Part shown: piece after piece, positions 1 through 64,000 of the stretch
Layout: the number at the start of each line of letters is the position of its first letter
Numbering within the stretch: position 1 is the stretch's first letter
Source: Asanoa sp. WMMD1127
GTDB lineage: Bacteria; Actinomycetota; Actinomycetes; Mycobacteriales; Micromonosporaceae
Assembly (NCBI RefSeq): GCF_029626225.1
Contig: NZ_JARUBP010000001.1
Coordinates: 7,502,001 to 7,566,000, forward strand
Direction of reading: 5' to 3'
DNA length: 64,000 bases
Notes under the pieces: model-generated
Database searches by the model: none
The model's input: only the letters and a program-made list of their open reading frames with translations
Told to the model about the DNA's origin: nothing
Program-made: the position numbers and the translations under genes

Positions 1-17
1 CGTTGCTGCAGCTAACT

Positions 18-34
18 TCTCACCCCTGGTGAGA
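18..34 (-). terminator. Hairpin downstream of glnE
   Basis: A perfect 7-bp stem (TCTCACC/GGTGAGA) with a 3-nt loop lies about 50 nt beyond the glnE stop codon. There is no U-tract, so it is only a possible terminator or mRNA 3' end. Confidence 0.35.
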
Positions 35-85
35 CCCGACCACCACGGCACCCGTCGATGCTACCGGGACTGCGGCCGCGGGTCC

Positions 86-3022
86 TCAGCCCTCCAGCAC
101 GTGCTCCAACGCCGTCCGCGCCCGGCGCGCCGTGCGCAGGTAGTCGTCGAGGAACTCGCCGGCGTCACTGCGCCCGAGCAACCGGACCACCCCGGCCAGC
201 TCCACCCCGTGCCGCGGCAGCTGGTCGCCGGGCTTGCCCCGCACCAGCGTCAGCGCGTTGCGCACCCGGGCCGCCTGCTGCCAACCCGCCGCCAGCGCCG
301 CCGCGTCGCCCTCGTCGAGCAACCCGGCCACCTCGGCGGCCGCGATCGCGTCGACGGTCCGGGTCGTACGCAAGGACGGATGCGCCCCCGCGTGCCGCAG
401 CTGCAGCACCTGGGCCGCCCACTCCACGTCGGCCAGCCCGCCCCGGCCGAGCTTGACGTGCGTCGCCGGATCGGCGCCCCGGGGCAGCCGCTCGTTCTCC
501 ACCCGCGCCTTGATCCGCCGGATCTCCACGTGCTGCTCGCGGGTGAGCCCCTCGGCCGGATAGCGCACCCGGTCCGCGAGCGCGACGAAGCGCGAGCCGA
601 GGGACACGTCCCCGGCCACCGGCCGGGCCCGCAGCAACGCCTGGGCCTCCCAGACGCGGGACCAGCGGGCGTAGTACTGCGTGTAGGCGGCCAGGCTGCG
701 CACCAGCGGCCCCTGCCGGCCCTCGGGCCGCAGGTCGGCGTCGACGCCCAGCGGCGGGTCGGGCGCCGGCATCCCGAGCAGCCGGCGCAGCTCCTCGGCC
801 ACCGCGTGCGCGGCCGCGGAGGCGGCGTCGTCGGCCACGCCCGGCGGCGGCTCGTAGACGAAGAGCACGTCGGCGTCGGACGAGAAGCTCATCTCCTCGC
901 CACCCAGCCGCCCCATCCCGATGACGGCGAACGTCAACCCCGGCGGCAACGGGTAGGCCCGGGCCGCCGCCCGCAGCGCCGCGCCCAGCGTCGCATCGGC
1001 CACATCGGACAGTGCGGTCCCGACGCCGCGGACGTCGAGCACCGGCGAGGGCGCCAGCGAGCCGTGGCTGAGGGCGTCGGCGCAGGCGATCCGGAACAGC
1101 TCGCGCCGGCGCAGCCCGCGTACGGCCCGGATGGCCGCGACCGGGTCGTCGTGCCGGTCGGCGGCCGCCCCGAAGCCGTCCCGCACCACGTCGCCGGGTC
1201 GAGGTGTCAGCTCGGCGTCCTCGGCCAGCAGCCGCAGCGCCTCGGGATCGCGGGCGAGCAGGTCGGCCGCGTAGCGCGACAGACCCAGCACCCGGGCCAG
1301 CCGCCGCGCCACCGGGCCCTCGTCGCGCAGCAGCCGCAGATACCATGGCGTCGTGCCGAGCGTGTCGGACACCTGGCGATAGCTCAGCAGCCCCCGGTCC
1401 GGCTCCGCGGCGTCGGCGAACTCCTGCAGCAGCACCGGCAGCAGCGTCCGCTGGATCGCGGCCGTGCGGCTGACCCCGCCGGTGAGCGCCTCCAGGTGGC
1501 GCAGCGCCCCGGTCGGGTCGGCGAAGCCGAGCACCTCGAGCTGGCGGCGGGCGGCCTCCGGCGTCAGTCGCAGCGACTCGGCCGGCACCCGGGCGACGGC
1601 CTCGAGCAGCGGCCGGTAGAGCAGCTTCTGGTGCAGCCGGCGGACCTCGCTGGCGTGCGCTACCCAGTCGGCCCGGAACGCCTCGACGGCGTCGCGCCCG
1701 GGCGCCGCGGTGTAGCCGAGCGCGGCCGCCAGCCAGCGCAGCCCGGCGGGATCGGCCGGGACGGTGTGCGTACGCCGGAGGGCCTGCAACTGGAGCCGGT
1801 GCTCGACCGTGCGCAGGAACCGGTAGCCCCGCAGCAGCGCCTCGCCGTCGGCCCGCCCCACGTAGCCGCCGCTGACCAGCGCCCGCAACGCCGGCATCGT
1901 GCCCGTCACCCGCAGCGTCTCGTCGGCCCGCCCGTGCACGAGCTGCAGCAGCTGCACGGCGAACTCGATGTCGCGCAGCCCGCCCGGCCCCCGTTTGATC
2001 TCGCGCTCCACGTCACGGGCCGGCACGTTGTCGACGATCCGCCGGCGCATCGCACGGACGTCCTCGACCGCCTCCGGCCGTTCCGCGGCGTGCCAGACCA
2101 GCGGCGCCAGCGTGTCGATCCACTCCTGGGCCAGCGCGGTGTCGCCGGCGGCCGGCCGGGCCTTGAGCAGCGCCTGGAACTCCCACGTCCGCGCCCAGCG
2201 CTGGTAGTAGGCCTGGTGGCTGGCCAGCGTGCGGACCAGCGGGCCGCGGCTGCCCTCGGGTCGCAGCGCCGCGTCGACCGGCCACGCGACCAGCCCGCAG
2301 ATCTCGATCAGCCGGGTCGCGATGCCGGTGGCGGCGGGCAGGTCGTCGTCGGTCGCGGCGACGAAGATGACGTCGACGTCGGACACGTAGTTGAGCTCGT
2401 TGCCGCCGCACTTCCCGAGCGCGACCACCCCGAGCCGCGGGTGCGCACCCGACTCCGCGACGGCGATCGCACAGGCCGCCTGGAGCGTCCCGTCGGCCAG
2501 CGCCGACAGCGCCGCCATCGTGTGCTCCAGGCCCTGCCCGCCGGTCAGGTCCGCCGCGGCGATCTTCAACAGCGCCAGCCGGTACGCGAGCCGGAGCGCG
2601 GCCACCGGATTGGGTCCCTCGACCGGCGCCAGCACACCGGTCGCCTCGGGCGCGCGGCCGTCCTGGTCGCGCAGCGCGGTCCACTGCCCCGGGTTGGCCA
2701 CCAGGTGGTCGCCGAGCGCGGACGAGGCGCCGAGCACGGCCACGAGCCGCCGGCGCACCCCGTTGTCGACGAGCAGCGCGTCGAGGAGCTCGGCCCGGCC
2801 GCCCGTCCGGTCCAGCGCCTCGACCACGCGGTGCAGCTGGCGCAGGGCGAGGTCGGGGTCGGCGGCCCGGGACAGCGCGGTGACCAGCCCGGCGGCGGCG
2901 TCGCCGGCCGGCTCCTGCGTCGCCGCGTCCCAGAGCCCGAGGCCGACCAACAGCTCCGGCGCCCGGTCGCCGAACCCGTAGCGGGCCAACCGGCTCGAGC
3001 CGGGCGGGGTCGGCCGGACCAT
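86..3022 (-). CDS. glnE: Bifunctional glutamine synthetase adenylyltransferase/adenylyl-removing enzyme
   Basis: Cytoplasmic enzyme that adenylylates and de-adenylylates type I glutamine synthetase in response to nitrogen status. The 978 residues match the family length of about 950-1000. Two nucleotidyltransferase halves are visible: an N-terminal one with GGNELNYVSDVDVIF near residues 206-220 and a C-terminal one with GGEEMSFSSDADVLF near 700. Both keep the SDxD metal-binding pair. It follows the amidotransferase gene by 4 nt on the same strand, so the two are probably cotranscribed. The partner glnA2 lies about 7 kb away and lacks the adenylylation motif, so its real substrate is probably a GlnA encoded elsewhere. 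Confidence 0.95.
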   Translation of the reverse strand: MVRPTPPGSSRLARYGFGDRAPELLVGLGLWDAATQEPAGDAAAGLVTALSRAADPDLALRQLHRVVEALDRTGGRAELLDALLVDNGVRRRLVAVLGASSALGDHLVANPGQWTALRDQDGRAPEATGVLAPVEGPNPVAALRLAYRLALLKIAAADLTGGQGLEHTMAALSALADGTLQAACAIAVAESGAHPRLGVVALGKCGGNELNYVSDVDVIFVAATDDDLPAATGIATRLIEICGLVAWPVDAALRPEGSRGPLVRTLASHQAYYQRWARTWEFQALLKARPAAGDTALAQEWIDTLAPLVWHAAERPEAVEDVRAMRRRIVDNVPARDVEREIKRGPGGLRDIEFAVQLLQLVHGRADETLRVTGTMPALRALVSGGYVGRADGEALLRGYRFLRTVEHRLQLQALRRTHTVPADPAGLRWLAAALGYTAAPGRDAVEAFRADWVAHASEVRRLHQKLLYRPLLEAVARVPAESLRLTPEAARRQLEVLGFADPTGALRHLEALTGGVSRTAAIQRTLLPVLLQEFADAAEPDRGLLSYRQVSDTLGTTPWYLRLLRDEGPVARRLARVLGLSRYAADLLARDPEALRLLAEDAELTPRPGDVVRDGFGAAADRHDDPVAAIRAVRGLRRRELFRIACADALSHGSLAPSPVLDVRGVGTALSDVADATLGAALRAAARAYPLPPGLTFAVIGMGRLGGEEMSFSSDADVLFVYEPPPGVADDAASAAAHAVAEELRRLLGMPAPDPPLGVDADLRPEGRQGPLVRSLAAYTQYYARWSRVWEAQALLRARPVAGDVSLGSRFVALADRVRYPAEGLTREQHVEIRRIKARVENERLPRGADPATHVKLGRGGLADVEWAAQVLQLRHAGAHPSLRTTRTVDAIAAAEVAGLLDEGDAAALAAGWQQAARVRNALTLVRGKPGDQLPRHGVELAGVVRLLGRSDAGEFLDDYLRTARRARTALEHVLEG

Positions 3023-3026
3023 CGGG

Positions 3027-3788
3027 TCAGCGTCCCAGCAGCGGGAGCGTGGTGCGGGGCAGGTCGAGCTCGCCCTGCGCCAGCGACGCGAACCGGATCG
3101 CGAACGGCTGCCAGACGTCCTCCAGGTCGGGCAGCGCCGACGCGCAGGCCTCGACCACGGCCTCCTCCGCGAGCCCGAGCTCGGCCAGCAGGGTCGAGCC
3201 GCGCGCCCAGCCGGCGATCATCTCGGCGTCGCACTCGATGTGGAACTGCAGGCCCCAGGCCCGCTCCCCCATCCGGAACGCCTGGTTGGGGTAATAGGTG
3301 GACGCCGCCAGCAGCACCGCGCCCCGGGGCAGCTCGGTGATCTCGTCCTCGTGCCACTGCAGCACGTCGGGCGCGATCGGCACCCAGCGGAACAGCGGGT
3401 CGGCCTCGGCGGCGTCGCGCTTGGCGACCAGCGCCGGCCCGATCTCGGGGCCGGAGGCGCTGCGCTCGACCGTGCCGGCGTGCGCGGTGGCCAGCAGCTG
3501 CGCGCCGAGGCAGACGCCGAGCGTCGGCAGGTTGGTGCGGACCGCCTTGCGCAGCAGGCCCTCCACCTTGGGCAGCCACCAGCCGTCGTAGACGCCGTCG
3601 TCGTCGGGATAGGCCCGCTGCTCGCCGCCCATGACCACGAAGGCGTCGTAGCCCGCGAGGTCGTCGGGCAGCTGGTCGTCGTCGTAGGGCCGGAGCACGT
3701 GCTGTTCGAGGCCGCCCTCGGTGAACCAGTCGCCCAGCCGGCGCAGGTCGTCGGTGGGATCGTTCTCGATCACGAGTGCGGTAGCCAC
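3027..3788 (-). CDS. Class I glutamine amidotransferase family protein
   Basis: GuaA-like GATase1 domain of 253 residues without a synthetase domain. The nucleophile elbow GVCLGAQ (Cys93) and the FHIE pair (His183, Glu185) form the expected triad. The start chosen is GTG at 3788. A start at 3827 would overlap the divergent neighbour at 3822 and add 13 residues not typical of the fold. It sits directly upstream of glnE, which suggests a link with glutamine metabolism, but the amide acceptor cannot be read from sequence. The family includes gamma-glutamyl-amine hydrolases and unassigned homologues. Confidence 0.85.
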   Translation of the reverse strand: MATALVIENDPTDDLRRLGDWFTEGGLEQHVLRPYDDDQLPDDLAGYDAFVVMGGEQRAYPDDDGVYDGWWLPKVEGLLRKAVRTNLPTLGVCLGAQLLATAHAGTVERSASGPEIGPALVAKRDAAEADPLFRWVPIAPDVLQWHEDEITELPRGAVLLAASTYYPNQAFRMGERAWGLQFHIECDAEMIAGWARGSTLLAELGLAEEAVVEACASALPDLEDVWQPFAIRFASLAQGELDLPRTTLPLLGR

Positions 3789-3821
3789 AGCGTCGACCTT
3801 ATCGGGCGCTAGGGTTTCGTC

Positions 3822-4742
3822 GTGCACGCGATCAAGGCACCTGCGCTGCGGCCCGGCGACGCCGTGATGCTGGTCTCACCGTCCGGTCCGACCCGGGCGG
3901 AGCGGCTCGCGCGCGGGCTCGAACTGCTCGAGTCGTGGGGGCTGCGGGCGGTGCTCGGGCCCAACGCGTACTCCCGGACGCACTATCTGGCCGGCGACGA
4001 CGCGGTCCGGGCGGCCGACCTCAACCTGGCGTTCGGCGACCCGGAGATCCGGGGCGTGCTCTGCACCCGCGGCGGCTACGGCGCGCAGCGGGTGGTCGAC
4101 GCGATCGACATGGCCGCGGTCCGCCGCGACCCCAAGGTGGTGGCCGGCTTCTCCGACATCACGGCGCTGCAGTTCGCGCTCTGGCGGGGCGCCCGGCTGG
4201 CCGCCGTGCACGGTCCGGGCGTCGCCTGGAACGACGAGCGGACCCCGGCCGCGTCGGCGGAGTCGCTGCGGTCGGCGCTGATGAGCACCGACCCGGTCGT
4301 CGTGGAGGCGGTGCCGACCGAGGACACGGCGGGCGTACGCGTGCCCGGCATCGCCGCCGGCCCCCTGCTCGGCGGCAACCTCTGCCTCATCGCCGCCTCG
4401 ATCGGCACGGCGGACATGCCCGACCTGACCGGGGCGGTGCTGCTGGTCGAAGAGGTGCAGGAGCCGCTCTACAAGATCGACCGGATGCTCACCCACCTGC
4501 GGCGGGCCGGCGTGCTGGCCGGGCTGGCCGGTGTGGCGCTGGGCCAGTTCACCGACTGCTCCGACGACTGGGGCACCGGCCTGACCGCGATGCTCCTCGA
4601 CCGGCTCGGCGACCTCGGCGTCCCGGTGCTCGGCGGCCTGCCCATCGGGCACGGTCCGGGCCAGCTCAGCGTGCCGGTCGGCGCGCTGGCCACTGTGGAC
4701 GCGACGGCCGGCCGGCTGACCGTCGAGGCCGCGGTCGGCTGA
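3822..4742 (+). CDS. LD-carboxypeptidase, peptidase family S66
   Basis: Serine peptidase of the LdcA/MccF family, 306 residues. Family members cut the L,D bond of murein tetrapeptides during wall recycling, or inactivate microcin C-type peptide-nucleotides. The nucleophile is in GFSDIT (Ser111). The family acid is expected in LLVEEVQ (Glu210/211) and the histidine in LPIGHG (His277). No signal peptide is visible, so it acts in the cytoplasm. GTG start; the gene is divergent from the amidotransferase with a 33-nt gap. Wall recycling and self-immunity cannot be separated from sequence alone. Confidence 0.88.
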   Translation: MHAIKAPALRPGDAVMLVSPSGPTRAERLARGLELLESWGLRAVLGPNAYSRTHYLAGDDAVRAADLNLAFGDPEIRGVLCTRGGYGAQRVVDAIDMAAVRRDPKVVAGFSDITALQFALWRGARLAAVHGPGVAWNDERTPAASAESLRSALMSTDPVVVEAVPTEDTAGVRVPGIAAGPLLGGNLCLIAASIGTADMPDLTGAVLLVEEVQEPLYKIDRMLTHLRRAGVLAGLAGVALGQFTDCSDDWGTGLTAMLLDRLGDLGVPVLGGLPIGHGPGQLSVPVGALATVDATAGRLTVEAAVG

Positions 4743-4785
4743 ACGGGGGTCACGCCGTACGCATCGACGTGGTCTGATTCTCCGC

Positions 4786-5895
4786 ATGGGCACACGTCTG
4801 AAGGTCGGTCTCGTGCTGGTCCTGCCGATCCTCGCGACGGCGGTGGTGGTCGGCAACCGGCTGGCCGACGGCCTCGACACGGGCCGCGACCTCGACCGGG
4901 CCGGGGCGCTGGCGACCGCGGTGCGGGCCGGCGGCGACCTGGTGGAGTCGTTGCAGGACGAACGGGCGGCGGCGGTCAAGCTGCAGGGCGCCATGGCCCA
5001 GACCGCGCGCTCGCGGCAACAGGCGGCCTACCGGCAGGCGTGGTCCGAGGTCGACCGCGCCGCCACCGATTACGCGGCCGGGCGGGGTCCGCTGACCGGC
5101 CTGCCCGGCGACGTCGTGACGAGGCTCGCCCGGGTCGACGAGGGGCTGCGCGGGCTGACCGAGGTCCGCTCGGCGGTGGGCCGTGCCTCGCTGGCGGTGA
5201 CCGACGTCGCCCGCGCCTACACGGCGCTGGTCGACGACCTGCTGCGGGTCCGCGACGACGCCGCCGCGCGGGTGGCGGACCATGCGCTGGCGTCCCGCCT
5301 GCGCGCCGCCGCGGCCCTGGCGCGCGAGAAGGAACAGGTGTCGCAGGGCCGGCTGGTCGTGCTCCACGCCTACGTCGCCGGCGCGCTCAACGCCAACCTG
5401 CAGAAGGAGTTCATCGCCGCCCAGTCGCGCCGGCTGCAGTCGGTGGAGACGTTCGCGGCGGTGGCGACGGAGGCCGAGCAGGAGCGCTACGACCGCACGG
5501 TCACGGGCACGAGCCTGCGCACGACGGCGGCGTTCGAGGGCTGGATCCTCGGCGCCATGCCGCCGACCGGCAACCTGGCCACCGCGCCGTTCACGATCGA
5601 CACCTGGGACGCGGCGCAGCGCGAACACGGCCGCCTGATCCGGGCGGTCGAGGAAGGGCTCGACGCCGACGCGGTCGCCGCGGTCACCACGGCCCGCGCC
5701 GACGGCCGGCGCGGCCTGCTGCTGTGGACGGGCGTACCGCTGGTGCTCCTGCTCCTGGCCGTCCTGTTCGCGTGGTGGGTCGCCCGATCGATGAGCCGCC
5801 CGCGAGGCGAGCCGCCCGCCGACGCGGGCGACACCACCGGTCCGGTGACCCCGGACCGCCCACTGGCGACAACCGGGGACCGGCCCGCCGGCTGA
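4786..5895 (+). CDS. Nitrate/nitrite-sensing (NIT) domain membrane protein without an output domain
   Basis: 369 residues: an N-terminal membrane helix (about 8-24), a long helical extracytoplasmic region with the LQDERA pattern typical of NIT domains (about 50-300), a second membrane helix (about 313-333) and a short Pro/Thr-rich cytoplasmic tail. Sensor kinases and methyltransferase-linked receptors normally carry NIT on the outside. Here no kinase, GGDEF or chemoreceptor domain follows. It may have lost its output module or signal through a partner. The gene converges on the DUF350 gene with a 4-nt gap. Confidence 0.7.
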   Translation: MGTRLKVGLVLVLPILATAVVVGNRLADGLDTGRDLDRAGALATAVRAGGDLVESLQDERAAAVKLQGAMAQTARSRQQAAYRQAWSEVDRAATDYAAGRGPLTGLPGDVVTRLARVDEGLRGLTEVRSAVGRASLAVTDVARAYTALVDDLLRVRDDAAARVADHALASRLRAAAALAREKEQVSQGRLVVLHAYVAGALNANLQKEFIAAQSRRLQSVETFAAVATEAEQERYDRTVTGTSLRTTAAFEGWILGAMPPTGNLATAPFTIDTWDAAQREHGRLIRAVEEGLDADAVAAVTTARADGRRGLLLWTGVPLVLLLLAVLFAWWVARSMSRPRGEPPADAGDTTGPVTPDRPLATTGDRPAG

Positions 5896-5899
5896 CGCC

Positions 5900-6325
5900 C
5901 TAGGCGATGCAGGCGGCGACGATGAGGGCGACCCCGAAGTGGCTGGCCGCGCTCACGCGGGCCGCCGGGTGGGGCGCCTCGTCGCAGATGATCTCGCCGA
6001 GCTTGCCCGGGGTCAGCATGTCGAGCACCAGGAAGGCGACGCCCATCAGCACGATGCCGAGCAGTCCGAAGAGGACTGTCGAGGCGAGGCCCTTGCCGAA
6101 GTCCTCGTAGCTCGTGATGATCGCGGTGAAGACGATCACCGCGATGCCGAGCTGGTTGGCGGAGAGCAGCAGGGCGGCGTTGCTGTTGCGCTGGATCCAG
6201 ATCAGGTCCCGCAGCTTGCCCGGGGTCAGGATGTCGACCAGCATGAAGCCGGCCGCCATCAGGCCGATGCCTACCGCGCCGTAGACGATGCTGTGCCACG
6301 CGCCGACGAACAGGTCCTCCCACAT
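5900..6325 (-). CDS. DUF350 family membrane protein
   Basis: 141-residue integral membrane protein with two copies of a two-helix unit; each copy contains a DxLTPGKL loop (LVDILTPGKL, then VLDMLTPGKL). This internal duplication is characteristic of DUF350. Function is unknown; homologues are found near tellurite or stress genes. The start is ATG at 6325, with a good GGAGG 11 nt upstream. A start 13 codons earlier would put the ribosome site inside the coding region. Confidence 0.82.
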   Translation of the reverse strand: MWEDLFVGAWHSIVYGAVGIGLMAAGFMLVDILTPGKLRDLIWIQRNSNAALLLSANQLGIAVIVFTAIITSYEDFGKGLASTVLFGLLGIVLMGVAFLVLDMLTPGKLGEIICDEAPHPAARVSAASHFGVALIVAACIA

Positions 6326-6431
6326 GGCGGGCGTCCTCCAAGAAACCGGGGGCGTCGATGCCACCGTCGTGGCGTCCAGGGGACGATAGCGCGATCATGC
6401 AAGTCGGGCTATGGCCGATCGGCCCGTCCGG

Positions 6432-7049
6432 TCAGAGCCAGCCGTGCTGCTCCGCGATCCGGACCGCTTCGGCGCGCGTACGGGCGCCGGTCTTGCCGAT
6501 CGCGTTGGACAGGTGGTTGCGCACCGTTCCCTCGGACAGGTGCACGGCCGCGGCCAGGTCGGCCACCGTGCCGCCGTCGCGGGCGGCGCGCAGCACGTCG
6601 GTCTCCCGCGCGGTGAGCGGGCTCCGGCCGGCCACGAGCGTCTCCGCGGCCAGCGACGGGTCGACCACCCGCAGCCCGGCGTGCACCCGGCGGACCGCCT
6701 CGGCGAGCTGGCGCGCCGGCGTGTCCTTGACGACGAAGCCGCTGGCGCCGGCCTCCATGGCCCGGCGCAGGTAGCCGGGTCGCCCGAACGTGGTCACCAC
6801 CAGCACCCGGCACGACGGCACCGCCGCCGCCAGCGCGGCCGTGGCCGCGATCCCGTCGGCGCCCGGCATCTCCACGTCGAGCAACGCCACGTCCGGCTGG
6901 GCCCGCGTGGCCGCGTCGACCACCTCGTCGCCCCGCCCGACCTCGGCCACGACCTCGAGGTCCGGCTCGAGCGAGAGCAGCGCGGCCAGCGCGCCCCGCA
7001 CCAGGGCCTGGTCGTCGGCGAGCAGCACGCGAATGGGGGCGTCGGTCAC
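6432..7049 (-). CDS. NarL/FixJ-type response regulator
   Basis: 205 residues: receiver domain (about 1-125) with acidic pocket Asp12/Asp13 and phospho-acceptor Asp58 in LLDVEMPG, then a LuxR-type helix-turn-helix (about 140-205) beginning LTARETDVL. DNA-binding transcription factor, presumably phosphorylated by the kinase whose gene overlaps it by 4 nt (GTGA). Gene order kinase-regulator next to an ABC-2 exporter is the usual arrangement for envelope-stress or antibiotic-responsive systems in actinomycetes. The exporter operon just upstream is the likeliest target. Confidence 0.93.
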   Translation of the reverse strand: MTDAPIRVLLADDQALVRGALAALLSLEPDLEVVAEVGRGDEVVDAATRAQPDVALLDVEMPGADGIAATAALAAAVPSCRVLVVTTFGRPGYLRRAMEAGASGFVVKDTPARQLAEAVRRVHAGLRVVDPSLAAETLVAGRSPLTARETDVLRAARDGGTVADLAAAVHLSEGTVRNHLSNAIGKTGARTRAEAVRIAEQHGWL

Positions 7050-8260
7050 GCGGGCACGCTAACCCGCAGCACGAACCCCGAGCCCGGCGCCCGGCCGACG
7101 GACAGCTGCGCCCCGCACGCCTCGGCCCGCTCGCGCAGCCCGCGCAACCCGGACCCACCGCCGCTGCCCGCGTCGTCCGGCCCGCGGCCGTCGTCGGCGA
7201 TCGACACCTCGTCGGGCCGCACGGTGATCACGCAGCGGGTCGCGCCGCTGTGCCGGACCACGTTGGTCACCCCTTCGCGGACCGCCCAGCCGAACAGCGT
7301 GGCCCGCGGCTCCGGAACCTCGGCGACCGACGACGGCAGCCGCGCCGAGATGCCGGCCGCGGAGAGGGCCGACCGGGCGCTGGCCAGCTCCTCCTCGAGG
7401 CAGACCTCGCGGTAGGCCCCGACCGTCCGGCGGATGTCGGCCAGCGCCTCCCGGGCCAGCCGCTCCATGTCGTTGACCTCGGCCTCGGCCCGGTCCGGGG
7501 CCACGGGGATGAGCCGCCCGGCCAGCTCCGCCTTGATGGTGATCACGGTCAGCGAGTGGCCGAGGATGTCGTGCAGGTCGCGGGCGGCCCGGGCCCGCTC
7601 CTCGGCGACGGCGAGCCGGGCGATCTCGCGGTTGGCCGCGGTGAGCCGCATGTTGTGGTCGATCATCCGGGTCACGCCGAACATCGCGAACGCGGCGAGC
7701 ACGATCGAGAAGAACAGCCCGTTCTCGTGCTGCCACGAGGGCACGAAGGAGGGCAGCACCAACGGCTGCGCGGCGATCACCGCCACGACGATCACCGCCA
7801 CCCGCGGCGGCAGCACCATGATCGCGGCCGCCGCGATGTAGACCAGGCCGACCATCCAGTCGCCGCCCGCGCCGGGGATCATCGCCAGCCCCAGCACCAG
7901 GGTCGCGCCCAGCCAGGCCAGCCCCTGCCACAGCGGGGGTTGGCGCTGGGCCAGGTGCATGCGCCGGGTCCAGAGGAACACCAGGACGTACGAGAGCCCG
8001 AACGCGACCAGCGCCACCAGGCTTAACCACTTGGCGAAGCCGCCGGGGCGGTCGAGGATCGTGTCGAGCGGCTGGCCAAGGTAGAACAGCCAGACGGCGC
8101 CGAGCAGCCAGCCGAAGCCGGCCTGGAAGAACCGGCTCGGCCGCGGCATCGGGGACGCGCCGAACGTGTGCATGCCGGGCACGTGGGTCGGCTGCAGACC
8201 TGGACGCGCCGACGCCGGCCCGGCGGAGGCCGGACCGGTCGTCGGGGACGTAGCCGTCAT
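7046..8260 (-). CDS. Membrane sensor histidine kinase, HisKA_3 type
   Basis: 404 residues. A Pro/Ala-rich N-terminus (1-45) is followed by about five or six membrane helices (about 46-200), then the dimerisation/phospho-acceptor helix with ARDLHDILGHS (His230) and a short HATPase_c domain with NVVRHS and DDGRGP. There is no large extracellular domain, so the signal is probably sensed in or at the membrane, as in DesK- and LiaS-like kinases. Start ATG at 8260. It is separated by 20 nt from the ABC-2 permease gene on the same strand and overlaps its regulator by 4 nt, so exporter and sensor form one operon. Confidence 0.92.
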   Translation of the reverse strand: MTATSPTTGPASAGPASARPGLQPTHVPGMHTFGASPMPRPSRFFQAGFGWLLGAVWLFYLGQPLDTILDRPGGFAKWLSLVALVAFGLSYVLVFLWTRRMHLAQRQPPLWQGLAWLGATLVLGLAMIPGAGGDWMVGLVYIAAAAIMVLPPRVAVIVVAVIAAQPLVLPSFVPSWQHENGLFFSIVLAAFAMFGVTRMIDHNMRLTAANREIARLAVAEERARAARDLHDILGHSLTVITIKAELAGRLIPVAPDRAEAEVNDMERLAREALADIRRTVGAYREVCLEEELASARSALSAAGISARLPSSVAEVPEPRATLFGWAVREGVTNVVRHSGATRCVITVRPDEVSIADDGRGPDDAGSGGGSGLRGLRERAEACGAQLSVGRAPGSGFVLRVSVPA

Positions 8261-8280
8261 GGCTGACACGCTAACCGCGT

Positions 8281-9072
8281 TCAGACCCGGGCGGTATCGC
8301 GGCGGAAGAGGGCCGCCGCGCCGAGGCCGAAGGCGGCCGTCCAGCCGATCACGTTGAGCACGGCCACCCAGCTGAAGTCGTGGGTGAGCGGGCTGCGGGC
8401 GATGGAGCCGACGCCGTACACCGGGGTGAACTTCGCGATCGTCTGCATCACGTGCGGTAGCACCTCGAGCGGCACGAACAGGCCTCCGAAGAGCGCGAGC
8501 AGCGCCAGGATCGGGCCCATGAACTGCATCACGTTCTCCGCGGGCGCGAGGTAGCCGACGAACAGCCCCAGCGCGGCGAAGACCAGGGAGCCCAGCCACG
8601 CGCCGAGGCCGGCCAGCAGCCAGACGTGGGCCGGCATGCGGACCCCGCCGATCGCGCCGACGACGAACTCGACCAGCACCGAGAGCAGGCTCAGCGAGAG
8701 GGCCGAGAGGACCTTGGTCGCCACGTACGCCGGCGGGCGCAGCGGGGTCAGCCGGAGCTGGCGGCTCCACCCCTGGGCCCGCTCGACGGCCACCGCCCCA
8801 CCGGTCGCGGTCGAGGCCGTCATCGCGCCGTACACGGCCAGACTGATCATGATGTACGCCATCGCGCCGGCCATGTTGGCCTCGTCGATGTTCTGGCCCT
8901 TCTGCGGGAGCCCGAACAGCAGGAAGAAGACCGCCGGCATGACCAGGATGAAGAACAGGCTGCGGCGGTTGCGCAGCACCCGGCGGATCTCCAGGCTCAG
9001 GTAGGTCAGCGAGAACCCGCCCATCGGCGGGCGCCGGTCGACGTCGGCGCGGGGCAGGGCTGCGGCGGTCAT
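8281..9072 (-). CDS. ABC-2 type transporter permease
   Basis: 263 residues with six predicted membrane helices. It is a DrrB-like exporter permease that pairs with the ATPase encoded immediately upstream. The ATG at 9072 overlaps the ATPase stop as ATGA, a sign of translational coupling. N-terminal residues 1-30 are cytoplasmic. The cargo cannot be told from sequence; the linked sensor kinase suggests drug, peptide or lipid export under stress. Confidence 0.9.
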   Translation of the reverse strand: MTAAALPRADVDRRPPMGGFSLTYLSLEIRRVLRNRRSLFFILVMPAVFFLLFGLPQKGQNIDEANMAGAMAYIMISLAVYGAMTASTATGGAVAVERAQGWSRQLRLTPLRPPAYVATKVLSALSLSLLSVLVEFVVGAIGGVRMPAHVWLLAGLGAWLGSLVFAALGLFVGYLAPAENVMQFMGPILALLALFGGLFVPLEVLPHVMQTIAKFTPVYGVGSIARSPLTHDFSWVAVLNVIGWTAAFGLGAAALFRRDTARV

Positions 9073-10016
9073 CGGGGCTGTCCTTCCACGATGTCGTCGC
9101 CACTGGTCAGGGCCAGGAAGGCGTCCTCGAGGTTGCGCGACGTGACCTCCAGGTCCCGGGCGGCGGTCTGGGTCAGCAGGTAGCGGGCGACCCCGTCGGA
9201 GTCGCTGGTGTGCAGCAGCACCGTCTCGCCGCGCACCTCGGCCCGGTCGACGCCGGGCAGCGCGGCCAGCCGCACCTCGTCGGCGCCGGGCAGGGTGGCC
9301 CGCACCTGCCGGCCGGCGGCGAGCGCCTTGATCTCGCTGGCGGTGCCGTCCGCGACCACCTGACCTTTGCGGATCAGCACGATCCGGTCGGCGTACGCGT
9401 CCGCCTCCTCCAGGTAGTGGGTCGCGAACAGCACCGTGCGGCCGGCCTGGGCGTCGGCGCGGATGGCGTTCCAGAACTCCCGCCGCCCCTCGACGTCCAT
9501 CCCCGTGGTCGGCTCGTCCAGCACCATGAGGTCGGGATCGGGCAGCAGGGCCAGCGCGAACCGCAGCCGCTGCTGCTGGCCGCCGGAGCACTTGGCCACG
9601 CGGCGGTCGGCGATGTCGGTGATGCCGGCCCGTTCCAGCACCTCGGCCGTCGGGCGCGCGGTGGCGAAGAACGAGGCGGTCATCCGCACCGTCTCGGCGA
9701 CCGTGACGTCCTTGAGCAGGCCGCCGGTCTGCATCACGGCCGCGATCCGGCCGCGGGCGATCGCCTCGGTGGGCGAGTGGCCGTAGACCTCGACCTCACC
9801 CGCCGTCGGGCGGGCCAGGCCGAGCATCATGTCGATGGTGGTGGTCTTCCCGGCGCCGTTGGGCCCGAGGAACGCGACCACCTCACCCGGCTCGATCCGC
9901 AGGTCGAGCTGGTTCACCGCGGTCACCGCGCCGAACCGTTTGGTCAGACCCCGCAGGAGTACGGCCGGGGTGCGGGTCCCCGTCTGCTCGCCGGCGACGA
10001 GCGTTTGCGTTGGCAT
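9069..10016 (-). CDS. ABC transporter ATP-binding protein (DrrA-like)
   Basis: 315 residues with Walker A GPNGAGKTTT, Walker B LMVLDEPTTGMD and a signature motif CSGGQQQR in which Cys replaces the usual Leu. The extended C-terminal domain (about 220-315) is typical of drug- and antibiotic-export ATPases. First gene of a four-gene unit: ATPase, permease, kinase, regulator. The ATG start at 10016 is followed downstream by tight coupling throughout. The next gene upstream, glnA2, ends 68 nt before this start and is unrelated. Confidence 0.93.
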   Translation of the reverse strand: MPTQTLVAGEQTGTRTPAVLLRGLTKRFGAVTAVNQLDLRIEPGEVVAFLGPNGAGKTTTIDMMLGLARPTAGEVEVYGHSPTEAIARGRIAAVMQTGGLLKDVTVAETVRMTASFFATARPTAEVLERAGITDIADRRVAKCSGGQQQRLRFALALLPDPDLMVLDEPTTGMDVEGRREFWNAIRADAQAGRTVLFATHYLEEADAYADRIVLIRKGQVVADGTASEIKALAAGRQVRATLPGADEVRLAALPGVDRAEVRGETVLLHTSDSDGVARYLLTQTAARDLEVTSRNLEDAFLALTSGDDIVEGQPR

Positions 10017-10084
10017 GACATCACTGTCGTGCCATCCCGGGTCGCGCCCGCGGGCCGTGCGTCACGAACCGCCCGTGACAAATG

Positions 10085-11437
10085 TCAGAGGGCGCCCAGG
10101 TAACGCGCGCGCTCGTAGGGGGTGACCTCGCGCCGGTAGGCCTCCCACTCGGCCCGCTTGTTGCGCAGGAAGTAGTCGAAGACGTGCTCGCCCAGCACCT
10201 CGGCGATCAGCTCCGAGCCGGCCATCACGTCGATCGCCTCGGCCAGGTTCTCCGGCAGCGTCTCGTAGCCGGCGGCCCGGCGCTCGGCGTTGGACAGCGC
10301 CCAGACGTCGTCCTCGGCGCCCGGCGGCAGCTCGTAGCCCTCCTCGATGCCCTTGAGGCCGGCGCCGAGCATGACGGCGAAGGCCAGGTAGGGGTTGGCG
10401 GCCGAGTCGATGGAGCGGACCTCGACCCGGGCCGAGTTGGGCTTGCCGTAGGCCGGGACGCGGACCAGCGCGGAGCGGTTGAGGTGACCCCAGCACACGT
10501 ACGCCGGTGACTCGGTGATCCGGTCGGGCAGCGCCTGCGGGAACAGCCGCTTGTAGGAGTTGACCCACTGGTTGGTGACGGCGGTGTATTCGCGGGCGTG
10601 CACGAGCAGGCCGGCTATGAACGCGCGGGCCACCTTGGACAGCTTCATCGGGTCGCCGGCGTCGTGGAATGCGTTGCGCTCGCCCTCGAACAGCGACAGG
10701 TGGGTGTGCATGCCGCTGCCCGGCTGGTCGGTGAACGGCTTGGGCATGAAGGTCGCCTGGACGCCGTGGCTGAGCGCGACCTCCTTGACCACGTGGCGGA
10801 AGGTCATGATGTTGTCGGCCGTGGTCAGCGCGTCGGCGTAGCGCAGGTCGATCTCCTGCTGGCCCGGCGCGACCTCGTGGTGGCTGAACTCGACCGAGAT
10901 GCCGATCCGCTCCAGCGCCAGCACCGCCTGGCGGCGGAAGTCGCGGGCCACCGCGTGGGTGGTGTGATCGAAGTAACCGCCGGCGTCGACCGGGACCGGC
11001 ACCGAGCCGTCGTTGGGGCCGTCCTCCAGCAGGAAGAACTCGATCTCGGGGTGGGTGTAGAAGGTGAAGCCCTTCTCCGCCGCCCGGGACAGGGCCCGGC
11101 GCAGCACGTGCCGCGGGTCGGCCCAGGAGGGGCTGCGGTCGGGCAGCAGGACGTCGCAGAACATCCGGGCGCTCTCGCCGCTGACCCCGCCCTCGAACGG
11201 GAACACCTGGAAGGTGGTGGGGTCGGGCATGGCGATCATGTCGGACTCGAAGACCCGGGCGAAGCCCTCGATGGCCGAGCCGTCGAAGCCGATGCCCTCG
11301 TCGAAGGCCGCTTCGAGCTCGGCCGGCGCGACGGAGACGCTCTTGAGCGTGCCGAGGACGTCGGTGAACCACAACCGGACAAACCGGATGTCACGTTCTT
11401 CCAGCGTACGGAGCACGAACTCCTGCTGACGATCCAC
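10085..11437 (-). CDS. glnA: Type I glutamine synthetase, GlnA2-like
   Basis: Ligates ammonia to glutamate using ATP; dodecameric cytoplasmic enzyme. Signature stretches are GFDGSAIEGF, HPEIEFFLLE, HHEVAPGQQEID, NQWVNSYKRL and NRSALVRVP. The 450-residue product begins VDRQQEFVLRTLEERD, matching the N-terminus I recall for mycobacterial GlnA2. The GTG at 11437 is chosen because GAGGGG lies 6 nt upstream; a TTG two codons earlier has no room for a ribosome site. The C-terminal NLYDLPP adenylylation loop of GlnA1 is absent, so this enzyme is probably not controlled by the nearby GlnE. Confidence 0.93.
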   Translation of the reverse strand: MDRQQEFVLRTLEERDIRFVRLWFTDVLGTLKSVSVAPAELEAAFDEGIGFDGSAIEGFARVFESDMIAMPDPTTFQVFPFEGGVSGESARMFCDVLLPDRSPSWADPRHVLRRALSRAAEKGFTFYTHPEIEFFLLEDGPNDGSVPVPVDAGGYFDHTTHAVARDFRRQAVLALERIGISVEFSHHEVAPGQQEIDLRYADALTTADNIMTFRHVVKEVALSHGVQATFMPKPFTDQPGSGMHTHLSLFEGERNAFHDAGDPMKLSKVARAFIAGLLVHAREYTAVTNQWVNSYKRLFPQALPDRITESPAYVCWGHLNRSALVRVPAYGKPNSARVEVRSIDSAANPYLAFAVMLGAGLKGIEEGYELPPGAEDDVWALSNAERRAAGYETLPENLAEAIDVMAGSELIAEVLGEHVFDYFLRNKRAEWEAYRREVTPYERARYLGAL

Positions 11438-11490
11438 GGTCAACCCCTCTGAGCTGCATGTGTGCTAGCCGACCAGTCTTGCGCGGTCTC

Positions 11491-11506
11491 GTTACGCCAA
11501 CGTTAC
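11491..11506. promoter_or_regulatory. Possible GlnR-type half-sites upstream of glnA2
   Basis: GTTAC-N6-GTTAC (GTAAC-N6-GTAAC read toward glnA2), 55-70 nt upstream of the glnA2 start. The spacing matches the a-site/b-site spacing of GlnR boxes (gTnAC-n6-GaAAC), but the b-site is a poor match and only two half-sites are seen. Confidence 0.35.
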
Positions 11507-11579
11507 GGTAGGACGATGCCTGCCGATGCACGGCCCTTGTGACCCCGATCCCCGTGCCGGCCGGTGAGAGGATTGGACC

Positions 11580-13382
11580 ATGCCCACGTTGCGCATCGCG
11601 CTCGCCCAGGTGAACCCGACGGTCGGCGACCTCGCCGGCAACGCCCGCATCGTCCGGTCCACCACGCGCGCCGCCGCCGACGCGGGCGCCCGCCTCGTCG
11701 TGTTCCCGGAGATGATGCTCACGGGCTACCCGATAGAGGACCTGGTGTTCCGCCAGTCCTTTCTGACCGCCACCTGCGCGGCCATCACGCGGCTGGCAGC
11801 CGACCTGGACGCCGACGGGCTCGGCGAGATCCCCGTGGCGGTCGGCTACCTCGACGCCGACGGGCCGCCCGCGGTCAACGTCGCGACCGACCCGTCCGCC
11901 GGCCCGCGCAACGCCCTGGCGGTGCTGCACCGGGGCCGGGTCGCGGCCCGCTACTTCAAGCATCACCTGCCCAACTACGGCGTCTTCGACGAGGACCGTT
12001 ACTTCGTGCCCGGCAACACCCTGGTCGTGGTCCGCGTCGACGGCATCGACATCGGGCTGACGATCTGCGAGGACATGTGGCAGGTCGGTGGCCCGTTCGC
12101 GGCAGCCCGCCGGGCCGGGGTGGGCCTTGTGCTGACCGTCAACGGCTCGCCGTTCGAGCTGCACAAGGACGACACCCGGCTGGCGCTGGTGCGGCGACGG
12201 GCCGCCGAGGCCGACGCGACGGTGGCCTACCTGAACATGGTCGGCGGCCAGGACGAGCTCGTGTTCGACGGCGACTCCATGATCGTCTCGGCCGGCGGCG
12301 AGGTGCTGGCCCGTGCGCCGCAGCTGGCCGAGCACCTGCTGGTGCACGACCTCGACCTGCCGCTGGGCCTGCTGCCACCGCCGCCCTCGACACCGCCGCT
12401 GGCTCCGGCCGCGCGGGTCGAGCTGGCCGGCGACGAGATGGGCATCGAGCGGGTGCACATCTCCGACCCGCACCGCGCGCTGGCGGAGACCCCGGTATCG
12501 GGCGGCCAGGCCGAGCGCCTGACCGACGAGGCGGAGGTGTGGGGCGCGCTCGTGCTCGGGCTGCGCGACTACGTCCGCAAGAACGGCTTCCGCAAGGTCG
12601 CGCTGGGCCTTTCCGGTGGCATCGACTCGTCGGTGGTCGCGGCCATCGCCGTCGACGCCCTCGGCGCGGCCGACGTCATCGGGGTCTCGATGCCCAGCCG
12701 CTACTCGTCGGGCCACTCCCGGGACGACGCGGCCGAGATGGCCAAGCGCACGGGGCTCGAATACCGCGTCCACGAGATCCAGCCCATGGTCGACAGCTTC
12801 CTGGCCACGATGTCGCTGTCGGGCCTCGCGCTGGAGAACCTCCAGGCCCGCGTCCGCGGCGTGATCCTGATGTCGATCTCCAACCAGGAGGGCCCGCTGG
12901 TGCTCACCACGGGCAACAAGAGCGAGCTGGCGGTCGGCTACTCGACCCTCTACGGCGACTCGGTCGGCGGCTTCAACCCGCTCAAGGACGTGCCGAAGAC
13001 CCTGGTCTGGAAACTCGCCCGCTGGCGCAATGACGAGGCGCTGCGGATCGGCGAGGAGCCGCCGATCCCGGAGAACTCGATCGCCAAGCCGCCGAGCGCG
13101 GAACTGCGCCCGGACCAGCTCGACAGCGACTCGCTGCCCGACTACGACGAGCTCGACGCGATCCTGCTGTCCTACGTCGACGGCGACAAGGGCCGCGCCG
13201 ACCTGATCGCCGCCGGCCACGACGCGGCGGTCGTCGACCGTGTCCTGCGCCTGGTCGACCTGGCCGAATACAAGCGCCGCCAGTCGGCCCCCGGCACCAA
13301 GATCTCCATCAAGGCCTTCGGCCGCGACCGCCGCCTCCCGATCACCAGCCGCTGGCGCGAGACCGGCCCCGACGAGGTGTGA
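11580..13382 (+). CDS. nadE: Glutamine-dependent NAD+ synthetase
   Basis: Last step of NAD synthesis: amidates nicotinate adenine dinucleotide with ammonia released from glutamine. N-terminal nitrilase-type glutaminase domain (about 1-270) with triad Glu44 (FPEMMLTGYP), Lys127 and Cys163 (ICEDMW). C-terminal synthetase domain (about 310-600) with the P-loop LGLSGGIDSS. At 600 residues it belongs to the shorter glutamine-dependent class. Start ATG 11580, preceded by GAGAGGA. Divergent from glnA2. Cytoplasmic housekeeping gene. Confidence 0.96.
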   Translation: MPTLRIALAQVNPTVGDLAGNARIVRSTTRAAADAGARLVVFPEMMLTGYPIEDLVFRQSFLTATCAAITRLAADLDADGLGEIPVAVGYLDADGPPAVNVATDPSAGPRNALAVLHRGRVAARYFKHHLPNYGVFDEDRYFVPGNTLVVVRVDGIDIGLTICEDMWQVGGPFAAARRAGVGLVLTVNGSPFELHKDDTRLALVRRRAAEADATVAYLNMVGGQDELVFDGDSMIVSAGGEVLARAPQLAEHLLVHDLDLPLGLLPPPPSTPPLAPAARVELAGDEMGIERVHISDPHRALAETPVSGGQAERLTDEAEVWGALVLGLRDYVRKNGFRKVALGLSGGIDSSVVAAIAVDALGAADVIGVSMPSRYSSGHSRDDAAEMAKRTGLEYRVHEIQPMVDSFLATMSLSGLALENLQARVRGVILMSISNQEGPLVLTTGNKSELAVGYSTLYGDSVGGFNPLKDVPKTLVWKLARWRNDEALRIGEEPPIPENSIAKPPSAELRPDQLDSDSLPDYDELDAILLSYVDGDKGRADLIAAGHDAAVVDRVLRLVDLAEYKRRQSAPGTKISIKAFGRDRRLPITSRWRETGPDEV

Positions 13383-13483
13383 AAGATTCCACGCTCGTCT
13401 CTCCGCCCGGCCGTTCCGGTGGGACCATCGGAAGGTGCCCAGGGACCGCATCGGTGCGGCCTTGAGGCGAGAGGAGAGCTGCT

Positions 13484-14314
13484 ATGCCGGAGCAACCGTC
13501 CCTCTACGGCGGGCCCCCTAACCGCCGCGTACGCACCCGGGAGCTGATCGCCGCCAAGGAGCGCGGCGAGAAGTGGCCCATGCTGACCGCGTACGACCAG
13601 TACACGGCCGCGATCTTCGACGAGGCCGGTATTCCCGTGCTGCTCGTCGGCGACTCGGCCGCCAACAACGTGTTCGGCTACGCGACCACCCTGTCGGTCA
13701 CCGCCGACGAGCTCCTGCCGCTCGTCAAGGCCGTGGTCCGGTCCACGAGCCGGGCGCTGGTCGTCGGCGACCTGCCGTTCGGCTCCTACGAGGAAGGGCC
13801 CACCCAGGCCCTGCGCACCGCCGTCCGGTTCATGAAGGAGGGCGGCTGCCACGCCGTCAAGCTCGAGGGCGGCCGGCGCACGGCGGCCCAGATCGAGGCG
13901 ATCACCGCCGCCGGGATCCCGGTCATGGCGCACATCGGGTTCACGCCGCAGAGCGAGCACACGCTGGGCGGCTACCGGGTGCAGGGCCGGGGCGACGCGG
14001 CCGAGGAGGTGATCGCCGACGCGCACGCGGTGGCCGAGGCGGGCGCGTTCGCGGTGGTGCTGGAGATGGTGCCCGCGCACGTCGCCAAGCGGATCACCAA
14101 CGAGATCGCCGTGCCGACCGTGGGCATCGGCGCCGGTCCCGAGACCGACGCCCAGGTGCTGGTGTGGCAGGACATGGCCGGGATGCGCACCGGCAAGCTG
14201 CCACGGTTCGTCAAGCAGTACGCCGACCTGCGCGGGGCCCTGCGGGACGCCGCGACCGCGTTCGGCGACGAGGTGCGTGGCGGGCAGTTCCCCAGCTCAG
14301 AGCACAGCTTCTAG
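13484..14314 (+). CDS. panB: 3-methyl-2-oxobutanoate hydroxymethyltransferase
   Basis: First committed step of pantothenate synthesis: transfers a hydroxymethyl group from methylene-tetrahydrofolate to ketoisovalerate, giving ketopantoate. 276 residues, a TIM-barrel enzyme with the conserved [14 protein letters not shown] near the N-terminus, [17 protein letters not shown] and HIGFTPQ. Start ATG 13484 follows an AGGAGAG site. Its 3' end overlaps the convergent metal-receptor gene by 18 nt. panC and panD are not in the window. Confidence 0.96.
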
Positions 14315-15040
14315 CACCGCCCGGGCCTCCGCCAGGGACGGGCCGTACCAGGTCAGGTGGCGGCCGCTGACCAGCGCGTGCGGCAGGCCCGGGAACGCCT
14401 CCGGGCCGTCGTCCGCGGTGAACGCGTAGGGCTCGTCCGGCAGCACGACCAGGTCCGCGCCCGCCGCCCGCAGCTGTGCGAGCGGTGGGCGCGGATAGCG
14501 TTCGGCCGCGCCCGCATAGACGTTGTCCACGCCGAGCCGGGCCAGCAGGTCGCCGGCGAACGTGTCGGCGCCGAGCACGATCCAGGGTCGCCGCCAGACC
14601 GGGATGACCGCGCGGCGGCGTACGCCGGTGAACGGGTGTGACCAGGCCTCGCGCGCGGCCCGCAGCCAAGGCGGTTCCGGCGGACCGAGCGCCGCCATGA
14701 GCCGCTCCAGCGAGTCCAGCGCGGCGTCCAGGGTCCGCGGATAGGTCACCCAGACCGGCACGCCCGCGGCCCGCAGCGCCTCGACGTCCTCCCGGCGGTT
14801 CTCCTCCGCGTTCGCCAGCACCAGGTCGGGCGCGGCCGCCCGTACCCGTGCGAGGTCCGGGTACCTCGTGCCTCCGACCCGGGCGACGTCAAGGCCCGCC
14901 GGCTCCACGCACCAGTCGGTGGCGCCCACCAGCAGGTTTGGCGCCGTATGGGCGACCGCCTCGGTCAGCGACGGCACCAGCGAGACGACCCGCCGCGGCG
15001 GTGCGGCGAGCGGGACGGGCGTGCCGAGGTCGTCGTTCAG
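14297..15040 (-). CDS. Helical-backbone metal receptor, BtuF/cobalamin-binding-like
   Basis: About 247 residues with the TroA/BtuF fold signature: [14 protein letters not shown], then [12 protein letters not shown], the [18 protein letters not shown] stretch and the C-terminal LVVLPDEPY. No signal peptide or lipobox is visible, so it is probably cytoplasmic, unlike classical periplasmic BtuF. The upstream reading frame contains no ATG, GTG or TTG before the conserved core. The only plausible start is CTG at 15040, overlapping the TGA of the F420 reductase gene, so the start is uncertain. No transporter genes adjoin it. Confidence 0.75.
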
Positions 15041-15729
15041 ACGTCGGTCACCCGGAGCCCGGCGTGCGCCTTGTAGCGGCGGTTGATGGCGATCAGGTTG
15101 GCGGTGAACGCCTCGATCTGGTGCGCGTTGCGCAGCCGGCCGGCGTAGATGCCGCGCATGCCCGGAATCCGCGCCGCGAGCGCGGCGACCACCCCGGCCA
15201 GGTGCCGGTCCTCGCTGCAGATCAGCACGTCGAGGTCCATCGACTCGACCGCCGGGTCGGCCAGCAGCGGCGCGCTCACGTGGTTGAACGCGGCGGCCAC
15301 GGTCGACTCGGGCAGCAGCGCCGCCGCCTGCTGCACGGCGCTGCCCTCGTCGACGTGCAGCGGGTACGGCCCGTGGCTGTCGAAGCCGAGCGGGTTGACG
15401 CAGTCGACGACCAGCTTCCCGGCGAGGGCGTGGCGCAGCCCGGCCACGGTGTCGCGGTGACCGGCCCACGGCACGGCGATGATCGTCAGGTCGGCCGCGG
15501 CGGCCACGTCGGCGTTGGCGCCGCCCTCGACCGCCCGGGTCACGCCCGGCAGCGCGGAGATCTCCTCGGCGGACGCGGTCGCCCGGGCCTGCTGGCGCGA
15601 GCCGATCAGCACCCGCTGGCCGGCGCGGGCCAGCCGGTAGGCCAGGCCGCGGCCCTGGTCGCCGGTGCCGCCGATGATGGCGACGGTCAGGCCGGTCACG
15701 TCGGGCAGGGTGCTGGGGTCGTAGGCCAT
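15037..15729 (-). CDS. NADPH:F420 oxidoreductase-like protein (NpdG family)
   Basis: Transfers hydride between NADPH and coenzyme F420. 230 residues with the N-terminal Rossmann motif AIIGGTGDQGRGL (about 17-29) and the IGSRQQ segment that binds the NADP 2'-phosphate. The body carries IIAVPWAGH and DCVNPLGF as in NpdG/Fno. ATG start at 15729. The stop overlaps the next gene's putative CTG start. F420-using oxidoreductases in the genome are implied; one candidate lies at 63 kb. Confidence 0.85.
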   Translation of the reverse strand: MAYDPSTLPDVTGLTVAIIGGTGDQGRGLAYRLARAGQRVLIGSRQQARATASAEEISALPGVTRAVEGGANADVAAAADLTIIAVPWAGHRDTVAGLRHALAGKLVVDCVNPLGFDSHGPYPLHVDEGSAVQQAAALLPESTVAAAFNHVSAPLLADPAVESMDLDVLICSEDRHLAGVVAALAARIPGMRGIYAGRLRNAHQIEAFTANLIAINRRYKAHAGLRVTDV

Positions 15730-15761
15730 GCTGGCATCGTCGCAAAAGATCGCCCGCGGCG

Positions 15762-17207
15762 TCACTTCCGGGTGAACTGCACCGTCCGTTTGACCGGGTC
15801 GGCGGTGACCAGGGTCACCCGGACCCGCTCGCCGAGCGGGAGGTCGCCGGTGCACCGCGCGCGGACCGGTGGGGCGTCGAGCGCGACCGTGCCGCCGGGC
15901 TGGCGGCCGTCGGCGGCGTCGGCCGGCGCCGGGGCCGTGCGGCGGGGGCTGTCGACGTCGACCACGGCCGCGTCGAACGTCTCGCCGATCCGGTCCTGGA
16001 GCAGCACCGCCTCGGTCAGGTCGACGGCGCCGCGGGCGGCCGCGCCGCTGACCCGGTCGGTCGCGCTCATCACCTTGGGCAGCTTCGGCAGCGCGGCGCG
16101 GGCCCACTCCGGGACGTCCTGCGCCGCCGTGAGGGCCAGGCAGACCTCGGTGGCGTACCGGTCGGCCAACCGGCGCAGCGGGGCCGTCACGTGGGCGTAC
16201 GGGGCCGCCACGCCACCGTGCCCGGACTGCTCCGGCGGCTCGCCGTCGAAGGCCGTGTAGCCGGCGCCGCGCATGAGCTCGGCCGCCTGGTCGAGGAACG
16301 CGGCGCCGCGCGGGTCGGCCGCGTCGACGGCGCTGATGACCCGGCCCACCGGCGCGCCCGCCGGCCAGTCGATGCCGAGCGCGTGCGCGGCGGCGCGGAG
16401 CCGCTCGACCGCGTCCGGGTCCGGCGGCGGCATGGTGCGCAGCAGGCCCACCCGGCCGGCGAGCATGATGTCGGCCGCCGCGACGCCGGTCAGCAGCGAG
16501 ATCTGCGCGTTGTGCTCCTCGGAAGGCAGCGGCGCCCGCAGCACGAGCCGGTAGCCGGCCCCGTCGGGCTCGATCTCCTGTTCGGGCAGCGGCAGGTTGA
16601 TCGCGCCGCGGTCGAGGCCGCGCTCGACGAGCCGGGCGCCGATCTCCGGCAGCAGGGCGATCGGCTCGGGGGCGGTGCCCGCGTCGAGCTGGCCCTGCAC
16701 GGTGCCGTAGTCGAGCTGGGCCCGGCTGCGCACGAGCGCCCGTTCGAGCGTGACGGCCGTGGTCGCGCCGTCGGCGTCGAGGTCGATGGTCCACAGCACG
16801 GCGGCGCGGGTGCGCTCCGGCAGCAGGCTGGCCGCGCCTTCGCTGAGCGCGACGGGGTGCAGCGGGACGTTGCCGTCGGGCAGGTAGACGGTCTGGCCGC
16901 GGCGCCAGGTCTCCGCCTCGAGCTCGCCGCCGGGGCGCACGAAGGCCGCCACGTCGGCGATCGCGTAGTGCACGCGGTAGCCCTGCGGGCGGCGGCTCAG
17001 GCACATCGCCTGGTCGAGGTCGCGGGAGCCGACCGGGTCGATCGTGACGAACGGGATGTCGGTGCGGTCCGGCCGCTCGGGCAGCGGGGCGGCCGCCGCC
17101 TGCTCGGCCTCGCGCTGCGCCGCGGGCGGGAAACTGTCGGGCAGCTCCAGCTCGCGACGCAGCGCGGCGAAGTCGAAGTGGGGCGCTCGGACGCGTCGGG
17201 TCACCAC
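15762..17207 (-). CDS. RNB-domain (RNase II/R family) ribonuclease
   Basis: Exoribonuclease of 481 residues. The RNB catalytic segment TIDPVGSRDLDQA holds the magnesium-binding aspartates (Asp57, Asp63, Asp65), followed by HYAIADVAAFV. It is shorter than RNase R (about 800), lacking N-terminal cold-shock domains and most of the C-terminal S1 region, as in actinobacterial RNB homologues. Two successive GTG codons could start translation; the first, at 17207, is used here. Role inferred: RNA turnover. Confidence 0.9.
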   Translation of the reverse strand: MVTRRVRAPHFDFAALRRELELPDSFPPAAQREAEQAAAAPLPERPDRTDIPFVTIDPVGSRDLDQAMCLSRRPQGYRVHYAIADVAAFVRPGGELEAETWRRGQTVYLPDGNVPLHPVALSEGAASLLPERTRAAVLWTIDLDADGATTAVTLERALVRSRAQLDYGTVQGQLDAGTAPEPIALLPEIGARLVERGLDRGAINLPLPEQEIEPDGAGYRLVLRAPLPSEEHNAQISLLTGVAAADIMLAGRVGLLRTMPPPDPDAVERLRAAAHALGIDWPAGAPVGRVISAVDAADPRGAAFLDQAAELMRGAGYTAFDGEPPEQSGHGGVAAPYAHVTAPLRRLADRYATEVCLALTAAQDVPEWARAALPKLPKVMSATDRVSGAAARGAVDLTEAVLLQDRIGETFDAAVVDVDSPRRTAPAPADAADGRQPGGTVALDAPPVRARCTGDLPLGERVRVTLVTADPVKRTVQFTRK

Positions 17208-17251
17208 CGGTACTTCATACCAGCTCCCGAGCGCCCCGCTCGGGTCGTGCG

Positions 17252-17932
17252 TTATCGGCTGCTCGACCGGCGCGCGGTCGTCTTGCGCGGGCTGGCCGCC
17301 TTGCGGACCGTGCTCTTGCGCGCGGTGCTGGTGGTCCGCTTGGTCGCCGTGGACTTGCGGGCGGTGGTGGTCTTCTTCGCCGCCGTCCGCTTCGCGGGCG
17401 CCTTCTTGGCGGTGGTCCGCTTCGCCGGCGCGCGCTTGGCGGCCGTCTTGGCGGTGGTGGCCCGCTTGGTGGCCGTCTTGCGCGCGGCGCTGGTCTTCTT
17501 CGCCGTCGTCTTCTTCGCCGCGGTCTTCTTGGCGGTGGCCCGCTTGGCGGGGGCCTTGGTCGCCGTCTTACGCGCCGTGGGGCGCGTCGTGGTCTTCTTG
17601 GCCGCGGTCTTGCGCGCCGTCGTGGCCTTCTTCGTCGCCCGCTTGGCCGTGCTCTTGGCCGCGGTGGTGGTCCGCTTCGCCGCGGTGGTGGCCCGCTTGG
17701 CGACGCCCGTCTTCTTGGCGGTGGTCTTCTTCGCCGTCGCCCGTTTCGCGGGCGCCTTCTTGGCGGTGGCCTTGCTGGTGACCGTCTTGCGGGCGGGCGT
17801 CTGCGCGGAAACGGTCTTCCGAGCGGTGCCCGAGGCGCGGGACGCCGCGCTCGTACGCTTCGCCGCGGTGGGTTTCCTTGTCGCCGCGCGTTTCGCGGCC
17901 GTCGGTTTCTTGGCCTTCAACGCTTCGGCCAT
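17252..17932 (-). CDS. Histone H1-like Lys/Ala-rich nucleoid protein
   Basis: 226 residues composed almost wholly of degenerate AKKT/ARKT/AKRAT repeats, ending in an Arg/Ser-rich tail. There is no globular domain. Composition and repeat style match the C-terminal half of eukaryotic H1 and the PAKKA tails of actinobacterial HU (HupS/Hlp). Probably binds DNA non-specifically. Start ATG 17932 has GGAGGA 8 nt upstream; a start 18 codons earlier is unsupported. A separate HU-fold partner may exist elsewhere. Confidence 0.8.
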   Translation of the reverse strand: MAEALKAKKPTAAKRAATRKPTAAKRTSAASRASGTARKTVSAQTPARKTVTSKATAKKAPAKRATAKKTTAKKTGVAKRATTAAKRTTTAAKSTAKRATKKATTARKTAAKKTTTRPTARKTATKAPAKRATAKKTAAKKTTAKKTSAARKTATKRATTAKTAAKRAPAKRTTAKKAPAKRTAAKKTTTARKSTATKRTTSTARKSTVRKAASPRKTTARRSSSR

Positions 17933-18019
17933 GGTGGGTTCCTCCTTGCGAGACGTGCGTGGGTCCGGCTCCGTCGCGGAGACCACGGAGTTGCTCGCCG
18001 TGACGACTTGCCGCGGCGC

Positions 18020-18223
18020 CTACCTCTCCTCCCCTGCCCAGCGGCGGTCCTCCTCGTCCCACGCCTCGTTGCGCTCCTGCACGGATTGCAGGGCGTTCTC
18101 GGCGTCGGCCTTGGACCGGTAGGGACCGAGCACGTACCTCGCGGGGCACACGTCAGCATCGGTCTCGACCCTGTGATGACGGGTGCACCAGAAGTACTCC
18201 GTCCCACGTCCGCTGTCGCTCAT
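18020..18223 (-). CDS. Small conserved SPOR-like protein
   Basis: 67 residues beginning MSDSGRGTEYFWC. It has two Cys (WCTRHH and DVCPARY) and the C-terminal LGPYRSKADAENAL segment, which resembles a half SPOR repeat, then an acidic tail. I recall similar short proteins in many actinomycetes, without a known function. The chosen ATG at 18223 removes an unlikely 16-residue extension. Codon third positions are strongly GC. Confidence 0.7.
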   Translation of the reverse strand: MSDSGRGTEYFWCTRHHRVETDADVCPARYVLGPYRSKADAENALQSVQERNEAWDEEDRRWAGEER

Positions 18224-18377
18224 GGGATCACTGTGCACCGCAAAACGGCCAAGCGCCACCGTTTCACACAAAAAGAGGGGTCACATCCACTGTAGACCCG
18301 CTGCGTCGGGTACGGACGCAATCGCCGCGTGCGTGTCCCGACCGAGTGAAGGGCCGCGATTCTGGGCCCTTGTACGC

Positions 18378-18390
18378 CTGTAACATACAG
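18378..18390. promoter_or_regulatory. Palindrome upstream of marR
   Basis: CTGTA-ACA-TACAG, a perfect 5-bp inverted repeat ending 2 nt before the MarR ATG. The position, between promoter and start, suits autorepression by the MarR protein. Confidence 0.5.
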
Positions 18391-18392
18391 TC

Positions 18393-18857
18393 ATGAACGC
18401 GGACGACTCCGTCATCGGTCGGATCGAGACCGAGGTCGCGCTCCTCATGCGCTTCGGCGAGGCGACCCGACGGGCCATCCCCGTGGAAGCCCACCGTTCC
18501 CTGGACCGGGCGGCCTACGTGATCCTGCGGCACCTCGACGAGGCCGGCCCGCAGAACGTCTCCGCGCTCGCCACCCGCCTCAACCTCGACGGCTCCACCG
18601 TGACCCGGCAGGTCGGCGCGATGGAGCGCGACGGCCTCATCGCCCGCGAGGCCGACCCCAGCGACGGCCGGGGCACGCTCGTCTCGGCCACCGCGGCGGG
18701 CCTGCGCCGGATGTCCGTTGTGCGGGCGGCCCGCGCCGAGCTCTACGACGAGATGCTGGCCGACTGGTCCGACGGGGATCGCGCCGAGCTGGCCACGCTG
18801 CTCAACCGCCTCAACGAGGCCCTGGCCGCGCGGAACCGGGCCCGCCGCCGCCCCTGA
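18393..18857 (+). CDS. MarR family transcriptional regulator
   Basis: 154 residues, winged helix-turn-helix. Residues about 45-110 carry the MarR core: SALATRLNLDGSTVTRQVGAM (recognition helix) followed by the wing EADPSDGRGTLVSAT. A dimeric repressor of drug, oxidative or aromatic-compound responses in this family. A palindrome lies directly before the start. Probable autoregulation. Downstream in the same frame lies a coding relic, then the aldo/keto reductase gene, which may share the transcript. Confidence 0.9.
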   Translation: MNADDSVIGRIETEVALLMRFGEATRRAIPVEAHRSLDRAAYVILRHLDEAGPQNVSALATRLNLDGSTVTRQVGAMERDGLIAREADPSDGRGTLVSATAAGLRRMSVVRAARAELYDEMLADWSDGDRAELATLLNRLNEALAARNRARRRP

Positions 18858-19013
18858 GGGCACTACGCCGTCGAGTGGTGCGCGGGCGGCGACGAGACGT
18901 TCGGGGGCACGGAGGTCGGCACGCTCGACGAGGTGGTCGAGGCCTTCCTGGCGTACGCCCGGCAGGATCCCGCATCGTTTGCCCAGCGCGAGTGGACACG
19001 GGTAAAGCTGTAG
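18858..19013 (+). pseudogene. Startless coding relic in frame after marR stop
   Basis: 51 codons open from the MarR TGA to a TAG, translating to a well-formed segment starting GHYAVEWCAGGDETFGG and ending AQREWTRVKL. Third positions are almost all G or C, as in real genes here, but there is no start codon near its beginning; the only internal GTG comes midway. It could be the tail of a small gene whose start was lost, or a product of TGA read-through. No function recognised. Confidence 0.45.
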
Positions 19014-19015
19014 GC

Positions 19016-19780
19016 ATGCGGGAGATCCAGATCGCGCCCGGCGTGGCGATGCCGATGATCGGGCTGGGCACGGCGGGGCTGCACGGCGCGGGCGGCGGGC
19101 AGGCCGTGCGGACCGCGCTGGCACTGGGCTACCGGCTCGTCGACACGGCGACGGCCTACGGCAACGAGCGCGAGGTGGGCCAGGCGCTGCGCGACGTCGA
19201 CCGCTCCACGGTTTTCCTGACCACCAAGCTGCGTCCCGAGGACGCCGGCCGGGAGCCCGCGGTGCTGGCGGCCAGCCTGCACGCGCTGGGCGTCGACCAC
19301 CTCGACCTGTGGCTCATCCATTGGCCGGTGTCGGGTGGGGCCGGTGTGGCGTCGTGGTCGGCCATGCTGGAAGCCCGCGCCGAGGGCCTGGTGCGGGCGG
19401 TGGGCGTGTCCAACTACTCGCCGGCGCTGGTCGACGAGCTGATCGCGGCGACCGGCGAGGCGCCGGCGGTCAACCAGATCCCGTGGAGCCCGTCGCTGCA
19501 CGACCCGGCGCTGCTGGCCGCCTTCCGCGACCGCGGCGTGGTGGTCGAGGGCTACAGCCCGCTGCGCCGCACGAACCTCGACCATCCGGCGTTGCGGTCG
19601 GTGGCCTCGTCGCGCGGCGTACCGGTGTCCGAAGTGGTCATCGCCTGGCACCTGGCGCACGACGTGGTGGCCATTCCGCGATCGGCGGACCCGGAACGGC
19701 AGCGCAGCAACCTGGCCGCCGCTTCGCTGCGCCTCTCCCCCGCGGAGGTCGCCGCTATCGACGCGCTGGCCCAGGGCTGA
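19016..19780 (+). CDS. Aldo/keto reductase
   Basis: NADPH-dependent carbonyl reductase, 254 residues, TIM barrel. The catalytic tetrad is present: Asp43 and Tyr48 (DTATAYGNE), Lys71 (TTKL) and His102 (LIHWP). The C-terminal cofactor motif IPRSADPERQRSN matches 2,5-diketo-gluconate reductase-type AKR5 enzymes. ATG start at 19016; upstream in-frame codons belong to the antisense or relic region. Substrate unknown. Confidence 0.9.
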   Translation: MREIQIAPGVAMPMIGLGTAGLHGAGGGQAVRTALALGYRLVDTATAYGNEREVGQALRDVDRSTVFLTTKLRPEDAGREPAVLAASLHALGVDHLDLWLIHWPVSGGAGVASWSAMLEARAEGLVRAVGVSNYSPALVDELIAATGEAPAVNQIPWSPSLHDPALLAAFRDRGVVVEGYSPLRRTNLDHPALRSVASSRGVPVSEVVIAWHLAHDVVAIPRSADPERQRSNLAAASLRLSPAEVAAIDALAQG

Positions 19781-19788
19781 CCCACAAC

Positions 19789-19935
19789 GCGGCCAGTCGC
19801 CGGGCCCGCCCACTCGAGCACCTCGCCGAGGCTGTGCAGGTGTCCCCGGCGGAGCGCGTACGTCATCGACGACAGCAGTCCGCAGGCGGCGACCATCGCC
19901 ACCGACAACCCGATCACGATCCCCCGCCTGCCCAT
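19789..19935 (-). pseudogene. Possible truncated membrane-protein gene
   Basis: About 49 codons beginning MGRRGIVIGLSVAMVAACG, a single hydrophobic helix, then LRRGHLHSLGEVLEWAG. Third-position GC bias is strong, but the reading frame then runs into sequence antisense to the aldo/keto reductase gene. It looks like the 5' remnant of a gene cut short. No ribosome site and no recognisable family. Confidence 0.3.
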
Positions 19936-19998
19936 GGGTTCCACGGTCGCGCCGGTCGGCAATGGCGCGACGTCGCCTTCGGCGCGGTGCGGCAACGA

Positions 19999-20691
19999 TT
20001 ATCGCGGATCGTCCACTGTGTCTGGAGCGCAACAACCGTCGGCGCAACCGGATTCCGGTCGCGGCCCGGCCGTCGGCGCGCAGCACGCGTCGCCCTTCCA
20101 CGCCTCGCGGCCCTCCTTCACCGCGACCGCGGCGATGACCAGGGCGGCGACGGGGTCGGCCCACGACCAGCCGAACAAGCTGTTGAGACCGAGACCGACG
20201 AGCAGGACACCGGAGAGGTACGTGCACAGCAGCGTCTGTTTCGAGTCGGCGACCGCCGTCAGCGAGCCGAGCTCCCGGCCGGCGCGGCGCTGGGCGTAGG
20301 ACAGCAACGGCATCACGGCCAGCGACACCGCCGCCAGCGTCAGGCCGATGGTCGAATGGTCGGCCTCGGCGGCACCGACCAGCGCGCGCACCGACTCGAT
20401 GGTGACGTAGGCGGCCAGCGCGAAGAACGAGACCGCGATGATCCGGAGGGTCGTCCGCTCGCGGGCCCGCGGGTCGGGCCCGGCGAACTGCCACGCCACC
20501 GCGGCCGCCGACGACACCTCGATGACCGAGTCGAGGCCGAAACCGATGAGCGCGGTGGACGAGGCGGCGGCGCCGGCGCTGATCGCGACCACCGCCTCGA
20601 TGACGTTGTAGGCGATGGTCGCCGCGACGAGCAGGCGGATCCGCCGGGCCAACACGGCCCGGCGGTCGCCCGGCGCCAGCTCGATCGCCAT
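19999..20691 (-). CDS. CDF-type cation efflux protein with Cys-rich tail
   Basis: 230 residues, six membrane helices. Metal-site helices contain FGLDS (residues about 50-54) and VADSKQT (about 148-154), the positions where CDF exporters place their metal-binding acid and polar residues. The C-terminal cytoplasmic tail is rich in Cys: CC near 207 and CADGCC near 219-224. No typical CDF ferredoxin-like C-terminal domain is present, so it is a short variant. Its ATG shares one base with the stop of the upstream ArsR gene. Zn/Cd/Co/Ni export is inferred. Confidence 0.85.
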   Translation of the reverse strand: MAIELAPGDRRAVLARRIRLLVAATIAYNVIEAVVAISAGAAASSTALIGFGLDSVIEVSSAAAVAWQFAGPDPRARERTTLRIIAVSFFALAAYVTIESVRALVGAAEADHSTIGLTLAAVSLAVMPLLSYAQRRAGRELGSLTAVADSKQTLLCTYLSGVLLVGLGLNSLFGWSWADPVAALVIAAVAVKEGREAWKGDACCAPTAGPRPESGCADGCCAPDTVDDPR

Positions 20692-21020
20692 CAGCAGCAG
20701 CCGTCGGTCTCCGCGTCGGCGCAGGCCGCCGGGTCGACCACCAGCACCAGGTCGAGCAGGTCGCCGAGGGCGTGCCGCAGCCGACCGTCCGCGAGCTCGT
20801 AGCGCGTGCGCCGCCCCTCCGGCACCGCCACGACCAGACCGCAGCCGCGCAGGCAGGCGAGGTGGTTGGACAGGTTCTGCCGGGTGACGCCGAGCAGGTC
20901 GGCCAGGTCGGCGGGATAGCCGGGCGCCTCGCGCAAGGCCAGGAGCAGCCGCGCTCGCGTCGGGTCGGACAGGGCGTGCCCGAACCGGGCCAGTGCCGAG
21001 CCGTGCGTCGTCGTCCGCAT
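20691..21020 (-). CDS. ArsR/SmtB family metal-sensing repressor
   Basis: 109 residues. Winged helix core ADLLGVTRQNLSNHLACLRGCGLV (about 43-66) with Cys in the DNA-binding helix region, then the wing and a Cys-rich C-terminus ending ACADAETDGCC. Cys at the recognition helix plus C-terminal Cys resembles CmtR/CadC-type Cd/Pb/Zn sensors. ATG start at 21020. The stop shares its last A with the start of the efflux gene, so the regulator and exporter form one operon, likely derepressed by soft metals. Confidence 0.88.
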   Translation of the reverse strand: MRTTTHGSALARFGHALSDPTRARLLLALREAPGYPADLADLLGVTRQNLSNHLACLRGCGLVVAVPEGRRTRYELADGRLRHALGDLLDLVLVVDPAACADAETDGCC

Positions 21021-21070
21021 GCCGCTTACCGTACAGCGTCGGATGTATTCAGCCAAAGCTGAACCGACGA

Positions 21071-21388
21071 TCAGCTCCCGGCCTTCCCGGTGACGGACTG
21101 CTGGTAGAGGTCGGCGTAGGTGGGTGAGTCCTTGATCAGGTCGTCGCAGAAGGCGGCGACGTCCGGGCCGATGAGCTGCATGACGCCCTTGCCGGCCGCG
21201 ACGCCCTCCTCGAAGAAGTCGACGATCCCGGGGAGCAGGCGGCCGTCGGCCAGGTCGACCGGTCCGACCTTGAACAGGTACTTCTGCATCTCCTTGTAGA
21301 CGATCTGGTAGTCCGGCGGCAGCGCCTTGACCCGCGCGACGTGCGCCCGCCACTGCTTCTTGCCCTCGATGATGTCCTGGATGCCCAC
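21071..21388 (-). CDS. DUF1048 family protein (second copy of pair)
   Basis: 105-residue, all-helical cytoplasmic protein, starting MGIQDIIEGKKQW. The conserved core ALPPDYQIVYKEMQKYLF is shared with the product of the gene just upstream. Length is typical of DUF1048 (about 100-120). It follows its paralogue by 1 nt and lies in a PadR-led operon. Function unknown; homologues always travel with PadR regulators. Confidence 0.85.
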   Translation of the reverse strand: MGIQDIIEGKKQWRAHVARVKALPPDYQIVYKEMQKYLFKVGPVDLADGRLLPGIVDFFEEGVAAGKGVMQLIGPDVAAFCDDLIKDSPTYADLYQQSVTGKAGS

Positions 21389-21389
21389 G

Positions 21390-21746
21390 TCAGCCTCCCA
21401 GCCTCTTCAGCTTGCGCGCGACGTTGCGGTTCAACTGCTCGCGCCAGCGGTCGCGGTAGGTGCGGGCGCCCTCTCCCCCGGCCAACGCCGCGCAGAAGCC
21501 GGGGATGTCGTCGCCGAGCACCTCGTCGATCGTCTGCCCGTCCGCCGACGCCTCCTCGAGCAGACCGAGGGCGCCGTCGAGGATCGGCATGAGGTTGCGA
21601 CCCGTGAAATCGCCGTACGGGAAGAGGTTGCCCTGGATCTGTCGCCAGGCCGCCTGGTAGTCCGGTGGCAGGGCCGCCGCCCGGGCCTCGAACGCCTTGT
21701 ATTCCCGGGTGAGGTCGCTGCCCGTAATGGTTTCCCAGAAGCTCAT
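21390..21746 (-). CDS. DUF1048 family protein (first copy of pair)
   Basis: 118 residues, helical, starting MSFWETITGSDLTREYK. The core ALPPDYQAAWRQIQGNLF aligns with the downstream paralogue, so the pair comes from tandem duplication. ATG at 21746 overlaps the PadR stop as ATGA. Probably a small effector or co-regulator of the PadR protein, but this is inference from gene order. Confidence 0.87.
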   Translation of the reverse strand: MSFWETITGSDLTREYKAFEARAAALPPDYQAAWRQIQGNLFPYGDFTGRNLMPILDGALGLLEEASADGQTIDEVLGDDIPGFCAALAGGEGARTYRDRWREQLNRNVARKLKRLGG

Positions 21747-22069
21747 CTCCCGCCCTCCCTGAGCTTGTCGATGCGTGCCGAGACGTAGTGCCATTTCGCC
21801 CAGAACGTCTCCAGCTCGGCCCGGCCGGCGTCGTTGAGCATGTAGAACTTGCGCGGCGGGCCGACCTCGGAGGGCCGCTTGGTCACCTCGACGAGCCCGT
21901 TGCGCTCCAGCCGCAGCAGGATCGTGTAGACCGTCCCCTCGATGACGTCGCCGAAGCCGAGCTCGTTGAGCCTGCGCGTGATGGCGTAGCCGTAGGTCTC
22001 CTCGCGACTGATGATCTCGAGCACGCAGCCCTCGAGGGTCCCCTTCAACATCTCCGTCAGCTCTTCCAC
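21743..22069 (-). CDS. PadR family transcriptional regulator
   Basis: 108 residues, winged helix: LKGTLEGCVLEIISREETYGYAI at the N-terminus, then the GTVYTILLRLERNGLV recognition helix and the PPRKFYML wing, followed by a dimerisation helix. Chosen start is GTG at 22069, 5 nt after AGGAAGGGG. Operon head for two DUF1048 genes. Two palindromic repeats just upstream are likely operators, making it autoregulated. Confidence 0.92.
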   Translation of the reverse strand: MEELTEMLKGTLEGCVLEIISREETYGYAITRRLNELGFGDVIEGTVYTILLRLERNGLVEVTKRPSEVGPPRKFYMLNDAGRAELETFWAKWHYVSARIDKLREGGR

Positions 22070-22102
22070 CGCGGCCCCTTCCTGGTACTCCGTGGCACTG
22101 AG

Positions 22103-22140
22103 TACTGCTATACCGTAGCACCGAGTACCGCTATACGGTA
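22103..22140. promoter_or_regulatory. Two tandem operator-like palindromes upstream of padR
   Basis: TACTGCTATACCGTA (22103-22117) and TACCGCTATACGGTA (22126-22140), starts 23 nt apart. The second is a perfect TACCG/CGGTA inverted repeat; the first has one mismatch. Each contains a TATA-like core that could be a -10 element on the minus strand. They sit 34-71 nt upstream of the PadR start. Confidence 0.6.
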
Positions 22141-22456
22141 GTACCAAGTAGCGCTCGCTCTTCGGCGGTCCGGCAGGATCGCGGCTGGTCCGCGACCGCG
22201 TCGGCGAGCGCGGGAAGGTCCGGGATGAGCTGGCGGCGCTCGGCGCGCTGGCGCGTGATCCCGCGACCTTGACGGAGGCACAGCTCCTCTGCGACCAGAT
22301 GGCCCCGCGACGGGCTCCGCTTCCATGCCAACGACGACGGCGGCCGACGAACGCGCGGCTTGATGGAGGAGAGCTATGACCTTCCTGCACGGCAGCTTCT
22401 CGCATCCCACGGGCTCGAGGAACGGAAGTCGGATCACGGCCGCACTGGCCGAGAAC
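22141..22456. other. Gap without a convincing gene
   Basis: No supported gene. A plus-strand stretch (about 22150-22375) is open and moderately GC3-biased but has no usable start, lies just after a stop and resembles no family I know. It may be a worn gene fragment. Confidence 0.3.
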
Positions 22457-22684
22457 CTACCTCCGCTGTAGCGGCCGACGAGCCGTTCCCGCCCGCGGTA
22501 TGGCCGGCTTCCCGAGGCGGCGCCAGAGCAACGATCGACCGAGCAGCACCCCGTAGAGGATGCTCGTCACGGCGAGAAACGCCATGGCGTAACGGCCTTG
22601 CAGCACCAGCCACGCGATCACGGGCAGCCCGAACACCGAAACCCCGAGCACCGGGATAAGCAGCGGAAGCTCCTCGAGATACAT
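22457..22684 (-). CDS. Small two-helix membrane protein
   Basis: 75 residues beginning MYLEELPLLIPVLGVSVFG, with two hydrophobic helices (about 6-30 and 33-52) and a basic C-terminus. ATG 22684 is preceded closely by GAGGAAG. No family recognised. It stands alone between the PadR operon and the deoxyribosyltransferase-like gene. Coding status rests on hydrophobic pattern and codon bias only. Confidence 0.5.
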   Translation of the reverse strand: MYLEELPLLIPVLGVSVFGLPVIAWLVLQGRYAMAFLAVTSILYGVLLGRSLLWRRLGKPAIPRAGTARRPLQRR

Positions 22685-22799
22685 CTTCCTCACGACTCCA
22701 TTGTCGAGCCGAGCCCGTTTCTTCGCCCATCGGCCATGCCCCTTGCCACCTCGCCACGGATGATTCACGCGCGACCACCGGAGGCGTACGGCACGAGCT

Positions 22800-23171
22800 C
22801 GATGGACTCGGCCGGCCCGGTCACCGATCATGACTCTCATGGAGCACCAGCAGGCGCCGCAGTCGGCCAAGGGCGAGGCGAAGGTCATCACGCTCTGCGG
22901 CTCGACCAGGTTCGAGGCCGAGTTCGAGGAGGTCAACCAGCGGCTCACGCTGGACGGTTGCGTCGTGATCAGCCTCGGGATGTTCAGCCTCCCCGACACA
23001 GCCGACACCTCGGCCCTGAAGGAGCGGCTCGGCGAGGTGCATTTCCAGAAGATCCGCATGGCTGACGAGGTGTACATCGTGGACCCGGGCGGCTACCTGG
23101 GCGAGTCAACCCGAAAGGAGATCGCCTACGCGGAGTCGCTCGGCAAGCCGGTCCGGTATCTGAGCTGCGAG
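22800..23171 (+). repeat. Inverted-duplicate copy A (372 bp)
   Basis: Matches 31403-31774 on the opposite strand over 372 bp without gaps; I count about 16 mismatches. The match covers one gene and about 30 bp of its leader, then stops sharply at both ends. Confidence 0.85.
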
Positions 23172-23174
23172 TGA
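22830..23174 (+). CDS. Nucleoside 2-deoxyribosyltransferase-like protein, copy A
   Basis: 114 residues with an N-terminal beta-strand and loop ITLCGSTRF, then the ADEVYIVDPGGYLGESTRKEIAYA motif, a pattern shared with DUF4406/nucleoside 2-deoxyribosyltransferase-like folds that bind nucleotides. The catalytic glutamate may be in GESTRKEI. Homologues are common in phages and mobile DNA, with unknown biological role. A nearly identical inverted copy lies at 31.4-31.7 kb. This copy ends LSCE-stop. A second ATG nine nt in (MEHQQ) is an alternative start; neither has a strong ribosome site. Confidence 0.75.
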   Translation: MTLMEHQQAPQSAKGEAKVITLCGSTRFEAEFEEVNQRLTLDGCVVISLGMFSLPDTADTSALKERLGEVHFQKIRMADEVYIVDPGGYLGESTRKEIAYAESLGKPVRYLSCE

Positions 23175-23325
23175 CGATGCGGCCGAGTTCCTGGGCCGAG
23201 TCGGGGCCGCTGAGTTGGCCGCTCAGCCGGACGTGCTGGCGGAGTCGCGGTCCGAACCGACCGGCGTCGGCTGGTCGGAAGCGGACAAGGATGCTGCTGG
23301 TGAGGTCGCGACCGTGGCCAGCCCG

Positions 23326-23859
23326 TCAGCGAGGTTCGCCGGTCGCGGGCGACCCGGTCCCTTCGGGATGCCGGCCAAGGGTACCGCCGAGGTAGAACGG
23401 CAATTCCTCAAGAGAGCGACCCATCGACCGACGGATCGCATTCAGCAGAATCAGTTGTGCGGCCGCCGCGGGCCGCGACGCCTCGGTCAGCGTCTCCTCG
23501 TCGACCGGGTTCGACACCGGGTCCCGAGTGGAGACCGTATCGAGGAAGATTCCGACAGCTTTCCCGAACCCGTCGATCGCGCGCGCGACGCTGAGCGGAG
23601 CGACCAGGCTCGCGGAGGTGAGCGACACGCTCCAGGCGCCCCAGTCGACGTCGACCGGCGTTCCAGCCAGGTGCGCTCGCCGCAGCGCCATCATGAAGCG
23701 GGAGTATTGGGAGAGCAGCTCCTCGTACGCCCGCAACTGCTTGTCGCGCAGCCAGTGACGCTCTTGAACCCGACGAGTCACCATCCCGCCCACGAGGACA
23801 CCGAGCGTGGCCGAGACCGCGCCGCCGAAGGTCGTGCTGATGACCGCCGCCGCATCCAC
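23326..23859 (-). CDS. Hypothetical protein with one N-terminal membrane helix
   Basis: 177 residues. An N-terminal hydrophobic, Gly-rich helix (about 8-28) is followed by a soluble helical region with QERHWLRDKQLRAYEELLSQYSRFM (split at His: QERH, WLRDKQLRAYEELL), a pattern I recall in many actinobacterial hypotheticals. GTG at 23859 is the chosen start. No enzyme motif. Orientation is opposite to chitinase, so they are divergent, sharing about 240 bp of upstream DNA. Confidence 0.6.
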   Translation of the reverse strand: MDAAAVISTTFGGAVSATLGVLVGGMVTRRVQERHWLRDKQLRAYEELLSQYSRFMMALRRAHLAGTPVDVDWGAWSVSLTSASLVAPLSVARAIDGFGKAVGIFLDTVSTRDPVSNPVDEETLTEASRPAAAAQLILLNAIRRSMGRSLEELPFYLGGTLGRHPEGTGSPATGEPR

Positions 23860-24101
23860 GCACAACAGTTTGACAGCGATGTATGGCGCGAGCCAGATCA
23901 ATTGCCGCCGAGGCCGACGGCAGGGTTCCGCTCCCCATGCGAATGGCCGCACGGCTCCCCTGCCTACCCCGAACCGCACACCTGGCCGGACCTATAAGAG
24001 GATCCAACCGCGATGAGGTTGACGGGCGTCGTATCGACGGCCTACGTTTTGCGCACGCAACAGGAAAGAAGCCTTACTGTTTCCTTCCGACAGGAGTTCA
24101 G

Positions 24102-25433
24102 ATGCGCAGAATCGCCGCCGTGGCGGCAATGGCAACGCTCCTCGTCACCGCTGTCGGTGTCGCGCCGGCACAGGCGCAGGGGTCCGGCGACCGCGACCGG
24201 GGCTTCCGCCAGGTCGGCTACTTCACCCAGTGGGGCATCTACGGCCGGGCCTTCCCGGTCAAGAAGCTCGACACCTCGGGCGCCGCGGCGCGGTTGACGC
24301 ACCTCAACTACGCGTTCGGCAACGTCAGTCCCGACGGCAGGTGCTATGTGGACGGTGCCGCGCCCGAGGGTGACCCGTGGGCCGACTACCAGCGGCCGGT
24401 GCCGGCCGAGGAGAGCGTCGACGGCGTCGCCGACACGTGGGGCGAGCCGCTCAACGGCAACTTCGGCCAGCTGCAGAAGCTCAAGGTCAAGCACCCTGAC
24501 CTGAAGGTCCTGATCTCGCTGGGCGGCTGGTCCTGGTCGACGCACTTCTCCGACGCGGCGCTCACCGACGCGTCCCGCAAGGCGTTGGTCGCGTCCTGCA
24601 TCGACCTCTACCTCAAGGGCAACCTGCCCAACCCCGACGGCAGCGCCGGCGGTCCGGGCACCCTGCACGGCGTGTTCGACGGCATCGACCTCGACTGGGA
24701 GTGGCCGGGGGCGCCGGGTGACGTCGACACGGTCTACCGGCCCGAGGACAAGCAGAACTTCACCGCGCTGGTGGCCGAGTTCCGCAGGCAGCTCGACGCC
24801 TACGGCCGCACCGAGAAGAAGCACTTCGAGCTGAGCGCGTTCCTGCCCGCCAACCCGGCCAACATCGACGCCGGGTACGAGGTTCCCAAGGTCATGCGCA
24901 ACCTCGACTTCGCGACCGTCCAGGGCTACGACTTCCACGGCACGTGGGAGGCGACCGCCAACCAGCAGTCGGCGCTGCGCATCCCCGCCGGCGCGCCGGG
25001 CCCGACCTTCTCGATCGAGACCACCATCGCCGCCTGGCGGGACCGGGGCGCGCCGCGCGACAAGCTGGTCGTCGGCATTCCCTACTACGGCCGCGGCTGG
25101 GCGGGGGTGACCGGCGGGCGCAACGGCCTGTTCGGCACGTCGACGGGCGGCGCGGCGCCGGCCACGTTCGAGGCGGGCTCCGAGGACTACAAGGTCCTCA
25201 AGACGAAGGTCGGCACCGACGGCTACCGGGTCTACCGCGACCTGCGCGCCGGCACCGCCTGGCTCTACAACGGCAACACCTTCTGGACGTACGACGATCC
25301 GGTGGTCGTTCTCCAGAAGGCCCTGTGGATCCGCACCCAGGGGCTCGGCGGCGCGATGGTCTGGTCGCTCGACGGCGACGACGACAACGCCACCCTGACC
25401 AAGACCCTCCACCTGGGGCTTTGGACACCCTGA
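24102..25433 (+). CDS. Secreted GH18 chitinase
   Basis: Endo-acting chitin hydrolase, 443 residues, extracellular. Sec signal peptide (about 1-25) with probable cleavage after AQA. The GH18 strand-3 motif LISLGGWSWS (about 137-146) and the active-site DGIDLDWEW with catalytic Glu200 are intact. YGRGW and MVWSLDGDD mark the later barrel strands, placing it in subfamily A. No chitin-binding or FnIII domain. ATG 24102, AGGAG 7 nt upstream. Single-gene transcription unit; no DasR-like palindrome was found in the leader. Confidence 0.94.
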   Translation: MRRIAAVAAMATLLVTAVGVAPAQAQGSGDRDRGFRQVGYFTQWGIYGRAFPVKKLDTSGAAARLTHLNYAFGNVSPDGRCYVDGAAPEGDPWADYQRPVPAEESVDGVADTWGEPLNGNFGQLQKLKVKHPDLKVLISLGGWSWSTHFSDAALTDASRKALVASCIDLYLKGNLPNPDGSAGGPGTLHGVFDGIDLDWEWPGAPGDVDTVYRPEDKQNFTALVAEFRRQLDAYGRTEKKHFELSAFLPANPANIDAGYEVPKVMRNLDFATVQGYDFHGTWEATANQQSALRIPAGAPGPTFSIETTIAAWRDRGAPRDKLVVGIPYYGRGWAGVTGGRNGLFGTSTGGAAPATFEAGSEDYKVLKTKVGTDGYRVYRDLRAGTAWLYNGNTFWTYDDPVVVLQKALWIRTQGLGGAMVWSLDGDDDNATLTKTLHLGLWTP

Positions 25434-25440
25434 GCAGCTA

Positions 25441-25492
25441 AACCGTTCGGCGCAGATGAGGAACCGTTCAGCGCGTCGGCTCCGTTGAACGG
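25441..25492. promoter_or_regulatory. Array of CCGTTC boxes
   Basis: Direct repeats AACCGTTCGGCGC (25441-25453) and AACCGTTCAGCGC (25462-25474), 21 nt apart, plus a perfect palindrome CCGTT-G-AACGG (25482-25492) that carries the same box inverted. The two-turn spacing suggests cooperative binding by an activator or repressor of the DUF3311/symporter operon. Confidence 0.5.
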
Positions 25493-25518
25493 CGAGTTGT
25501 GTCACACCGGACAGTTAG

Positions 25519-25554
25519 CCTCCGGCCGTCAATGAGATCCATGACGGCCGGAGG
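25519..25554 (+). promoter_or_regulatory. SD-burying hairpin upstream of the DUF3311 gene
   Basis: A perfect 13-bp inverted repeat (CCTCCGGCCGTCA/TGACGGCCGGAGG) with a 10-nt loop. The right arm ends in the GGAGG ribosome site, 6 nt before the ATG at 25561; the left arm contains the exact anti-SD CCTCC. In RNA it would block initiation. It could also be a DNA operator. Confidence 0.65.
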
Positions 25555-25560
25555 TTTGTC

Positions 25561-25800
25561 ATGAGTGATCCGGAAGTGCGCGCCGAGGGCGCGCCCGCGG
25601 TGGCTCGCGCGAAAGACAAGAGCCCGTGGAACTGGTTGCTGTTCGTGCCGATCCTGGTCCCGCTGATCACGCCGCTGTTCAACCATGACTCGCCGCGGCT
25701 GTGGGGCTTCCCGACGTTCTACTGGCTGCAGCTGCTGTTCATCGTCCTCGGCGTCACGACGACCACGGTCGTCTACCAGATGACGAAGAAGCGGGGCTGA
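25561..25800 (+). CDS. DUF3311 family small membrane subunit
   Basis: 79 residues with two membrane helices (about 24-42 and 52-72) and a charged N-terminus. DUF3311 proteins are encoded directly before sodium/solute symporters of the MctP type and are thought to be accessory subunits. The stop lies 5 nt before the symporter ATG. Its ribosome site lies in a strong hairpin. Confidence 0.85.
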   Translation: MSDPEVRAEGAPAVARAKDKSPWNWLLFVPILVPLITPLFNHDSPRLWGFPTFYWLQLLFIVLGVTTTTVVYQMTKKRG

Positions 25801-25805
25801 TCGGG

Positions 25806-27482
25806 ATGGGCGACCACGTTACCGAGATCGTCATCTTCACGTTGCTGTTCCTGCTGGTCAGCGGCATGGGCTTCGTGGCCGCGCGGTGGCGCGCGCCCAA
25901 CGACATGGCGCACCTCGACGAGTGGGGCCTGGGCGGGCGCAGCTTCGGCGGCTGGATCACCTGGTTCCTGGTGGGCGGTGACCTCTACACCGCGTACACC
26001 TTCGTCGCCGTGCCGGCCCTGCTCTTCGGCGCGGGCGCGGCCGGGTTCTTCGCCGTCCCGTACACGATCATCATCTATCCCCTGGTCTTCCTCGTCCTGG
26101 TGCGGCTCTGGTCGGTCTCGCACCGGCACGGCTTCGTGACGCCGGCCGACTTCGTGCGGTCGCGGTTCCAGTCGCCGACGCTGGCGCTGCTGATCGCGAT
26201 CACCGGCATCGTCGCCACGATGCCCTACATCGCGCTGCAGCTGGTCGGCATCGAGGCCGTGCTCAAGACGATGGGCGTGACCGGTGACAGCACGATCGCC
26301 CGGCACCTGCCGATCATCATCGCGTTCGCGATCCTGGCGGCCTACACCTACCAGTCCGGGCTGCGGGCGCCGGCGCTGATCGCGTTCGTCAAGGACACGC
26401 TGATCTACATCGTGATCCTGGTGGCGATCATCTACCTGCCGTACAAGCTGGGTGGTTGGGGCAAGATCTTCGACGCGGCGGACGCGAAGTTCGACGCGTC
26501 ACCCAATCCCAACGACGGCATCCTGCTGACCGCCGCCAACCAGTGGCAATACATCACGCTGGCCCTCGGCTCGGCGCTCGCGCTGTTCCTCTACCCGCAC
26601 AGCCTCACCGGCGTGCTGGCGAGCCGCAACCGCGACGTGATCAAGCGCAACATGTCGGCGCTGCCGGCCTACAGCCTGCTGCTCGGCCTGATCGCGCTGC
26701 TCGGCTTCATGGCGATCGCGGCCGGCGTCAAGCCGCTGCCGGGTGCCAAGGAGGGCTCGGTCGACAGCAACACGGTCGTGCCGCTGCTGTTCGACCAGCA
26801 GTTCCCGTCGTGGTTCGCGGGCGTCGCGTTCGCCGCCGTCGGCATCGGCGCCCTGGTGCCGGCGGCCATCATGTCGATCGCCGCGGCCAACCTGTTCACC
26901 CGCAACATCTACAAGGAATATTTGAAGCGCGACGCCACGCCCGCCCAGGAGGCCAACGTCTCCAAGATCACCTCACTGGTGGTCAAGGTCGGCGCGGTCG
27001 CCTGCATCGTGTTCCTCGACCCGCAGTTCTCGATCGACCTCCAGCTCATCGGCGGCGTGATCATCCTGCAGACACTGCCGGCGGTGGCGCTCGGCATCTA
27101 CACCCGGTGGTTCCACCGCGGCGGCCTGATCGCGGGCTGGGTGGCCGGCATGGGCCTGGGCACGTGGATGCTCTACCAGATCCCCAACGCCGCGACGGGC
27201 CGCGCCCACTTCGGCGGCTCGGCGTTCCCGCTGGAGAAGTTCGGCTTCATCGACTCCAAGACCACGGTGTACGTGGGTCTGGTCGCCGTGGCCGTCAACC
27301 TCGCCGTGGCTGCGCTGGTCACGCTGGCGCTGCGGGCCGGCAACGTCCCGGACGGCGGCGACGACACGCAGCCGGACGACTACTTCGCCGACGAGGGCGA
27401 CCCGCGGATCTCCGTGCCGGCCCAGCCGGCCGGCGGCACCGACGCCGACCTCGACTCGTCCCCGTCACCGAAGACCGCTTGA
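25806..27482 (+). CDS. Sodium:solute symporter (SSS family, monocarboxylate-type)
   Basis: 558 residues with about 13 membrane helices. N-terminal DEWGLGGRSFGGWITWFLVG is the characteristic SSS opening; later PADFVRSRF and the helix FLYPHSLTGVLASR match MctP-like carriers of lactate, pyruvate, acetate or alanine. The Asp/Glu-rich C-terminal tail (about 520-558) is cytoplasmic. ATG 25806. Operon partner is the DUF3311 gene. Substrate inferred from family resemblance. Confidence 0.9.
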   Translation: MGDHVTEIVIFTLLFLLVSGMGFVAARWRAPNDMAHLDEWGLGGRSFGGWITWFLVGGDLYTAYTFVAVPALLFGAGAAGFFAVPYTIIIYPLVFLVLVRLWSVSHRHGFVTPADFVRSRFQSPTLALLIAITGIVATMPYIALQLVGIEAVLKTMGVTGDSTIARHLPIIIAFAILAAYTYQSGLRAPALIAFVKDTLIYIVILVAIIYLPYKLGGWGKIFDAADAKFDASPNPNDGILLTAANQWQYITLALGSALALFLYPHSLTGVLASRNRDVIKRNMSALPAYSLLLGLIALLGFMAIAAGVKPLPGAKEGSVDSNTVVPLLFDQQFPSWFAGVAFAAVGIGALVPAAIMSIAAANLFTRNIYKEYLKRDATPAQEANVSKITSLVVKVGAVACIVFLDPQFSIDLQLIGGVIILQTLPAVALGIYTRWFHRGGLIAGWVAGMGLGTWMLYQIPNAATGRAHFGGSAFPLEKFGFIDSKTTVYVGLVAVAVNLAVAALVTLALRAGNVPDGGDDTQPDDYFADEGDPRISVPAQPAGGTDADLDSSPSPKTA

Positions 27483-27488
27483 CAGAAC

Positions 27489-27538
27489 GGCGCCTCCTTA
27501 TCGACTATCGATGCATCGGTAATCGATAAGGAGGCGCC
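27489..27538 (+). promoter_or_regulatory. SD-burying hairpin upstream of the DUF2975 gene
   Basis: A perfect 16-bp inverted repeat (GGCGCCTCCTTATCGA/TCGATAAGGAGGCGCC) with an 18-nt loop that itself holds the palindrome CGATGCATCG. The right arm contains the AAGGAGG ribosome site, 9 nt before the ATG. Nested TATCGAT-type elements could alternatively be an operator for the XRE protein encoded by this operon. Confidence 0.7.
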
Positions 27539-27543
27539 TCGTC

Positions 27544-28116
27544 ATGAAGTGGACGCGCGACTGGCTTCGCGATCTTCAGCTCCTGATCGGCGCGAGCATG
27601 GTCGTCTTCGCCGGGATCATCGTGTTCCGCCTGGTGTCGGTGTTCGCCGGCGGCGCGGTCTGCGCCGGCATCGTCGGCGCGCCGGTCGACGTGGCGGTCA
27701 CCGGGCTGCGCCCGGGCGCCCAGGCGGCTGACACCGCCGCGGTGTGCGTGGAGTCGCCGTCCGTCAGCCAGGTCATGCTGATGCTGCTCCACGACGGCCC
27801 GGCCCTGGTCGCCGCCGGCATCGCGGCCGCCCTGCTCTATCGGATCGTCCGCGACGCCCGCCGGCACGACCCCTTCACCGCGACCACGGTCCGGCGGCTG
27901 CGCCAGCTGGCCTGGTTCCTGCTCGTCGCCGGCGTCGTCGTCACGTCGGCCGCCAACACCTCGTCGGGCCTGCTGCTGCACACGATGGTCGAGCGCGGCA
28001 CCGCCCCCAACCAGGCGATGTGGACCTGGCTGTTCGTGGCCGTCGGCGTGGGGGCGGTCGCCGAGATCGTCAACCGCGGCGTCGCCCTGCGGGCCGAGCT
28101 CGACACGGTCATCTGA
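27544..28116 (+). CDS. DUF2975 family membrane protein
   Basis: 190 residues, four predicted membrane helices (about 12-34, 80-97, 117-137, 158-177). Between helices 1 and 2 lies an outside loop with two Cys (about residues 39 and 67) that could form a disulfide. The motif HDPFTATTVRRLRQLAWF near the middle is typical of DUF2975. These proteins are nearly always paired with a small XRE regulator, as here (TGATG overlap). Function unknown. Confidence 0.88.
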   Translation: MKWTRDWLRDLQLLIGASMVVFAGIIVFRLVSVFAGGAVCAGIVGAPVDVAVTGLRPGAQAADTAAVCVESPSVSQVMLMLLHDGPALVAAGIAAALLYRIVRDARRHDPFTATTVRRLRQLAWFLLVAGVVVTSAANTSSGLLLHTMVERGTAPNQAMWTWLFVAVGVGAVAEIVNRGVALRAELDTVI

Positions 28117-28340
28117 TGCCGCCGGGGGAGGAGCACCGGGTCGAGGTGCACATCGACAAGCTCCTGGCGGAGCGCGGCATGACCCTGACGGAGCTCGCCG
28201 ACCGCGTCGGCCTCACACTGGCCAACCTGTCGATCCTGAAGAACGGCCGCGCCCGGGCCGTGCGTTTCTCGACCTTGAGCGCGTTGTGCACGGCCCTGGA
28301 CTGCCAGCCGGGCGACCTCTTCACGGTGCGGGAGCGCTGA
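28116..28340 (+). CDS. Small XRE-family regulator (YozG-like)
   Basis: 74 residues, a bare Cro/CI helix-turn-helix: IDKLLAERGMTLTELADRVGLT, then LANLSILKNGRARAVRFSTL and CQPGDLF at the C-terminus. ATG 28116 shares one base with the upstream stop. Typical partner of DUF2975 membrane proteins; presumably represses its own operon, perhaps through the palindromes at 27.5 kb. A GTG ten codons in is a less likely start. Confidence 0.9.
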   Translation: MPPGEEHRVEVHIDKLLAERGMTLTELADRVGLTLANLSILKNGRARAVRFSTLSALCTALDCQPGDLFTVRER

Positions 28341-28403
28341 TCGCCACCAACGGCCGCTCGATGGTGACCGCCCGGGCGCCGCCTGCGCCCGCGACTCGGT
28401 CGG

Positions 28404-28660
28404 CAGCCACGCTCCTCGGCCACGCTCCTCGGCCAGGCTCCTCGGCCGCGCTGCGCGGCCGCGCCCCTCGGCCCGCTGCGCGGCCGCGCCCCTCGTCCGC
28501 GCCCCTCGGCCGCGCCCCTCGTCCGCGCCCCTCGTCCGCGCCCCTCGGCCGCGCCCCTCGTCCGCGCCCCTCGTCCGCGCCCCTCGGCCGCGCCCCTCGT
28601 CCGCGCCCCTCGTCCGCGCCCCTCGGCCGCGCCCCTCGGCCGCGCCCCTCGGCCGCGCTG
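28404..28660. repeat. GC-rich 13-bp tandem repeat array
   Basis: Thirteen exact-length units of CGCCCCTCGKCCG run from 28487 to 28655. The variable base K follows T-G-TTG-TTG-TTG-G-G, so a 39-bp higher-order unit is repeated. Degenerate units extend left to about 28404. It lies between the XRE gene and the next convergent gene. No coding frame on either strand is believable. Confidence 0.9.
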
Positions 28661-28712
28661 GTCGGCGGCGCTGGTCGGCCGCCACTCCGTCGGCCCCCCG
28701 CGCCCGCTTCGT

Positions 28713-28777
28713 AGATCTAGGTAAATTTACGTCGCTCTAGCAGCTGTCGCTCTAGCAGCATTTAATTACCTAGATCT
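28713..28777. repeat. AT-rich inverted-repeat element
   Basis: 12-bp perfect terminal inverted repeats (AGATCTAGGTAA at 28713-28724, TTACCTAGATCT at 28766-28777) enclose a 14-bp direct repeat GTCGCTCTAGCAGC present twice (28731, 28746). The composition is unlike the surroundings. It may be a bidirectional terminator, a protein-binding site, or a remnant of a small mobile element. Confidence 0.7.
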
Positions 28778-28817
28778 CCATCTGCGGGCCGGCGGCGGCC
28801 GCGAGGGTGGTGAAGCG

Positions 28818-29582
28818 TCAGGTGAAGGCGTGGACCAGTAGGTAGATGCCGATGCCCGTGCCGAAGATGACGATGATCGTCTTCAGGAGGCGGCCCGGTA
28901 GGCGGCGGGCCAGGCGGGCGCCGAGGTAGCCGCCGACGATCGTGGCCGGCGCCAGGACCGCGACCGTGGCCCAGTTGACCGGGCCGAACAGGGCGAACAC
29001 CACGACGGTGGTCAGCCCGACGGTCGCGGACAGCAGGTTCTTGACGGCGGTGACCCGCGCCAGCGTCTCGTCGAGGACCAGCGCCAACCCCGCCACGAAC
29101 ATGACCCCCAGCGCCGCCCCGAAGTATCCACCGTAGACCGCGCCCAGCGCGACCATCGAGTGGAGCATCGCCTGCTGGCGCGCGTGGCTGATCCGGGCCG
29201 GATGGCCGACGACGCGCCGCAGCTGGTCCTGGAACGCCAGCACCGCGGTCGCGCCGAGCACCAGGAACGGCACCACCTTGTCGAACGCGGTCTCGGGCGT
29301 GATCAGCAGCAGCACGCAGCCCGCGATGGCTCCCGCGACCGCGGTCGGCAGCAACAGCACGGTCCGCCGGAGCTGGCCGCGAAGGTCGTGCCGCGACCCG
29401 TACACGCTTGCGAAGTAGCCCGGACACACCGCGACGCTGTTGCTGACGTTGGCGGGCACCGACGGCAGCCCGATCCCGAGCAGCGCCGGGAAGGTGATCA
29501 GCGAACCCCCACCGGCGATCGCGTTCATCAGGCCGGCCGCCAACCCGGCGGCGAGCAGCAGAACGGCCTGGGAGAGATCCAT
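28818..29582 (-). CDS. TauE/SafE family membrane permease
   Basis: 254 residues, about eight membrane helices, two inverted halves. The N-terminal GLMNAIAGGGSLITFPALLGIGLP and the mid-protein AVYGGYFGAALGVMF are characteristic. The family exports sulfite, sulfoacetate or other organic anions. ATG 29582 chosen; the ribosome site is weak. Head-to-head with rnpB, sharing a 37-nt interval. Despite the family's sulfur link, it is 16 kb from the sulfur island and lacks its operator motif. Confidence 0.88.
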   Translation of the reverse strand: MDLSQAVLLLAAGLAAGLMNAIAGGGSLITFPALLGIGLPSVPANVSNSVAVCPGYFASVYGSRHDLRGQLRRTVLLLPTAVAGAIAGCVLLLITPETAFDKVVPFLVLGATAVLAFQDQLRRVVGHPARISHARQQAMLHSMVALGAVYGGYFGAALGVMFVAGLALVLDETLARVTAVKNLLSATVGLTTVVVFALFGPVNWATVAVLAPATIVGGYLGARLARRLPGRLLKTIIVIFGTGIGIYLLVHAFT

Positions 29583-29619
29583 CGCAGGGGAGCCTAGCCG
29601 CACCGGTACGATGGGGCAT

Positions 29620-30035
29620 GACGGGCGAGTCGGCTGGGCGGTCGCGTCGGCGGCCTGCGAGGGCCGTCGCCGAGGAACGTCCGGACTCCGCAGGGCAGGG
29701 TGGTTGTTAACGGCAACCCGGGGTGACCCGCGGGAAAGTGCCACAGAAAACAAACCGCCAGGCGTACGCGCCTGGTAAGGGTGAAACGGCGGGGTAAGAG
29801 CCCACCAGCGCACCGGGTGACCGGCGCGGCTCGGTAAACCCCACCCGGAGCAAGGCCAAAAGGGCCGTCCGACCGCAAGGCCGGACGACCTGCGCAGGCG
29901 TTCGAGGGCTGCCCGCCCGAGCCTGCGGGTAGGCCGCTGGAGCCTGCCGGCAACGGCAGACCGAGATGGATGGCCGCCACCCGCCGCCGAGAGGCGGCAG
30001 GAACAGAATCCGGCGTACAGGCCGACTCGCCCGTC
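29620..30035 (+). ncRNA. rnpB: RNase P RNA, bacterial class A
   Basis: Catalytic RNA of tRNA 5' maturation. The conserved blocks are present in order: GAGGAACGTCCGGACTCC near 29670, CAGGGCAGGGTGGTTGTTAA, AAAGTGCCACAGAAAACAAA, GGTAAGGGTGAAACGGCGG, GTAAGAGCCCACCAGC, GGTAAACCCCACCCGGAGCA and ACAGAATCCGGCGTACAGGC. The ends pair (GACGGGCGAGTCGGC with GCCGACTCGCCCGTC), which sets the limits. Length about 416 nt is normal for actinobacteria. Confidence 0.98.
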
Positions 30036-30292
30036 ACCTACCCTTGGTCACCCTGTTTGACCTGCTGCTTCGAACGGCAGTGCTGGTCGACGTTGGTCGA
30101 TGTTGGGTGGCGTTTGACGGCCCGGTGGCGGCCCGGACGGCCCACACACGGCCCACAGACGGCCCGGCGGAGATCGTCTACATCGCGGCCTATCGGCTGG
30201 CTTTGACCTTCGCGCTGGTGGCGGTTGTGGCGGTCGGTGGGCCATCCCGTCGCACATCCACGCGGCGCAACCGCGTCTGGAAGGCTGAGCCT

Positions 30293-30769
30293 ATGCAGGT
30301 TTCCTCCCCGCCGCCGGAAACGATCGCGGCTGCCACCAGCCCCGACTGGTCAGCTCGAGCCGACGCAGGACGACACCTCGCCGCCTGGGCTGATCAGGAC
30401 GACATCGCTGTCATCCTCCAAGGGCTCCTGATGGACCGTGGTGACACCGCTGTGGTCGAAGCGACCTGCCTGGCCCTGTTACGCCGCAACGACATTGACG
30501 GCGCCCGACTCGTGGCCCGAGCGACCGCCACAGCCGACGACCTCCTCGCCGTCGGCCTCGATCACCTTGACCACCTCCACGACGCCGTAACCACCTACCT
30601 CATTCCCGACGGCCCCGCGGATCAACTCCTCGCCCTCTGCGACGCCTTGGCCCCCGACCCCGACCCCGCCACCGCGACTGGAGCCACCCGACTTGCCGAC
30701 TGGGCACGCCCGTCGTCGCCCGCTGGTGATCAGCCTCATTACCCTGTGCCCAATAACAAGATCGTCTAG
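30293..30769 (+). CDS. Hypothetical helical-repeat protein
   Basis: 158 residues, predicted all-helical, with HEAT-like helix pairs: SARADAGRHLAAWADQDD, VVEATCLALLRRNDIDGARLV and DDLLAVGLDHLDHLHDAV. No enzyme motif. ATG 30293 follows a GAAGG site. Codon third positions are somewhat less GC-biased (many GACGACATC-type codons but also GCT, CTC), hinting at accessory status. Such proteins occur near contact-inhibition or mobile genes, but there is no such context here. Confidence 0.6.
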   Translation: MQVSSPPPETIAAATSPDWSARADAGRHLAAWADQDDIAVILQGLLMDRGDTAVVEATCLALLRRNDIDGARLVARATATADDLLAVGLDHLDHLHDAVTTYLIPDGPADQLLALCDALAPDPDPATATGATRLADWARPSSPAGDQPHYPVPNNKIV

Positions 30770-30834
30770 CCGGAGCTGTCACGGATCATCTGACCCGGAT
30801 CCGTAACGCTTCAACTGGAACCCGGCAGACTGTC

Positions 30835-30853
30835 GTAGGGCCGAAGGCCCTAC
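30835..30853. terminator. Hairpin between convergent genes
   Basis: GTAGGGCC-GAA-GGCCCTAC, a perfect 8-bp stem with 3-nt loop, lies between the converging hypothetical genes ending at 30769 and 30939. It probably serves as a bidirectional terminator, although no U-run follows. Confidence 0.6.
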
Positions 30854-30938
30854 CCGCCGGAGGCCCACCCGCCGGAAACGGGTTCCCGAGACATCGCCCG
30901 AGTGCTGAGTCAGAGGAGTTGGCATCTGCCGGTCGCTC

Positions 30939-31292
30939 CTATGGCCGGGATTGCGCCTTGTTGCTGCCGGCACGGTCGGCGCGCCACTGGAGGAAGAGGT
31001 AGGTGAACAGCAGGCCGAAGAACGCCAACTGGAGCACACCGAGAATGCTCAGGCTCGGTCGTTGCCAGCTACCGGGCATAAGCTCTCGCGCCTCGAACAG
31101 AAGCCCCGCAACGCCACCGCAGGTGGCACCCGATGCCCAAAGGCGGGGACGGTATACGGCGCGACCGAACAACCTGGCAGTGCCGCCGCGTCGGCTGCGC
31201 GCCAGCACAACCGCGGCTAGAACGATCAGCGCCGTGCTGCCGCTGATGACCACGAACATCAGCACGAGCGAAGCCGCGTCGGGAGACGTCAC
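30939..31292 (-). CDS. Hypothetical small membrane protein
   Basis: 117 residues with three hydrophobic helices (about 8-30, 52-67 and 80-103) and a basic loop RSRRGG after the first. No known family. GTG start at 31292. It is convergent with the helical-repeat gene and separated by a hairpin. The C-terminus is short and charged. Confidence 0.55.
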   Translation of the reverse strand: MTSPDAASLVLMFVVISGSTALIVLAAVVLARSRRGGTARLFGRAVYRPRLWASGATCGGVAGLLFEARELMPGSWQRPSLSILGVLQLAFFGLLFTYLFLQWRADRAGSNKAQSRP

Positions 31293-31354
31293 GGCGTCAG
31301 GGTAGCCACAGCGCGCCGCAACCGGGGCTGGCGGTCAGCTCGCGCCAGGAGTCA

Positions 31355-31744
31355 TTACTGGCGTCCATGGTGTTGGGGGCCGGCTCCCTTTCGCGCCGCG
31401 CGCTCGCTGCTCAGATATCGAACCGGCTTGCCGAGCGACTCCGCGTAGGCGATCTCCTTTCGGGTCGACTCGCCCAGGTAGCCGCCGGGGTCCACGATGT
31501 ACACCTCGTCAGCCATGCGGATCTTCTGGAAATGCACCGCGCCGAGCCGCTCCTTCAGGGCCGAGGTGTCGGCTGTGTCGGGGAGGCTGAACATCCCGAG
31601 GCTGATCACGACGCAACCTTCCAGCGTGAGCCGCTGGTTGACCTCCGCGAACTCGGCCTCGAACCTGGTCGAGCCGCAGAGCGTGATGACCTTCGCCTCG
31701 CCCTTGGCCGACTGCGGCGCCTGCCGATTCTCCATAAGAGTCAT
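31355..31744 (-). CDS. Nucleoside 2-deoxyribosyltransferase-like protein, copy B
   Basis: 129 residues, near-identical to the protein at 22.8 kb: ITLCGSTRF loop, ADEVYIVDPGGYLG and GESTRKEIAY all conserved. Differences are few (for example HQ to NR near the start, E to A twice). It carries a 17-residue extra C-terminus (RAARKGAGPQHHGRQ) because the shared sequence ends one codon before copy A's stop. Fold suggests nucleotide binding; role unknown. Start ATG 31744, with an alternative three codons in. Confidence 0.75.
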   Translation of the reverse strand: MTLMENRQAPQSAKGEAKVITLCGSTRFEAEFAEVNQRLTLEGCVVISLGMFSLPDTADTSALKERLGAVHFQKIRMADEVYIVDPGGYLGESTRKEIAYAESLGKPVRYLSSERAARKGAGPQHHGRQ

Positions 31745-31774
31745 GATCGGTGAACGGGCGGACGGAGTCCATCG
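31403..31774 (-). repeat. Inverted-duplicate copy B (372 bp)
   Basis: Counterpart of 22800-23171 in opposite orientation. Recombination between the copies would invert the intervening 8.2 kb containing the chitinase, symporter and rnpB genes. Confidence 0.85.
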
Positions 31775-31850
31775 CCGTCGCGGAGCCTCGCGTGCCATCG
31801 CCGGTCAGTTCGGGTGGAACTCACGGCCTAGCCTGACACCTGGCCAAGTC

Positions 31851-32429
31851 TCAGGCGGGATCGACCGTCTTCACCATCACGCAGTTCTTCAGCCCCTTGG
31901 GCCGGTCGTAGGTGAAGCCGAGCCGTTCGTAGAGGCGACGCGTGCCGTTGTAGAGGAAGGACGACGACATCTTCTTGGTCTGGTTGGTCAGGTCGTGCGG
32001 GTAGCTCTCGACCCGTCCCCCGCCGGCCTGGGCGATGAGGTCCAGCGCGCCGGTGATCGCCAGCTCGGTCACGCCTTGTCGCCGGTGGCGCTTGTCGACG
32101 AAGACGCAGGTGATCCGGTAGTCGGGGTCCGCCGCCTTCGTGGCGTCGTACTCCTTGCGGTGGTGGATGCTGGGCAGCTCGACCGGGGTGCCGTACTGCG
32201 CCCACGCGATGGCCTCGGCGCCGTCCATCACCAGCGCGGCGTGCGCCTGGCCCTGCTCGACGTACGCCTTCTTCAGCGCCCGGTTGACCTCCGCGCCCTG
32301 GCCGCGCTCGGGCCCGTCGGGGTGGAACCAGATGCACCAGCAGCCCCCGAAGATGCCGTTGTGCCGCAGCACCAGCGCATCGAAGGCCGGCCAGGTTTCG
32401 GAGCTCAGCGGCGCGATGGTGTACGACAT
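31851..32429 (-). CDS. GNAT family N-acetyltransferase
   Basis: 192 residues. The acetyl-CoA-binding segment is VFVDKRHRRQGVTELAITGAL (R/Q-x-x-G-x-A type: RRQGVT, about 113-120), with a C-terminal LYERLGFTYDRP typical of the GNAT beta6-alpha4 end. The N-terminal GGCWCIWFH is a feature I recall in a distinct actinobacterial subgroup. Substrate unknown. ATG 32429. Standalone. Confidence 0.82.
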   Translation of the reverse strand: MSYTIAPLSSETWPAFDALVLRHNGIFGGCWCIWFHPDGPERGQGAEVNRALKKAYVEQGQAHAALVMDGAEAIAWAQYGTPVELPSIHHRKEYDATKAADPDYRITCVFVDKRHRRQGVTELAITGALDLIAQAGGGRVESYPHDLTNQTKKMSSSFLYNGTRRLYERLGFTYDRPKGLKNCVMVKTVDPA

Positions 32430-32532
32430 GCGTGCACGATTTCACACAGCGCTGCCCTGTGTGACCCGCCGTCACCCGAGGTGGGTCCACCGAGGTCACA
32501 CGAAGATCGCGAGGGCGCTAACGTATCGAGCC

Positions 32533-32940
32533 ATGTTGGTTCGGCCGACCGCGGTCTGGCGGGAGACGGTGGCGCGGGAGGCGGCCGCGCTCGCGGCCGG
32601 CAGCCTTGATCCCGCCGACGCCTTCGCGGTCGCGCTCTGGCCCGAGGCGATGATCCGCGAGACCGAGGCCGTGCTGGACCTCTTCGAGGACGACGTCACC
32701 CACCTGGTGCGCCAGCCCGCCACCGACCGCGAGCTCAGCGCCGTCATCGAGGTCACGGTGAAAGCCCTCAACGCCGTCAACGCGCGCCACGGCGGCCGCG
32801 CCTACGAGACCGGTGAGCGGGAGCTGCTCTGCGCCTACATCGAACACGTGCTCGACGACGCCGGGATCGACGTCGACGCGTTCGCCGCGCGCCACCGGCT
32901 CACCCGGCACGAGATCACCGACCGGTGGCGCACGTGGTGA
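32533..32940 (+). CDS. Hypothetical helical protein
   Basis: 135 residues, mostly helical and acidic: starts MLVRPTAVWRETVAREAAAL, contains WPEAMIRETEAVLDLFEDDV, and ends RHRLTRHEITDRWRTW. No family recognised and no membrane segment. ATG 32533. It converges on the RNase H/phosphatase gene with a 7-nt gap. Good third-position GC bias supports a real gene. Confidence 0.6.
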   Translation: MLVRPTAVWRETVAREAAALAAGSLDPADAFAVALWPEAMIRETEAVLDLFEDDVTHLVRQPATDRELSAVIEVTVKALNAVNARHGGRAYETGERELLCAYIEHVLDDAGIDVDAFAARHRLTRHEITDRWRTW

Positions 32941-32947
32941 CGACGAC

Positions 32948-34054
32948 TCAGCGCAGGTGGGACGTGTCGTTGACCGTCCGCACCGCCACCCCGCCGTCCG
33001 GCCAGTAGTCCACAGTCGACAACCCGGCCGGGTCCAGATAGAGCCGGTGCAGGAAGCCGTCGCCGCCCGCCAGGGCGTCCCGAAGGATGAGCTTCAGCGG
33101 CGACACGTGGGAGACCACCACGACCGCGCTCGACGGATAGGCGGACTGCAGCGCCGCCACCGCCCTGCGGGCCCGGGTCGCCACCGCCGTGAAGGACTCG
33201 CCGTCCGGCGGCGCCACCGACGGGTCCGCCAGCCACGCGTCCAGCTCAGCGGCCCAGCGCGACCGTACCTCCGCGAACGTCAGGCCTTCCCACGACCCGA
33301 AGTCGCACTCGATCAGATCGTCGTCGACGCGGACCGGCACCCCGCCGCCCAGCTCCCGGGCGATCGCCTCCGCCGTGGCCACACACCGCGACAGCGGCGA
33401 GCTCACCACCGCGACCGCGTCCGGAGCGCGGGCCGCCACGACGACCCCGGCCGCCGTCGCCTGGGCCTCCCCGACGGTCGACAACGGCACGTCGCCCCGC
33501 CCCGAATAGCGGCCCTGGGCGGTCAGCGCCGTCGCACCGTGCCGCACCAGCAGCAGCCGGGTCGCGCCCGACAGCGGCCGCGGCTCCCACGACCGGGGTG
33601 CGGACGCCGCCGCCGGCGCGGCGCTGGACACCGGGGCGATGCCCGCGGCCGCGTCCATGGCCGCGTTGGCCAAGGCGTCCGCGTGGGTGTTGCGGTCGCG
33701 CGGTATCCAGGTGAACGACACCCGGTCGAACCGGCTGACCAGCGACGCCGCCTCGGCCGCCAGGGGGCGCAGGCCGGCGTTCTTGATCTGCCAGCGGCCC
33801 GACATCTGCTCGACGACCAGCTTGGAGTCCATCCGGACGTCCACCTCGGCCGCGCCCAGGTCGACCGCGGCCTGCAGCCCGGCGATCAGACCGCGATATT
33901 CCGCCACGTTGTTCGTCGTGATCCCGAGCGCCTCCGAGCGCTCGGCCAGCACGTCACCGGAGACAGACCGGACCACCGCGCCGTAACCGGCCGGCCCCGG
34001 ATTCCCCCGGGCGCCCCCGTCGGCCTCCATGACCACCCGGGTCGGCGCACTCAC
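32948..34054 (-). CDS. Bifunctional RNase H / acid phosphatase
   Basis: 368 residues in two parts. N-terminal type I RNase H (about 1-140) with EADGGARGNPG (Asp12), Glu52 (AEYRGL) and Asp76 (RMDSKLV), removing RNA from RNA-DNA hybrids. C-terminal histidine phosphatase (about 170-368) with LLVRHGATALT, which in CobC-like members acts on alpha-ribazole phosphate or other phosphates. Matches the mycobacterial Rv2228c architecture as I recall it. GTG start at 34054 overlaps the zinc-ribbon gene stop by 4 nt. Confidence 0.94.
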   Translation of the reverse strand: MSAPTRVVMEADGGARGNPGPAGYGAVVRSVSGDVLAERSEALGITTNNVAEYRGLIAGLQAAVDLGAAEVDVRMDSKLVVEQMSGRWQIKNAGLRPLAAEAASLVSRFDRVSFTWIPRDRNTHADALANAAMDAAAGIAPVSSAAPAAASAPRSWEPRPLSGATRLLLVRHGATALTAQGRYSGRGDVPLSTVGEAQATAAGVVVAARAPDAVAVVSSPLSRCVATAEAIARELGGGVPVRVDDDLIECDFGSWEGLTFAEVRSRWAAELDAWLADPSVAPPDGESFTAVATRARRAVAALQSAYPSSAVVVVSHVSPLKLILRDALAGGDGFLHRLYLDPAGLSTVDYWPDGGVAVRTVNDTSHLR

Positions 34055-34791
34055 AGGCCGGACTCCGCGGTCCGCACCATGATCCGCCGGCATTCCTCGC
34101 AGCGGACGACCTCGTCGGGCGCCGTCGCCTTGATCCGGGCCCGGTCCGCGCCGGACAGCTCGATGCGGCACCCGCCGCAACGACCCGCGGACAGCAACGC
34201 CGCGCCCAGGCCGCCCGACGACGCCCGGATCTTGTCGTAGAGCGCCAGCAGATCGTCCGGAATGTCCCCGGCAACCGGCCCCCGGGCCGAGATCCGCGAC
34301 TGCTCGTCAGCGGTGATCTCGGCGAGCAGCTCGTCGCGGCGCACCTCAGTGTCACCGCGCCGGCCGCGGGCCGCCTCCAGCCGGCCGACGACCTCGTCGA
34401 GCGACCCCTGCGCGGTCTCCCGCTGCTCCATCAGCTCCAGCTCGGTGTCCTCGAGCTCCGACTGGCGCCGGGTCAGCGAGACCAGCTCGTGCTGGATCGC
34501 CTCCAGCTCGCGGGCCGGACCGCTGCCCATGGTGAGGCGGGCCTGGTCACGGTCCTTGCGGGCGCGTACCTGCTCGACGTCCTTCTCCATGCGGGCGATG
34601 TCACGGTCGAGGTCGTCGACCGCCACCTGGGCCCGGACCCGCTCGTCCTCGAGCGCCGACAGCTCCCGGGCCAACGTCTCGAGCTCGGCGTGCTCCGGGA
34701 GGCTCCGGCGCCGGTGGGCGAGCTGGGCGAGCGCGGTGTCGATCGCCTGGAGGTCGAGCAGCCGGCGCTGCGCCTGTGGTTCGGCCTTCAC
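34051..34791 (-). CDS. Coiled-coil zinc-ribbon protein (CT398/DUF164 type)
   Basis: 246 residues. A long antiparallel coiled coil (about 10-175) ends in a C4 zinc ribbon: CGGC then CEEC near residues 208 and 232. The family is thought to bind nucleic acid or act as an assembly factor. GTG start at 34791 overlaps the Nif3 stop (GTGA), and its own stop overlaps the RNase H gene. The gene trio Nif3-zinc ribbon-RNase H/CobC is conserved in actinobacteria. Confidence 0.9.
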   Translation of the reverse strand: MKAEPQAQRRLLDLQAIDTALAQLAHRRRSLPEHAELETLARELSALEDERVRAQVAVDDLDRDIARMEKDVEQVRARKDRDQARLTMGSGPARELEAIQHELVSLTRRQSELEDTELELMEQRETAQGSLDEVVGRLEAARGRRGDTEVRRDELLAEITADEQSRISARGPVAGDIPDDLLALYDKIRASSGGLGAALLSAGRCGGCRIELSGADRARIKATAPDEVVRCEECRRIMVRTAESGL

Positions 34792-35624
34792 GGAAGCGGC
34801 TCCTTCGGCGGGGTGCGTGGGACGGACGCGGCGTGCAGCGTCCACGGGTCGGTGTCGAGGTCCGAGACCAGCACGTCGACCTCCAGCGTGGCACGCAGGA
34901 AGCCGGCCAGGTCGTCGAGCCACGGGCGCTCGGTCGCCCAGTGTGCCGCGTCGAGCAGCGCGGGGCCACCTCCGGCGACCGCCTCGCTGGCGGGATGGTG
35001 GCGCAGGTCCGCGGTGAGGTAGGCGTCGACGCCCGCGGCCGCCGCCGCGCCCAGGAACGAGTCGCCGGCGCCGCCGCAGACGGCCACCGTCGAGATCACC
35101 CGGTCGGGGTCACCCGCGGCCCGGACGCCCCACGCGGTCCGCGGCAGCACGGCGGCGGCCTGCGCGGTCAAGGCGGACAGCGGCCGCGGCACGGGCAGCC
35201 GCCCGATGCGCCCGGTGCCCCGGGCGGAGTCGGGGACGGGCACCAGCGGGCGCAGGTCGACCAGCCCCAGCCGGGCGGCCAGCGCGTCGGACACTCCGGG
35301 CGACGCCACGTCGGCGTTGGTGTGGGCGGTGAACAGCGCCACGTCGTTCTTGACCAGCGAGTGGACGATCCGTCCTTTGTAGCTGGTCGTGGCCACCGAC
35401 GACACACCCCGCATCAGCAGCGGATGGTGCGCCACGATCAGGTCGGCGCCGACGTCGACCGCCTCGGCCACCGTCTCGGGCACGCAGTCGACCACACACA
35501 GGATCCGGCCGACCGACGCCGACGGATCGCCGACCACCAGGCCGACCCGGTCCCAGTCTTCCGCCCACGCGGGTGGATAACGGTCGTCCAGGGCCGCGAC
35601 GGCCGCCGCCACACTCGTGTTCAT
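34788..35624 (-). CDS. Nif3-like dinuclear metal centre protein
   Basis: 278 residues. Metal-binding positions are visible in AHHPLLMRG (His-His) and at the C-terminal DAAHWATE. The family forms hexameric toroids and has been linked to GTP cyclohydrolase I type 2-like or NIF3 functions without a settled reaction. ATG 35624. First gene of a three-gene overlapping operon. Confidence 0.9.
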   Translation of the reverse strand: MNTSVAAAVAALDDRYPPAWAEDWDRVGLVVGDPSASVGRILCVVDCVPETVAEAVDVGADLIVAHHPLLMRGVSSVATTSYKGRIVHSLVKNDVALFTAHTNADVASPGVSDALAARLGLVDLRPLVPVPDSARGTGRIGRLPVPRPLSALTAQAAAVLPRTAWGVRAAGDPDRVISTVAVCGGAGDSFLGAAAAAGVDAYLTADLRHHPASEAVAGGGPALLDAAHWATERPWLDDLAGFLRATLEVDVLVSDLDTDPWTLHAASVPRTPPKEPLP

Positions 35625-35788
35625 CGGCGCAGAGCTTACCGCCGCGCCGCGGCGATCAGGCCCACGCCGGCCGAGGCCGGATCAACATGCGGACTCGGGC
35701 CCGTCGTGGGCCCGACCGTCGCTCCCGCCAGGGACCGCTCCGCTGCGCTGCGCTGCCAGGTCCGCGGCGGGTCGCGGACACGAGCAGA

Positions 35789-35863
35789 GCCGCGGACAGC
35801 CGCAGGACCGCGACAAGCCGCCGACAGCCGCAGGACCGCGACAGGCCGCGGACAGCCGCAGGA
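35789..35863. repeat. 28-bp tandem repeat
   Basis: About 2.7 copies of a 28-bp unit beginning GCCGCGGACAGCCGCAGGAC, at 35789, 35817 and 35845 (partial). It lies in the gap between the Nif3 promoter side and the flavoprotein stop. Probably slippage-prone spacer DNA. Confidence 0.75.
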
Positions 35864-35874
35864 GCCGTGGCCGG

Positions 35875-36435
35875 TTATTCGGCAAGGACCCGGTGGTCGC
35901 CCGACAGGCGCACGTCGAGGGCGTCCAGGGCGAGGTGCCAGGGAAACACGTCGACCAGGTCTCCCCCGGTGCCCGGCGGGTGCAGTGGCAGCACGTCGTC
36001 GCCGAAGAGCACCGTGATGCCCCATGACCGCAGCCGGTCCAGCGACTCGCGGAACGCCGGGTGGGCGCCCATCGCCGCGTTGGTGAACGGCATCGCCACG
36101 ATCGGCAGGCCCTTGCCCTGACCCTCGACCACCAGCCCGAGGGCGAGCGTGTCGGCGATCCCGACCGCCCACTTGTTGACCGTGTTGACGGTGGCCGGCG
36201 CCACGACGATCGCGTCCGGCGCCGGCAGCACGTCGGGGTCGCCGGGGTTCTTGTAGAAGGAGCGCACCGGGTGCCCGGTCAGCCCGGCCAACGCCGGCAC
36301 GTCGACGAACTTGCGCCCGTCGGGCGTGGTGACGACGCAGACGTCCCATCCGCGCTGTTTGGCCAGGTCGACCAGCCGGGCGATGCCGCGGGAGATCGGC
36401 GAGCCGCAACAGATCGCGTAGAGAACGCCTCTCAT
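35875..36435 (-). CDS. Flavoprotein, phosphopantothenoylcysteine decarboxylase-like
   Basis: 186 residues of the HFCD flavoprotein fold: LYAICCGSPISR at the FMN-binding N-terminus, APDAIVVAPATVNTVNKWAVGIADTLAL and PIVAMPFTNAAMGAHPAF. The Asn in PATVNT matches the family's PxANxN region only loosely, and the His expected in the active site is not obvious, so decarboxylase activity is doubtful. ATG 36435. It follows the XRE gene by 7 nt on the same strand and is likely cotranscribed. Confidence 0.8.
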   Translation of the reverse strand: MRGVLYAICCGSPISRGIARLVDLAKQRGWDVCVVTTPDGRKFVDVPALAGLTGHPVRSFYKNPGDPDVLPAPDAIVVAPATVNTVNKWAVGIADTLALGLVVEGQGKGLPIVAMPFTNAAMGAHPAFRESLDRLRSWGITVLFGDDVLPLHPPGTGGDLVDVFPWHLALDALDVRLSGDHRVLAE

Positions 36436-36442
36436 ACCGCCA

Positions 36443-37672
36443 CTAAACTCCGACGCCCATGTGCTCCGCCAGTTCGGCGACCGCCGGTGGCGGTGTGCCG
36501 CGGGTGCGGCGCAGGACGTCGGACATGACCTCGTGGGCGATCGGCCGGCAGCGGATCTCCGAGGGGGCGAGCCGGTCACCCTCCAGGAGCATCTCGCTGG
36601 CCTTCTCGACGTCGCCCATCTGCGCGAAGCCGCGGGCGATGTCGAGCAGGTGATGGGCCCGGCGCTCGGGCAGCAGGCTGGCGAAGCCCTCCTGGTCGAT
36701 GCCCTCGTGCACCTCGACGGCCGCACGGCCCTCGCCGAGCTCCACGGCCGCGGCGGCCCGGTGCACCTTGACGTTGGTCGGCCCGAAGCACGTCCAGTAG
36801 TGGTTGTGGTCGCCGCCGACCGCCTCGGCCGCCTCTTCGGCGCCGTTGAGCAGGTCGCGCACCGTCGCGCCGTCGCCGATCCGGGCGGACGCCATGGCCC
36901 CCTGCAGCAGCAGCATCCCGTAGACCGACATCCGCTGGGGGTCGCTGTCGTTGCCGCCGCCGGGCGCCAGCCGGTTGGCGATGTTGACGTTGACCTCGAG
37001 GGCGGGGCGGGCCCGGCCGAGCGCGAGCAGCGCGCTGCCGACCCGGTAGGTGGCGGTACCGGCGAGCAACGGGTCGCCGGCCCGCTGGGAGACGGCGATC
37101 GACCGGTCGGCGGCCAGCCAGGCCAGCTCGTGCTCACCGAGCTTGCGCAGCGACGACGAGGCGATCTGGTAGACCTGCCCGAGCAGGTGCGCCGCGGCGG
37201 TGGCGTCGGAGCCCCCGGAGTAGGCGGTGTCGGCGGCCTGTGCGTCGCGCAGCAGCTTGGGCAGCGCCCGGGCCAGCACACCGTATTTCGCGTGCTGGAA
37301 CGTCAGCCAGGCGTGGCTGACCGCCTTGCGCATCTCGGTAAGCGGCTGCGGGTTGGGCTGCGTGTCGAAGAACGCGCTGATCGAGTCGTAGCGCTCCAGG
37401 GCGGCCCGGATCTCCTCGACCTCGACCTGGTCGATGCAGTTGATCGCGTCCGGTCGGCGTTCCGGGTCCTTGCCCAGCAACAGCTGCACATCCAGCTGGA
37501 GGACGTCGGCGATCTCGTAGACCACCGAGAACTTGTCTAGCCGGCGGACACCCCGCTCGACCTTGTCGACCCAGCTCTTCGACTTGCCCAGCCGGTCGGC
37601 GAAAACCTGCTGGGACATCCGCCGGCGGGCGCGCCAGTAGGCGACGCGGCGACCGATGGGGAGCTCATCCAT
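36443..37672 (-). CDS. XRE regulator with TPR-like sensor domain
   Basis: 409 residues. N-terminal helix-turn-helix (about 8-65: RRVAYWRARRRMSQQVFADRLG, then KSWVDKVERGVRRL) and a long helical repeat region (about 100-400) like TPR, e.g. HELAWLAADRSIAVSQRAGD. Such proteins in actinomycetes sense peptides or small ligands and control developmental or antibiotic genes. ATG 37672 with GGGGGAGG upstream. Operon partner is a flavoprotein; a prim-pol gene is divergent. Confidence 0.88.
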   Translation of the reverse strand: MDELPIGRRVAYWRARRRMSQQVFADRLGKSKSWVDKVERGVRRLDKFSVVYEIADVLQLDVQLLLGKDPERRPDAINCIDQVEVEEIRAALERYDSISAFFDTQPNPQPLTEMRKAVSHAWLTFQHAKYGVLARALPKLLRDAQAADTAYSGGSDATAAAHLLGQVYQIASSSLRKLGEHELAWLAADRSIAVSQRAGDPLLAGTATYRVGSALLALGRARPALEVNVNIANRLAPGGGNDSDPQRMSVYGMLLLQGAMASARIGDGATVRDLLNGAEEAAEAVGGDHNHYWTCFGPTNVKVHRAAAAVELGEGRAAVEVHEGIDQEGFASLLPERRAHHLLDIARGFAQMGDVEKASEMLLEGDRLAPSEIRCRPIAHEVMSDVLRRTRGTPPPAVAELAEHMGVGV

Positions 37673-37805
37673 GTCCGTCCTCCCCCCTGGTCGTACAGGG
37701 GCTGTCTGATTCGGGGCTTGCTGGGCGGTGTTGCGGATATCACCCGTTTGTGCCGATCGCACATCGAGTGCGTTTCCTGTCACAGCTGCGCTCGTAGTTT
37801 TCGAT

Positions 37806-37816
37806 TGCAAGTTGCA
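37806..37816. promoter_or_regulatory. Palindrome in the XRE/prim-pol divergent promoter
   Basis: TGCAA-G-TTGCA, a perfect 5-bp inverted repeat centred between the two divergent genes. It is a candidate operator for the XRE protein, on position alone. Confidence 0.35.
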
Positions 37817-37916
37817 TTCGGCTATCTGTCAAACGCAACGACCGCGTGTCGATCCGAGATACGGCGCCGACCACCTGCTAGGGCGAGTCGGACCCAGACG
37901 TAGGGAGTTTCTGACC

Positions 37917-38579
37917 ATGCGGTGGACTATCCGACCACCATTCGCCCGACTCACGCTGCGTCGGTCGGCGGTGAAATATGCCGACCACCGCTGGGACGTG
38001 GTGCCCGGCGCCTGGCTCGACGGCAGCCGGTTCGCGTGCGAGCGGGCGGGTTGCCCGACGACGACCTGCCACCCGGCGGTCGACAGTTGGGAGCGGCGCG
38101 CCAGCGCCGACCCGTCCACGGTGGAGGGTTGGTGGAAGCAGCGGGCGCACGCGGTGCTGCTCGCCACCGGGCGCGCCTTCGACGTGCTCGAGGTGCCCAA
38201 CACGCTGGGCGGCCGGGTGCTGGCCGCGGCGCGGCTGCACGCCGGCGTGCTCGGCCCGGGCCGCCTGCAGGTGACCGGGCCCGTCGCCGCCACGCCACTC
38301 GGCCGGTGGATGTTCCTGGTGCGGCCGGGTGACCCGCTGCGGCCGGAGCTCGAGAACTCGCTCGACGTGGTGCGCCACGGCACGGGCTCGTGGGTGCCGG
38401 CCCCGCCGACCCGGCTGCCCGAGGGCGCCGTGCGCTGGGTCGTGCCACCGGAAGACGTCGCCTGGAGCCTGCCGGACTCCTACGCCGTGCAGCGGATGAT
38501 CGTCGACTCGCTCTTCACCCGACTGGCCGGCCTGCCGCACCTGCCCCGCCAACTGTCCACCACCCGCCGGGCGGCGTGA
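37917..38579 (+). CDS. Bifunctional DNA primase/polymerase N-terminal-like protein
   Basis: 220 residues resembling the Prim-Pol domain: CERAGCPTTTCHPAV (a Cys-rich finger-like loop), then STVEGWWKQRAHAVLLATGRAFDVLEVP. In true prim-pol enzymes the DxD motif chelates metal; here FDVLEVP occupies that position with an incomplete acid pair, so activity is uncertain. Many actinobacteria carry this stand-alone form beside an XRE regulator. ATG 37917. Divergent from the XRE gene. Confidence 0.75.
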   Translation: MRWTIRPPFARLTLRRSAVKYADHRWDVVPGAWLDGSRFACERAGCPTTTCHPAVDSWERRASADPSTVEGWWKQRAHAVLLATGRAFDVLEVPNTLGGRVLAAARLHAGVLGPGRLQVTGPVAATPLGRWMFLVRPGDPLRPELENSLDVVRHGTGSWVPAPPTRLPEGAVRWVVPPEDVAWSLPDSYAVQRMIVDSLFTRLAGLPHLPRQLSTTRRAA

Positions 38580-38914
38580 CCGGGTCGCCGAATCGCGCAT
38601 CCCGTCGACGAGACCACGCAAGATCCCGTCAACAGGACGCGAGAACTCGCACGTCCGGCCGGGCGACCGGTCGTTGATGCAGGTGGCAGCGCATTTCGGC
38701 GCGCGACGGGGAGGGGCGCACATGTTAGGTGACAAGGTAACGGCGGTCTCCGCGCAGGTCGACCCCCTGAACGGCGGACATCGATGCCAACGATGGGCCG
38801 GCACCCGACCAGCCGGATCGCGGCCGGCCGGCTCGCGACCGAACGGGTCACGCCCCGCCGGCACCCACCGTCCGGTCCGCCGTTGAATGCACACGAGTTA
38901 CCATGGTAGTCGTC
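38580..38914. other. Gap without a convincing gene
   Basis: Contains a short Arg/Gly/Pro-rich reading frame (38674-38886) made of imperfect 15-bp repeats (GSRPA-type), which I do not believe is a gene. No clear promoter or terminator hairpin was found. Confidence 0.4.
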
Positions 38915-39652
38915 CTAAGCTGCGACTGACAGGGCCGGGGAGGTGAGCTTGCGTCCCTCGTCGGTGACGACAACACAGTCATATCCGACGAGATCCCCCA
39001 GCCAGCGCACCCCGGCCGGGCCCATCGCCAGCGCCGCCGTGGCGTAGGCGTCCGCCGTGCCCAGGTCCGGGCCGATCAGTGTGACCGACCGGAGCCCGGT
39101 CGACGGCCGGCCCCGCCGCGGGTCGACGACGTGGTGCCCGCGCTCGTAGACGCCGGACGTGGCCACCGCCAGGTCGGTGCCGGAGACCACGTGGCAGGCG
39201 GCCCGCGCGTTCCACGGATGGCGGATGCCGATCCGCCACGGCCGGCCCGACGGGGCGTGGCCCCGCACCCGCACGTCGCCGCCGGCGTTGACACAGTGGT
39301 CGGTCGCGCCCGCGGCCAGCAGCCGGTCCGACGCGACCTGCACCGACCAGCCCTTGACGAACCCCGACGGGTCCAGCCGGCCGGTGGCGTACCCGTCGAA
39401 GTAGCCGTCGGTCTCGCCCCACAGGTCCGCGCAGCGGGACAGCACCGACCGGAAGTCGGCGGAGGCGTCGGCCAGAGCCAGCTCCCCGCGGTCGAAGCGG
39501 CACACCTCGCTGCCCGCCTTGAACGTGCTGAACCGGGCGTCGACCTCGTCGAACCAGGCGAACACCTCGTCGAGCAGCGCGGCCGAGCCACCGGTGGCCA
39601 GCTCGACGCTGATCATGGTGCCCATGCACGCGCGCACCCGGAACTCAGTCAC
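38915..39652 (-). CDS. apbE: FAD:protein FMN transferase (ApbE)
   Basis: Attaches FMN from FAD to a Thr in extracytoplasmic flavoproteins by a phosphoester bond. 245 residues: MGTMISVEL, then YFDGYATGRLDPSGFVKGWSV (FAD-binding region), NAGGDVRVRG and HHVVDPRRGRPS; the Mg-binding TADAYATAALAMG is intact. No signal peptide or lipobox, unlike many ApbE proteins, so transport would have to be by partner or the modification occurs before export. GTG 39652. It overlaps the FMN-binding gene by 8 nt, its likely substrate. Confidence 0.93.
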   Translation of the reverse strand: MTEFRVRACMGTMISVELATGGSAALLDEVFAWFDEVDARFSTFKAGSEVCRFDRGELALADASADFRSVLSRCADLWGETDGYFDGYATGRLDPSGFVKGWSVQVASDRLLAAGATDHCVNAGGDVRVRGHAPSGRPWRIGIRHPWNARAACHVVSGTDLAVATSGVYERGHHVVDPRRGRPSTGLRSVTLIGPDLGTADAYATAALAMGPAGVRWLGDLVGYDCVVVTDEGRKLTSPALSVAA

Positions 39653-40214
39653 GCTCGCCCTTCTTCATCCGCTCGATCGCGACCCGCAGCGACTCCCGGT
39701 AGCTCTCGCTGGTCTCCGTCGCGCCCGACACGGTGTCGAGGTCGGCGCCCTGCTCCCGCACGGCCTCCTCGCCCAGCTGGGACTCGACGAGCGCGCTGAG
39801 CTGGTCGGAGCGGGCCTCCAGGTCGGGCATCTCCAGCGTGCGCACGCGCTCGATGCGGTTGCCGGAGAGGTCGATGACGACCTGGACCGCGCCGTACGGG
39901 TTCTCCACCCGCGGCCCGACCACCTTGTTCGACTTGGGCGCGGCGGGCGGCGGAGCGGCCGCGGTGTCGCCACCGCCGGACTTCGGCTTGGTGGTGCTCT
40001 TCTTCCCGCCCGACGGCGTCGGCGACTTGGCGGCCGGCTTGTCCGGGGCGGCCGAGGCCGGCGGCGTGGCCGGGGCGCTGCCCGAGGCGGACGGGGTCGG
40101 GCCGGCGTTGGCCGCCGCCACCGAGGCCGGCGCCGCGTCGGAGCCGCCCTTGGCCACGACCAGCAGCGAGGTGCCGGCGGCGAGCCCGGCAACGGCCAGC
40201 ACGGCACGGCGCAC
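39645..40214 (-). CDS. FMN-binding domain protein, extracytoplasmic
   Basis: 189 residues. N-terminal hydrophobic anchor/signal (about 3-21), a Pro/Ala/Ser-rich linker (25-95), then the FMN-binding domain with the flavinylation motif DTVSGATET (Asp160 to Thr168), where Thr168 is the expected FMN site. One-electron carrier outside the membrane. GTG 40214 follows AGGAGG. ApbE is encoded directly downstream, the membrane reductase directly upstream. Confidence 0.9.
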   Translation of the reverse strand: MRRAVLAVAGLAAGTSLLVVAKGGSDAAPASVAAANAGPTPSASGSAPATPPASAAPDKPAAKSPTPSGGKKSTTKPKSGGGDTAAAPPPAAPKSNKVVGPRVENPYGAVQVVIDLSGNRIERVRTLEMPDLEARSDQLSALVESQLGEEAVREQGADLDTVSGATETSESYRESLRVAIERMKKGERD

Positions 40215-40225
40215 GGGAGTTCCTC

Positions 40226-41566
40226 CTAGAGTTCGAAAGCGGCGAGGTGGATCTTCTTGCGGGGTACGCCCGACCGGCGCACGACCTTCTGCGCGGACTC
40301 GACGAACCCCGGCGGCCCGCACAGCCAGACGTCCCGCTGGGCGAGGTCGGGCACGAGCCGGCGCAGCCCGTTGGGGCTCATCACCTGGCGCGGCCCGGGG
40401 TCGGTGCGGGCCCCGATCACGTACCAGACGTCGAGGTCGCGGGCCTCGGCCAGCCAGTCGATCTCGCGCTGCAGCACCACGTCGGCCGGCGTGCTGGCCC
40501 GGTAGACCAGCGTCGCGCCGGGCGGCAGCTCCTCGAGCATCGCCCGGATCGGGGTGATGCCGATGCCACCGGCGATCAGCAGCGAGCGGTGCGCGGTGCG
40601 CTGGGCGGCGGTGAACGAGCCGCGGGGCCCGATAGCCCAGACCCGCGCGCCGGCGTCGAGGTCGCGCAGCTCGCGGGTGAACTTGCCGACCACCTTGACG
40701 GTCAGCCGCAGCCAGCGCCCGTTCTGGGCGGCGGAGACGGAGAACGGGTGCGACTGCCACCACAGCCCGTGGGACAGGAAGCGGAACCGGAACCACTGTC
40801 CACCCAGGACCTTGAGCCGGTCGAGGTTGCGGCCGGTGAGGTAGATGGAGATGGTGTCCGGTCCCTCGGCGACCACGTCGGCCACGCGCAGGGCGTACCG
40901 CAGGTTGAAGAACAGAGGCGCGATCACCCGGCCGTACGCGAGCACGACCACCACGCCGATGTAGGCGGCCAGCCAGCCCGTGCGCACGATGCCCGGCTTG
41001 AACAGCTGCTGCCCCAACGAGAACTGGTGCCCGAAGGAGAGGTAGAGCACCAGGTACGTCGACATGTGCAGCCAGCGCCACATCTCGTAGGGCATGGCAT
41101 TGCGGACCGCCCGGATCGAGAACAGCCCGACCGCGGTGAGGATGCCGGCCGACAGGAACGCCGTGAGCATGTCGGGCACGCCGGTGATCAGCACCCGGGC
41201 CTCGACCAGCGGGTTGAAGCCGTCGAGGGCGCCGTAGCCGACCAGGATCAGCGCCATGTGGCCGAGCACCGCGACGATCAGCGCGCCGCCGATGTCGCGG
41301 TGCCAGCGCGTCATCAGCTCCTCGCCGGCCAGCCGGTCGAGCAGCCGCAGCCGGCTCATCAGCAGGATCTGGACGAGCATCACGTAGCCCGCGACCAGGC
41401 CGACGATCCGGCCCGCGGCCAGCGTGACGGCGCCGGTGTCGGAGAGCGAGCCGGCCGGCGTGGTCAGCCACCAGGGCAGCACGGCCAGCACCAGCCCGAC
41501 CCAGAACCCCAGGACGAGCAGGCGGCGGCCGGTGGCGCCGCGCCGGGCCGGAAGGTTGACGGGCAT
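40226..41566 (-). CDS. Ferric-reductase-like transmembrane oxidoreductase
   Basis: 446 residues. N-terminal six-helix haem-binding part (about 10-230) with His in TRWHRDIGGALI, VLGHMAL, RWLHMSTY and LSFGHQFS, followed by an FAD-binding barrel (HPFSVSA near 280) and an NAD(P) site (AGGIGITPIRAM, WLCGPPGF). Moves electrons from NAD(P)H via FAD and haems across the membrane. ATG 41566 chosen; no ribosome site is evident and a TTG at 41653 would add 29 residues. Donates to the flavinylated protein encoded next. Confidence 0.88.
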   Translation of the reverse strand: MPVNLPARRGATGRRLLVLGFWVGLVLAVLPWWLTTPAGSLSDTGAVTLAAGRIVGLVAGYVMLVQILLMSRLRLLDRLAGEELMTRWHRDIGGALIVAVLGHMALILVGYGALDGFNPLVEARVLITGVPDMLTAFLSAGILTAVGLFSIRAVRNAMPYEMWRWLHMSTYLVLYLSFGHQFSLGQQLFKPGIVRTGWLAAYIGVVVVLAYGRVIAPLFFNLRYALRVADVVAEGPDTISIYLTGRNLDRLKVLGGQWFRFRFLSHGLWWQSHPFSVSAAQNGRWLRLTVKVVGKFTRELRDLDAGARVWAIGPRGSFTAAQRTAHRSLLIAGGIGITPIRAMLEELPPGATLVYRASTPADVVLQREIDWLAEARDLDVWYVIGARTDPGPRQVMSPNGLRRLVPDLAQRDVWLCGPPGFVESAQKVVRRSGVPRKKIHLAAFEL

Positions 41567-41645
41567 GCGCGCGGGTCGGCCGCCGGACCGAAGCGGGGGG
41601 TCCTCGGTCCGGCGGCGACCCGCCACTACGGCGCCCGTGGGGTAG

Positions 41646-43034
41646 TCACGCAAAGAGCTTCACCGGGGCGTACTTCTGTCGGGGGAAGATCTTGTCCACC
41701 TCGGCATTGGTCAGGCCGAATCGGCCCTGCGCGACGGCGCCGTAGACGTTGAACATGTTGTTGTACTCCGGGACGTTGCCGCCGTCCAGCTTCTCCAGCC
41801 CGTCCCAGCGGCCGAGCAGGTTGCCGGCCAGCTTCTTGCCGGACAGCAGCGCGATCACGCCGCCGTGCCCGTGGTCGGTGCCACTGCCGTTCTGGCTGAC
41901 CCGGCGGCCGAACTCGCTGGACACCATCACGGTCACGTCGGCCGCGGCGGGGCCCAGGTCGTCGAAGAAGGCGGCCATCGCGGCGGCGAGCTCGTTCATG
42001 TGGTTGAAGACGTAGCCGCCCTGGGTGCCCTGGTTCTCGTGGGTGTCCCAGCCGCCCATGCCGATGGTCGCCACGCGGACGTTGGCGCCACCCTTGATCA
42101 GCTGCGCGAGCTGGCGGAACGCGTTGCCGATCCCCTGGTATTCGACGCCCTCGGCCGGCTCGTAGCCCTCGGCGGCGAGCTTCTGGGCCAGGCTCAGCGC
42201 CGCGAGGCCCTCCTGCACCGACTCCTGCACCGGGTGGTTGATACCCGTGAACAGCGACTTGATCGCCTTGGCGGTGCCCGCCCGGAACCGCTGGTCGCCG
42301 TTGAGGTTGAAGGAGCCGACGCTGTTCATCGCGATCGCGCCGTTGTTGCCGACCAGCGAGCGGGGCAGCGTGCTACCGATCCCCACGCTGCGGAACGCGG
42401 TGCCCGGGCCGAGCGCGTCGACGAGGCTGTCCAGCCAGCCCCGGCCGCCGGTCTCCCCCGGCAGGCCGCCGAGGTTGCAGGCGTCCGCGGCCTGGAAGTG
42501 GCTGAGCGACAGGCGCGGGTCGGTCACCGCGGGCACGAAGCCGAGCTGCCCGGCGTTGAGGTATTTCCGCAACGGCTCGAACGAGCCGGAGAGCCGGAAC
42601 CCGCGCTGCAGCGCGATCCCGCCGTTCTCCGGGATCAGCTGGTCCGGCCGGACCTTGGCCAGCACCGGGTCCTCGGCCGGCGCCACCATCGCGAGGCCGT
42701 CCAGCCCGCCGTAGAGGAAGACGTGGATCAGCGTCCCGGTCTTCGTCGCCGCGAAGCTCGCCCGGGTCGAGACGAACTGCGTGGTGGCCAGGGCCGTCGC
42801 GGTCGCCGCGGCGCCGGTGACGAACGTCCGGCGGGTGATGCCGCGGCCGTCCTGCTGCGCCTCCTCGAGCTCGTTGAGCTGCTGGAGGCGGTCGCGCTCG
42901 GCCGCGTTCTCGGCCTCGACGGCCATGGCCTCGGCCCGCAGCACGGCGTCGGCCCGGTTGTCGGCCAGCCGGGCCAGGTCCGGGCAGTCCGGGTGGATGG
43001 GGAAAGTCGACACGCTGCTCTCCATGGGGATCAC
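41646..43034 (-). CDS. DUF1501 Tat-exported protein
   Basis: 462 residues. An unusual 67-residue N-terminal extension with a charged helix precedes a twin-arginine motif (TRRTFVTGAA, Arg68-Arg69) and hydrophobic stretch. The DUF1501 body follows: VFLYGGLDGLAMVAP, then WDTHENQ and SEFGRRVSQNGSGTDHGHG. The fold resembles sulfatases/alkaline phosphatases (GSGTDHGHG would bind metal). Always paired with DUF1800, whose stop it overlaps by 4 nt. Function unknown. Confidence 0.9.
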   Translation of the reverse strand: MIPMESSVSTFPIHPDCPDLARLADNRADAVLRAEAMAVEAENAAERDRLQQLNELEEAQQDGRGITRRTFVTGAAATATALATTQFVSTRASFAATKTGTLIHVFLYGGLDGLAMVAPAEDPVLAKVRPDQLIPENGGIALQRGFRLSGSFEPLRKYLNAGQLGFVPAVTDPRLSLSHFQAADACNLGGLPGETGGRGWLDSLVDALGPGTAFRSVGIGSTLPRSLVGNNGAIAMNSVGSFNLNGDQRFRAGTAKAIKSLFTGINHPVQESVQEGLAALSLAQKLAAEGYEPAEGVEYQGIGNAFRQLAQLIKGGANVRVATIGMGGWDTHENQGTQGGYVFNHMNELAAAMAAFFDDLGPAAADVTVMVSSEFGRRVSQNGSGTDHGHGGVIALLSGKKLAGNLLGRWDGLEKLDGGNVPEYNNMFNVYGAVAQGRFGLTNAEVDKIFPRQKYAPVKLFA

Positions 43035-45034
43035 CGGAGGTGGTGCTGCGGGGATGCGAGCAGCGCCCGCACGATGGACGTCAGGGCGCCGTTGAACGAC
43101 GCGTCGACCCTGGTGCCGGCGGAGACCCCGGCGATGGCGAGGACCGCCGCCTTCTCCTTGGCGCTCAGCGTCTGGTGCACGAGGCGCTTGGCCAGCGCGT
43201 CGACGAAGGCGCCCGCGGTGGCCGGCGGCTTGGAGCCGGCGAACTTCTCAGGATCGACGTACGAGAACTGCCGGCGGTTGCCGTTGATGATGTCCAGGGC
43301 CTCGTTCCAGCCGTTGATCATCGTGCCGGCCGACGTCCACGCGACGAACACGTCGGGGTAGCCGTTGGGCGTCGCCTGGCCGGTCGGGAACTGGCCGAGC
43401 TCCTCCATCTTGTTGCGGATCTGCCGCAGCCCCTGCGCGAACGGCGGGCGGTTCTGGTTGCCCTGCTGGAAGCCGGGGCTCGGCGTCGGCGAGACGCCCA
43501 GCGTGCGGTAGGTCGCGGCCAGGTACTCCATCGGCCGGCGCACCTTCTGGCCGACGGCGGCCCAGAACTCCGACGACCGGAACAGCGTCATCAGGAGCGG
43601 CTTGATGGCGCCGCGGTCGTTGAGGTAGGCCTTGGCCAGCCGGTCGACCAGCGACTTGGGCGGCGCGTCGGAGACGAACCGGGTGGCCAGGTTCAGCGCG
43701 ATGTAGCGGGCCGTCGACGGGTGCAGGGCGAGATAGCGGAAGTACATGTCGCTGGCCGCCTCGCCACCCTCGGCGGTCTTGTTGGGGTGACTGAACCCCA
43801 TGATCTTGACGGGGCCGACGTGGTGCCGCTCCGGCTGGAACACGTACTGGTCGTCGCGTACGCCGCGGCCGGTCTGCAGCAGCGCCGCCTGCTTGACGTC
43901 CTTCTCGGTGTAGCCACCGTCGACGCCGACCGAGTAGAGCTCCAGGTTCTCGCGGGCCAGGTTCTCGTTGACGTTGTCCTTGGAGGACTGGTTCTGGTTG
44001 AGGTAGATCAGCAGCGCCGGGTGGCGGTTCGCGGCGACCAGCATGTCCGAGTAGTTGCCCAGCGCATGCTTGCGGATGACGTCCCGGTCGAAGCTCGACC
44101 GCACCATGTCGGAGCCGTCGAAGAACGGGCCGACGTGCAGGAAGTCGTTCCAGAAGTCGACCATCACCTCGAACAGCTGCCGGTCCGAGAAGATCATGCG
44201 GCCGACCGCGGCGTCGACGACCTCCTGGTCGGCCTGGGCCCCGCGCTCGTTGAGCGCCTCCCGGTTGGCCCGCACCTGCGGGATCGACATGGACAGCGTG
44301 CTCAGCTCCGAGAGCTTCAGCTCGCCGGGCGTCGGCGCGATCTTCGCCGGGTCCAGCTGGAGCCGGAGCCACGCGTCGATGCCGAGCCGGCGGATGTCGC
44401 TGATCACCTTCGGTGTCGGCCCGAAGGTGGCCCGCCGGGCCAGGTGTACGACCGGGTCCTTGGCCAGGACGGTCTTGACGGTCACCTTGGTGTTGGCCGC
44501 CGCCGCGCTCGGCGTCGCGTAGAGCTTGCCGGTGGCCGGCGCGTTCTTGCGCAGCTCGTTGCCGGCCCGCGAGCCCATGTAGGACTCGTTCTGCTCGGTG
44601 TAGGTGCGCACCGTGCTCGGCTGCTGCTGGGCCGGGGAGTCGGCGATGGCGTTGTTGAGCTCGGCCGCCGTGGTGTCGACGCCGTCGCCGCCCAGCACCC
44701 TGTCGATCAGGTCGCGGCCGACGCCGGTGAAGCTCAGCGCGCCGGCGCCGCCGGCCACCGCGACCGCGCCGCCGAGGGCGAGGAGGGCGCGCCGCCGACC
44801 CTTGTCGGGTGCGCCGCCGTCGTCGTCCTCGTCGTCCTGCTCGTAGATCTCCGGCAGGCCGGCGACCGAGTCGGCGCCGAGACCGCCGTCGGGCCCCACC
44901 CAACGCGGTCCGCGCTGCTGGGGTGGTGCGTATGTCGCGGGCCGCTCACGGTACCTGTCCGTGGTGGGGTGCGGCCGGCTGTCCCAGCGGCCGTCGTCGC
45001 CCGGCCATTCTGGGGACACGTTCCGGTTGGCCAT
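43031..45034 (-). CDS. DUF1800 family protein
   Basis: 667 residues. A long acidic disordered N-terminus (1-80), an internal RRR-plus-hydrophobic segment (KGRRRALLALGG, about 83-110), then the DUF1800 domain (about 170-660) with HLARRATFGPTPKVI, FWNDFLHVG, LARENLELYSVG and HPSTARYIALNLATRFV. Family function unknown; seen as export or matrix proteins. ATG 45034 is preferred; a GTG at 45091 would add 19 residues. First gene of the five-gene minus-strand run. Confidence 0.87.
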   Translation of the reverse strand: MANRNVSPEWPGDDGRWDSRPHPTTDRYRERPATYAPPQQRGPRWVGPDGGLGADSVAGLPEIYEQDDEDDDGGAPDKGRRRALLALGGAVAVAGGAGALSFTGVGRDLIDRVLGGDGVDTTAAELNNAIADSPAQQQPSTVRTYTEQNESYMGSRAGNELRKNAPATGKLYATPSAAAANTKVTVKTVLAKDPVVHLARRATFGPTPKVISDIRRLGIDAWLRLQLDPAKIAPTPGELKLSELSTLSMSIPQVRANREALNERGAQADQEVVDAAVGRMIFSDRQLFEVMVDFWNDFLHVGPFFDGSDMVRSSFDRDVIRKHALGNYSDMLVAANRHPALLIYLNQNQSSKDNVNENLARENLELYSVGVDGGYTEKDVKQAALLQTGRGVRDDQYVFQPERHHVGPVKIMGFSHPNKTAEGGEAASDMYFRYLALHPSTARYIALNLATRFVSDAPPKSLVDRLAKAYLNDRGAIKPLLMTLFRSSEFWAAVGQKVRRPMEYLAATYRTLGVSPTPSPGFQQGNQNRPPFAQGLRQIRNKMEELGQFPTGQATPNGYPDVFVAWTSAGTMINGWNEALDIINGNRRQFSYVDPEKFAGSKPPATAGAFVDALAKRLVHQTLSAKEKAAVLAIAGVSAGTRVDASFNGALTSIVRALLASPQHHLR

Positions 45035-45091
45035 GTACGGATCCCGCTTCTCGCGAGTGACGCCGCGGCCGTCCGCGGCGAGGGTCGTCAC

Positions 45092-45409
45092 GGAAGTTAA
45101 GCCACGTACCGACCCTGCTCAAGGGCGGTTTTCGGGTGGTAGGCGGGCCCACTTAAGACATCACGAGTCGATCACCACGCAGGCCCACGGCGGGGTCGAA
45201 GGCAGCACGCTGCTTCGATGTCTGGCTGCGTGACCTGCGGCGACCGGCAGAACGGCCCTGCTGGCGACGGTCCTAAGCAAGCACCACAGGAAAACTTAAG
45301 AAGCGGCTAAGCGCGGCTAATGCCGAGCGGCAAGTAACTCTCCGCCGTCGATCCCCCGCTCCCAGATGGTGGACGTCACCTTGACGCGGGCCACCCACCT
45401 AACCCACTC
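45092..45409. other. Divergent intergenic region
   Basis: Contains promoters for the DUF1800 gene and the sulfonate transporter. A possible hairpin GAAG-CAGC/GCTG-CTTC with one bulge lies near 45200. GGCTAA is repeated around 45310. No gene of at least 30 codons with good third-position bias was found. Confidence 0.4.
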
Positions 45410-45430
45410 TTCCTATCAATCAAGTAGGAA
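45410..45430. promoter_or_regulatory. Sulfur-regulon operator A
   Basis: Perfect inverted repeat TTCCTA-N9-TAGGAA, 22 nt before the substrate-binding-protein start. Shares CCTA-N9-TAGG, with identical 17-bp spacing, with the sites at 50184-50200 and 52137-52153. Likely bound by the Rrf2 protein encoded in this operon. Confidence 0.65.
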
Positions 45431-45451
45431 AACAATGGATTGGATAGGGCG

Positions 45452-46519
45452 ATGCCTCTCCCCCTGCGCAGGCTCGGCAATCTGGCCGCCGTCGCGATCG
45501 TGGCCGCCGCGACGCTCGGGACCGCCGCCGCGTGCGGCGGCGACGACGCGTCCGGCGGCAGCGGCACCGCGAGCGACCCGGTCACGCTCCGCCTCGGCTA
45601 CTTCCCCAACATCACGCACGCGCCGGCGATCGTCGGCGTCGAGAAGGGCATCTTCGCCGACAAGCTCGGCACCGGCGTCACGCTCGAGACCAAGACCTTC
45701 AACGCCGGACCGGAGGCCGTCGAGGCCGTCTTCTCCGGCGCGCTCGACGCGACGTACATCGGTCCCAACCCGACGGTCAACGCGCACTCCAAGTCGAAGG
45801 GCGAGGCGGTCCGGGTGGTCTCGGGCGCCGCGTCGGGCGGCGTGGCCCTCGTGGTCAAGGCGGAGATCACGTCGGCGGAAGGACTGCGCGGCAAGAAGAT
45901 CGCGACCCCGCAGCTCGGCAACACCCAGGACGTGGCGGTGCGCTACTGGCTCAAGGAGAAGGGCCTGACCACCACCAAGGAGGGCGGCGGCGACGTCAAG
46001 ATCGTGCCGCAGGCCAACTCGCAGACGCTCGAGACGTTCCGCAGCGGCGCCATCGACGGCGCCTGGGTGCCGGAGCCGTTCGTCTCCCAGTTGGTCAACG
46101 CCGGCGGCAAGGTGCTGGTCGACGAGCGCGACCTGTGGCCCGGCGGCAAGTTCGTCATCACCAACCTGATCGTCAGCACGAAGTTCCTCGAGGCCCACCC
46201 CGAGGTGGTGCAGAAGCTGGTCGACGGCCAGGTGGCCGCCAACGACTTCGTCAACACCAAGCCCGACGAGGCGCAGCAGGCCATCTCCACCCACATCGGC
46301 AAGATCACCGGCAAGCCGCTGGACGTGAAGCTGATCAAGCAGGCCTGGACGACCCTGGAGTTCACCGACGACCCGATCGCGTCCTCGCTGAAGGCCGGCC
46401 TCGACCACGCGGTCGCCGTGGGCCTGACCGAGCCGGTCGACCTGGCCGGGCTCTACGACCTGAGCTACCTCAACACGGCGCTCAAGGCGCAGGGCCAGAC
46501 CGAGGTCCCGCTGCCGTGA
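45452..46519 (+). CDS. ssuA: Aliphatic sulfonate ABC transporter substrate-binding lipoprotein
   Basis: 355 residues with a lipoprotein signal: GTAAACGGDD, lipobox Cys about residue 29. The SsuA/TauA-like body starts VTLRLGYFPNITHAPAIVG and includes DATYIGPNPTVNAH and SGAIDGAWVPEPF. Captures sulfonates outside the membrane. ATG 45452 sits 21 nt after operator A; ribosome site weak. Its stop overlaps the ATPase GTG (GTGA). Sulfonate assignment is supported by the ssuD relic nearby. Confidence 0.88.
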   Translation: MPLPLRRLGNLAAVAIVAAATLGTAAACGGDDASGGSGTASDPVTLRLGYFPNITHAPAIVGVEKGIFADKLGTGVTLETKTFNAGPEAVEAVFSGALDATYIGPNPTVNAHSKSKGEAVRVVSGAASGGVALVVKAEITSAEGLRGKKIATPQLGNTQDVAVRYWLKEKGLTTTKEGGGDVKIVPQANSQTLETFRSGAIDGAWVPEPFVSQLVNAGGKVLVDERDLWPGGKFVITNLIVSTKFLEAHPEVVQKLVDGQVAANDFVNTKPDEAQQAISTHIGKITGKPLDVKLIKQAWTTLEFTDDPIASSLKAGLDHAVAVGLTEPVDLAGLYDLSYLNTALKAQGQTEVPLP

Positions 46520-47307
46520 CGACGACGGCCAACCCGGGGAGCGCGACCGCCGCGGTCGCGCTCTCCGGCGTGACCAAGGTGTACGGACGCGGCACGGACG
46601 CGGTGGTCGCGCTCGACCGGGTGTCCCTCGACGTGGCGCCCGGCGAGTTCGTCTGTCTCGTCGGCGCCTCCGGGTGCGGCAAGAGCACCCTGCTCAACCT
46701 CGTCGCCGGCCTCGACCGCGTCAGCGGCGGCGGGATCCAGGTCGCCGGCGACGCCCGACCCGGCCTGATGTTCCAGGAGCCGGCGCTGTTCCCGTGGCTC
46801 ACGGTCGGCGCCAACGTCGAGGTCCCGCTCAAGCTGCGCGGCCTGCCGGGCCCGGAGCGCAAGGCCCGGGTCGCCTCGCTGCTGGACACCGTCCACCTGG
46901 GCGAGTTCGCCAGACGGCGACCGCACGAGCTGTCCGGCGGCATGCGGCAGCGGGTGGCGCTGGCCCGCACGCTGGCGTTGGACACCCCGGTGCTGCTGAT
47001 GGACGAGCCGTTCGGCGCCCTCGACGCGATGACCCGCGACATCCTGCACGACGAGCTCGAACGGCTGTGGACCGCGCGCAACGCCGCCGGCCAGCCGCTG
47101 ACCGTCCTGTTCGTCACGCACAACGTACGCGAGGCGGCCCGGCTCGCCGACCGCATCGTGCTGCTCTCCAGCCGGCCCGGCCGGGTCATCTACCACACCC
47201 CGGTGGACGTGACCCGACCGCGCCGGATCGACTCCCCCGAGGTGGCGGCGGTGGCCGCCGACGTCACCGACCGGCTCCGTGCGGAGGTGGGCCGCCATGG
47301 CCACTGA
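46516..47307 (+). CDS. ssuB: Sulfonate ABC transporter ATP-binding protein
   Basis: 263 residues with Walker A LVGASGCGKST, signature LSGGMRQR, Walker B VLLMDEPFGALD and H-loop VTHNVREA. Q-loop LMFQEPALFPWLTV matches the SsuB/TauB/NrtD group. GTG 46516 overlaps the upstream stop. The 3' end overlaps the permease start by 11 nt. Energises sulfonate uptake. Confidence 0.92.
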   Translation: MTTTANPGSATAAVALSGVTKVYGRGTDAVVALDRVSLDVAPGEFVCLVGASGCGKSTLLNLVAGLDRVSGGGIQVAGDARPGLMFQEPALFPWLTVGANVEVPLKLRGLPGPERKARVASLLDTVHLGEFARRRPHELSGGMRQRVALARTLALDTPVLLMDEPFGALDAMTRDILHDELERLWTARNAAGQPLTVLFVTHNVREAARLADRIVLLSSRPGRVIYHTPVDVTRPRRIDSPEVAAVAADVTDRLRAEVGRHGH

Positions 47308-48163
47308 CCTTGCCCGCGACAACGACACCATCTCGGGCCTCGACGCGCTCGAGATCGCCAGCCAGCAGAAGGTGCCCGGCCGGGCGTCCCGCGTCTGGGC
47401 CGCGACCTGGCCCAAGCTGACCGCGCTGGCGTTGGCCCTGGCGATCTGGCAGGTCGTGGTCTGGAGCGGTTGGAAGCCGGAGTACGCGCTGCCGGGCCCC
47501 GCCACCGTCGGCTCCGACCTGTGGACCTATGTCACCAGCTCCGCCATGTGGGAGGGCCTGCTGATCACGGCCCGCCGCGCCGGCATCGGGTTCGGGGCCG
47601 CGATCGTGGTCGGACTCCTGCTCGGCCTCGGCGTGGCCCGGGTGCGCGTGCTGCGCGCGGCCCTCGGCTCGATGATCACCGCGTTGCAGACCATGCCGTC
47701 GATCGCCTGGTTCCCGCTGGCGATCCTGCTGTTCCAGCTCAGCGAGCAGGCCATCTTCTTCGTCGTGGTGCTCGGCGCCGCGCCGTCGATCGCGAACGGC
47801 GTCATCCACGGCGTCGACTACGTGCCGCCGTTGCTGCTGCGGGCGGGCCGCAACCTGGGCGCCCGTGGGCTCAACCTCTACCGGTTCGTCATCGCGCCCG
47901 CCGCGCTGCCGGCCATCGTGGCCGGGCTCAAGCAGGGCTGGGCGTTCGCGTGGCGCAGCCTGATGGCCGGCGAGCTGCTCGTGGTCATCGCCAGCACGAC
48001 ATCGGTGGGCGTGCAGCTGACGTACGCCCGCGAGCTGTCCGACGCGCCGCGGGTGATCAGCGTGATGATCGTCATCCTGCTGCTCGGCCTCGGCGTCGAC
48101 GCGCTCTTCAACCAGGCCGACCGGGCGATCCGCCGGCGCTGGGGCCTGCTGGACCGGGGGTGA
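47297..48163 (+). CDS. ssuC: Sulfonate ABC transporter permease
   Basis: 288 residues with six membrane helices, first at about 47-65. BPD_transp_1 domain; cytoplasmic coupling loop near GVDYVPPLLLRAGRNLGARGLNLYRFVIAPAALP (EAA-like motif). ATG 47297 has a GGAGG 9 nt upstream. Third gene of the operon; Rrf2 regulator follows after 6 nt. Confidence 0.92.
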   Translation: MATDLARDNDTISGLDALEIASQQKVPGRASRVWAATWPKLTALALALAIWQVVVWSGWKPEYALPGPATVGSDLWTYVTSSAMWEGLLITARRAGIGFGAAIVVGLLLGLGVARVRVLRAALGSMITALQTMPSIAWFPLAILLFQLSEQAIFFVVVLGAAPSIANGVIHGVDYVPPLLLRAGRNLGARGLNLYRFVIAPAALPAIVAGLKQGWAFAWRSLMAGELLVVIASTTSVGVQLTYARELSDAPRVISVMIVILLLGLGVDALFNQADRAIRRRWGLLDRG

Positions 48164-48169
48164 GCCGGG

Positions 48170-48640
48170 ATGCAGGTCTCGGCCCGCACCGACTACGCGC
48201 TCCGGGCGATGCTCGCGGTGGCCGACGCTCCCGGGCTCGTGACGGCGGCCGCGTTGGCCCGGGCGCAGCAGATGCCGCCCGCGTTCCTCCAGAGCATCCT
48301 CGGTGACCTGCGCCGGGCGGAGCTCCTGCACGGCCGGCGCGGCGGCGGCTACACGCTGACCCGGCCGGCGGCCGAGATCACCGTCGGCGACGTGGTGCGG
48401 GCGGTGAACGGCGCGCTGACCACGGTGCGCGGATTGCCGACGGAGACGGCCGCCTACCCGCCCGCCGCGGCCGCGCTGCGCGACGTCTGGCTGGCCGTGC
48501 ACGACCGGATCGCCGACGTGGTCGACCGGACCACGCTGGCCGACCTGCTCAGGCCGGTGCCGTCGCGCGGGCCAGCCGGGGCAGCGGGAACTCACCCACC
48601 CGGCAGGCCTCCCCGAGGCGCGGCCAGCCCGACCGGATGA
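48170..48640 (+). CDS. Rrf2 family transcriptional regulator
   Basis: 156 residues. Winged helix: VSARTDYALRAMLAVADAP at the N-terminus, then AQQMPPAFLQSILGDLRRAELL and GRRGGGYTLTRPAAEITV. No Cys at all, so no iron-sulfur cluster; this resembles CymR-type sulfur regulators rather than IscR/NsrR. ATG 48170, last gene of the transporter operon. Roughly the last 28 residues (Pro/Gly-rich) are read from DNA antisense to the ssuD relic, so the C-terminus may be artificial. Likely binds the CCTA-N9-TAGG sites. Confidence 0.9.
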   Translation: MQVSARTDYALRAMLAVADAPGLVTAAALARAQQMPPAFLQSILGDLRRAELLHGRRGGGYTLTRPAAEITVGDVVRAVNGALTTVRGLPTETAAYPPAAAALRDVWLAVHDRIADVVDRTTLADLLRPVPSRGPAGAAGTHPPGRPPRGAASPTG

Positions 48641-48900
48641 CGCCGCGCGGAGGCGCTCCTCGACCTCGGCGCAGCTGCCGACCAGCGCGGTGCCGGCGCC
48701 CGCGCGGACCAGGCCGACGCCGGCGTTCCAGGCGTGGACCGTGGTCAGCAGGCCCCGACTCCGACCTGGGTGGGATAGCCCAGCGTGCCCGCGCGGGCGG
48801 GTCGGCGCCGGCCGTCGTGGTCGGGGGCCGCACCTGCTGGCCGTCGGCGACGGGCAGAAACCAGCGGAACGCGTTGGTCCGGTCCTTTGTGGATGACGGG
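48549..48900 (-). pseudogene. ssuD: Relic of FMNH2-dependent alkanesulfonate monooxygenase
   Basis: Three pieces of SsuD survive in order on this strand: an N-terminal piece TNAFRWFLPVADGQQ (about 48880-48790), a near-C-terminal piece NAGVGLVRAGAGTALVGS followed by CAEVEERLRA (about 48740-48655), and the end SGWPRLGEACRVGEFPLPRL (about 48640-48560) in a different frame. The normal gene is about 380 codons; roughly 250 codons of the middle are missing. No start codon remains. It cannot make a working enzyme. Confidence 0.82.
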
Positions 48901-48933
48901 GCCCCACCACCCCGGCAGGGCCCCGGCTCGCGG

Positions 48934-50070
48934 TCAGACGGTGAAGTCGGCGAACAGCAGGGCGGCCAGGGCGAGCGCCAGGCCGATGTTGACGACGGTG
49001 GCGCTGGCGAACACCGTGATCGGCCGCCAGCCGGCCTCGCGCAGCGCGGTGAGCCGGAACTCGAGGCCGATGCTGACGAACGCGAGGATCAGGAACCACG
49101 TGCGGAAGTTCGTCGCCACGGCCTGGGCGGCGGTGTTGTCGGCGGCGCTGACCGTGTTGGCGAACCACGTGCCCAGCACCGACGCGGCCACGAAACCGAG
49201 CACGAACTTCGGGAAGCGCCGCCACAGCTCGCCGGCGCCGGGGCGGGCGGAGTCGGCCGTACGCTCGACCTTGAAGGCGAACCACGCGGTCAGCGCGACG
49301 GCGACGATGCCGATCAGCGCGTTCTGGGTGACCTTGACGATCGTCGCGATCTTCAGCGCGTCCTCGCCCGCTAGCGTGCCGGCGGCGGTGACGGCCGCGG
49401 TGGTGTCGATGTTGCCGCCGATCCAGGCGCCAGCCACCGCGTCGGAGAGCCCGAAGACGCCGGCGAGCCACGGCAGCAGGAAGATCGACGGAAGCGCGAA
49501 GACGATGACCAGGCTCGCCGCGTACGCCAGTTGTTCGCGCTTGGCCCGCACCGCGCCGGCGGCGGCGATCGCGGCGCTGACACCGCAGATCGAGACCGCC
49601 GAGGCGAGCAGCGCCCGCAGCTTGTCGTCGAGGCCCAGCCGGCCGCCGAGCCACCAGGTGAACAGGAAGACGCCCGAGATCAGCAGCAGCGCCTGGACGA
49701 TCGCGGGGCCGGCCGCGGTGACCAGCAGCGAGAGGTTGATCGAGACGCCGAGCAGGACGAGCCCGGTCTTGATGAAGAACTCGGTGCGGAAGGCCGGCGC
49801 GACCCGGTCGCGCACCCCGGTGGCGGTGATGAGCGCGTTGCCCAGCAGGCCGATCACGATGGCGTAGACCGGGTACTCGACGGACTTGGCGACCCGGCTC
49901 AGGCTCGTGTCGGCGAGCCAGCCCGGGACGTTCTTGTCCAGATATTTGGTCAACCAGGCCAGCGTGAGCACCAGCACGAGGCCGGCCCCCACCCAGGCCC
50001 AGTCGACCTTCCGCTCCTCCGTCTCGGCCGGGACGCCGGCCAGCGCCTCGGTCTCGTTGACGGTGGTCAC
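48934..50070 (-). CDS. YeiH-type putative sulfate exporter
   Basis: 378 residues, about 10-11 membrane helices, PF03601-type. Landmarks are NVPGWLADTSLSRVAKSVEYPVYAIVIGLLGN near the start and AGAWIGGNIDTTAAVTAAG in the middle. GTG at 50070 overlaps the preceding 32-residue gene stop by 4 nt. An export function for sulfate or a related anion is assigned from annotation usage, not experiment. It shares an operator-like site with the sulfonate importer. Confidence 0.88.
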   Translation of the reverse strand: MTTVNETEALAGVPAETEERKVDWAWVGAGLVLVLTLAWLTKYLDKNVPGWLADTSLSRVAKSVEYPVYAIVIGLLGNALITATGVRDRVAPAFRTEFFIKTGLVLLGVSINLSLLVTAAGPAIVQALLLISGVFLFTWWLGGRLGLDDKLRALLASAVSICGVSAAIAAAGAVRAKREQLAYAASLVIVFALPSIFLLPWLAGVFGLSDAVAGAWIGGNIDTTAAVTAAGTLAGEDALKIATIVKVTQNALIGIVAVALTAWFAFKVERTADSARPGAGELWRRFPKFVLGFVAASVLGTWFANTVSAADNTAAQAVATNFRTWFLILAFVSIGLEFRLTALREAGWRPITVFASATVVNIGLALALAALLFADFTV

Positions 50071-50165
50071 TGCAGGATCCCCTTGCTGATCACGCCGGTC
50101 AGGATCAGGACCAGCAACACCAGACCCACCACAGTGGCCGCCCAGTCCTCGCTGAGTCTGCTCAT
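50067..50165 (-). CDS. 32-residue single-helix membrane protein preceding YeiH
   Basis: Starts MSRLSEDWAATVVGL, continues as a hydrophobic helix (about 10-25) and ends ISKGILQ. Preceded by a very good GGGAGAGG site 4 nt before ATG 50165. Its TGA overlaps the YeiH GTG (GTGA), so the two are translationally coupled. Lies directly downstream of operator B. Probably an accessory subunit or leader peptide for the exporter. Confidence 0.72.
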   Translation of the reverse strand: MSRLSEDWAATVVGLVLLVLILTGVISKGILQ

Positions 50166-50179
50166 CACACCTCTCCCTC

Positions 50180-50204
50180 TTAACCTATCGGATTGATAGG
50201 TTAA
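50180..50204. promoter_or_regulatory. Sulfur-regulon operator B
   Basis: Perfect 10-bp arms TTAACCTATC and GATAGGTTAA around a 5-nt centre, the strongest palindrome of the three CCTA-N9-TAGG sites. It sits 15 nt upstream of the small membrane protein start. Confidence 0.75.
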
Positions 50205-50231
50205 CTAGGATCGATGCGCGCGGCAATCCCC

Positions 50232-50773
50232 TCAGCAGTACTCGGACATCCGGGTGTTGTAGGCGGTCGCCCACACCCGGCCGCCGGACCACAGGAACGC
50301 CTCGTAGTAGCCGTTGCCGAGCCGGCGGAACGACAGGACCTGCACCTGGTTGGGCGAGTCCAGACGATGTCCTCGTAGCCCACGGTCGTGCCCTGCAGCC
50401 GCAGGTAGTTGTCGGCCTTGCTCCACGTGTTGGGCCCCACGATGCCGTCGGCGCTGAGTCCGTAGCGGCGCTGGAAGCTCCTGGTGCCGGCCTCGGTGCC
50501 TGGCCCGAACCGGCAGTCGATGCCGCTGTTGTCGATGAAGCCCTCGGCGGCGAGAATCGTCTGCCACAGCGCGACCGCGGTGCTGTTGCGGTACGGGCCG
50601 GTGCGGCTGAGCGTCGCCTCGTCGCCGAAGTCGTCCGTCACCGCGCCGGCGCCCGAGATGACCCCCTGCGCGGCCGACGCGTGCGCGGGTGACGGGGTCG
50701 TCAGGCCCGCGACCAGCAGCACGAGCACGCCGGCCGCGGCGACCAGCGTGCGGCGCCGTTCGAGAAAACTCAT
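50232..50773 (-). pseudogene. Secreted peptidoglycan-binding-like protein, frameshifted
   Basis: Sec signal peptide (about 1-33, PAHA end), then a PG_binding_1 fold: WQTILAAEGFID, CRFGPGTEAGTRSFQRRYGLSADGIVGPNTW. After GYEDIVW the frame shifts: the sensible continuation SPNQVQVLSFRRLGNGYYEAFLW and the end AYNTRMSEYC are one nucleotide out of phase near 50362. Restoring one base gives a continuous protein of about 180 residues ending at 50232. Sequencing error or true mutation; the alternative in-frame tail runs into operator B. Confidence 0.72.
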
Positions 50774-50840
50774 AGGAACCCTTCCTCCATGAACAAAGTG
50801 ACCGAACTATATATTGTTGTCGATCATTGGAGTCCGGGCG

Positions 50841-52115
50841 TCAGGCCGCGTGGGTGGCGGGTGGGTCGGCGAGGCGGGCCGCGACGGCGTACGCCTGGGT
50901 GCGGATCTCCGGAATGGCCGTTGTCTCCCACCAGCGGCCTCGGCGGAGGCTGCCCAGCACGTGCAGGCCCTCGACCGGACTGCCGTCGCGGCCGGTCGGG
51001 TGGCCCGCCGCGTCGACGTCGATGCCCAGCCCGAGCGGGTCCGCGCGGGCCAGCCCGTCGGCGACCAGGGTGCGGACCAGGGACAGGCCGGCCGGGTGGC
51101 CCGGACCCGTGCAGTTGACGACCGCGTCGAAAGGCCAGGGCCCCGAGTCGCCGACGGTCACCTCGAAGCCGCGTGGCACGGTGCGGATGTCGGTCACCCG
51201 GCCCGCGGCGACGACCAGCGCGCCCGACGAGCGCGCCGCCGCGATCGTGGCCGCCACCGGCGGGGCGCAGCGGTGCCGGTGCACCTCCCACCAACGGGCC
51301 AGGTGGCGCAGGAAGCGGCGTCGCTCCTCGTCGGTCAGGCCGGCCCAGACCTCGTCGACCCGCGGCCGCAGCGCGTCGACGGTGGCCCGCCAGTCGGTGC
51401 TGCGGCGCAGTTCGCGCAGCAGCGCGCGCAGCCCCGGCGGAAGGTCGGCCGACAGCGCCACCGGGGCCGCCTGATCGGTGTGCGCCCGGGGCAGCAGCCC
51501 GTGGCGGGAGACCGCGACGATCCGGCCCGTGTGGCCGCGGGCGAGCAGGGTGAGCACCGCGTCGACCGCGGTCAGGCCGGTGCCGAGCAGCAGGACGCGG
51601 TCCGGTGCGGCGATCCGGTCGAGGGCGCCGGGCGTCCAGGGCAACGGCACGTAGCCGGGCGCCCGACGCACGCCGACCGCGGCCGCGGCCGGGAAGACCG
51701 GCGGGGGTGGGCCGAGCGCCAGCACCACGTCGGAGGCCCGCCGGGTGGTGCCGTCGCTCAGCTCGACCGCCCAGCGCCCCGCCCCCGCCGGCCGCACCCG
51801 CAGCGCACGCCGGGCGATGTGCGGCACCGCACCGAGCCGCTGCGCCAGATAGTCGCCGTAGCCGCCGCGTGGCTGGAACGAGTCGCCGCTACATCGGGCC
51901 CAGGCGGCGAAGTCGCCGGGCGCGCAGGGGTCGACCGACATCGAACCCGCGCGGGAGTTGAGCAGGTGGCTCGGCTCGCGGGTGGCATAGGCTGAGCCCG
52001 GCCCCAGCGCGGCGGCGGGGTCGACGACGACCACCGGGCGTCCACTGTGCCGGCTGACGGCGATCGCCGCCAGGGCTCCGGCCGGACCACCGCCGATGAC
52101 GATCACTGGCTCCAT
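50841..52115 (-). CDS. FAD/NAD(P)-binding protein
   Basis: 424 residues. N-terminal FAD site PVIVIGGGPAGALAAIAV, a second dinucleotide motif VLLLGTGLTAVDAVLTLLARG (about 178-198) and the AVVNCTGPG segment. Resembles FAD_NAD_binding_9 proteins (HI0933/SidA-like), oxidoreductases of unknown substrate. ATG 52115. Divergent from the SBP56 relic with operator C between them, so it probably belongs to the same sulfur-responsive set. Confidence 0.82.
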   Translation of the reverse strand: MEPVIVIGGGPAGALAAIAVSRHSGRPVVVVDPAAALGPGSAYATREPSHLLNSRAGSMSVDPCAPGDFAAWARCSGDSFQPRGGYGDYLAQRLGAVPHIARRALRVRPAGAGRWAVELSDGTTRRASDVVLALGPPPPVFPAAAAVGVRRAPGYVPLPWTPGALDRIAAPDRVLLLGTGLTAVDAVLTLLARGHTGRIVAVSRHGLLPRAHTDQAAPVALSADLPPGLRALLRELRRSTDWRATVDALRPRVDEVWAGLTDEERRRFLRHLARWWEVHRHRCAPPVAATIAAARSSGALVVAAGRVTDIRTVPRGFEVTVGDSGPWPFDAVVNCTGPGHPAGLSLVRTLVADGLARADPLGLGIDVDAAGHPTGRDGSPVEGLHVLGSLRRGRWWETTAIPEIRTQAYAVAARLADPPATHAA

Positions 52116-52136
52116 AGCGCACCACCGCCCTAAAAT

Positions 52137-52153
52137 CCTATAGACATAGTAGG
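52137..52153. promoter_or_regulatory. Sulfur-regulon operator C
   Basis: CCTATAGACATAGTAGG, the third CCTA-N9-TAGG site, in the divergent promoter between the FAD protein and the SBP56 relic. Arms are shorter than in sites A and B, but the 17-bp spacing is identical. Confidence 0.6.
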
Positions 52154-52185
52154 TTATCGGCGGACGCCGACAGAGGAGTGCCGCG

Positions 52186-53098
52186 ATGCCGTTGTGGAAG
52201 CCCGACCCGACCTTCTACCCCTCGCCGCGCCAGGCGGTCGGCGCGCCGGCCGAAAAGCTGGCCTACGTCGCCGCGTTCGACCGGTCCGCCGAGAAGCCCG
52301 ACGCCATCGCGGTGCTCGACGTCGACGAGACGTCCGACAGCTACGGCCGCGTCGTCGGCTGGACCGATCTGCCCTACAAGGGCGACGAGCTGCACCACTT
52401 CGGCTGGAACGCCTGCAGCAGCGCGCTCTGCCCCTCGTCGCCGCACCCGCACGTCGAGCGCCGCTACCTGATCGTGCCCGGGCTGCGCTCGTCGCGGATC
52501 TACGTGCTCGACACCAAGGACGACCCGCGTGCGCCCAGCATCGTGCGCACCATCGAGCCCGCCGAGCTGGCCAGGGCCGGCTACTCCCGGCCGCACACCG
52601 TGCACTGCGGCCCCGAGGGCATCTACGTCTCCAACCTCGGCGGCGCCGACGGCGCGGAGGCTCGATGATCGAGGACGGGCTGGTCGGCGAGCTGCTGCTC
52701 GGCCGGAAGTACGGCCACGCGATCCACTTCTTCGACCTGCGCAAGCGCCGCCACCTGCAGACCCTCGACCTCGGCGACCAGCACCAGATGGCGCTCGAGC
52801 TGCGCCCGGCCCACGACCCGACGATGGAATACGGCTTCGTCGGCGGCAGATGGTCGAGGTGTCCCGCGACGGTCGCCGGGTCTACGTCACCAACTCGCTC
52901 TACGGCGCGTGGGACGACCAGTTCTTCCCCGACGGCGTGGGCGCCTGGGCCGCCCGCCTCGACGTCGATCTCGACAACGGCGGCATCACGCCCGATCCCC
53001 GGTTCTTCCCGCACGGCGACGACTTCCGCGGGTTGCGCGTGCACCAGACGAGGCTGCAGGGCGGAGACGCCTCGTCGGACTCATACTGCTTCCCGTGA
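52186..53098 (+). pseudogene. Selenium-binding protein/methanethiol oxidase (SBP56), internally deleted
   Basis: Normal SBP56 is about 460 residues; it oxidises methanethiol. Here the N-terminal part (KPDPTFYPSPRQAV, CSSALCPSSPHPHVERRYL) is intact to GGADGAEA, where a stop follows. A +1-frame piece then resumes with MIEDGLVGELLLGRKYGH, HLQTLDLGDQHQMALELRPAH, and after a further junction (GFVGG to QMVEVSRDGRRVYVTNSLYG) the true C-terminus GGDASSDSYCFP appears. Two internal segments (about 45 and 130 codons) are missing. ATG 52186 follows operator C. Confidence 0.85.
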
Positions 53099-53739
53099 GT
53101 TGGGTGGAGATCGCGACCCTCGCCGGCCTCGGAGCGTTCCACGGCCTCAACCCGGGCATGGGGTGGCTGTTCGCGGTCGCCATCGGGCTGCAGGAGCGGT
53201 CCGCCGTGGCGGTGGTCAAGGCGCTGGTCCCGATCGCCGCCGGCCACGCGCTGTCGGTGCTGGTCGTGGCCGGGCTCGTCGAGGGCCTGCGGTCGGTGCT
53301 GGCGACCCGCGTGGTCGCGATCGCCGGCGGTCTCGTGCTGGTCGGCTTCGGACTGTGGCGGGCGCTGTCCCGCCGGCACTTCACCTGGGCCGGCATGCGG
53401 CTGACACCGTGGCAGCTGACCGGCTGGTCGTTCCTGATGTCGTCGGTGCACGGGGCCGGTCTGATGCTCGTGCCCGTGCTGGTCGCCAACCCGCCGCCCG
53501 GCCTGCACCAGGACCACGTGCTGCACGCCCCGGCCGACCCCAGTGCCCTGCTCTGGCAGGGTCTCGCGGCGACCACCGTGCACACCGTGGCCATGGTCAC
53601 GGCGGCGGGGGCGGTCGGGCTGCTCGTCTATCGGGTGCTGGGGCTCGAGGTGCTCCGCCGCGCCTGGGTCAACCTCGATCTGGTGTGGGCGGTGGCGCTG
53701 ATCGGCTCGGGCGCCGCCGCGGTCGCCCTCACCCTTTGA
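53095..53739 (+). CDS. Membrane protein accompanying SBP56 (NicO/HupE-like)
   Basis: 214 residues, six predicted helices. His-containing motifs GAFHGLNPGMGWLFAV, AAGHALS, SSVHGAGLM and TTVHTVAM recall NicO/HupE metal transporters. I recall this protein next to SBP56 in other actinobacteria. GTG 53095 overlaps the relic's TGA by 3 nt. Role unknown; may move a metal or sulfur species for methanethiol oxidase. Confidence 0.72.
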   Translation: MSWVEIATLAGLGAFHGLNPGMGWLFAVAIGLQERSAVAVVKALVPIAAGHALSVLVVAGLVEGLRSVLATRVVAIAGGLVLVGFGLWRALSRRHFTWAGMRLTPWQLTGWSFLMSSVHGAGLMLVPVLVANPPPGLHQDHVLHAPADPSALLWQGLAATTVHTVAMVTAAGAVGLLVYRVLGLEVLRRAWVNLDLVWAVALIGSGAAAVALTL

Positions 53740-54220
53740 GCGAGCCGGTGCGCTTGGCCGTCGGGTCGGTGGCCACGCAGGTGACCCCACGATCGCCCGA
53801 GGTCCACGACAGCTGGCTCGGGTGCAGGTAGAACAACTCCACCTTGTCGTCGGCGACCGACGACGGCGCGTAGGTCTCGAACCGCTTCAGGCACTCCTGC
53901 TGCGCCTGCCGCCCCAGCGCCGCGTCGCCCGGGTAGGGCCCGGCCGGCAGCGCGAAGATGGCGAACACCTCGCCCTCGTGCGGCTGCTCGCACGGCAGCA
54001 CCGGCAGCCCGGCCAGGTCGTCCGTCTCCTTGAGACCGTCGACACAGTGGCCGACGGCCAGCTTGGCCGCCGACACCTCGCCACCCGACGCGGAGTCGCC
54101 CGCGTTGCCGAGGGCGACCGCGGCGCCGACGACCGCCGCCACGACGATGACCACGGCGAACAGCACGCCGAAGACCAGCAGGCCGCGGGCGGGCGCCGGT
54201 GGGGGTGACGGTTGCGACAT
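53729..54220 (-). CDS. Septum formation family protein
   Basis: 163 residues: Pro-rich cytoplasmic N-terminus, one membrane helix (about 14-36) and an outside Septum_form domain with Cys pairs (GHCVDG, PCEQPHEGEVFA, QECLKRF, TCVATDP). ATG 54220. Its 3' end overlaps the convergent membrane-protein gene by 11 nt. Assigned from domain pattern; link to cell division is only by family name. Confidence 0.8.
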   Translation of the reverse strand: MSQPSPPPAPARGLLVFGVLFAVVIVVAAVVGAAVALGNAGDSASGGEVSAAKLAVGHCVDGLKETDDLAGLPVLPCEQPHEGEVFAIFALPAGPYPGDAALGRQAQQECLKRFETYAPSSVADDKVELFYLHPSQLSWTSGDRGVTCVATDPTAKRTGSLKG

Positions 54221-54281
54221 CACGCGCGGGAAGGTAGCACCGCGACGGGTGCCGGGCGAGCCTTGTGACACGATCGCGGCC

Positions 54282-55055
54282 ATGTTGCGCAGCGTCCACG
54301 ACCGCGCCGAGCTTGCCGCGTTGCTTCGCAAGGACGCCGCTCTGCACGCGTACGAGCTGGGCGACCTCGACGACTTCTTCTGGCCGTACACGACCTGGTA
54401 TCGCCTGCGGGACACGCTGGCGCTGCTCTATCACGGCCAGCCCACGCCGACGCTGCTCGCCTTCGGCGCCGACGAGCCGCTGGGCGACCTGCTCGCCGCG
54501 CTGCGCCCGCTGCTGCCGCGCGCCTTCTACGCCCACCTCTCCCCCGGCGCCGGTGTCGCGCTCGCGCCCGCGTACACCAGGGAGCACGACGGCGGGCCGC
54601 ACCTGAAGATGGCGCTGGGCGGCGCGCCGCTCGGCCCGGCGGAGGGCGAGCCGCTCGGCCCGGCCGACCTGGCGGAGCTGGAGGACCTCTACGCGGCGGC
54701 GTACCCCGGGAACTGGTTCGACCGCCGCATGCTGGAGACGGGCCAGTACGTCGGGATCCGCCGCGCGGGCCGGATCGTGGCGGTGGCCGGTGTGCACGTG
54801 TGGTCGCCGGTCTACCGGGTGAGCGCGATCGGCAACGTCACCGTCCACCCGGACCGGCGCGGTCAGGGACTGGCCCAGCGGGTCACCGCCGCCCTCTGCC
54901 ACCGGCTGCGCGCGACCACCGACGTGGTCACCCTCAACGTCAAGACGGACAACGCCGCCGCCGTGGCCGCGTACCGGAAGATCGGCTTCACCACCGTGGG
55001 CCACTACGAGGAGGCCACCTACGTTTCGGCCAGCGCCGAAGGATCCCGCGCCTAG
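54282..55055 (+). CDS. GNAT family N-acetyltransferase
   Basis: 257 residues. N-terminal adaptor half (1-120), then the GNAT core with IGNVTVHPDRRGQGLAQRVTAAL (acetyl-CoA loop RRGQGLA near 191-197) and NAAAVAAYRKIGFTTVGHYEE at the end. Substrate unknown. ATG 54282. The next gene, EamA, starts 9 nt downstream. Confidence 0.87.
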   Translation: MLRSVHDRAELAALLRKDAALHAYELGDLDDFFWPYTTWYRLRDTLALLYHGQPTPTLLAFGADEPLGDLLAALRPLLPRAFYAHLSPGAGVALAPAYTREHDGGPHLKMALGGAPLGPAEGEPLGPADLAELEDLYAAAYPGNWFDRRMLETGQYVGIRRAGRIVAVAGVHVWSPVYRVSAIGNVTVHPDRRGQGLAQRVTAALCHRLRATTDVVTLNVKTDNAAAVAAYRKIGFTTVGHYEEATYVSASAEGSRA

Positions 55056-55064
55056 CGTGACGGC

Positions 55065-55958
55065 GTGAAGATCGTCGCCGCCATCGCCACCACCGTCTTT
55101 CTCTGGGCCTCCGCGTTCGTCGCCATCCGCCACGTCGGCGCCGACGTCCGCCCGGGCGCGCTGGCCCTGGGTCGCCTCCTCGTCGCGGCCGCCCTGCTGG
55201 GCGTGCTGGTCGCGGCCGGCGGACCGCGATGGCCGGACCGGTCCGCCTGGCCGCGCCTGGCGATCTGCGGTGTCGCCTGGCTCGGCGTCTACAACGTCGC
55301 CCTCAACGCGGCGGAGCGCCGGGTCGACGCCGGCACCGCCGCCATGGTGGTCAACCTCGGGCCGGTGCTGATCGCCGTGCTCGCCGGGCTGTTCCTGGGC
55401 GAAGGCTTCCCGCGGACCCTGCTGCTCGGCGTGGCCACCGCGTTCGCCGGCACCGTGCTGATCGGGGTCGCCGCCGCCGGCGAGGCCCGGGCCGACCCCT
55501 GGGGCGTGGTGCTGTGCCTCGTCGCCGCGGCCGGCTATGCGGTCGGGGTGGTCGCCCAGAAGCCGCTGCTGGCCGGCGGTGACGCGCTCACCGTCACGTT
55601 CCTGGTCACGGTGGTCGGCGCCGCGGCCTGCCTGCCGTTCGCGGGTCAGCTCGTCGCCGATGTCCGCGACCCGGCCACCGCCGCCTGGGTGGGCTACCTC
55701 GGCGCCGGGCCGACCGCGCTGGCGTTCACCACCTGGGCGTACGCCCTGGCCCGGACCGACGCCGGCCGGCTCGGCGCCACCACGTACCTCGTACCCCCGC
55801 TGGTGGTCGTGCTCGCGTGGGTGACGCTGCGCGAGGTGCCGGCAGTCCTCGCCCTCGTCGGCGGCCTGCTCTGCCTCGCCGGCGTCGCGGCGGCCCGGAC
55901 GAAGCGCTTGACCCCCACGCGACGTGAGGGTGTTGAGTTGACGGCGGAGAGGGGGTGA
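55065..55958 (+). CDS. EamA/DMT superfamily transporter
   Basis: 297 residues, ten membrane helices in two EamA repeats. First repeat starts VFLWASAFVAIRHV; repeat end NVALNAAERRVDAGTAAMVVNLGPVLIAVLAG; second repeat ends GPTALAFTTWAYALARTDAG. Efflux of amino acids or metabolites is typical. GTG 55065. A MerR-type operator lies inside its 3' end. Confidence 0.9.
   Translation: MKIVAAIATTVFLWASAFVAIRHVGADVRPGALALGRLLVAAALLGVLVAAGGPRWPDRSAWPRLAICGVAWLGVYNVALNAAERRVDAGTAAMVVNLGPVLIAVLAGLFLGEGFPRTLLLGVATAFAGTVLIGVAAAGEARADPWGVVLCLVAAAGYAVGVVAQKPLLAGGDALTVTFLVTVVGAAACLPFAGQLVADVRDPATAAWVGYLGAGPTALAFTTWAYALARTDAGRLGATTYLVPPLVVVLAWVTLREVPAVLALVGGLLCLAGVAAARTKRLTPTRREGVELTAERG
55911..55931. promoter_or_regulatory. 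MerR-type operator for the TipAS gene
   Basis: ACCCCCAC-GCGAC-GTGAGGGT (7 of 8 paired bases) overlaps a TTGACC -35 element (55908-55913); the next possible -10 (TTGAGT, 55933) is 19 nt away, the stretched spacing typical of MerR-activated promoters. The gene starts 34 nt further on. Confidence 0.6.
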
Positions 55959-55964
55959 GTCGCG

Positions 55965-56717
55965 ATGGGTTACCTGGTCAGCCAGGTCGCGGCCCTGGCC
56001 GGTGTCACGGTGCGCACGTTGCACCACTACGAGACGACCGGGCTGCTCGTGCCGGGTGAGCGGACGGCCGCGGGCTACCGCGTCTACTCCGACGCCGACC
56101 TGGAGCGGCTGCAGCAGATCCGGTTCTACCGGGAGCTGGGCTTCAGCCTCGACGAGATCGCGTCGTTGCTGGACACCGCCGATCCGCGGGAGCACTTCCG
56201 CCGCCAGCACCGGCTGCTGCTGGAGCGGATCAAGAAGTTGTCCGAGATGGTGACCGCCATCGAGTTCGCAATGGAGGCACAGAAAGTGGGGGTGAACCTG
56301 ACACCCGAGGAGCGGTTCGAGGTCTTCGGTGACTTCGAGCCCGAGCAGTACGCCGAGGAGGCCGAGGAACGCTGGGGCGGCACCGACTCGTACGCCGAGT
56401 CGCAGCGCCGCACCGGTCGCTACAGCAAGGCCGACTGGCTGCGGTTCCGCGCCGAGAGCGAGGACTGGGGCCGCCGGCTCGTCGCGGTGATGGACGGCGG
56501 GCTGCCGGCCGACGGTCCGGAGGCGATGGACCTCGCCGAGGAGCACCGCCAGCAGATCAGCCGCTGGTTCTACGAGTGCACCTTGGAGATCCACACCGGC
56601 CTGGCCGACATGTACGTCGAGGATCCGCGGTTCACGGCGTACTACGAGAAGATCAAGCCGGGTATGGCACGTTTCCTCAACGAGGCGATCCACGCCAACG
56701 CGGTGGCAAGGTCATAA
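55965..56717 (+). CDS. MerR family regulator with TipAS ligand-binding domain
   Basis: 250 residues. N-terminal MerR DNA-binding domain (VSQVAALAGVTVRTLHHYETTGLL, 1-75), a coiled-coil dimerisation helix (about 76-110) and a TipAS antibiotic-recognition domain (about 140-250: EEAEERWGGTDSYAESQRR, then CTLEIHTGLADMYVEDPRF). TipAS binds thiopeptide antibiotics covalently via Cys; here a Cys occurs in YECTLEI. ATG 55965 follows GGAGAGGGGG. Probably drug-inducible and autoregulated. Confidence 0.92.
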   Translation: MGYLVSQVAALAGVTVRTLHHYETTGLLVPGERTAAGYRVYSDADLERLQQIRFYRELGFSLDEIASLLDTADPREHFRRQHRLLLERIKKLSEMVTAIEFAMEAQKVGVNLTPEERFEVFGDFEPEQYAEEAEERWGGTDSYAESQRRTGRYSKADWLRFRAESEDWGRRLVAVMDGGLPADGPEAMDLAEEHRQQISRWFYECTLEIHTGLADMYVEDPRFTAYYEKIKPGMARFLNEAIHANAVARS

Positions 56718-56727
56718 CCTTGGCCAC

Positions 56728-57201
56728 ATGAGTGGTCGCGCGGTCGAAGCCCTCGAGAACGCCGGAGTGGCGCACCGGGTCGTCAACCACGGCCCGGTGC
56801 GCAGCCTCGCCGAGGCCGCCGCGGCCCGCGGGGTCGAGATCCCCGACGTCGTCAAGACCATCGTCGTGCGTCGGGGCGAGGGCGACTTCCTGTTCGTGCT
56901 CGTGCCCGGCGACCGGGTCATCTCGTGGCCCAAGCTCCGCACGCTGCTCGGCGTGAGCCGGTTGTCGATGCCCGACGCGGCGACCGCGTTCGACGCGACC
57001 GGCTACGAGCGGGGCACGATCACCCCGTTCGGCTCGCTCGTGCCCTGGCCGGTGATCGCCGACGAGCGGATGGCGGGCCGGGAGATCACCCTCGGCGCCG
57101 GCGAGCACGGCGTGGCGGTGGCCGTCGACGCGGACACGGCCGTGCGCGTGCTGGGCGCGACCGTCGCCGACGTGTCAGATCCGGAGCAAACCGCTTCATA
57201 A
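56728..57201 (+). CDS. YbaK/EbsC-type aminoacyl-tRNA deacylase
   Basis: 157 residues. YbaK fold: EALENAGVAHRVVNHGPVRSLAEAAAARGVE, then VVKTIVVRRGEGDF (catalytic Lys in the VKT segment, about residue 48) and TITPFGS loop. Removes mischarged amino acids (Cys/Ala on tRNA-Pro). ATG 56728, 10 nt after the TipAS stop. Confidence 0.87.
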   Translation: MSGRAVEALENAGVAHRVVNHGPVRSLAEAAAARGVEIPDVVKTIVVRRGEGDFLFVLVPGDRVISWPKLRTLLGVSRLSMPDAATAFDATGYERGTITPFGSLVPWPVIADERMAGREITLGAGEHGVAVAVDADTAVRVLGATVADVSDPEQTAS

Positions 57202-57349
57202 CCCCTCGTTCACGGCGAGTTCCGGCGGAAGCGATAGGTTCGAAGAGGTGTCCGTCCCACATCGGCGCGCGCCGCTCCGCATGGGGCGCGTGGGCCGGTA
57301 GCGTTCTGCGGGGCGCTGCGCGCCGACGACCGCGACACGAGGGGTACGC

Positions 57350-58882
57350 ATGACAAGCGACCTTGGCCCGGGCAACGAGATCCGGATCAACGGAGACGGC
57401 GGCGACGATCGCAAAGCGCCGCCCGGGGTCGTGGTGATCTTCGGCGCGTCCGGCGACCTCACCGAGCGCAAGCTGATGCCGGCGCTGGCCCGGCTCGCGC
57501 AATATAAGCGGCTGCCCGACGAGTTCCGCCTCGTCGGCGTCGCCCGCAGCCACCTGTCCGACGACGAGTTCCGCAAGCGCTTCCCCGCCGGGCCGGCCGC
57601 CGAAGCGCCGGGCCTGGTGGAGAGCATGCGCTACGTCAGCGGCGCCTACGACGACCCGCAGACCTACGCGCGCCTGCGCGACCTGCTCGACGAGTTCGAC
57701 ACCGACGCTGGCACGGCCGGCAACCGGCTGTTCTACCTCGCCACCCCGCCGCAGGCGTTCGTGCCGATCATCGAGAACCTGGCCGCGGCGGGTCTCAACC
57801 AGCCCGGCTCGCCGGACGGCTCGGCCCGGCTCGTGATCGAGAAGCCCTACGGCCACGACGAGGCCAGCGCCCGCGACCTCGACCACCGGATCCACGCCGG
57901 TTTCGAGGAGAGCCAGGTCTTCCGGATCGACCACTACCTCGGCAAGGACACCGTGCAGAACGTGATGGCGCTGCGGTTCGCCAACACGATCTTCCAGCCC
58001 ATCTGGAACCGCACGTGGATCGACCAGGTGCAGATCACGGTGGCCGAGACGCTCGGCGTCGGCACCCGCGGCGGCTTCTACGAGCACGCCGGCGCGATGC
58101 GCGACATCGTGCAGAACCACGTGCTCCAGGTGCTCGCGCTGGCCCTGATGGAGCCGCCGGCCTCGTTCGCGCCCGAGGCGCTGCGCAACGAGAAGGTCAA
58201 GCTCCTGCAGTCGATCCGGCACCCGTCCGACGGCGACATCGACCGCATCGCGGTCCGCGGGCAATACACGCGCGGCGGCACCAGCGGCGACCTGATGCCG
58301 GGCTACCGCGAGGAGCAGGGCGTCGACCCGCTGTCGCGCACCGAGACCTATGCGGCGATGCGGCTCGACGTCGACAACTGGCGCTGGGCCGGCGTGCCGT
58401 TCTACGTGCGCACCGGCAAGCGGCTGCCGCGCCGGGTCACCGAGGTCGTGCTGCAGTTCACCCGGCCGCCGCACCTGCCGATCAGCGCCGCCCAGGTGAC
58501 CGGGCTGCAGCCCGACGCACTGATCCTGCGCATCCAGCCCGACGAGGGCATCACGCTGCGGTTCGGCGCCAAGGTGCCCGGCCACTCCTTCCGGGTGCGC
58601 ACCGCCACGATGGAGTTCTCCTACGAGTCGACGTTCCGCGAGGAGTCGCCGGAGGCCTACGAGCGGCTCCTGCTCGACGCCCTGATCGGCGACCCGACGC
58701 TGTTCATCCGCTCCGACGAGGTGCTGCAGAGCTGGCGCATCGTCGACCCGATCATCGAGCACTGGGCCGAGAGCACCGGCCGGATCCCGCTCTACGAGGC
58801 CGCGTCCTGGGGCCCCGACGAGGCCGACCAGCTGCTCGCCCGCGACGGCCGGGCCTGGCACAACCCGGGCGGGCGCCGGTGA
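57350..58882 (+). CDS. zwf: Glucose-6-phosphate 1-dehydrogenase
   Basis: Oxidises glucose 6-phosphate with NADP+ at the entry of the pentose phosphate pathway. 510 residues: Rossmann motif [14 protein letters not shown] (about 28-41), EKPYGHD, substrate-binding [13 protein letters not shown] (about 192-204) and [13 protein letters not shown] 57350. The stop overlaps the aroQ GTG (GTGA). No other pentose phosphate gene adjoins, which is unusual for an actinomycete zwf normally near opcA or tkt. Confidence 0.96.
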
Positions 58883-59334
58883 CCTCGGTCTACGTCCTCA
58901 ACGGGCCCAACCTCAACCTGCTCGGCACGCGGCGGCCCGAGGTCTACGGCAACACGACGCTGGCCGACGTCGAGGACCTGTGCCGCCAGGAGGCCGGCAA
59001 TCTCGGGCTGGAGCTCGAGTTCCTGCAGTCCAACCACGAGGGTCAGCTGATCGACTGGGTGCACGAGGCCGGCGCCCGCGTGGCGACCGGCGAGTGCCTC
59101 GGCGCGGTGTTCAACCCCGGCGCCTACACGCACACCTCGATCGCCCTGCACGACGCGATCGAGGGGGCCGCCCTGCCGGTGGTCGAGGTGCACATCTCCA
59201 ACGTGCACGCCCGCGAGGAGTTCCGGCACCGGTCCTACGTCTCGCCGGTCGCCCGCGGGGTCGTGGTGGGTTTCGGCGTCTACGGCTACGTGCTGGCGCT
59301 GCAGGGGCTGCACCACGCGCTGACGGTCAGCTAG
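58879..59334 (+). CDS. aroQ: Type II 3-dehydroquinate dehydratase
   Basis: Third step of the shikimate pathway. 151 residues: [19 protein letters not shown] (active-site Arg and Tyr in RRPEVYG), [20 protein letters not shown] and [11 protein letters not shown] (catalytic His). GTG 58879 overlaps zwf by 4 nt. Its 3' end overlaps the convergent CoA-transferase gene by 8 nt. Confidence 0.96.
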
Positions 59335-60490
59335 CCACCACGCCCTCGGCGTGCAGGGCGGCGCACTCGTCGGCGGAGAGGCCCAGCTCGGCCAGGATCG
59401 TGGCGGTGTGCGCGCCGGCGCGCGGCGCCGGGCCGGGCAGCGGCGGCGCCTCCGGCACGGCGGCCGGGTCGGCGGTGAACCGCGGCGTCGGCGTCACCTG
59501 CGTGCCGCCGGGCCGGTCGGGCACGGGCGCGTAGAGGTCACGGGCCGCCGCCTGCGGCGCCACCGGCGCCTCCCCCAGCTCCAGCACCGGCGTCACGCAC
59601 GCGTCGGTGCCGGCGAACCGTTGCGCCCACTCGTCGCGGGTGGCCTCCGCGAACGCCGCGGTCAGCGCCGCCCGCAACGCCGGCCAGCGCGCCGGGTCGC
59701 GGTGTGCGGCCACCAGGTCGGGCTCGTCGCCCAGGCCGAGCCCGGCCAGCAGCGCCAGGAAGAACCGCTGCTCGATCGAGCCGACCGCGACCCAGCCGCC
59801 GTCCGCGCAGCGGTAGACGTCGTAGTAGGGGCAGCCGGTGTCGATCAGGTTGGTGCCCCGCTCGTCGGACCAGCGCCCGATCGCCCGGAAGCCCTGCACC
59901 ATCGCCAGCAGCGAGGTCGTGCCGTCGTGCACGTTGGCGTCGACCACCCGGCCGCCGCCCGCCCAGAGCGCGCACATGATGCCGTAGACGAGGTAGAGCG
60001 AGCCGCCGCCGAAGTCGCCGACCAGGTTCATCGGCGGCTGGGGCGGCCCGCCGGCCCGGCCGATCGCGGCGAGCGCGCCGGTCAGGCTGATGTAGTTGAT
60101 GTCGTGCCCGGCCGCCCCGGCCAGCGGGCCGGACTGCCCCCAACCGCTCATCCGGGCGTAGACCAGGCTCGGCCGGACCGCGAGGCACGGCACCGGCCCG
60201 ATGCCCAGCCGCTCCGCGACCCCAGGCCGGAAACTTTCCACGAGTACGTCGGCCCGGGCCACCAGTCGCAGCAGCACCTCGACGCCCGCGGGCGCCTTGA
60301 GATCGAGCGCGATCGACCGCCGGCCCCGGTCGACCACCGGGTTGAGCAGGTATTCCGCGGGCGGTCCGGCGATCCGGTCGACCCGGATCACGTCGGCGCC
60401 CATGTCGGCGAGGAGCATCGCGGCGTGCGGCGCCGGACCGATGCCGGCGAGTTCGATGACACTCAAGCCGGTGAGCGGGCCACTGGACAT
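59327..60490 (-). CDS. Class III CoA transferase (CaiB/BaiF, AMACR-like)
   Basis: 387 residues: [34 protein letters not shown] at the N-terminus, [29 protein letters not shown] and MSGWGQSGP, then [17 protein letters not shown]. Strongly like alpha-methylacyl-CoA racemase, which inverts 2-methyl-acyl-CoA in branched fatty acid degradation. The catalytic Asp expected in the conserved GHD region is present (GHDIN). ATG 60490. Confidence 0.9.
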
Positions 60491-60502
60491 GGACGGTTGG
60501 CC

Positions 60503-61199
60503 TTAAGCTGAAGGGACTGGGGCCGGGCGTCGGGACGGGCGTCCGGCCCCAGGCCCGCGTGGCCGGGTCAGGCGCAGGCACCGCACGCCGAGATGCAGCA
60601 GCAGGCCATAGCCGGGCAGCGGGGTCACCGCGTCCCGCCAGGAGAGCCCGCCGGGCGCGCCCAGCATCAGGAAGACGCTGCTCACCATCATCCCGAGCAC
60701 GGTGGCGACCGCGGCGGCGCCGACGACCCGCACCAGGGCGAGCGGCGAGGCCGCGCGCCGGGCCAGCCAGCGCAGCACCAGCAGGGCGACCGCGAAGCCG
60801 ACCCCCGCGGCGACCAGGAAGATGTCGGTGGCGTGGGCCAGGTTGTAGGTAGCCGGGCCCCGGCACGACGCCACTGCTGCCGGCGCGCCACACCAGCGTG
60901 GTCCCGGCCATCACCAGCGGCAGCGCGACCGCGAACACCCAGGCGGTGCGCCAGGCCTGCGCCACGGCGAGCTCGGCCTGGAAGTCCGGTGCCACGTCGG
61001 GCACCGCACCGAACTCGGCGACCGCCTGCCGCTCGGCGTCGGCCGGGCTCACCCCGGGCGACTCCGCGCGCATCGCGTCGGCCGCGTCGTGCAGCCCGGC
61101 CCGGACCTCGACGATCATGTCGGCCTTGCGCCGGCGCGGCCCGTGCAACCGGCGGTCGAGCTCACGCACGTAGCTGTCGATCGCCGTCACGCGATCCAT
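60503..61199 (-). pseudogene. Permease-prefix-domain membrane protein, frameshifted
   Basis: N-terminal part MDRVTAIDSYVRELDRRLHG and DMIVEVRAGLHDAADAM matches permease_prefix-type helical domains; a membrane helix follows. At about 60854-60860 (GGGGCCCGG run) the frame breaks: PATYNLAHATDIFLVAAGVGFAVA and two further helices continue one nucleotide out of phase. Deleting one C restores a protein of about 230 residues. Homopolymer error or genuine mutation. ATG 61199. Confidence 0.75.
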
Positions 61200-61217
61200 T
61201 GTGCCGGGTTTTCCGGT

Positions 61218-61940
61218 TCAGCGGGTGCGGGCCTGGTAGAGCTCCGTGTCGACGGCGACGCGGACCTCGCCGTCGAGGCGGGCCAGGATGTCGGCGAACA
61301 GGGCCGATCGGGTCTCCGGCGGCAGGGCCGCGTACGCCGATCGGGTGGCCAGGGTGGCGACGAAGTCCACGGTGGGCAGTGCCACCTGCCAGCGGTAGAC
61401 GTGCGAGTCGCGGTGGGCCAGGCCGTGGATGCCCGGCCAGGGCGGCGGGTCCGGCAGCATCTGCCGGTCGAAGGGGATCCGCGGCGCGTGGGCGCGGTGC
61501 GCGGCCCGGATCTCCTCGCTCACCGCCTCGTCGATGGTGCGTTCCCTGTTCCAGAACAGGGCGATCACCCCGCCGGGGGTGACCGCCTCGGCCGCCTTGC
61601 GCCAGCGGACCGCCGGGTCGACCCGGTGCCAGGCCTGGGCGCTGAACAGCAACCCGAAGCGGCGTTCCGGCGTGTAGCCCTCGAACCTGCCGACGTGCAC
61701 CGTGACCGGCGCACCGGCCACCCGGCGGCGCAGCACGGCGGCCAGCCGTTCGTTGGGTTCGACCGCGGTGATCGGCACGCCCCGGGCGACGAACTTCATC
61801 GTCGCCCGGCCGCTGCCGGCACCGACCTCGAGGGCCGGCCGGCCGTCGAGCCGGGCGTAGGCCAGGACGTCGCCGACCAGTTGGTCCGGGTAGCCGAGCC
61901 GGAGCCGGTCGCGGCGTAGCCGCTCTGGCACTTCTGTCAC
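61218..61940 (-). CDS. Class I SAM-dependent methyltransferase
   Basis: 240 residues. SAM-binding motif I ALEVGAGSGRATMKFV (about 36-51), acidic motif II AVEPNERL, and the FSAQAWHRVDP segment. The C-terminal half resembles small-molecule methyltransferases (SnoaL/UbiE-like). GTG 61940. Substrate unknown. It ends 18 nt from the permease-prefix gene start. Confidence 0.88.
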   Translation of the reverse strand: MTEVPERLRRDRLRLGYPDQLVGDVLAYARLDGRPALEVGAGSGRATMKFVARGVPITAVEPNERLAAVLRRRVAGAPVTVHVGRFEGYTPERRFGLLFSAQAWHRVDPAVRWRKAAEAVTPGGVIALFWNRERTIDEAVSEEIRAAHRAHAPRIPFDRQMLPDPPPWPGIHGLAHRDSHVYRWQVALPTVDFVATLATRSAYAALPPETRSALFADILARLDGEVRVAVDTELYQARTR

Positions 61941-62006
61941 CCGTCGTACCTATCATCCCGACCGCCATCCGCGCGATCCGGTACCGAACACTAAAATCGG
62001 CGGACC

Positions 62007-63038
62007 ATGCGCTACGCGATGTTGATCCTGCCGTCCGCCAACCGGGTCTACGCCGACTCGGCCGTCGACCTCACCGCCGCCGAGCTGGAGATCTTCGCCG
62101 GCGCGGTGCTCGCCGGCGGGGTCGCCGACATCGCCGCCGAGGAGATCGCCGGTGTCCCCTACGTGACCTTTTCCGCGTCACTCGATGAGCGCGACACCCG
62201 GTTCCTGGCCAACCTGTCGTCGATCTACGCGCTGTTCGCGGTCGAGGGCGACCTGCTGCGCCCGATCGCGCTGCGTCGGCTGGACCGCTTCGACGACGAC
62301 CTCGTCACCATCCCGAAGTACGCCGGCAAGACCAACGAGCAGTTCACCAAGCTGCTGCTCAACACCACCCTGATGGGATCGGCGTTCGCGGGCGGGATGC
62401 TCGACCGGCGGCTCACGGTGTTGGACCCGCTGGCCGGCCGCGGCACCACCCTCCACCAGGCGATGATGTACGGCTACGACGCGTACGGCGTGGACCGCGA
62501 CCAGAAGGACTTCGAGGCGTACGGCGCGTTCATCCAGCGCTGGCTCAAGGAGAAGCGGGTCAAACACAAGGCCGAGCAGGGGCCCGTGCGGCGCAACCGG
62601 CAGGTGGTCGGCCGCCGGTTGCAGATCACGCTGGCCGCCAGCAAGGCCGACTACAAGGCGGCCGACACCCAGCGGATCGACATGGTCAACGCCGACACCA
62701 CCCGGACGCTGGAGTTCTGGAAGCCGGGCTCGGTCGACCTCGTGGTCGCCGACGCGCCCTACGGCGTGCAGCACGGCAGCCGCACCGCCGAGCGGGGCCT
62801 GGCCCGCGGCCCGCTGGAGCTGCTGCGGGCGGCCGCGCCGGTCTGGGCCGGCGTGCTGCGCCCCGGCGGCGCGCTCGGCCTGTCCTGGAACACGTTCGTG
62901 GCCGACCGGGCGGACGCGGCCGCGGTGCTCGCCGACGCCGGGCTCGAGGTGCTCGACACGCCGGCCCACCGTCGCCTCGCGCACCGCGTCGACCAGGCCA
63001 TCCGCCGCGACGTTCTGGTCGCCCGCAAGGGCGGCTAG
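62007..63038 (+). CDS. TRM11/UPF0020-like RNA methyltransferase
   Basis: 343 residues. THUMP-like N-terminal half (1-120) then a Rossmann methyltransferase: LDPLAGRGTT (about 139-148), YGVDRDQKDFEAY, and VVADAPYGVQ (249-254), a DPPY-type motif with Ala in the second position, as in tRNA G10 N2-methyltransferases. ATG 62007, divergent from the neighbouring methyltransferase. The 3' end overlaps the convergent LLM gene by 4 nt. Confidence 0.86.
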   Translation: MRYAMLILPSANRVYADSAVDLTAAELEIFAGAVLAGGVADIAAEEIAGVPYVTFSASLDERDTRFLANLSSIYALFAVEGDLLRPIALRRLDRFDDDLVTIPKYAGKTNEQFTKLLLNTTLMGSAFAGGMLDRRLTVLDPLAGRGTTLHQAMMYGYDAYGVDRDQKDFEAYGAFIQRWLKEKRVKHKAEQGPVRRNRQVVGRRLQITLAASKADYKAADTQRIDMVNADTTRTLEFWKPGSVDLVVADAPYGVQHGSRTAERGLARGPLELLRAAAPVWAGVLRPGGALGLSWNTFVADRADAAAVLADAGLEVLDTPAHRRLAHRVDQAIRRDVLVARKGG

Positions 63039-63910
63039 CCGATCTCCGCCAGGCGGGGCACCACCCTCTCGCAGAACTCCGCCGTCCAGGCGACGGGATC
63101 GGGGCCGTGCGGCACCATCTCGACCAGCTCGACGCCGAGCTTGACGTAACCCTCCATGTCGGACAGGAACTGGTCGGTCTCGCTGACCGGCTTGCCGCGG
63201 CCGATGATGGTCCGCTGGATCTCGCTCGGGTCGCGGCCGACCGCCGCGCAGTGCTCGTCCAGCACCCGGAGCTTGTGCGCGATCTGCTCGTGGCTCTCGG
63301 CGAACAGGTTGCAGGCGTCCGCGTACCGCGCGACCAGGCGCAGTGTCTTCTTCTCGCCCATGCCGCCGACCAGGATGCGCGGGCGGGGGTCGGAGATCGG
63401 CGGCGGCACGCAGATGGTCTCGGCCAGCCGGTAGTGCCGGCCCTCGAACGGCCCGTCCTCCGGCGACCACATCTGCCGGCAGATCCGCAGCGTCTCCTCG
63501 AGCCGCTCGAACCGCTCGGCGACCGGCGGGAACGGGACGCCCAGGGCCCGGTGCTCGCGCTCGTACCAGGCGGCGCCGACGCCGAGTGTCGCGCGGCCGC
63601 CGGAGAGCACGTCGAGCGTGGTGACGGTCTTGGCCAGCAGCCCGGGATGCCGGTAGGTCACGCCGGTGACCATCAGGCCGAGGTTGATCTGCCTGGTCAG
63701 TCCGGCGAGGAAGCCGAGGGCGGTGTAGCCCTCGAGCATGGGGTCGCGCGCGCCGCCACCGACGTGCTCCATCTGGAACCAGTGGTCCATCAGGGTGAAC
63801 GTGGCGCAGTTGCCCTCGTCGGCCGTGCGCGCCGTCGCCGCGAGCACGGGTGCGAGCGACTCCGGGCCGCCCGGCAGGCTGAAGTTGATGAAGTGGACAC
63901 CAGCGAGCAT
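63035..63910 (-). CDS. F420-type luciferase-like (LLM) oxidoreductase
   Basis: 291 residues, TIM barrel. VHFINFSLPGGPE at the N-terminus, then FTLMDHWFQMEHVGG and GGRATLGVGAAWYEREHRALG, typical of coenzyme-F420-dependent LLM class proteins. Uses F420H2 or FMNH2; substrate unknown. ATG 63910 with GGAGGA 10 nt upstream. A palindrome lies upstream of it. Confidence 0.87.
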   Translation of the reverse strand: MLAGVHFINFSLPGGPESLAPVLAATARTADEGNCATFTLMDHWFQMEHVGGGARDPMLEGYTALGFLAGLTRQINLGLMVTGVTYRHPGLLAKTVTTLDVLSGGRATLGVGAAWYEREHRALGVPFPPVAERFERLEETLRICRQMWSPEDGPFEGRHYRLAETICVPPPISDPRPRILVGGMGEKKTLRLVARYADACNLFAESHEQIAHKLRVLDEHCAAVGRDPSEIQRTIIGRGKPVSETDQFLSDMEGYVKLGVELVEMVPHGPDPVAWTAEFCERVVPRLAEIG

Positions 63911-63932
63911 CGGGGGGTCATCCTCCTGGGGG

Positions 63933-63946
63933 GTCGGTAAACCGAC
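63933..63946. promoter_or_regulatory. Palindrome upstream of the LLM gene
   Basis: GTCGGT-AA-ACCGAC, a perfect 6-bp inverted repeat 23 nt before the start. It resembles TetR-type operators, but no TetR gene is in the window. Confidence 0.4.
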
Positions 63947-64000
63947 GTTATCCCCGCGAACGACCGGCCGCGACCGACGACGTCTATCGTTGGCGGCCGT

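Follow-up and report, generated by a model that had tools for sequence, protein, structure and literature searches.

SsuD is a two-component, FMNH2-dependent alkanesulfonate monooxygenase that converts sulfonates to sulfite, freeing their sulfur, and CymR is an Rrf2-family repressor of cysteine metabolism. In Streptomyces coelicolor, according to passages of one report, ssuCBA and cysN are consecutive genes (SCO6094 to SCO6097) in a run, SCO6094 to SCO6100, made up of ssuCBA and cysN-cysD-cysC-cysH; these passages call the importer a sulfonate transporter and describe the sulfate permease of Streptomyces as unknown (PMC4991794). Passages of a second report state that SCO6094 to SCO6096 take part in sulfate import (PMC11356490), and a third report states that YeiH protects Salmonella against sulfite (PMC12880088).

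We analyzed an ssuABC locus in a 64,000-nucleotide stretch of the genome of Asanoa sp. WMMD1127 (the window; genome G000) and compared it with the same locus in five further Asanoa genomes (G001 to G005, for a set of six). The pseudogene found there is by itself ordinary; the useful residue is an orphan importer and a candidate operator. Our best explanation, to which we give a probability of roughly 55%, is that ssuD is dead and that the importer has been kept for a use independent of SsuD, with sulfate as the likeliest substrate.

An intact importer beside a dead ssuD

The earlier note on this DNA described ssuABC as an intact operon, and its open reading frames, its family matches (Table 1), and pairwise dN/dS values of 0.17 to 0.37 against congeners bear this out. 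The binding protein scores over the curated TIGR01728 cutoff for the SsuA family, its NCBIfam name is sulfonate-binding, and an in-frame ATG at 45452 is an alternative possible start of ssuA. Among the 25 best-listed NCBIfam models, none matched the ATPase over its cutoff, and the SaoP and SsuC models matched the permease below theirs.

Table 1. Features of the ssuABC locus, in window coordinates
Feature	Coordinates	Strand	Basis or remark
Candidate operator CCTA-N9-TAGG	45412..45428		Upstream of ssuA
ssuA-like binding protein	45440..46519	+	TIGR01728, 177 bits (cutoff, 163.5)
ssuB-like ATPase	46516..47307	+	ABC_tran
ssuC-like permease	47279..48163	+	PF00528
Rrf2-family regulator	48170..48640	+	PF02082, 98.1 bits; TIGR00738, 92.1 bits; both over cutoff
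ssuD pseudogene	48549..48900	-	Start lost; ~760 of 1,092 nt deleted; pieces in three frames
Intact YeiH-family membrane protein (putative exporter of sulfite/sulfate)	48934..50070	-	PF03601, 172.2 bits
Candidate operator CCTA-N9-TAGG	50184..50200		Upstream of YeiH
FAD/NAD(P)-binding protein	50841..52115	-	PF13454
Candidate operator CCTA-N9-TAGG	52137..52153		Between divergent FAD and SBP56 genes
SBP56 pseudogene (selenium-binding protein/methanethiol-oxidase-like)	52186..53098	+	PF05694, 209.5 bits for 5' part

A whole-genome profile search with TIGR03565 (SsuD) aligned profile positions 276 to 314 with 48647 to 48766 on the minus strand (E = 5.8e-6). For the tblastn check that the earlier note had proposed, the query was the intact ssuD that congener G003 carries at this locus (363 codons), and it recovered the remnant: SsuD residues 3 to 27 match 48798 to 48869 (E = 1.6e-8), and residues 273 to 319 and 330 to 360 match 48647 to 48793 and 48555 to 48638, respectively (E = 3.2e-16 for the pair). 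A weak, out-of-frame SsuD piece also lies inside 48751 to 48843 (E = 7e-4). The pieces stand in the same order as in intact SsuD. Nucleotide alignment to the congener ssuD revealed one long and three short deletions and no start codon at the aligned position, and reading the three minus-strand frames exposed a stop codon within the frame of one piece. From the aligned start (48875) to the aligned stop (48549), about 327 of the 1,092 nucleotides of ssuD are left, and no complete SsuD reading frame is present. The description in the earlier note of a decayed ssuD in three colinear pieces, with frame changes and about 250 codons missing, was therefore right, and 48549 to 48900 is a dead ssuD.

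Decay of ssuD and constraint on its neighbors

Changes unique to the window genome were counted by codon position against the congeners. In the ssuD remnant outside its overlap with rrf2, first, second, and third positions carried 5, 5, and 4 such changes in one part (102 aligned sites) and 9, 14, and 6 in the other (133 aligned sites), the alignment next to the long deletion being uncertain and some of the changes there possibly misplaced. The corresponding counts were 4/1/13 in ssuA (12 synonymous and 4 nonsynonymous), 1/1/14 in ssuB (14 and 1), 5/4/13 in ssuC (10 and 7), 2/3/12 in the first 132 codons of rrf2 (10 and 4), and 2/0/23 in yeiH (21 synonymous and 2 nonsynonymous codon changes). 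Pairwise dN/dS against congeners was 0.10 to 0.12 for those 132 codons of rrf2 and 0.09 to 0.12 for yeiH. The ssuD remnant decays neutrally; ssuABC, rrf2, and yeiH are undamaged and under constraint. That 48549 to 48900 belongs to some live short gene besides rrf2 was considered and rejected, as the nonoverlapping parts show no third-position bias.

These counts bear on two other accounts of the locus. One is that the broken ssuD reflects an assembly or sequencing error, and the window genome does carry two genes with internal deletions within 5 kb of each other. We nevertheless consider this highly improbable, given the many substitutions without third-position bias in the remnant, the intact neighbors, and the ssuD remnants that also occur in three Micromonospora species. 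Since such substitutions are found besides the deletions, resequencing is unlikely to restore ssuD. The other is that the importer is itself in early decay, ssuD having gone first and ssuABC being a relic that is still unbroken. Congener G001 has lost ssuABC-rrf2, and the adjoining SBP56 gene of the window is broken too, as this account would have it; however, the synonymous excess among the window-unique changes of ssuA, ssuB, ssuC, and rrf2, the identity of a 24-base site 5' of ssuA in four of five Asanoa loci, and the retention of the importer in genomes without SsuD make it an improbable one.

The end of ssuD is also the end of rrf2

The Rrf2-family regulator, assigned by PF02082 and TIGR00738, has no cysteines in its translation. 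Its gene is convergent with ssuD, and its 3' end covers the last ~92 bp of 48549 to 48900; although the interval is a dead ssuD, as the earlier note had it, 48549 to 48640 is also the live 3' end of rrf2. The intact ssuD genes of G003 and G005 are likewise overlapped by an Rrf2 gene, by ~100 bp. The 3' piece of ssuD survives because it is also the 3' coding end of a live rrf2. In the shared stretch (81 aligned sites), where the counts are small, all five window-unique changes fall at Rrf2 third positions, which are ssuD second positions, and of the six changes unique to one of the three ssuD-bearing congeners, five fall at ssuD third positions and one at a first position.

In G001, ssuABC and rrf2 are lost, yet the last 30 Rrf2 codons are kept at 90% identity because this tail lies within the intact ssuD of that genome. 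The G001 stretch (L059, 9600 to 11100), with ssuD present, the Rrf2 tail inside it, and ssuABC-rrf2 lost, is a mirror image of the window. The Rrf2 protein of G004 is without this 3' tail, which is therefore not indispensable.

The locus in six Asanoa genomes

The common Asanoa layout has ssuABC-rrf2 convergent to yeiH-ssuD. At this locus, ssuD is gone from three of the six genomes, all of which have ssuABC-rrf2: G000, with its remnant; G002, where YeiH is also gone; and G004, where YeiH is broken. G003 and G005 have ssuABC-rrf2 and an intact ssuD. G001 has kept ssuD and is without ssuABC-rrf2, so the importer is not essential. Genome-wide SsuD counts (E up to 1e-40) were 0 in G000, 2 in G001, 0 in G002, 1 in G003, 1 in G004 (elsewhere in the genome), and 1 in G005. 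A search for ssuD remnants in G002 and G004 gave nothing convincing, the one 29-base match being at the end of rrf2. In an unrooted tree built from three flanking genes, G004 groups with G001 and G002 with G005, each pair having 100% support. Thus, two of the three genomes that lack ssuD here have a sister that bears it, and if ssuD was ancestral at the locus, its distribution is most simply explained by three separate losses. Between YeiH and the ssuD position, G004 and G005 carry a homologous pair of genes, sigma-factor-like as judged by eye (L063, 11104 to 12607, and L061, 7113 to 8600), that is absent from the window.

SBP56 is the second dead gene of the cluster. The window copy misses 145 and 349 nucleotides that are present in four congeners, and G003 has no SBP56 match at the locus. 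As both ssuD and SBP56 are dead, the cluster is losing its organosulfur side in this strain, while the importer, the regulator, YeiH, and the FAD gene remain. YeiH may vent sulfite, since yeiH lies directly 5' of ssuD in G003 and YeiH has its sulfite role in Salmonella.

A candidate operator before the sulfur genes

The window contains three copies of the palindrome CCTA-N9-TAGG, against 0.095 copies per 64 kb predicted by a first-order Markov model, and these copies stand only before sulfur-related genes (Table 1). None of 200 simulations gave at least 6 A/T among the 8 flanking positions; the three window copies have 7, 8, and 8. There was no copy in other parts of the genome totaling ~133 kb, some of which overlap, and the core was present in 0 of 17 control loci of the same genome. 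Alignment of the region 5' of ssuA from 5 Asanoa and 14 Micromonospora loci revealed conservation around TTCCTAnCAAnnnnnTAGGAA, and the box was found 5' of ssuA in all 5 Asanoa loci with ssuA and in all 23 Micromonospora loci.

The box also recurs at other genes of the cluster. Among the Asanoa genomes, it stands before ssuD in G001 and G005, before YeiH in G001, G003, and G005, and at the FAD/SBP56 pair in G001, G002, G004, and G005; G003 has neither SBP56 nor that box. In Micromonospora, each of the 10 loci whose ssuD is intact or frameshifted has a box 21 to 83 bp 5' of the matched ssuD start. At nine of these it lies in the intergenic region common to ssuD and ssuA and therefore could serve ssuA as well; at the other locus, L087, it stands before ssuD alone. 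The corresponding place has a box in two of three Micromonospora remnant loci and in one of 10 loci without ssuD.

Farther afield the box becomes rare. Of 51 loci (L098 to L149, minus L143), 1 has it within 3 kb of ssuA, and it is absent near ssuA in Planosporangium mesophilum (L097) and in two Actinoplanes loci (L135 and L141), both of which have a close Rrf2 (67 to 68% identity). In the stretches examined from an SsuD family search (L009 to L038), the core was present at 8 of 30 loci, two of which (L029 and L031) are the Asanoa locus itself, and absent from 22. In most Asanoa and Micromonospora loci the box is accompanied by an adjacent Rrf2 gene, but Micromonospora L072, L082, and L096 have the box with no Rrf2 match in the stretch examined.

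We regard CCTA-N9-TAGG as a candidate sulfur operator and as a handle for mapping a regulon. Because rrf2 ends the importer operon, its product is the obvious candidate to bind the palindrome, a suggestion drawn from position and conservation and tempered by the Micromonospora and Actinoplanes loci in which box and Rrf2 do not go together. No box was found at the cysDN or cysH stretches of the window genome; the importer is therefore not visibly coregulated with sulfate reduction, which weakens the sulfate reading, and its operator-mates are organosulfur genes. Tentatively, and with well under even confidence, we suggest a Micromonosporaceae sulfur regulon in which a cysteine-free Rrf2 repressor and CCTA-N9-TAGG would govern chiefly a sulfate or broad oxyanion SsuABC, with SsuD, YeiH, and the FAD/SBP56 pair as independent, exchangeable clients. 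Such a regulon would be undescribed; among the papers listed by our literature searches, none fitted as a description of ssuABC without ssuD or of the CCTA-N9-TAGG box.

Importers without SsuD in Micromonospora and across the class

To place the locus among its relatives, we used the best 80 of 568 loci nearest in SsuA, in all of which the importer is present by construction, as they were chosen by SsuA. The 23 Micromonospora loci among them, in which ssuD stands divergent from ssuA, comprise 9 with intact ssuD, 1 with a frameshifted copy (on a draft contig), 3 with remnants (M. arborensis, M. noduli, and M. parastrephiae), and 10 with no trace, including L082, where 847 bases 5' of ssuA were available and absence was scored from zero matches in that genome. 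In Micromonospora orduensis (L083, 6110 to 7211), the ssuD frameshift lies near the 3' end and may be a draft error. A second SsuD elsewhere in the genome (53 to 59% identity) was found in 7 of the 13 Micromonospora with a remnant or no trace, all three remnant bearers included; the other six are without one, and one of these six has a 41% match over 319 residues.

On the importer tree, in which the root is unreliable and several supports are low (51 to 73), the three remnants lie among ssuD-bearing Micromonospora species. Unrestricted parsimony puts ssuD as absent at this unreliable root with six changes, versus nine with losses alone; some trace-free species may therefore never have had ssuD. 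Only the remnants establish repeated loss with certainty, and for the species without a trace gain is possible too; where no remnant is left, we infer that losses rather than gains lie behind the patchy distribution. That the same loss has seemingly happened several times in relatives points to a role for the importer in which SsuD is not needed.

We also searched a sample of the class (197 genomes). With at most 10 candidates per genome scored, so that absences may be overstated, SsuA was found in 58 genomes (E up to 1e-50) and SsuD in 59 (E up to 1e-90), and 34 of the 58 SsuA-bearing genomes have the importer without SsuD at that threshold. Because importers without ssuD are common in relatives, the loss in the window is less odd than it first appears. 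The retention of the importer without SsuD in many actinomycetes also supports, in its general form, the proposal of the earlier note that the importer serves another substrate; we infer that the substrate itself is probably sulfate. Of 20 stretches chosen by us from 65 SsuA matches, two of them from Micromonosporaceae, 6 have CysN next to the importer.

Sulfur genes elsewhere in the genome and the use of the importer

The earlier note had offered, as one option, that the host depends on another monooxygenase, and its proposed search for ssuD or sfnG elsewhere came back empty: in the window genome, neither a second SsuD (E up to 1e-40) nor an SfnG over cutoff was found. Other TIGR03565 matches in the genome reach at most ~50 bits against a cutoff of 518.2, a cutoff that intact relatives also miss, intact copies in the 61 genomes searched scoring below it. 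What this option retains is ~20 luciferase-like stretches in the genome, seven of eight inspected showing such a protein. For sulfate reduction, the genome has CysN (571.8 bits), its gene preceded immediately by a frame that on visual inspection is CysD-like, and CysH and sulfite reductase in one cluster. It has one SulP protein; a CysP-type sulfate-binding protein was sought and none was found over cutoff, one match reaching 27.6 bits.

The importer may still serve sulfonates, SsuD having been replaced by an unrecognized enzyme, for instance the FAD protein (50841 to 52115), whose use of an imported sulfonate the earlier note had suggested, or a luciferase-like monooxygenase elsewhere in the genome. 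The palindrome common to the FAD/SBP56 pair, YeiH, and ssuA, the binding protein over its SsuA-family cutoff, the luciferase-like stretches, an intact and constrained YeiH able perhaps to handle sulfite, and the finding of CysN in none of the stretches examined at the 80 named loci nearest in SsuA (best 80 of 568) are all consistent with such a replacement. However, neither SsuD nor SfnG was recovered in the genome at the thresholds given above, the FAD gene is close to ssuABC only in three Asanoa loci among these 80, and SBP56, its divergent neighbor, is dead in the window. On balance we think replacement unlikely.

We prefer the reading that the importer was kept for a use without SsuD, probably sulfate uptake. 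In its favor are the lack of a second SsuD in the searches above, the CysN, CysH, and sulfite reductase genes, the importers without ssuD in Asanoa, Micromonospora, and the class sample, CysN near the importer in 6 of the 20 chosen stretches, and the S. coelicolor gene order and import statement (PMC4991794; PMC11356490). Several observations count against it: the sulfonate name of the binding protein, the sulfonate transporter wording for S. coelicolor (PMC4991794), the 0 of 80 nearest loci with CysN, the lack of the box at cysDN and cysH, the existence of a SulP transporter, the loss of the importer in G001, the parsimony result, and the co-occurrence of SsuA and SsuD in 24 of the 197 sampled genomes (counted by hand from two lists), which is above the 17.4 expected under independence. 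Under the preferred reading, ssuD would have been inactivated and most of its body then deleted, leaving a 5' stub and a 3' stretch, the very end being kept because it codes for the end of Rrf2. Importer and regulator alike would have been kept for work that does not need SsuD, most likely the uptake of sulfur in an assimilable form, with sulfate as the probable substrate and sulfonates as further possible ones, to feed the CysDN-CysH-sulfite reductase route. SsuD, YeiH (by which sulfite or sulfate would leave the cell), and the FAD/SBP56 pair would be accessory members lost one by one.

Comparison with known systems

An ssuABC operon is easily taken as proof of sulfonate use. Here that inference is unsafe, because the importer outlives or lacks SsuD in this strain and in many relatives.

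Set against the described systems, the locus is familiar in its parts. The window pieces match the SsuD model TIGR03565 and the intact congener copies colinearly; unlike those copies, the window gene is dead. Its regulator resembles CymR in belonging to the Rrf2 family, in having no cysteines, and in sitting with sulfur genes, but it scores 65.5 bits on the CymR model NF047409, below the cutoff of 195. The window YeiH is of the same family as YeiH of Salmonella by PF03601, the family model on which the likeness is drawn, but at 80 bits falls below the TIGR00698 cutoff of 232.6. Finally, the window ssuABC has the same three kinds of subunit as SCO6094 to SCO6096 of S. coelicolor, a likeness drawn from gene content, and differs in being followed by an Rrf2 gene and in having cysDN elsewhere in the genome. 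For the Streptomyces sulfate permease that passages of the S. coelicolor report describe as unknown (PMC4991794), this importer family offers a testable candidate.
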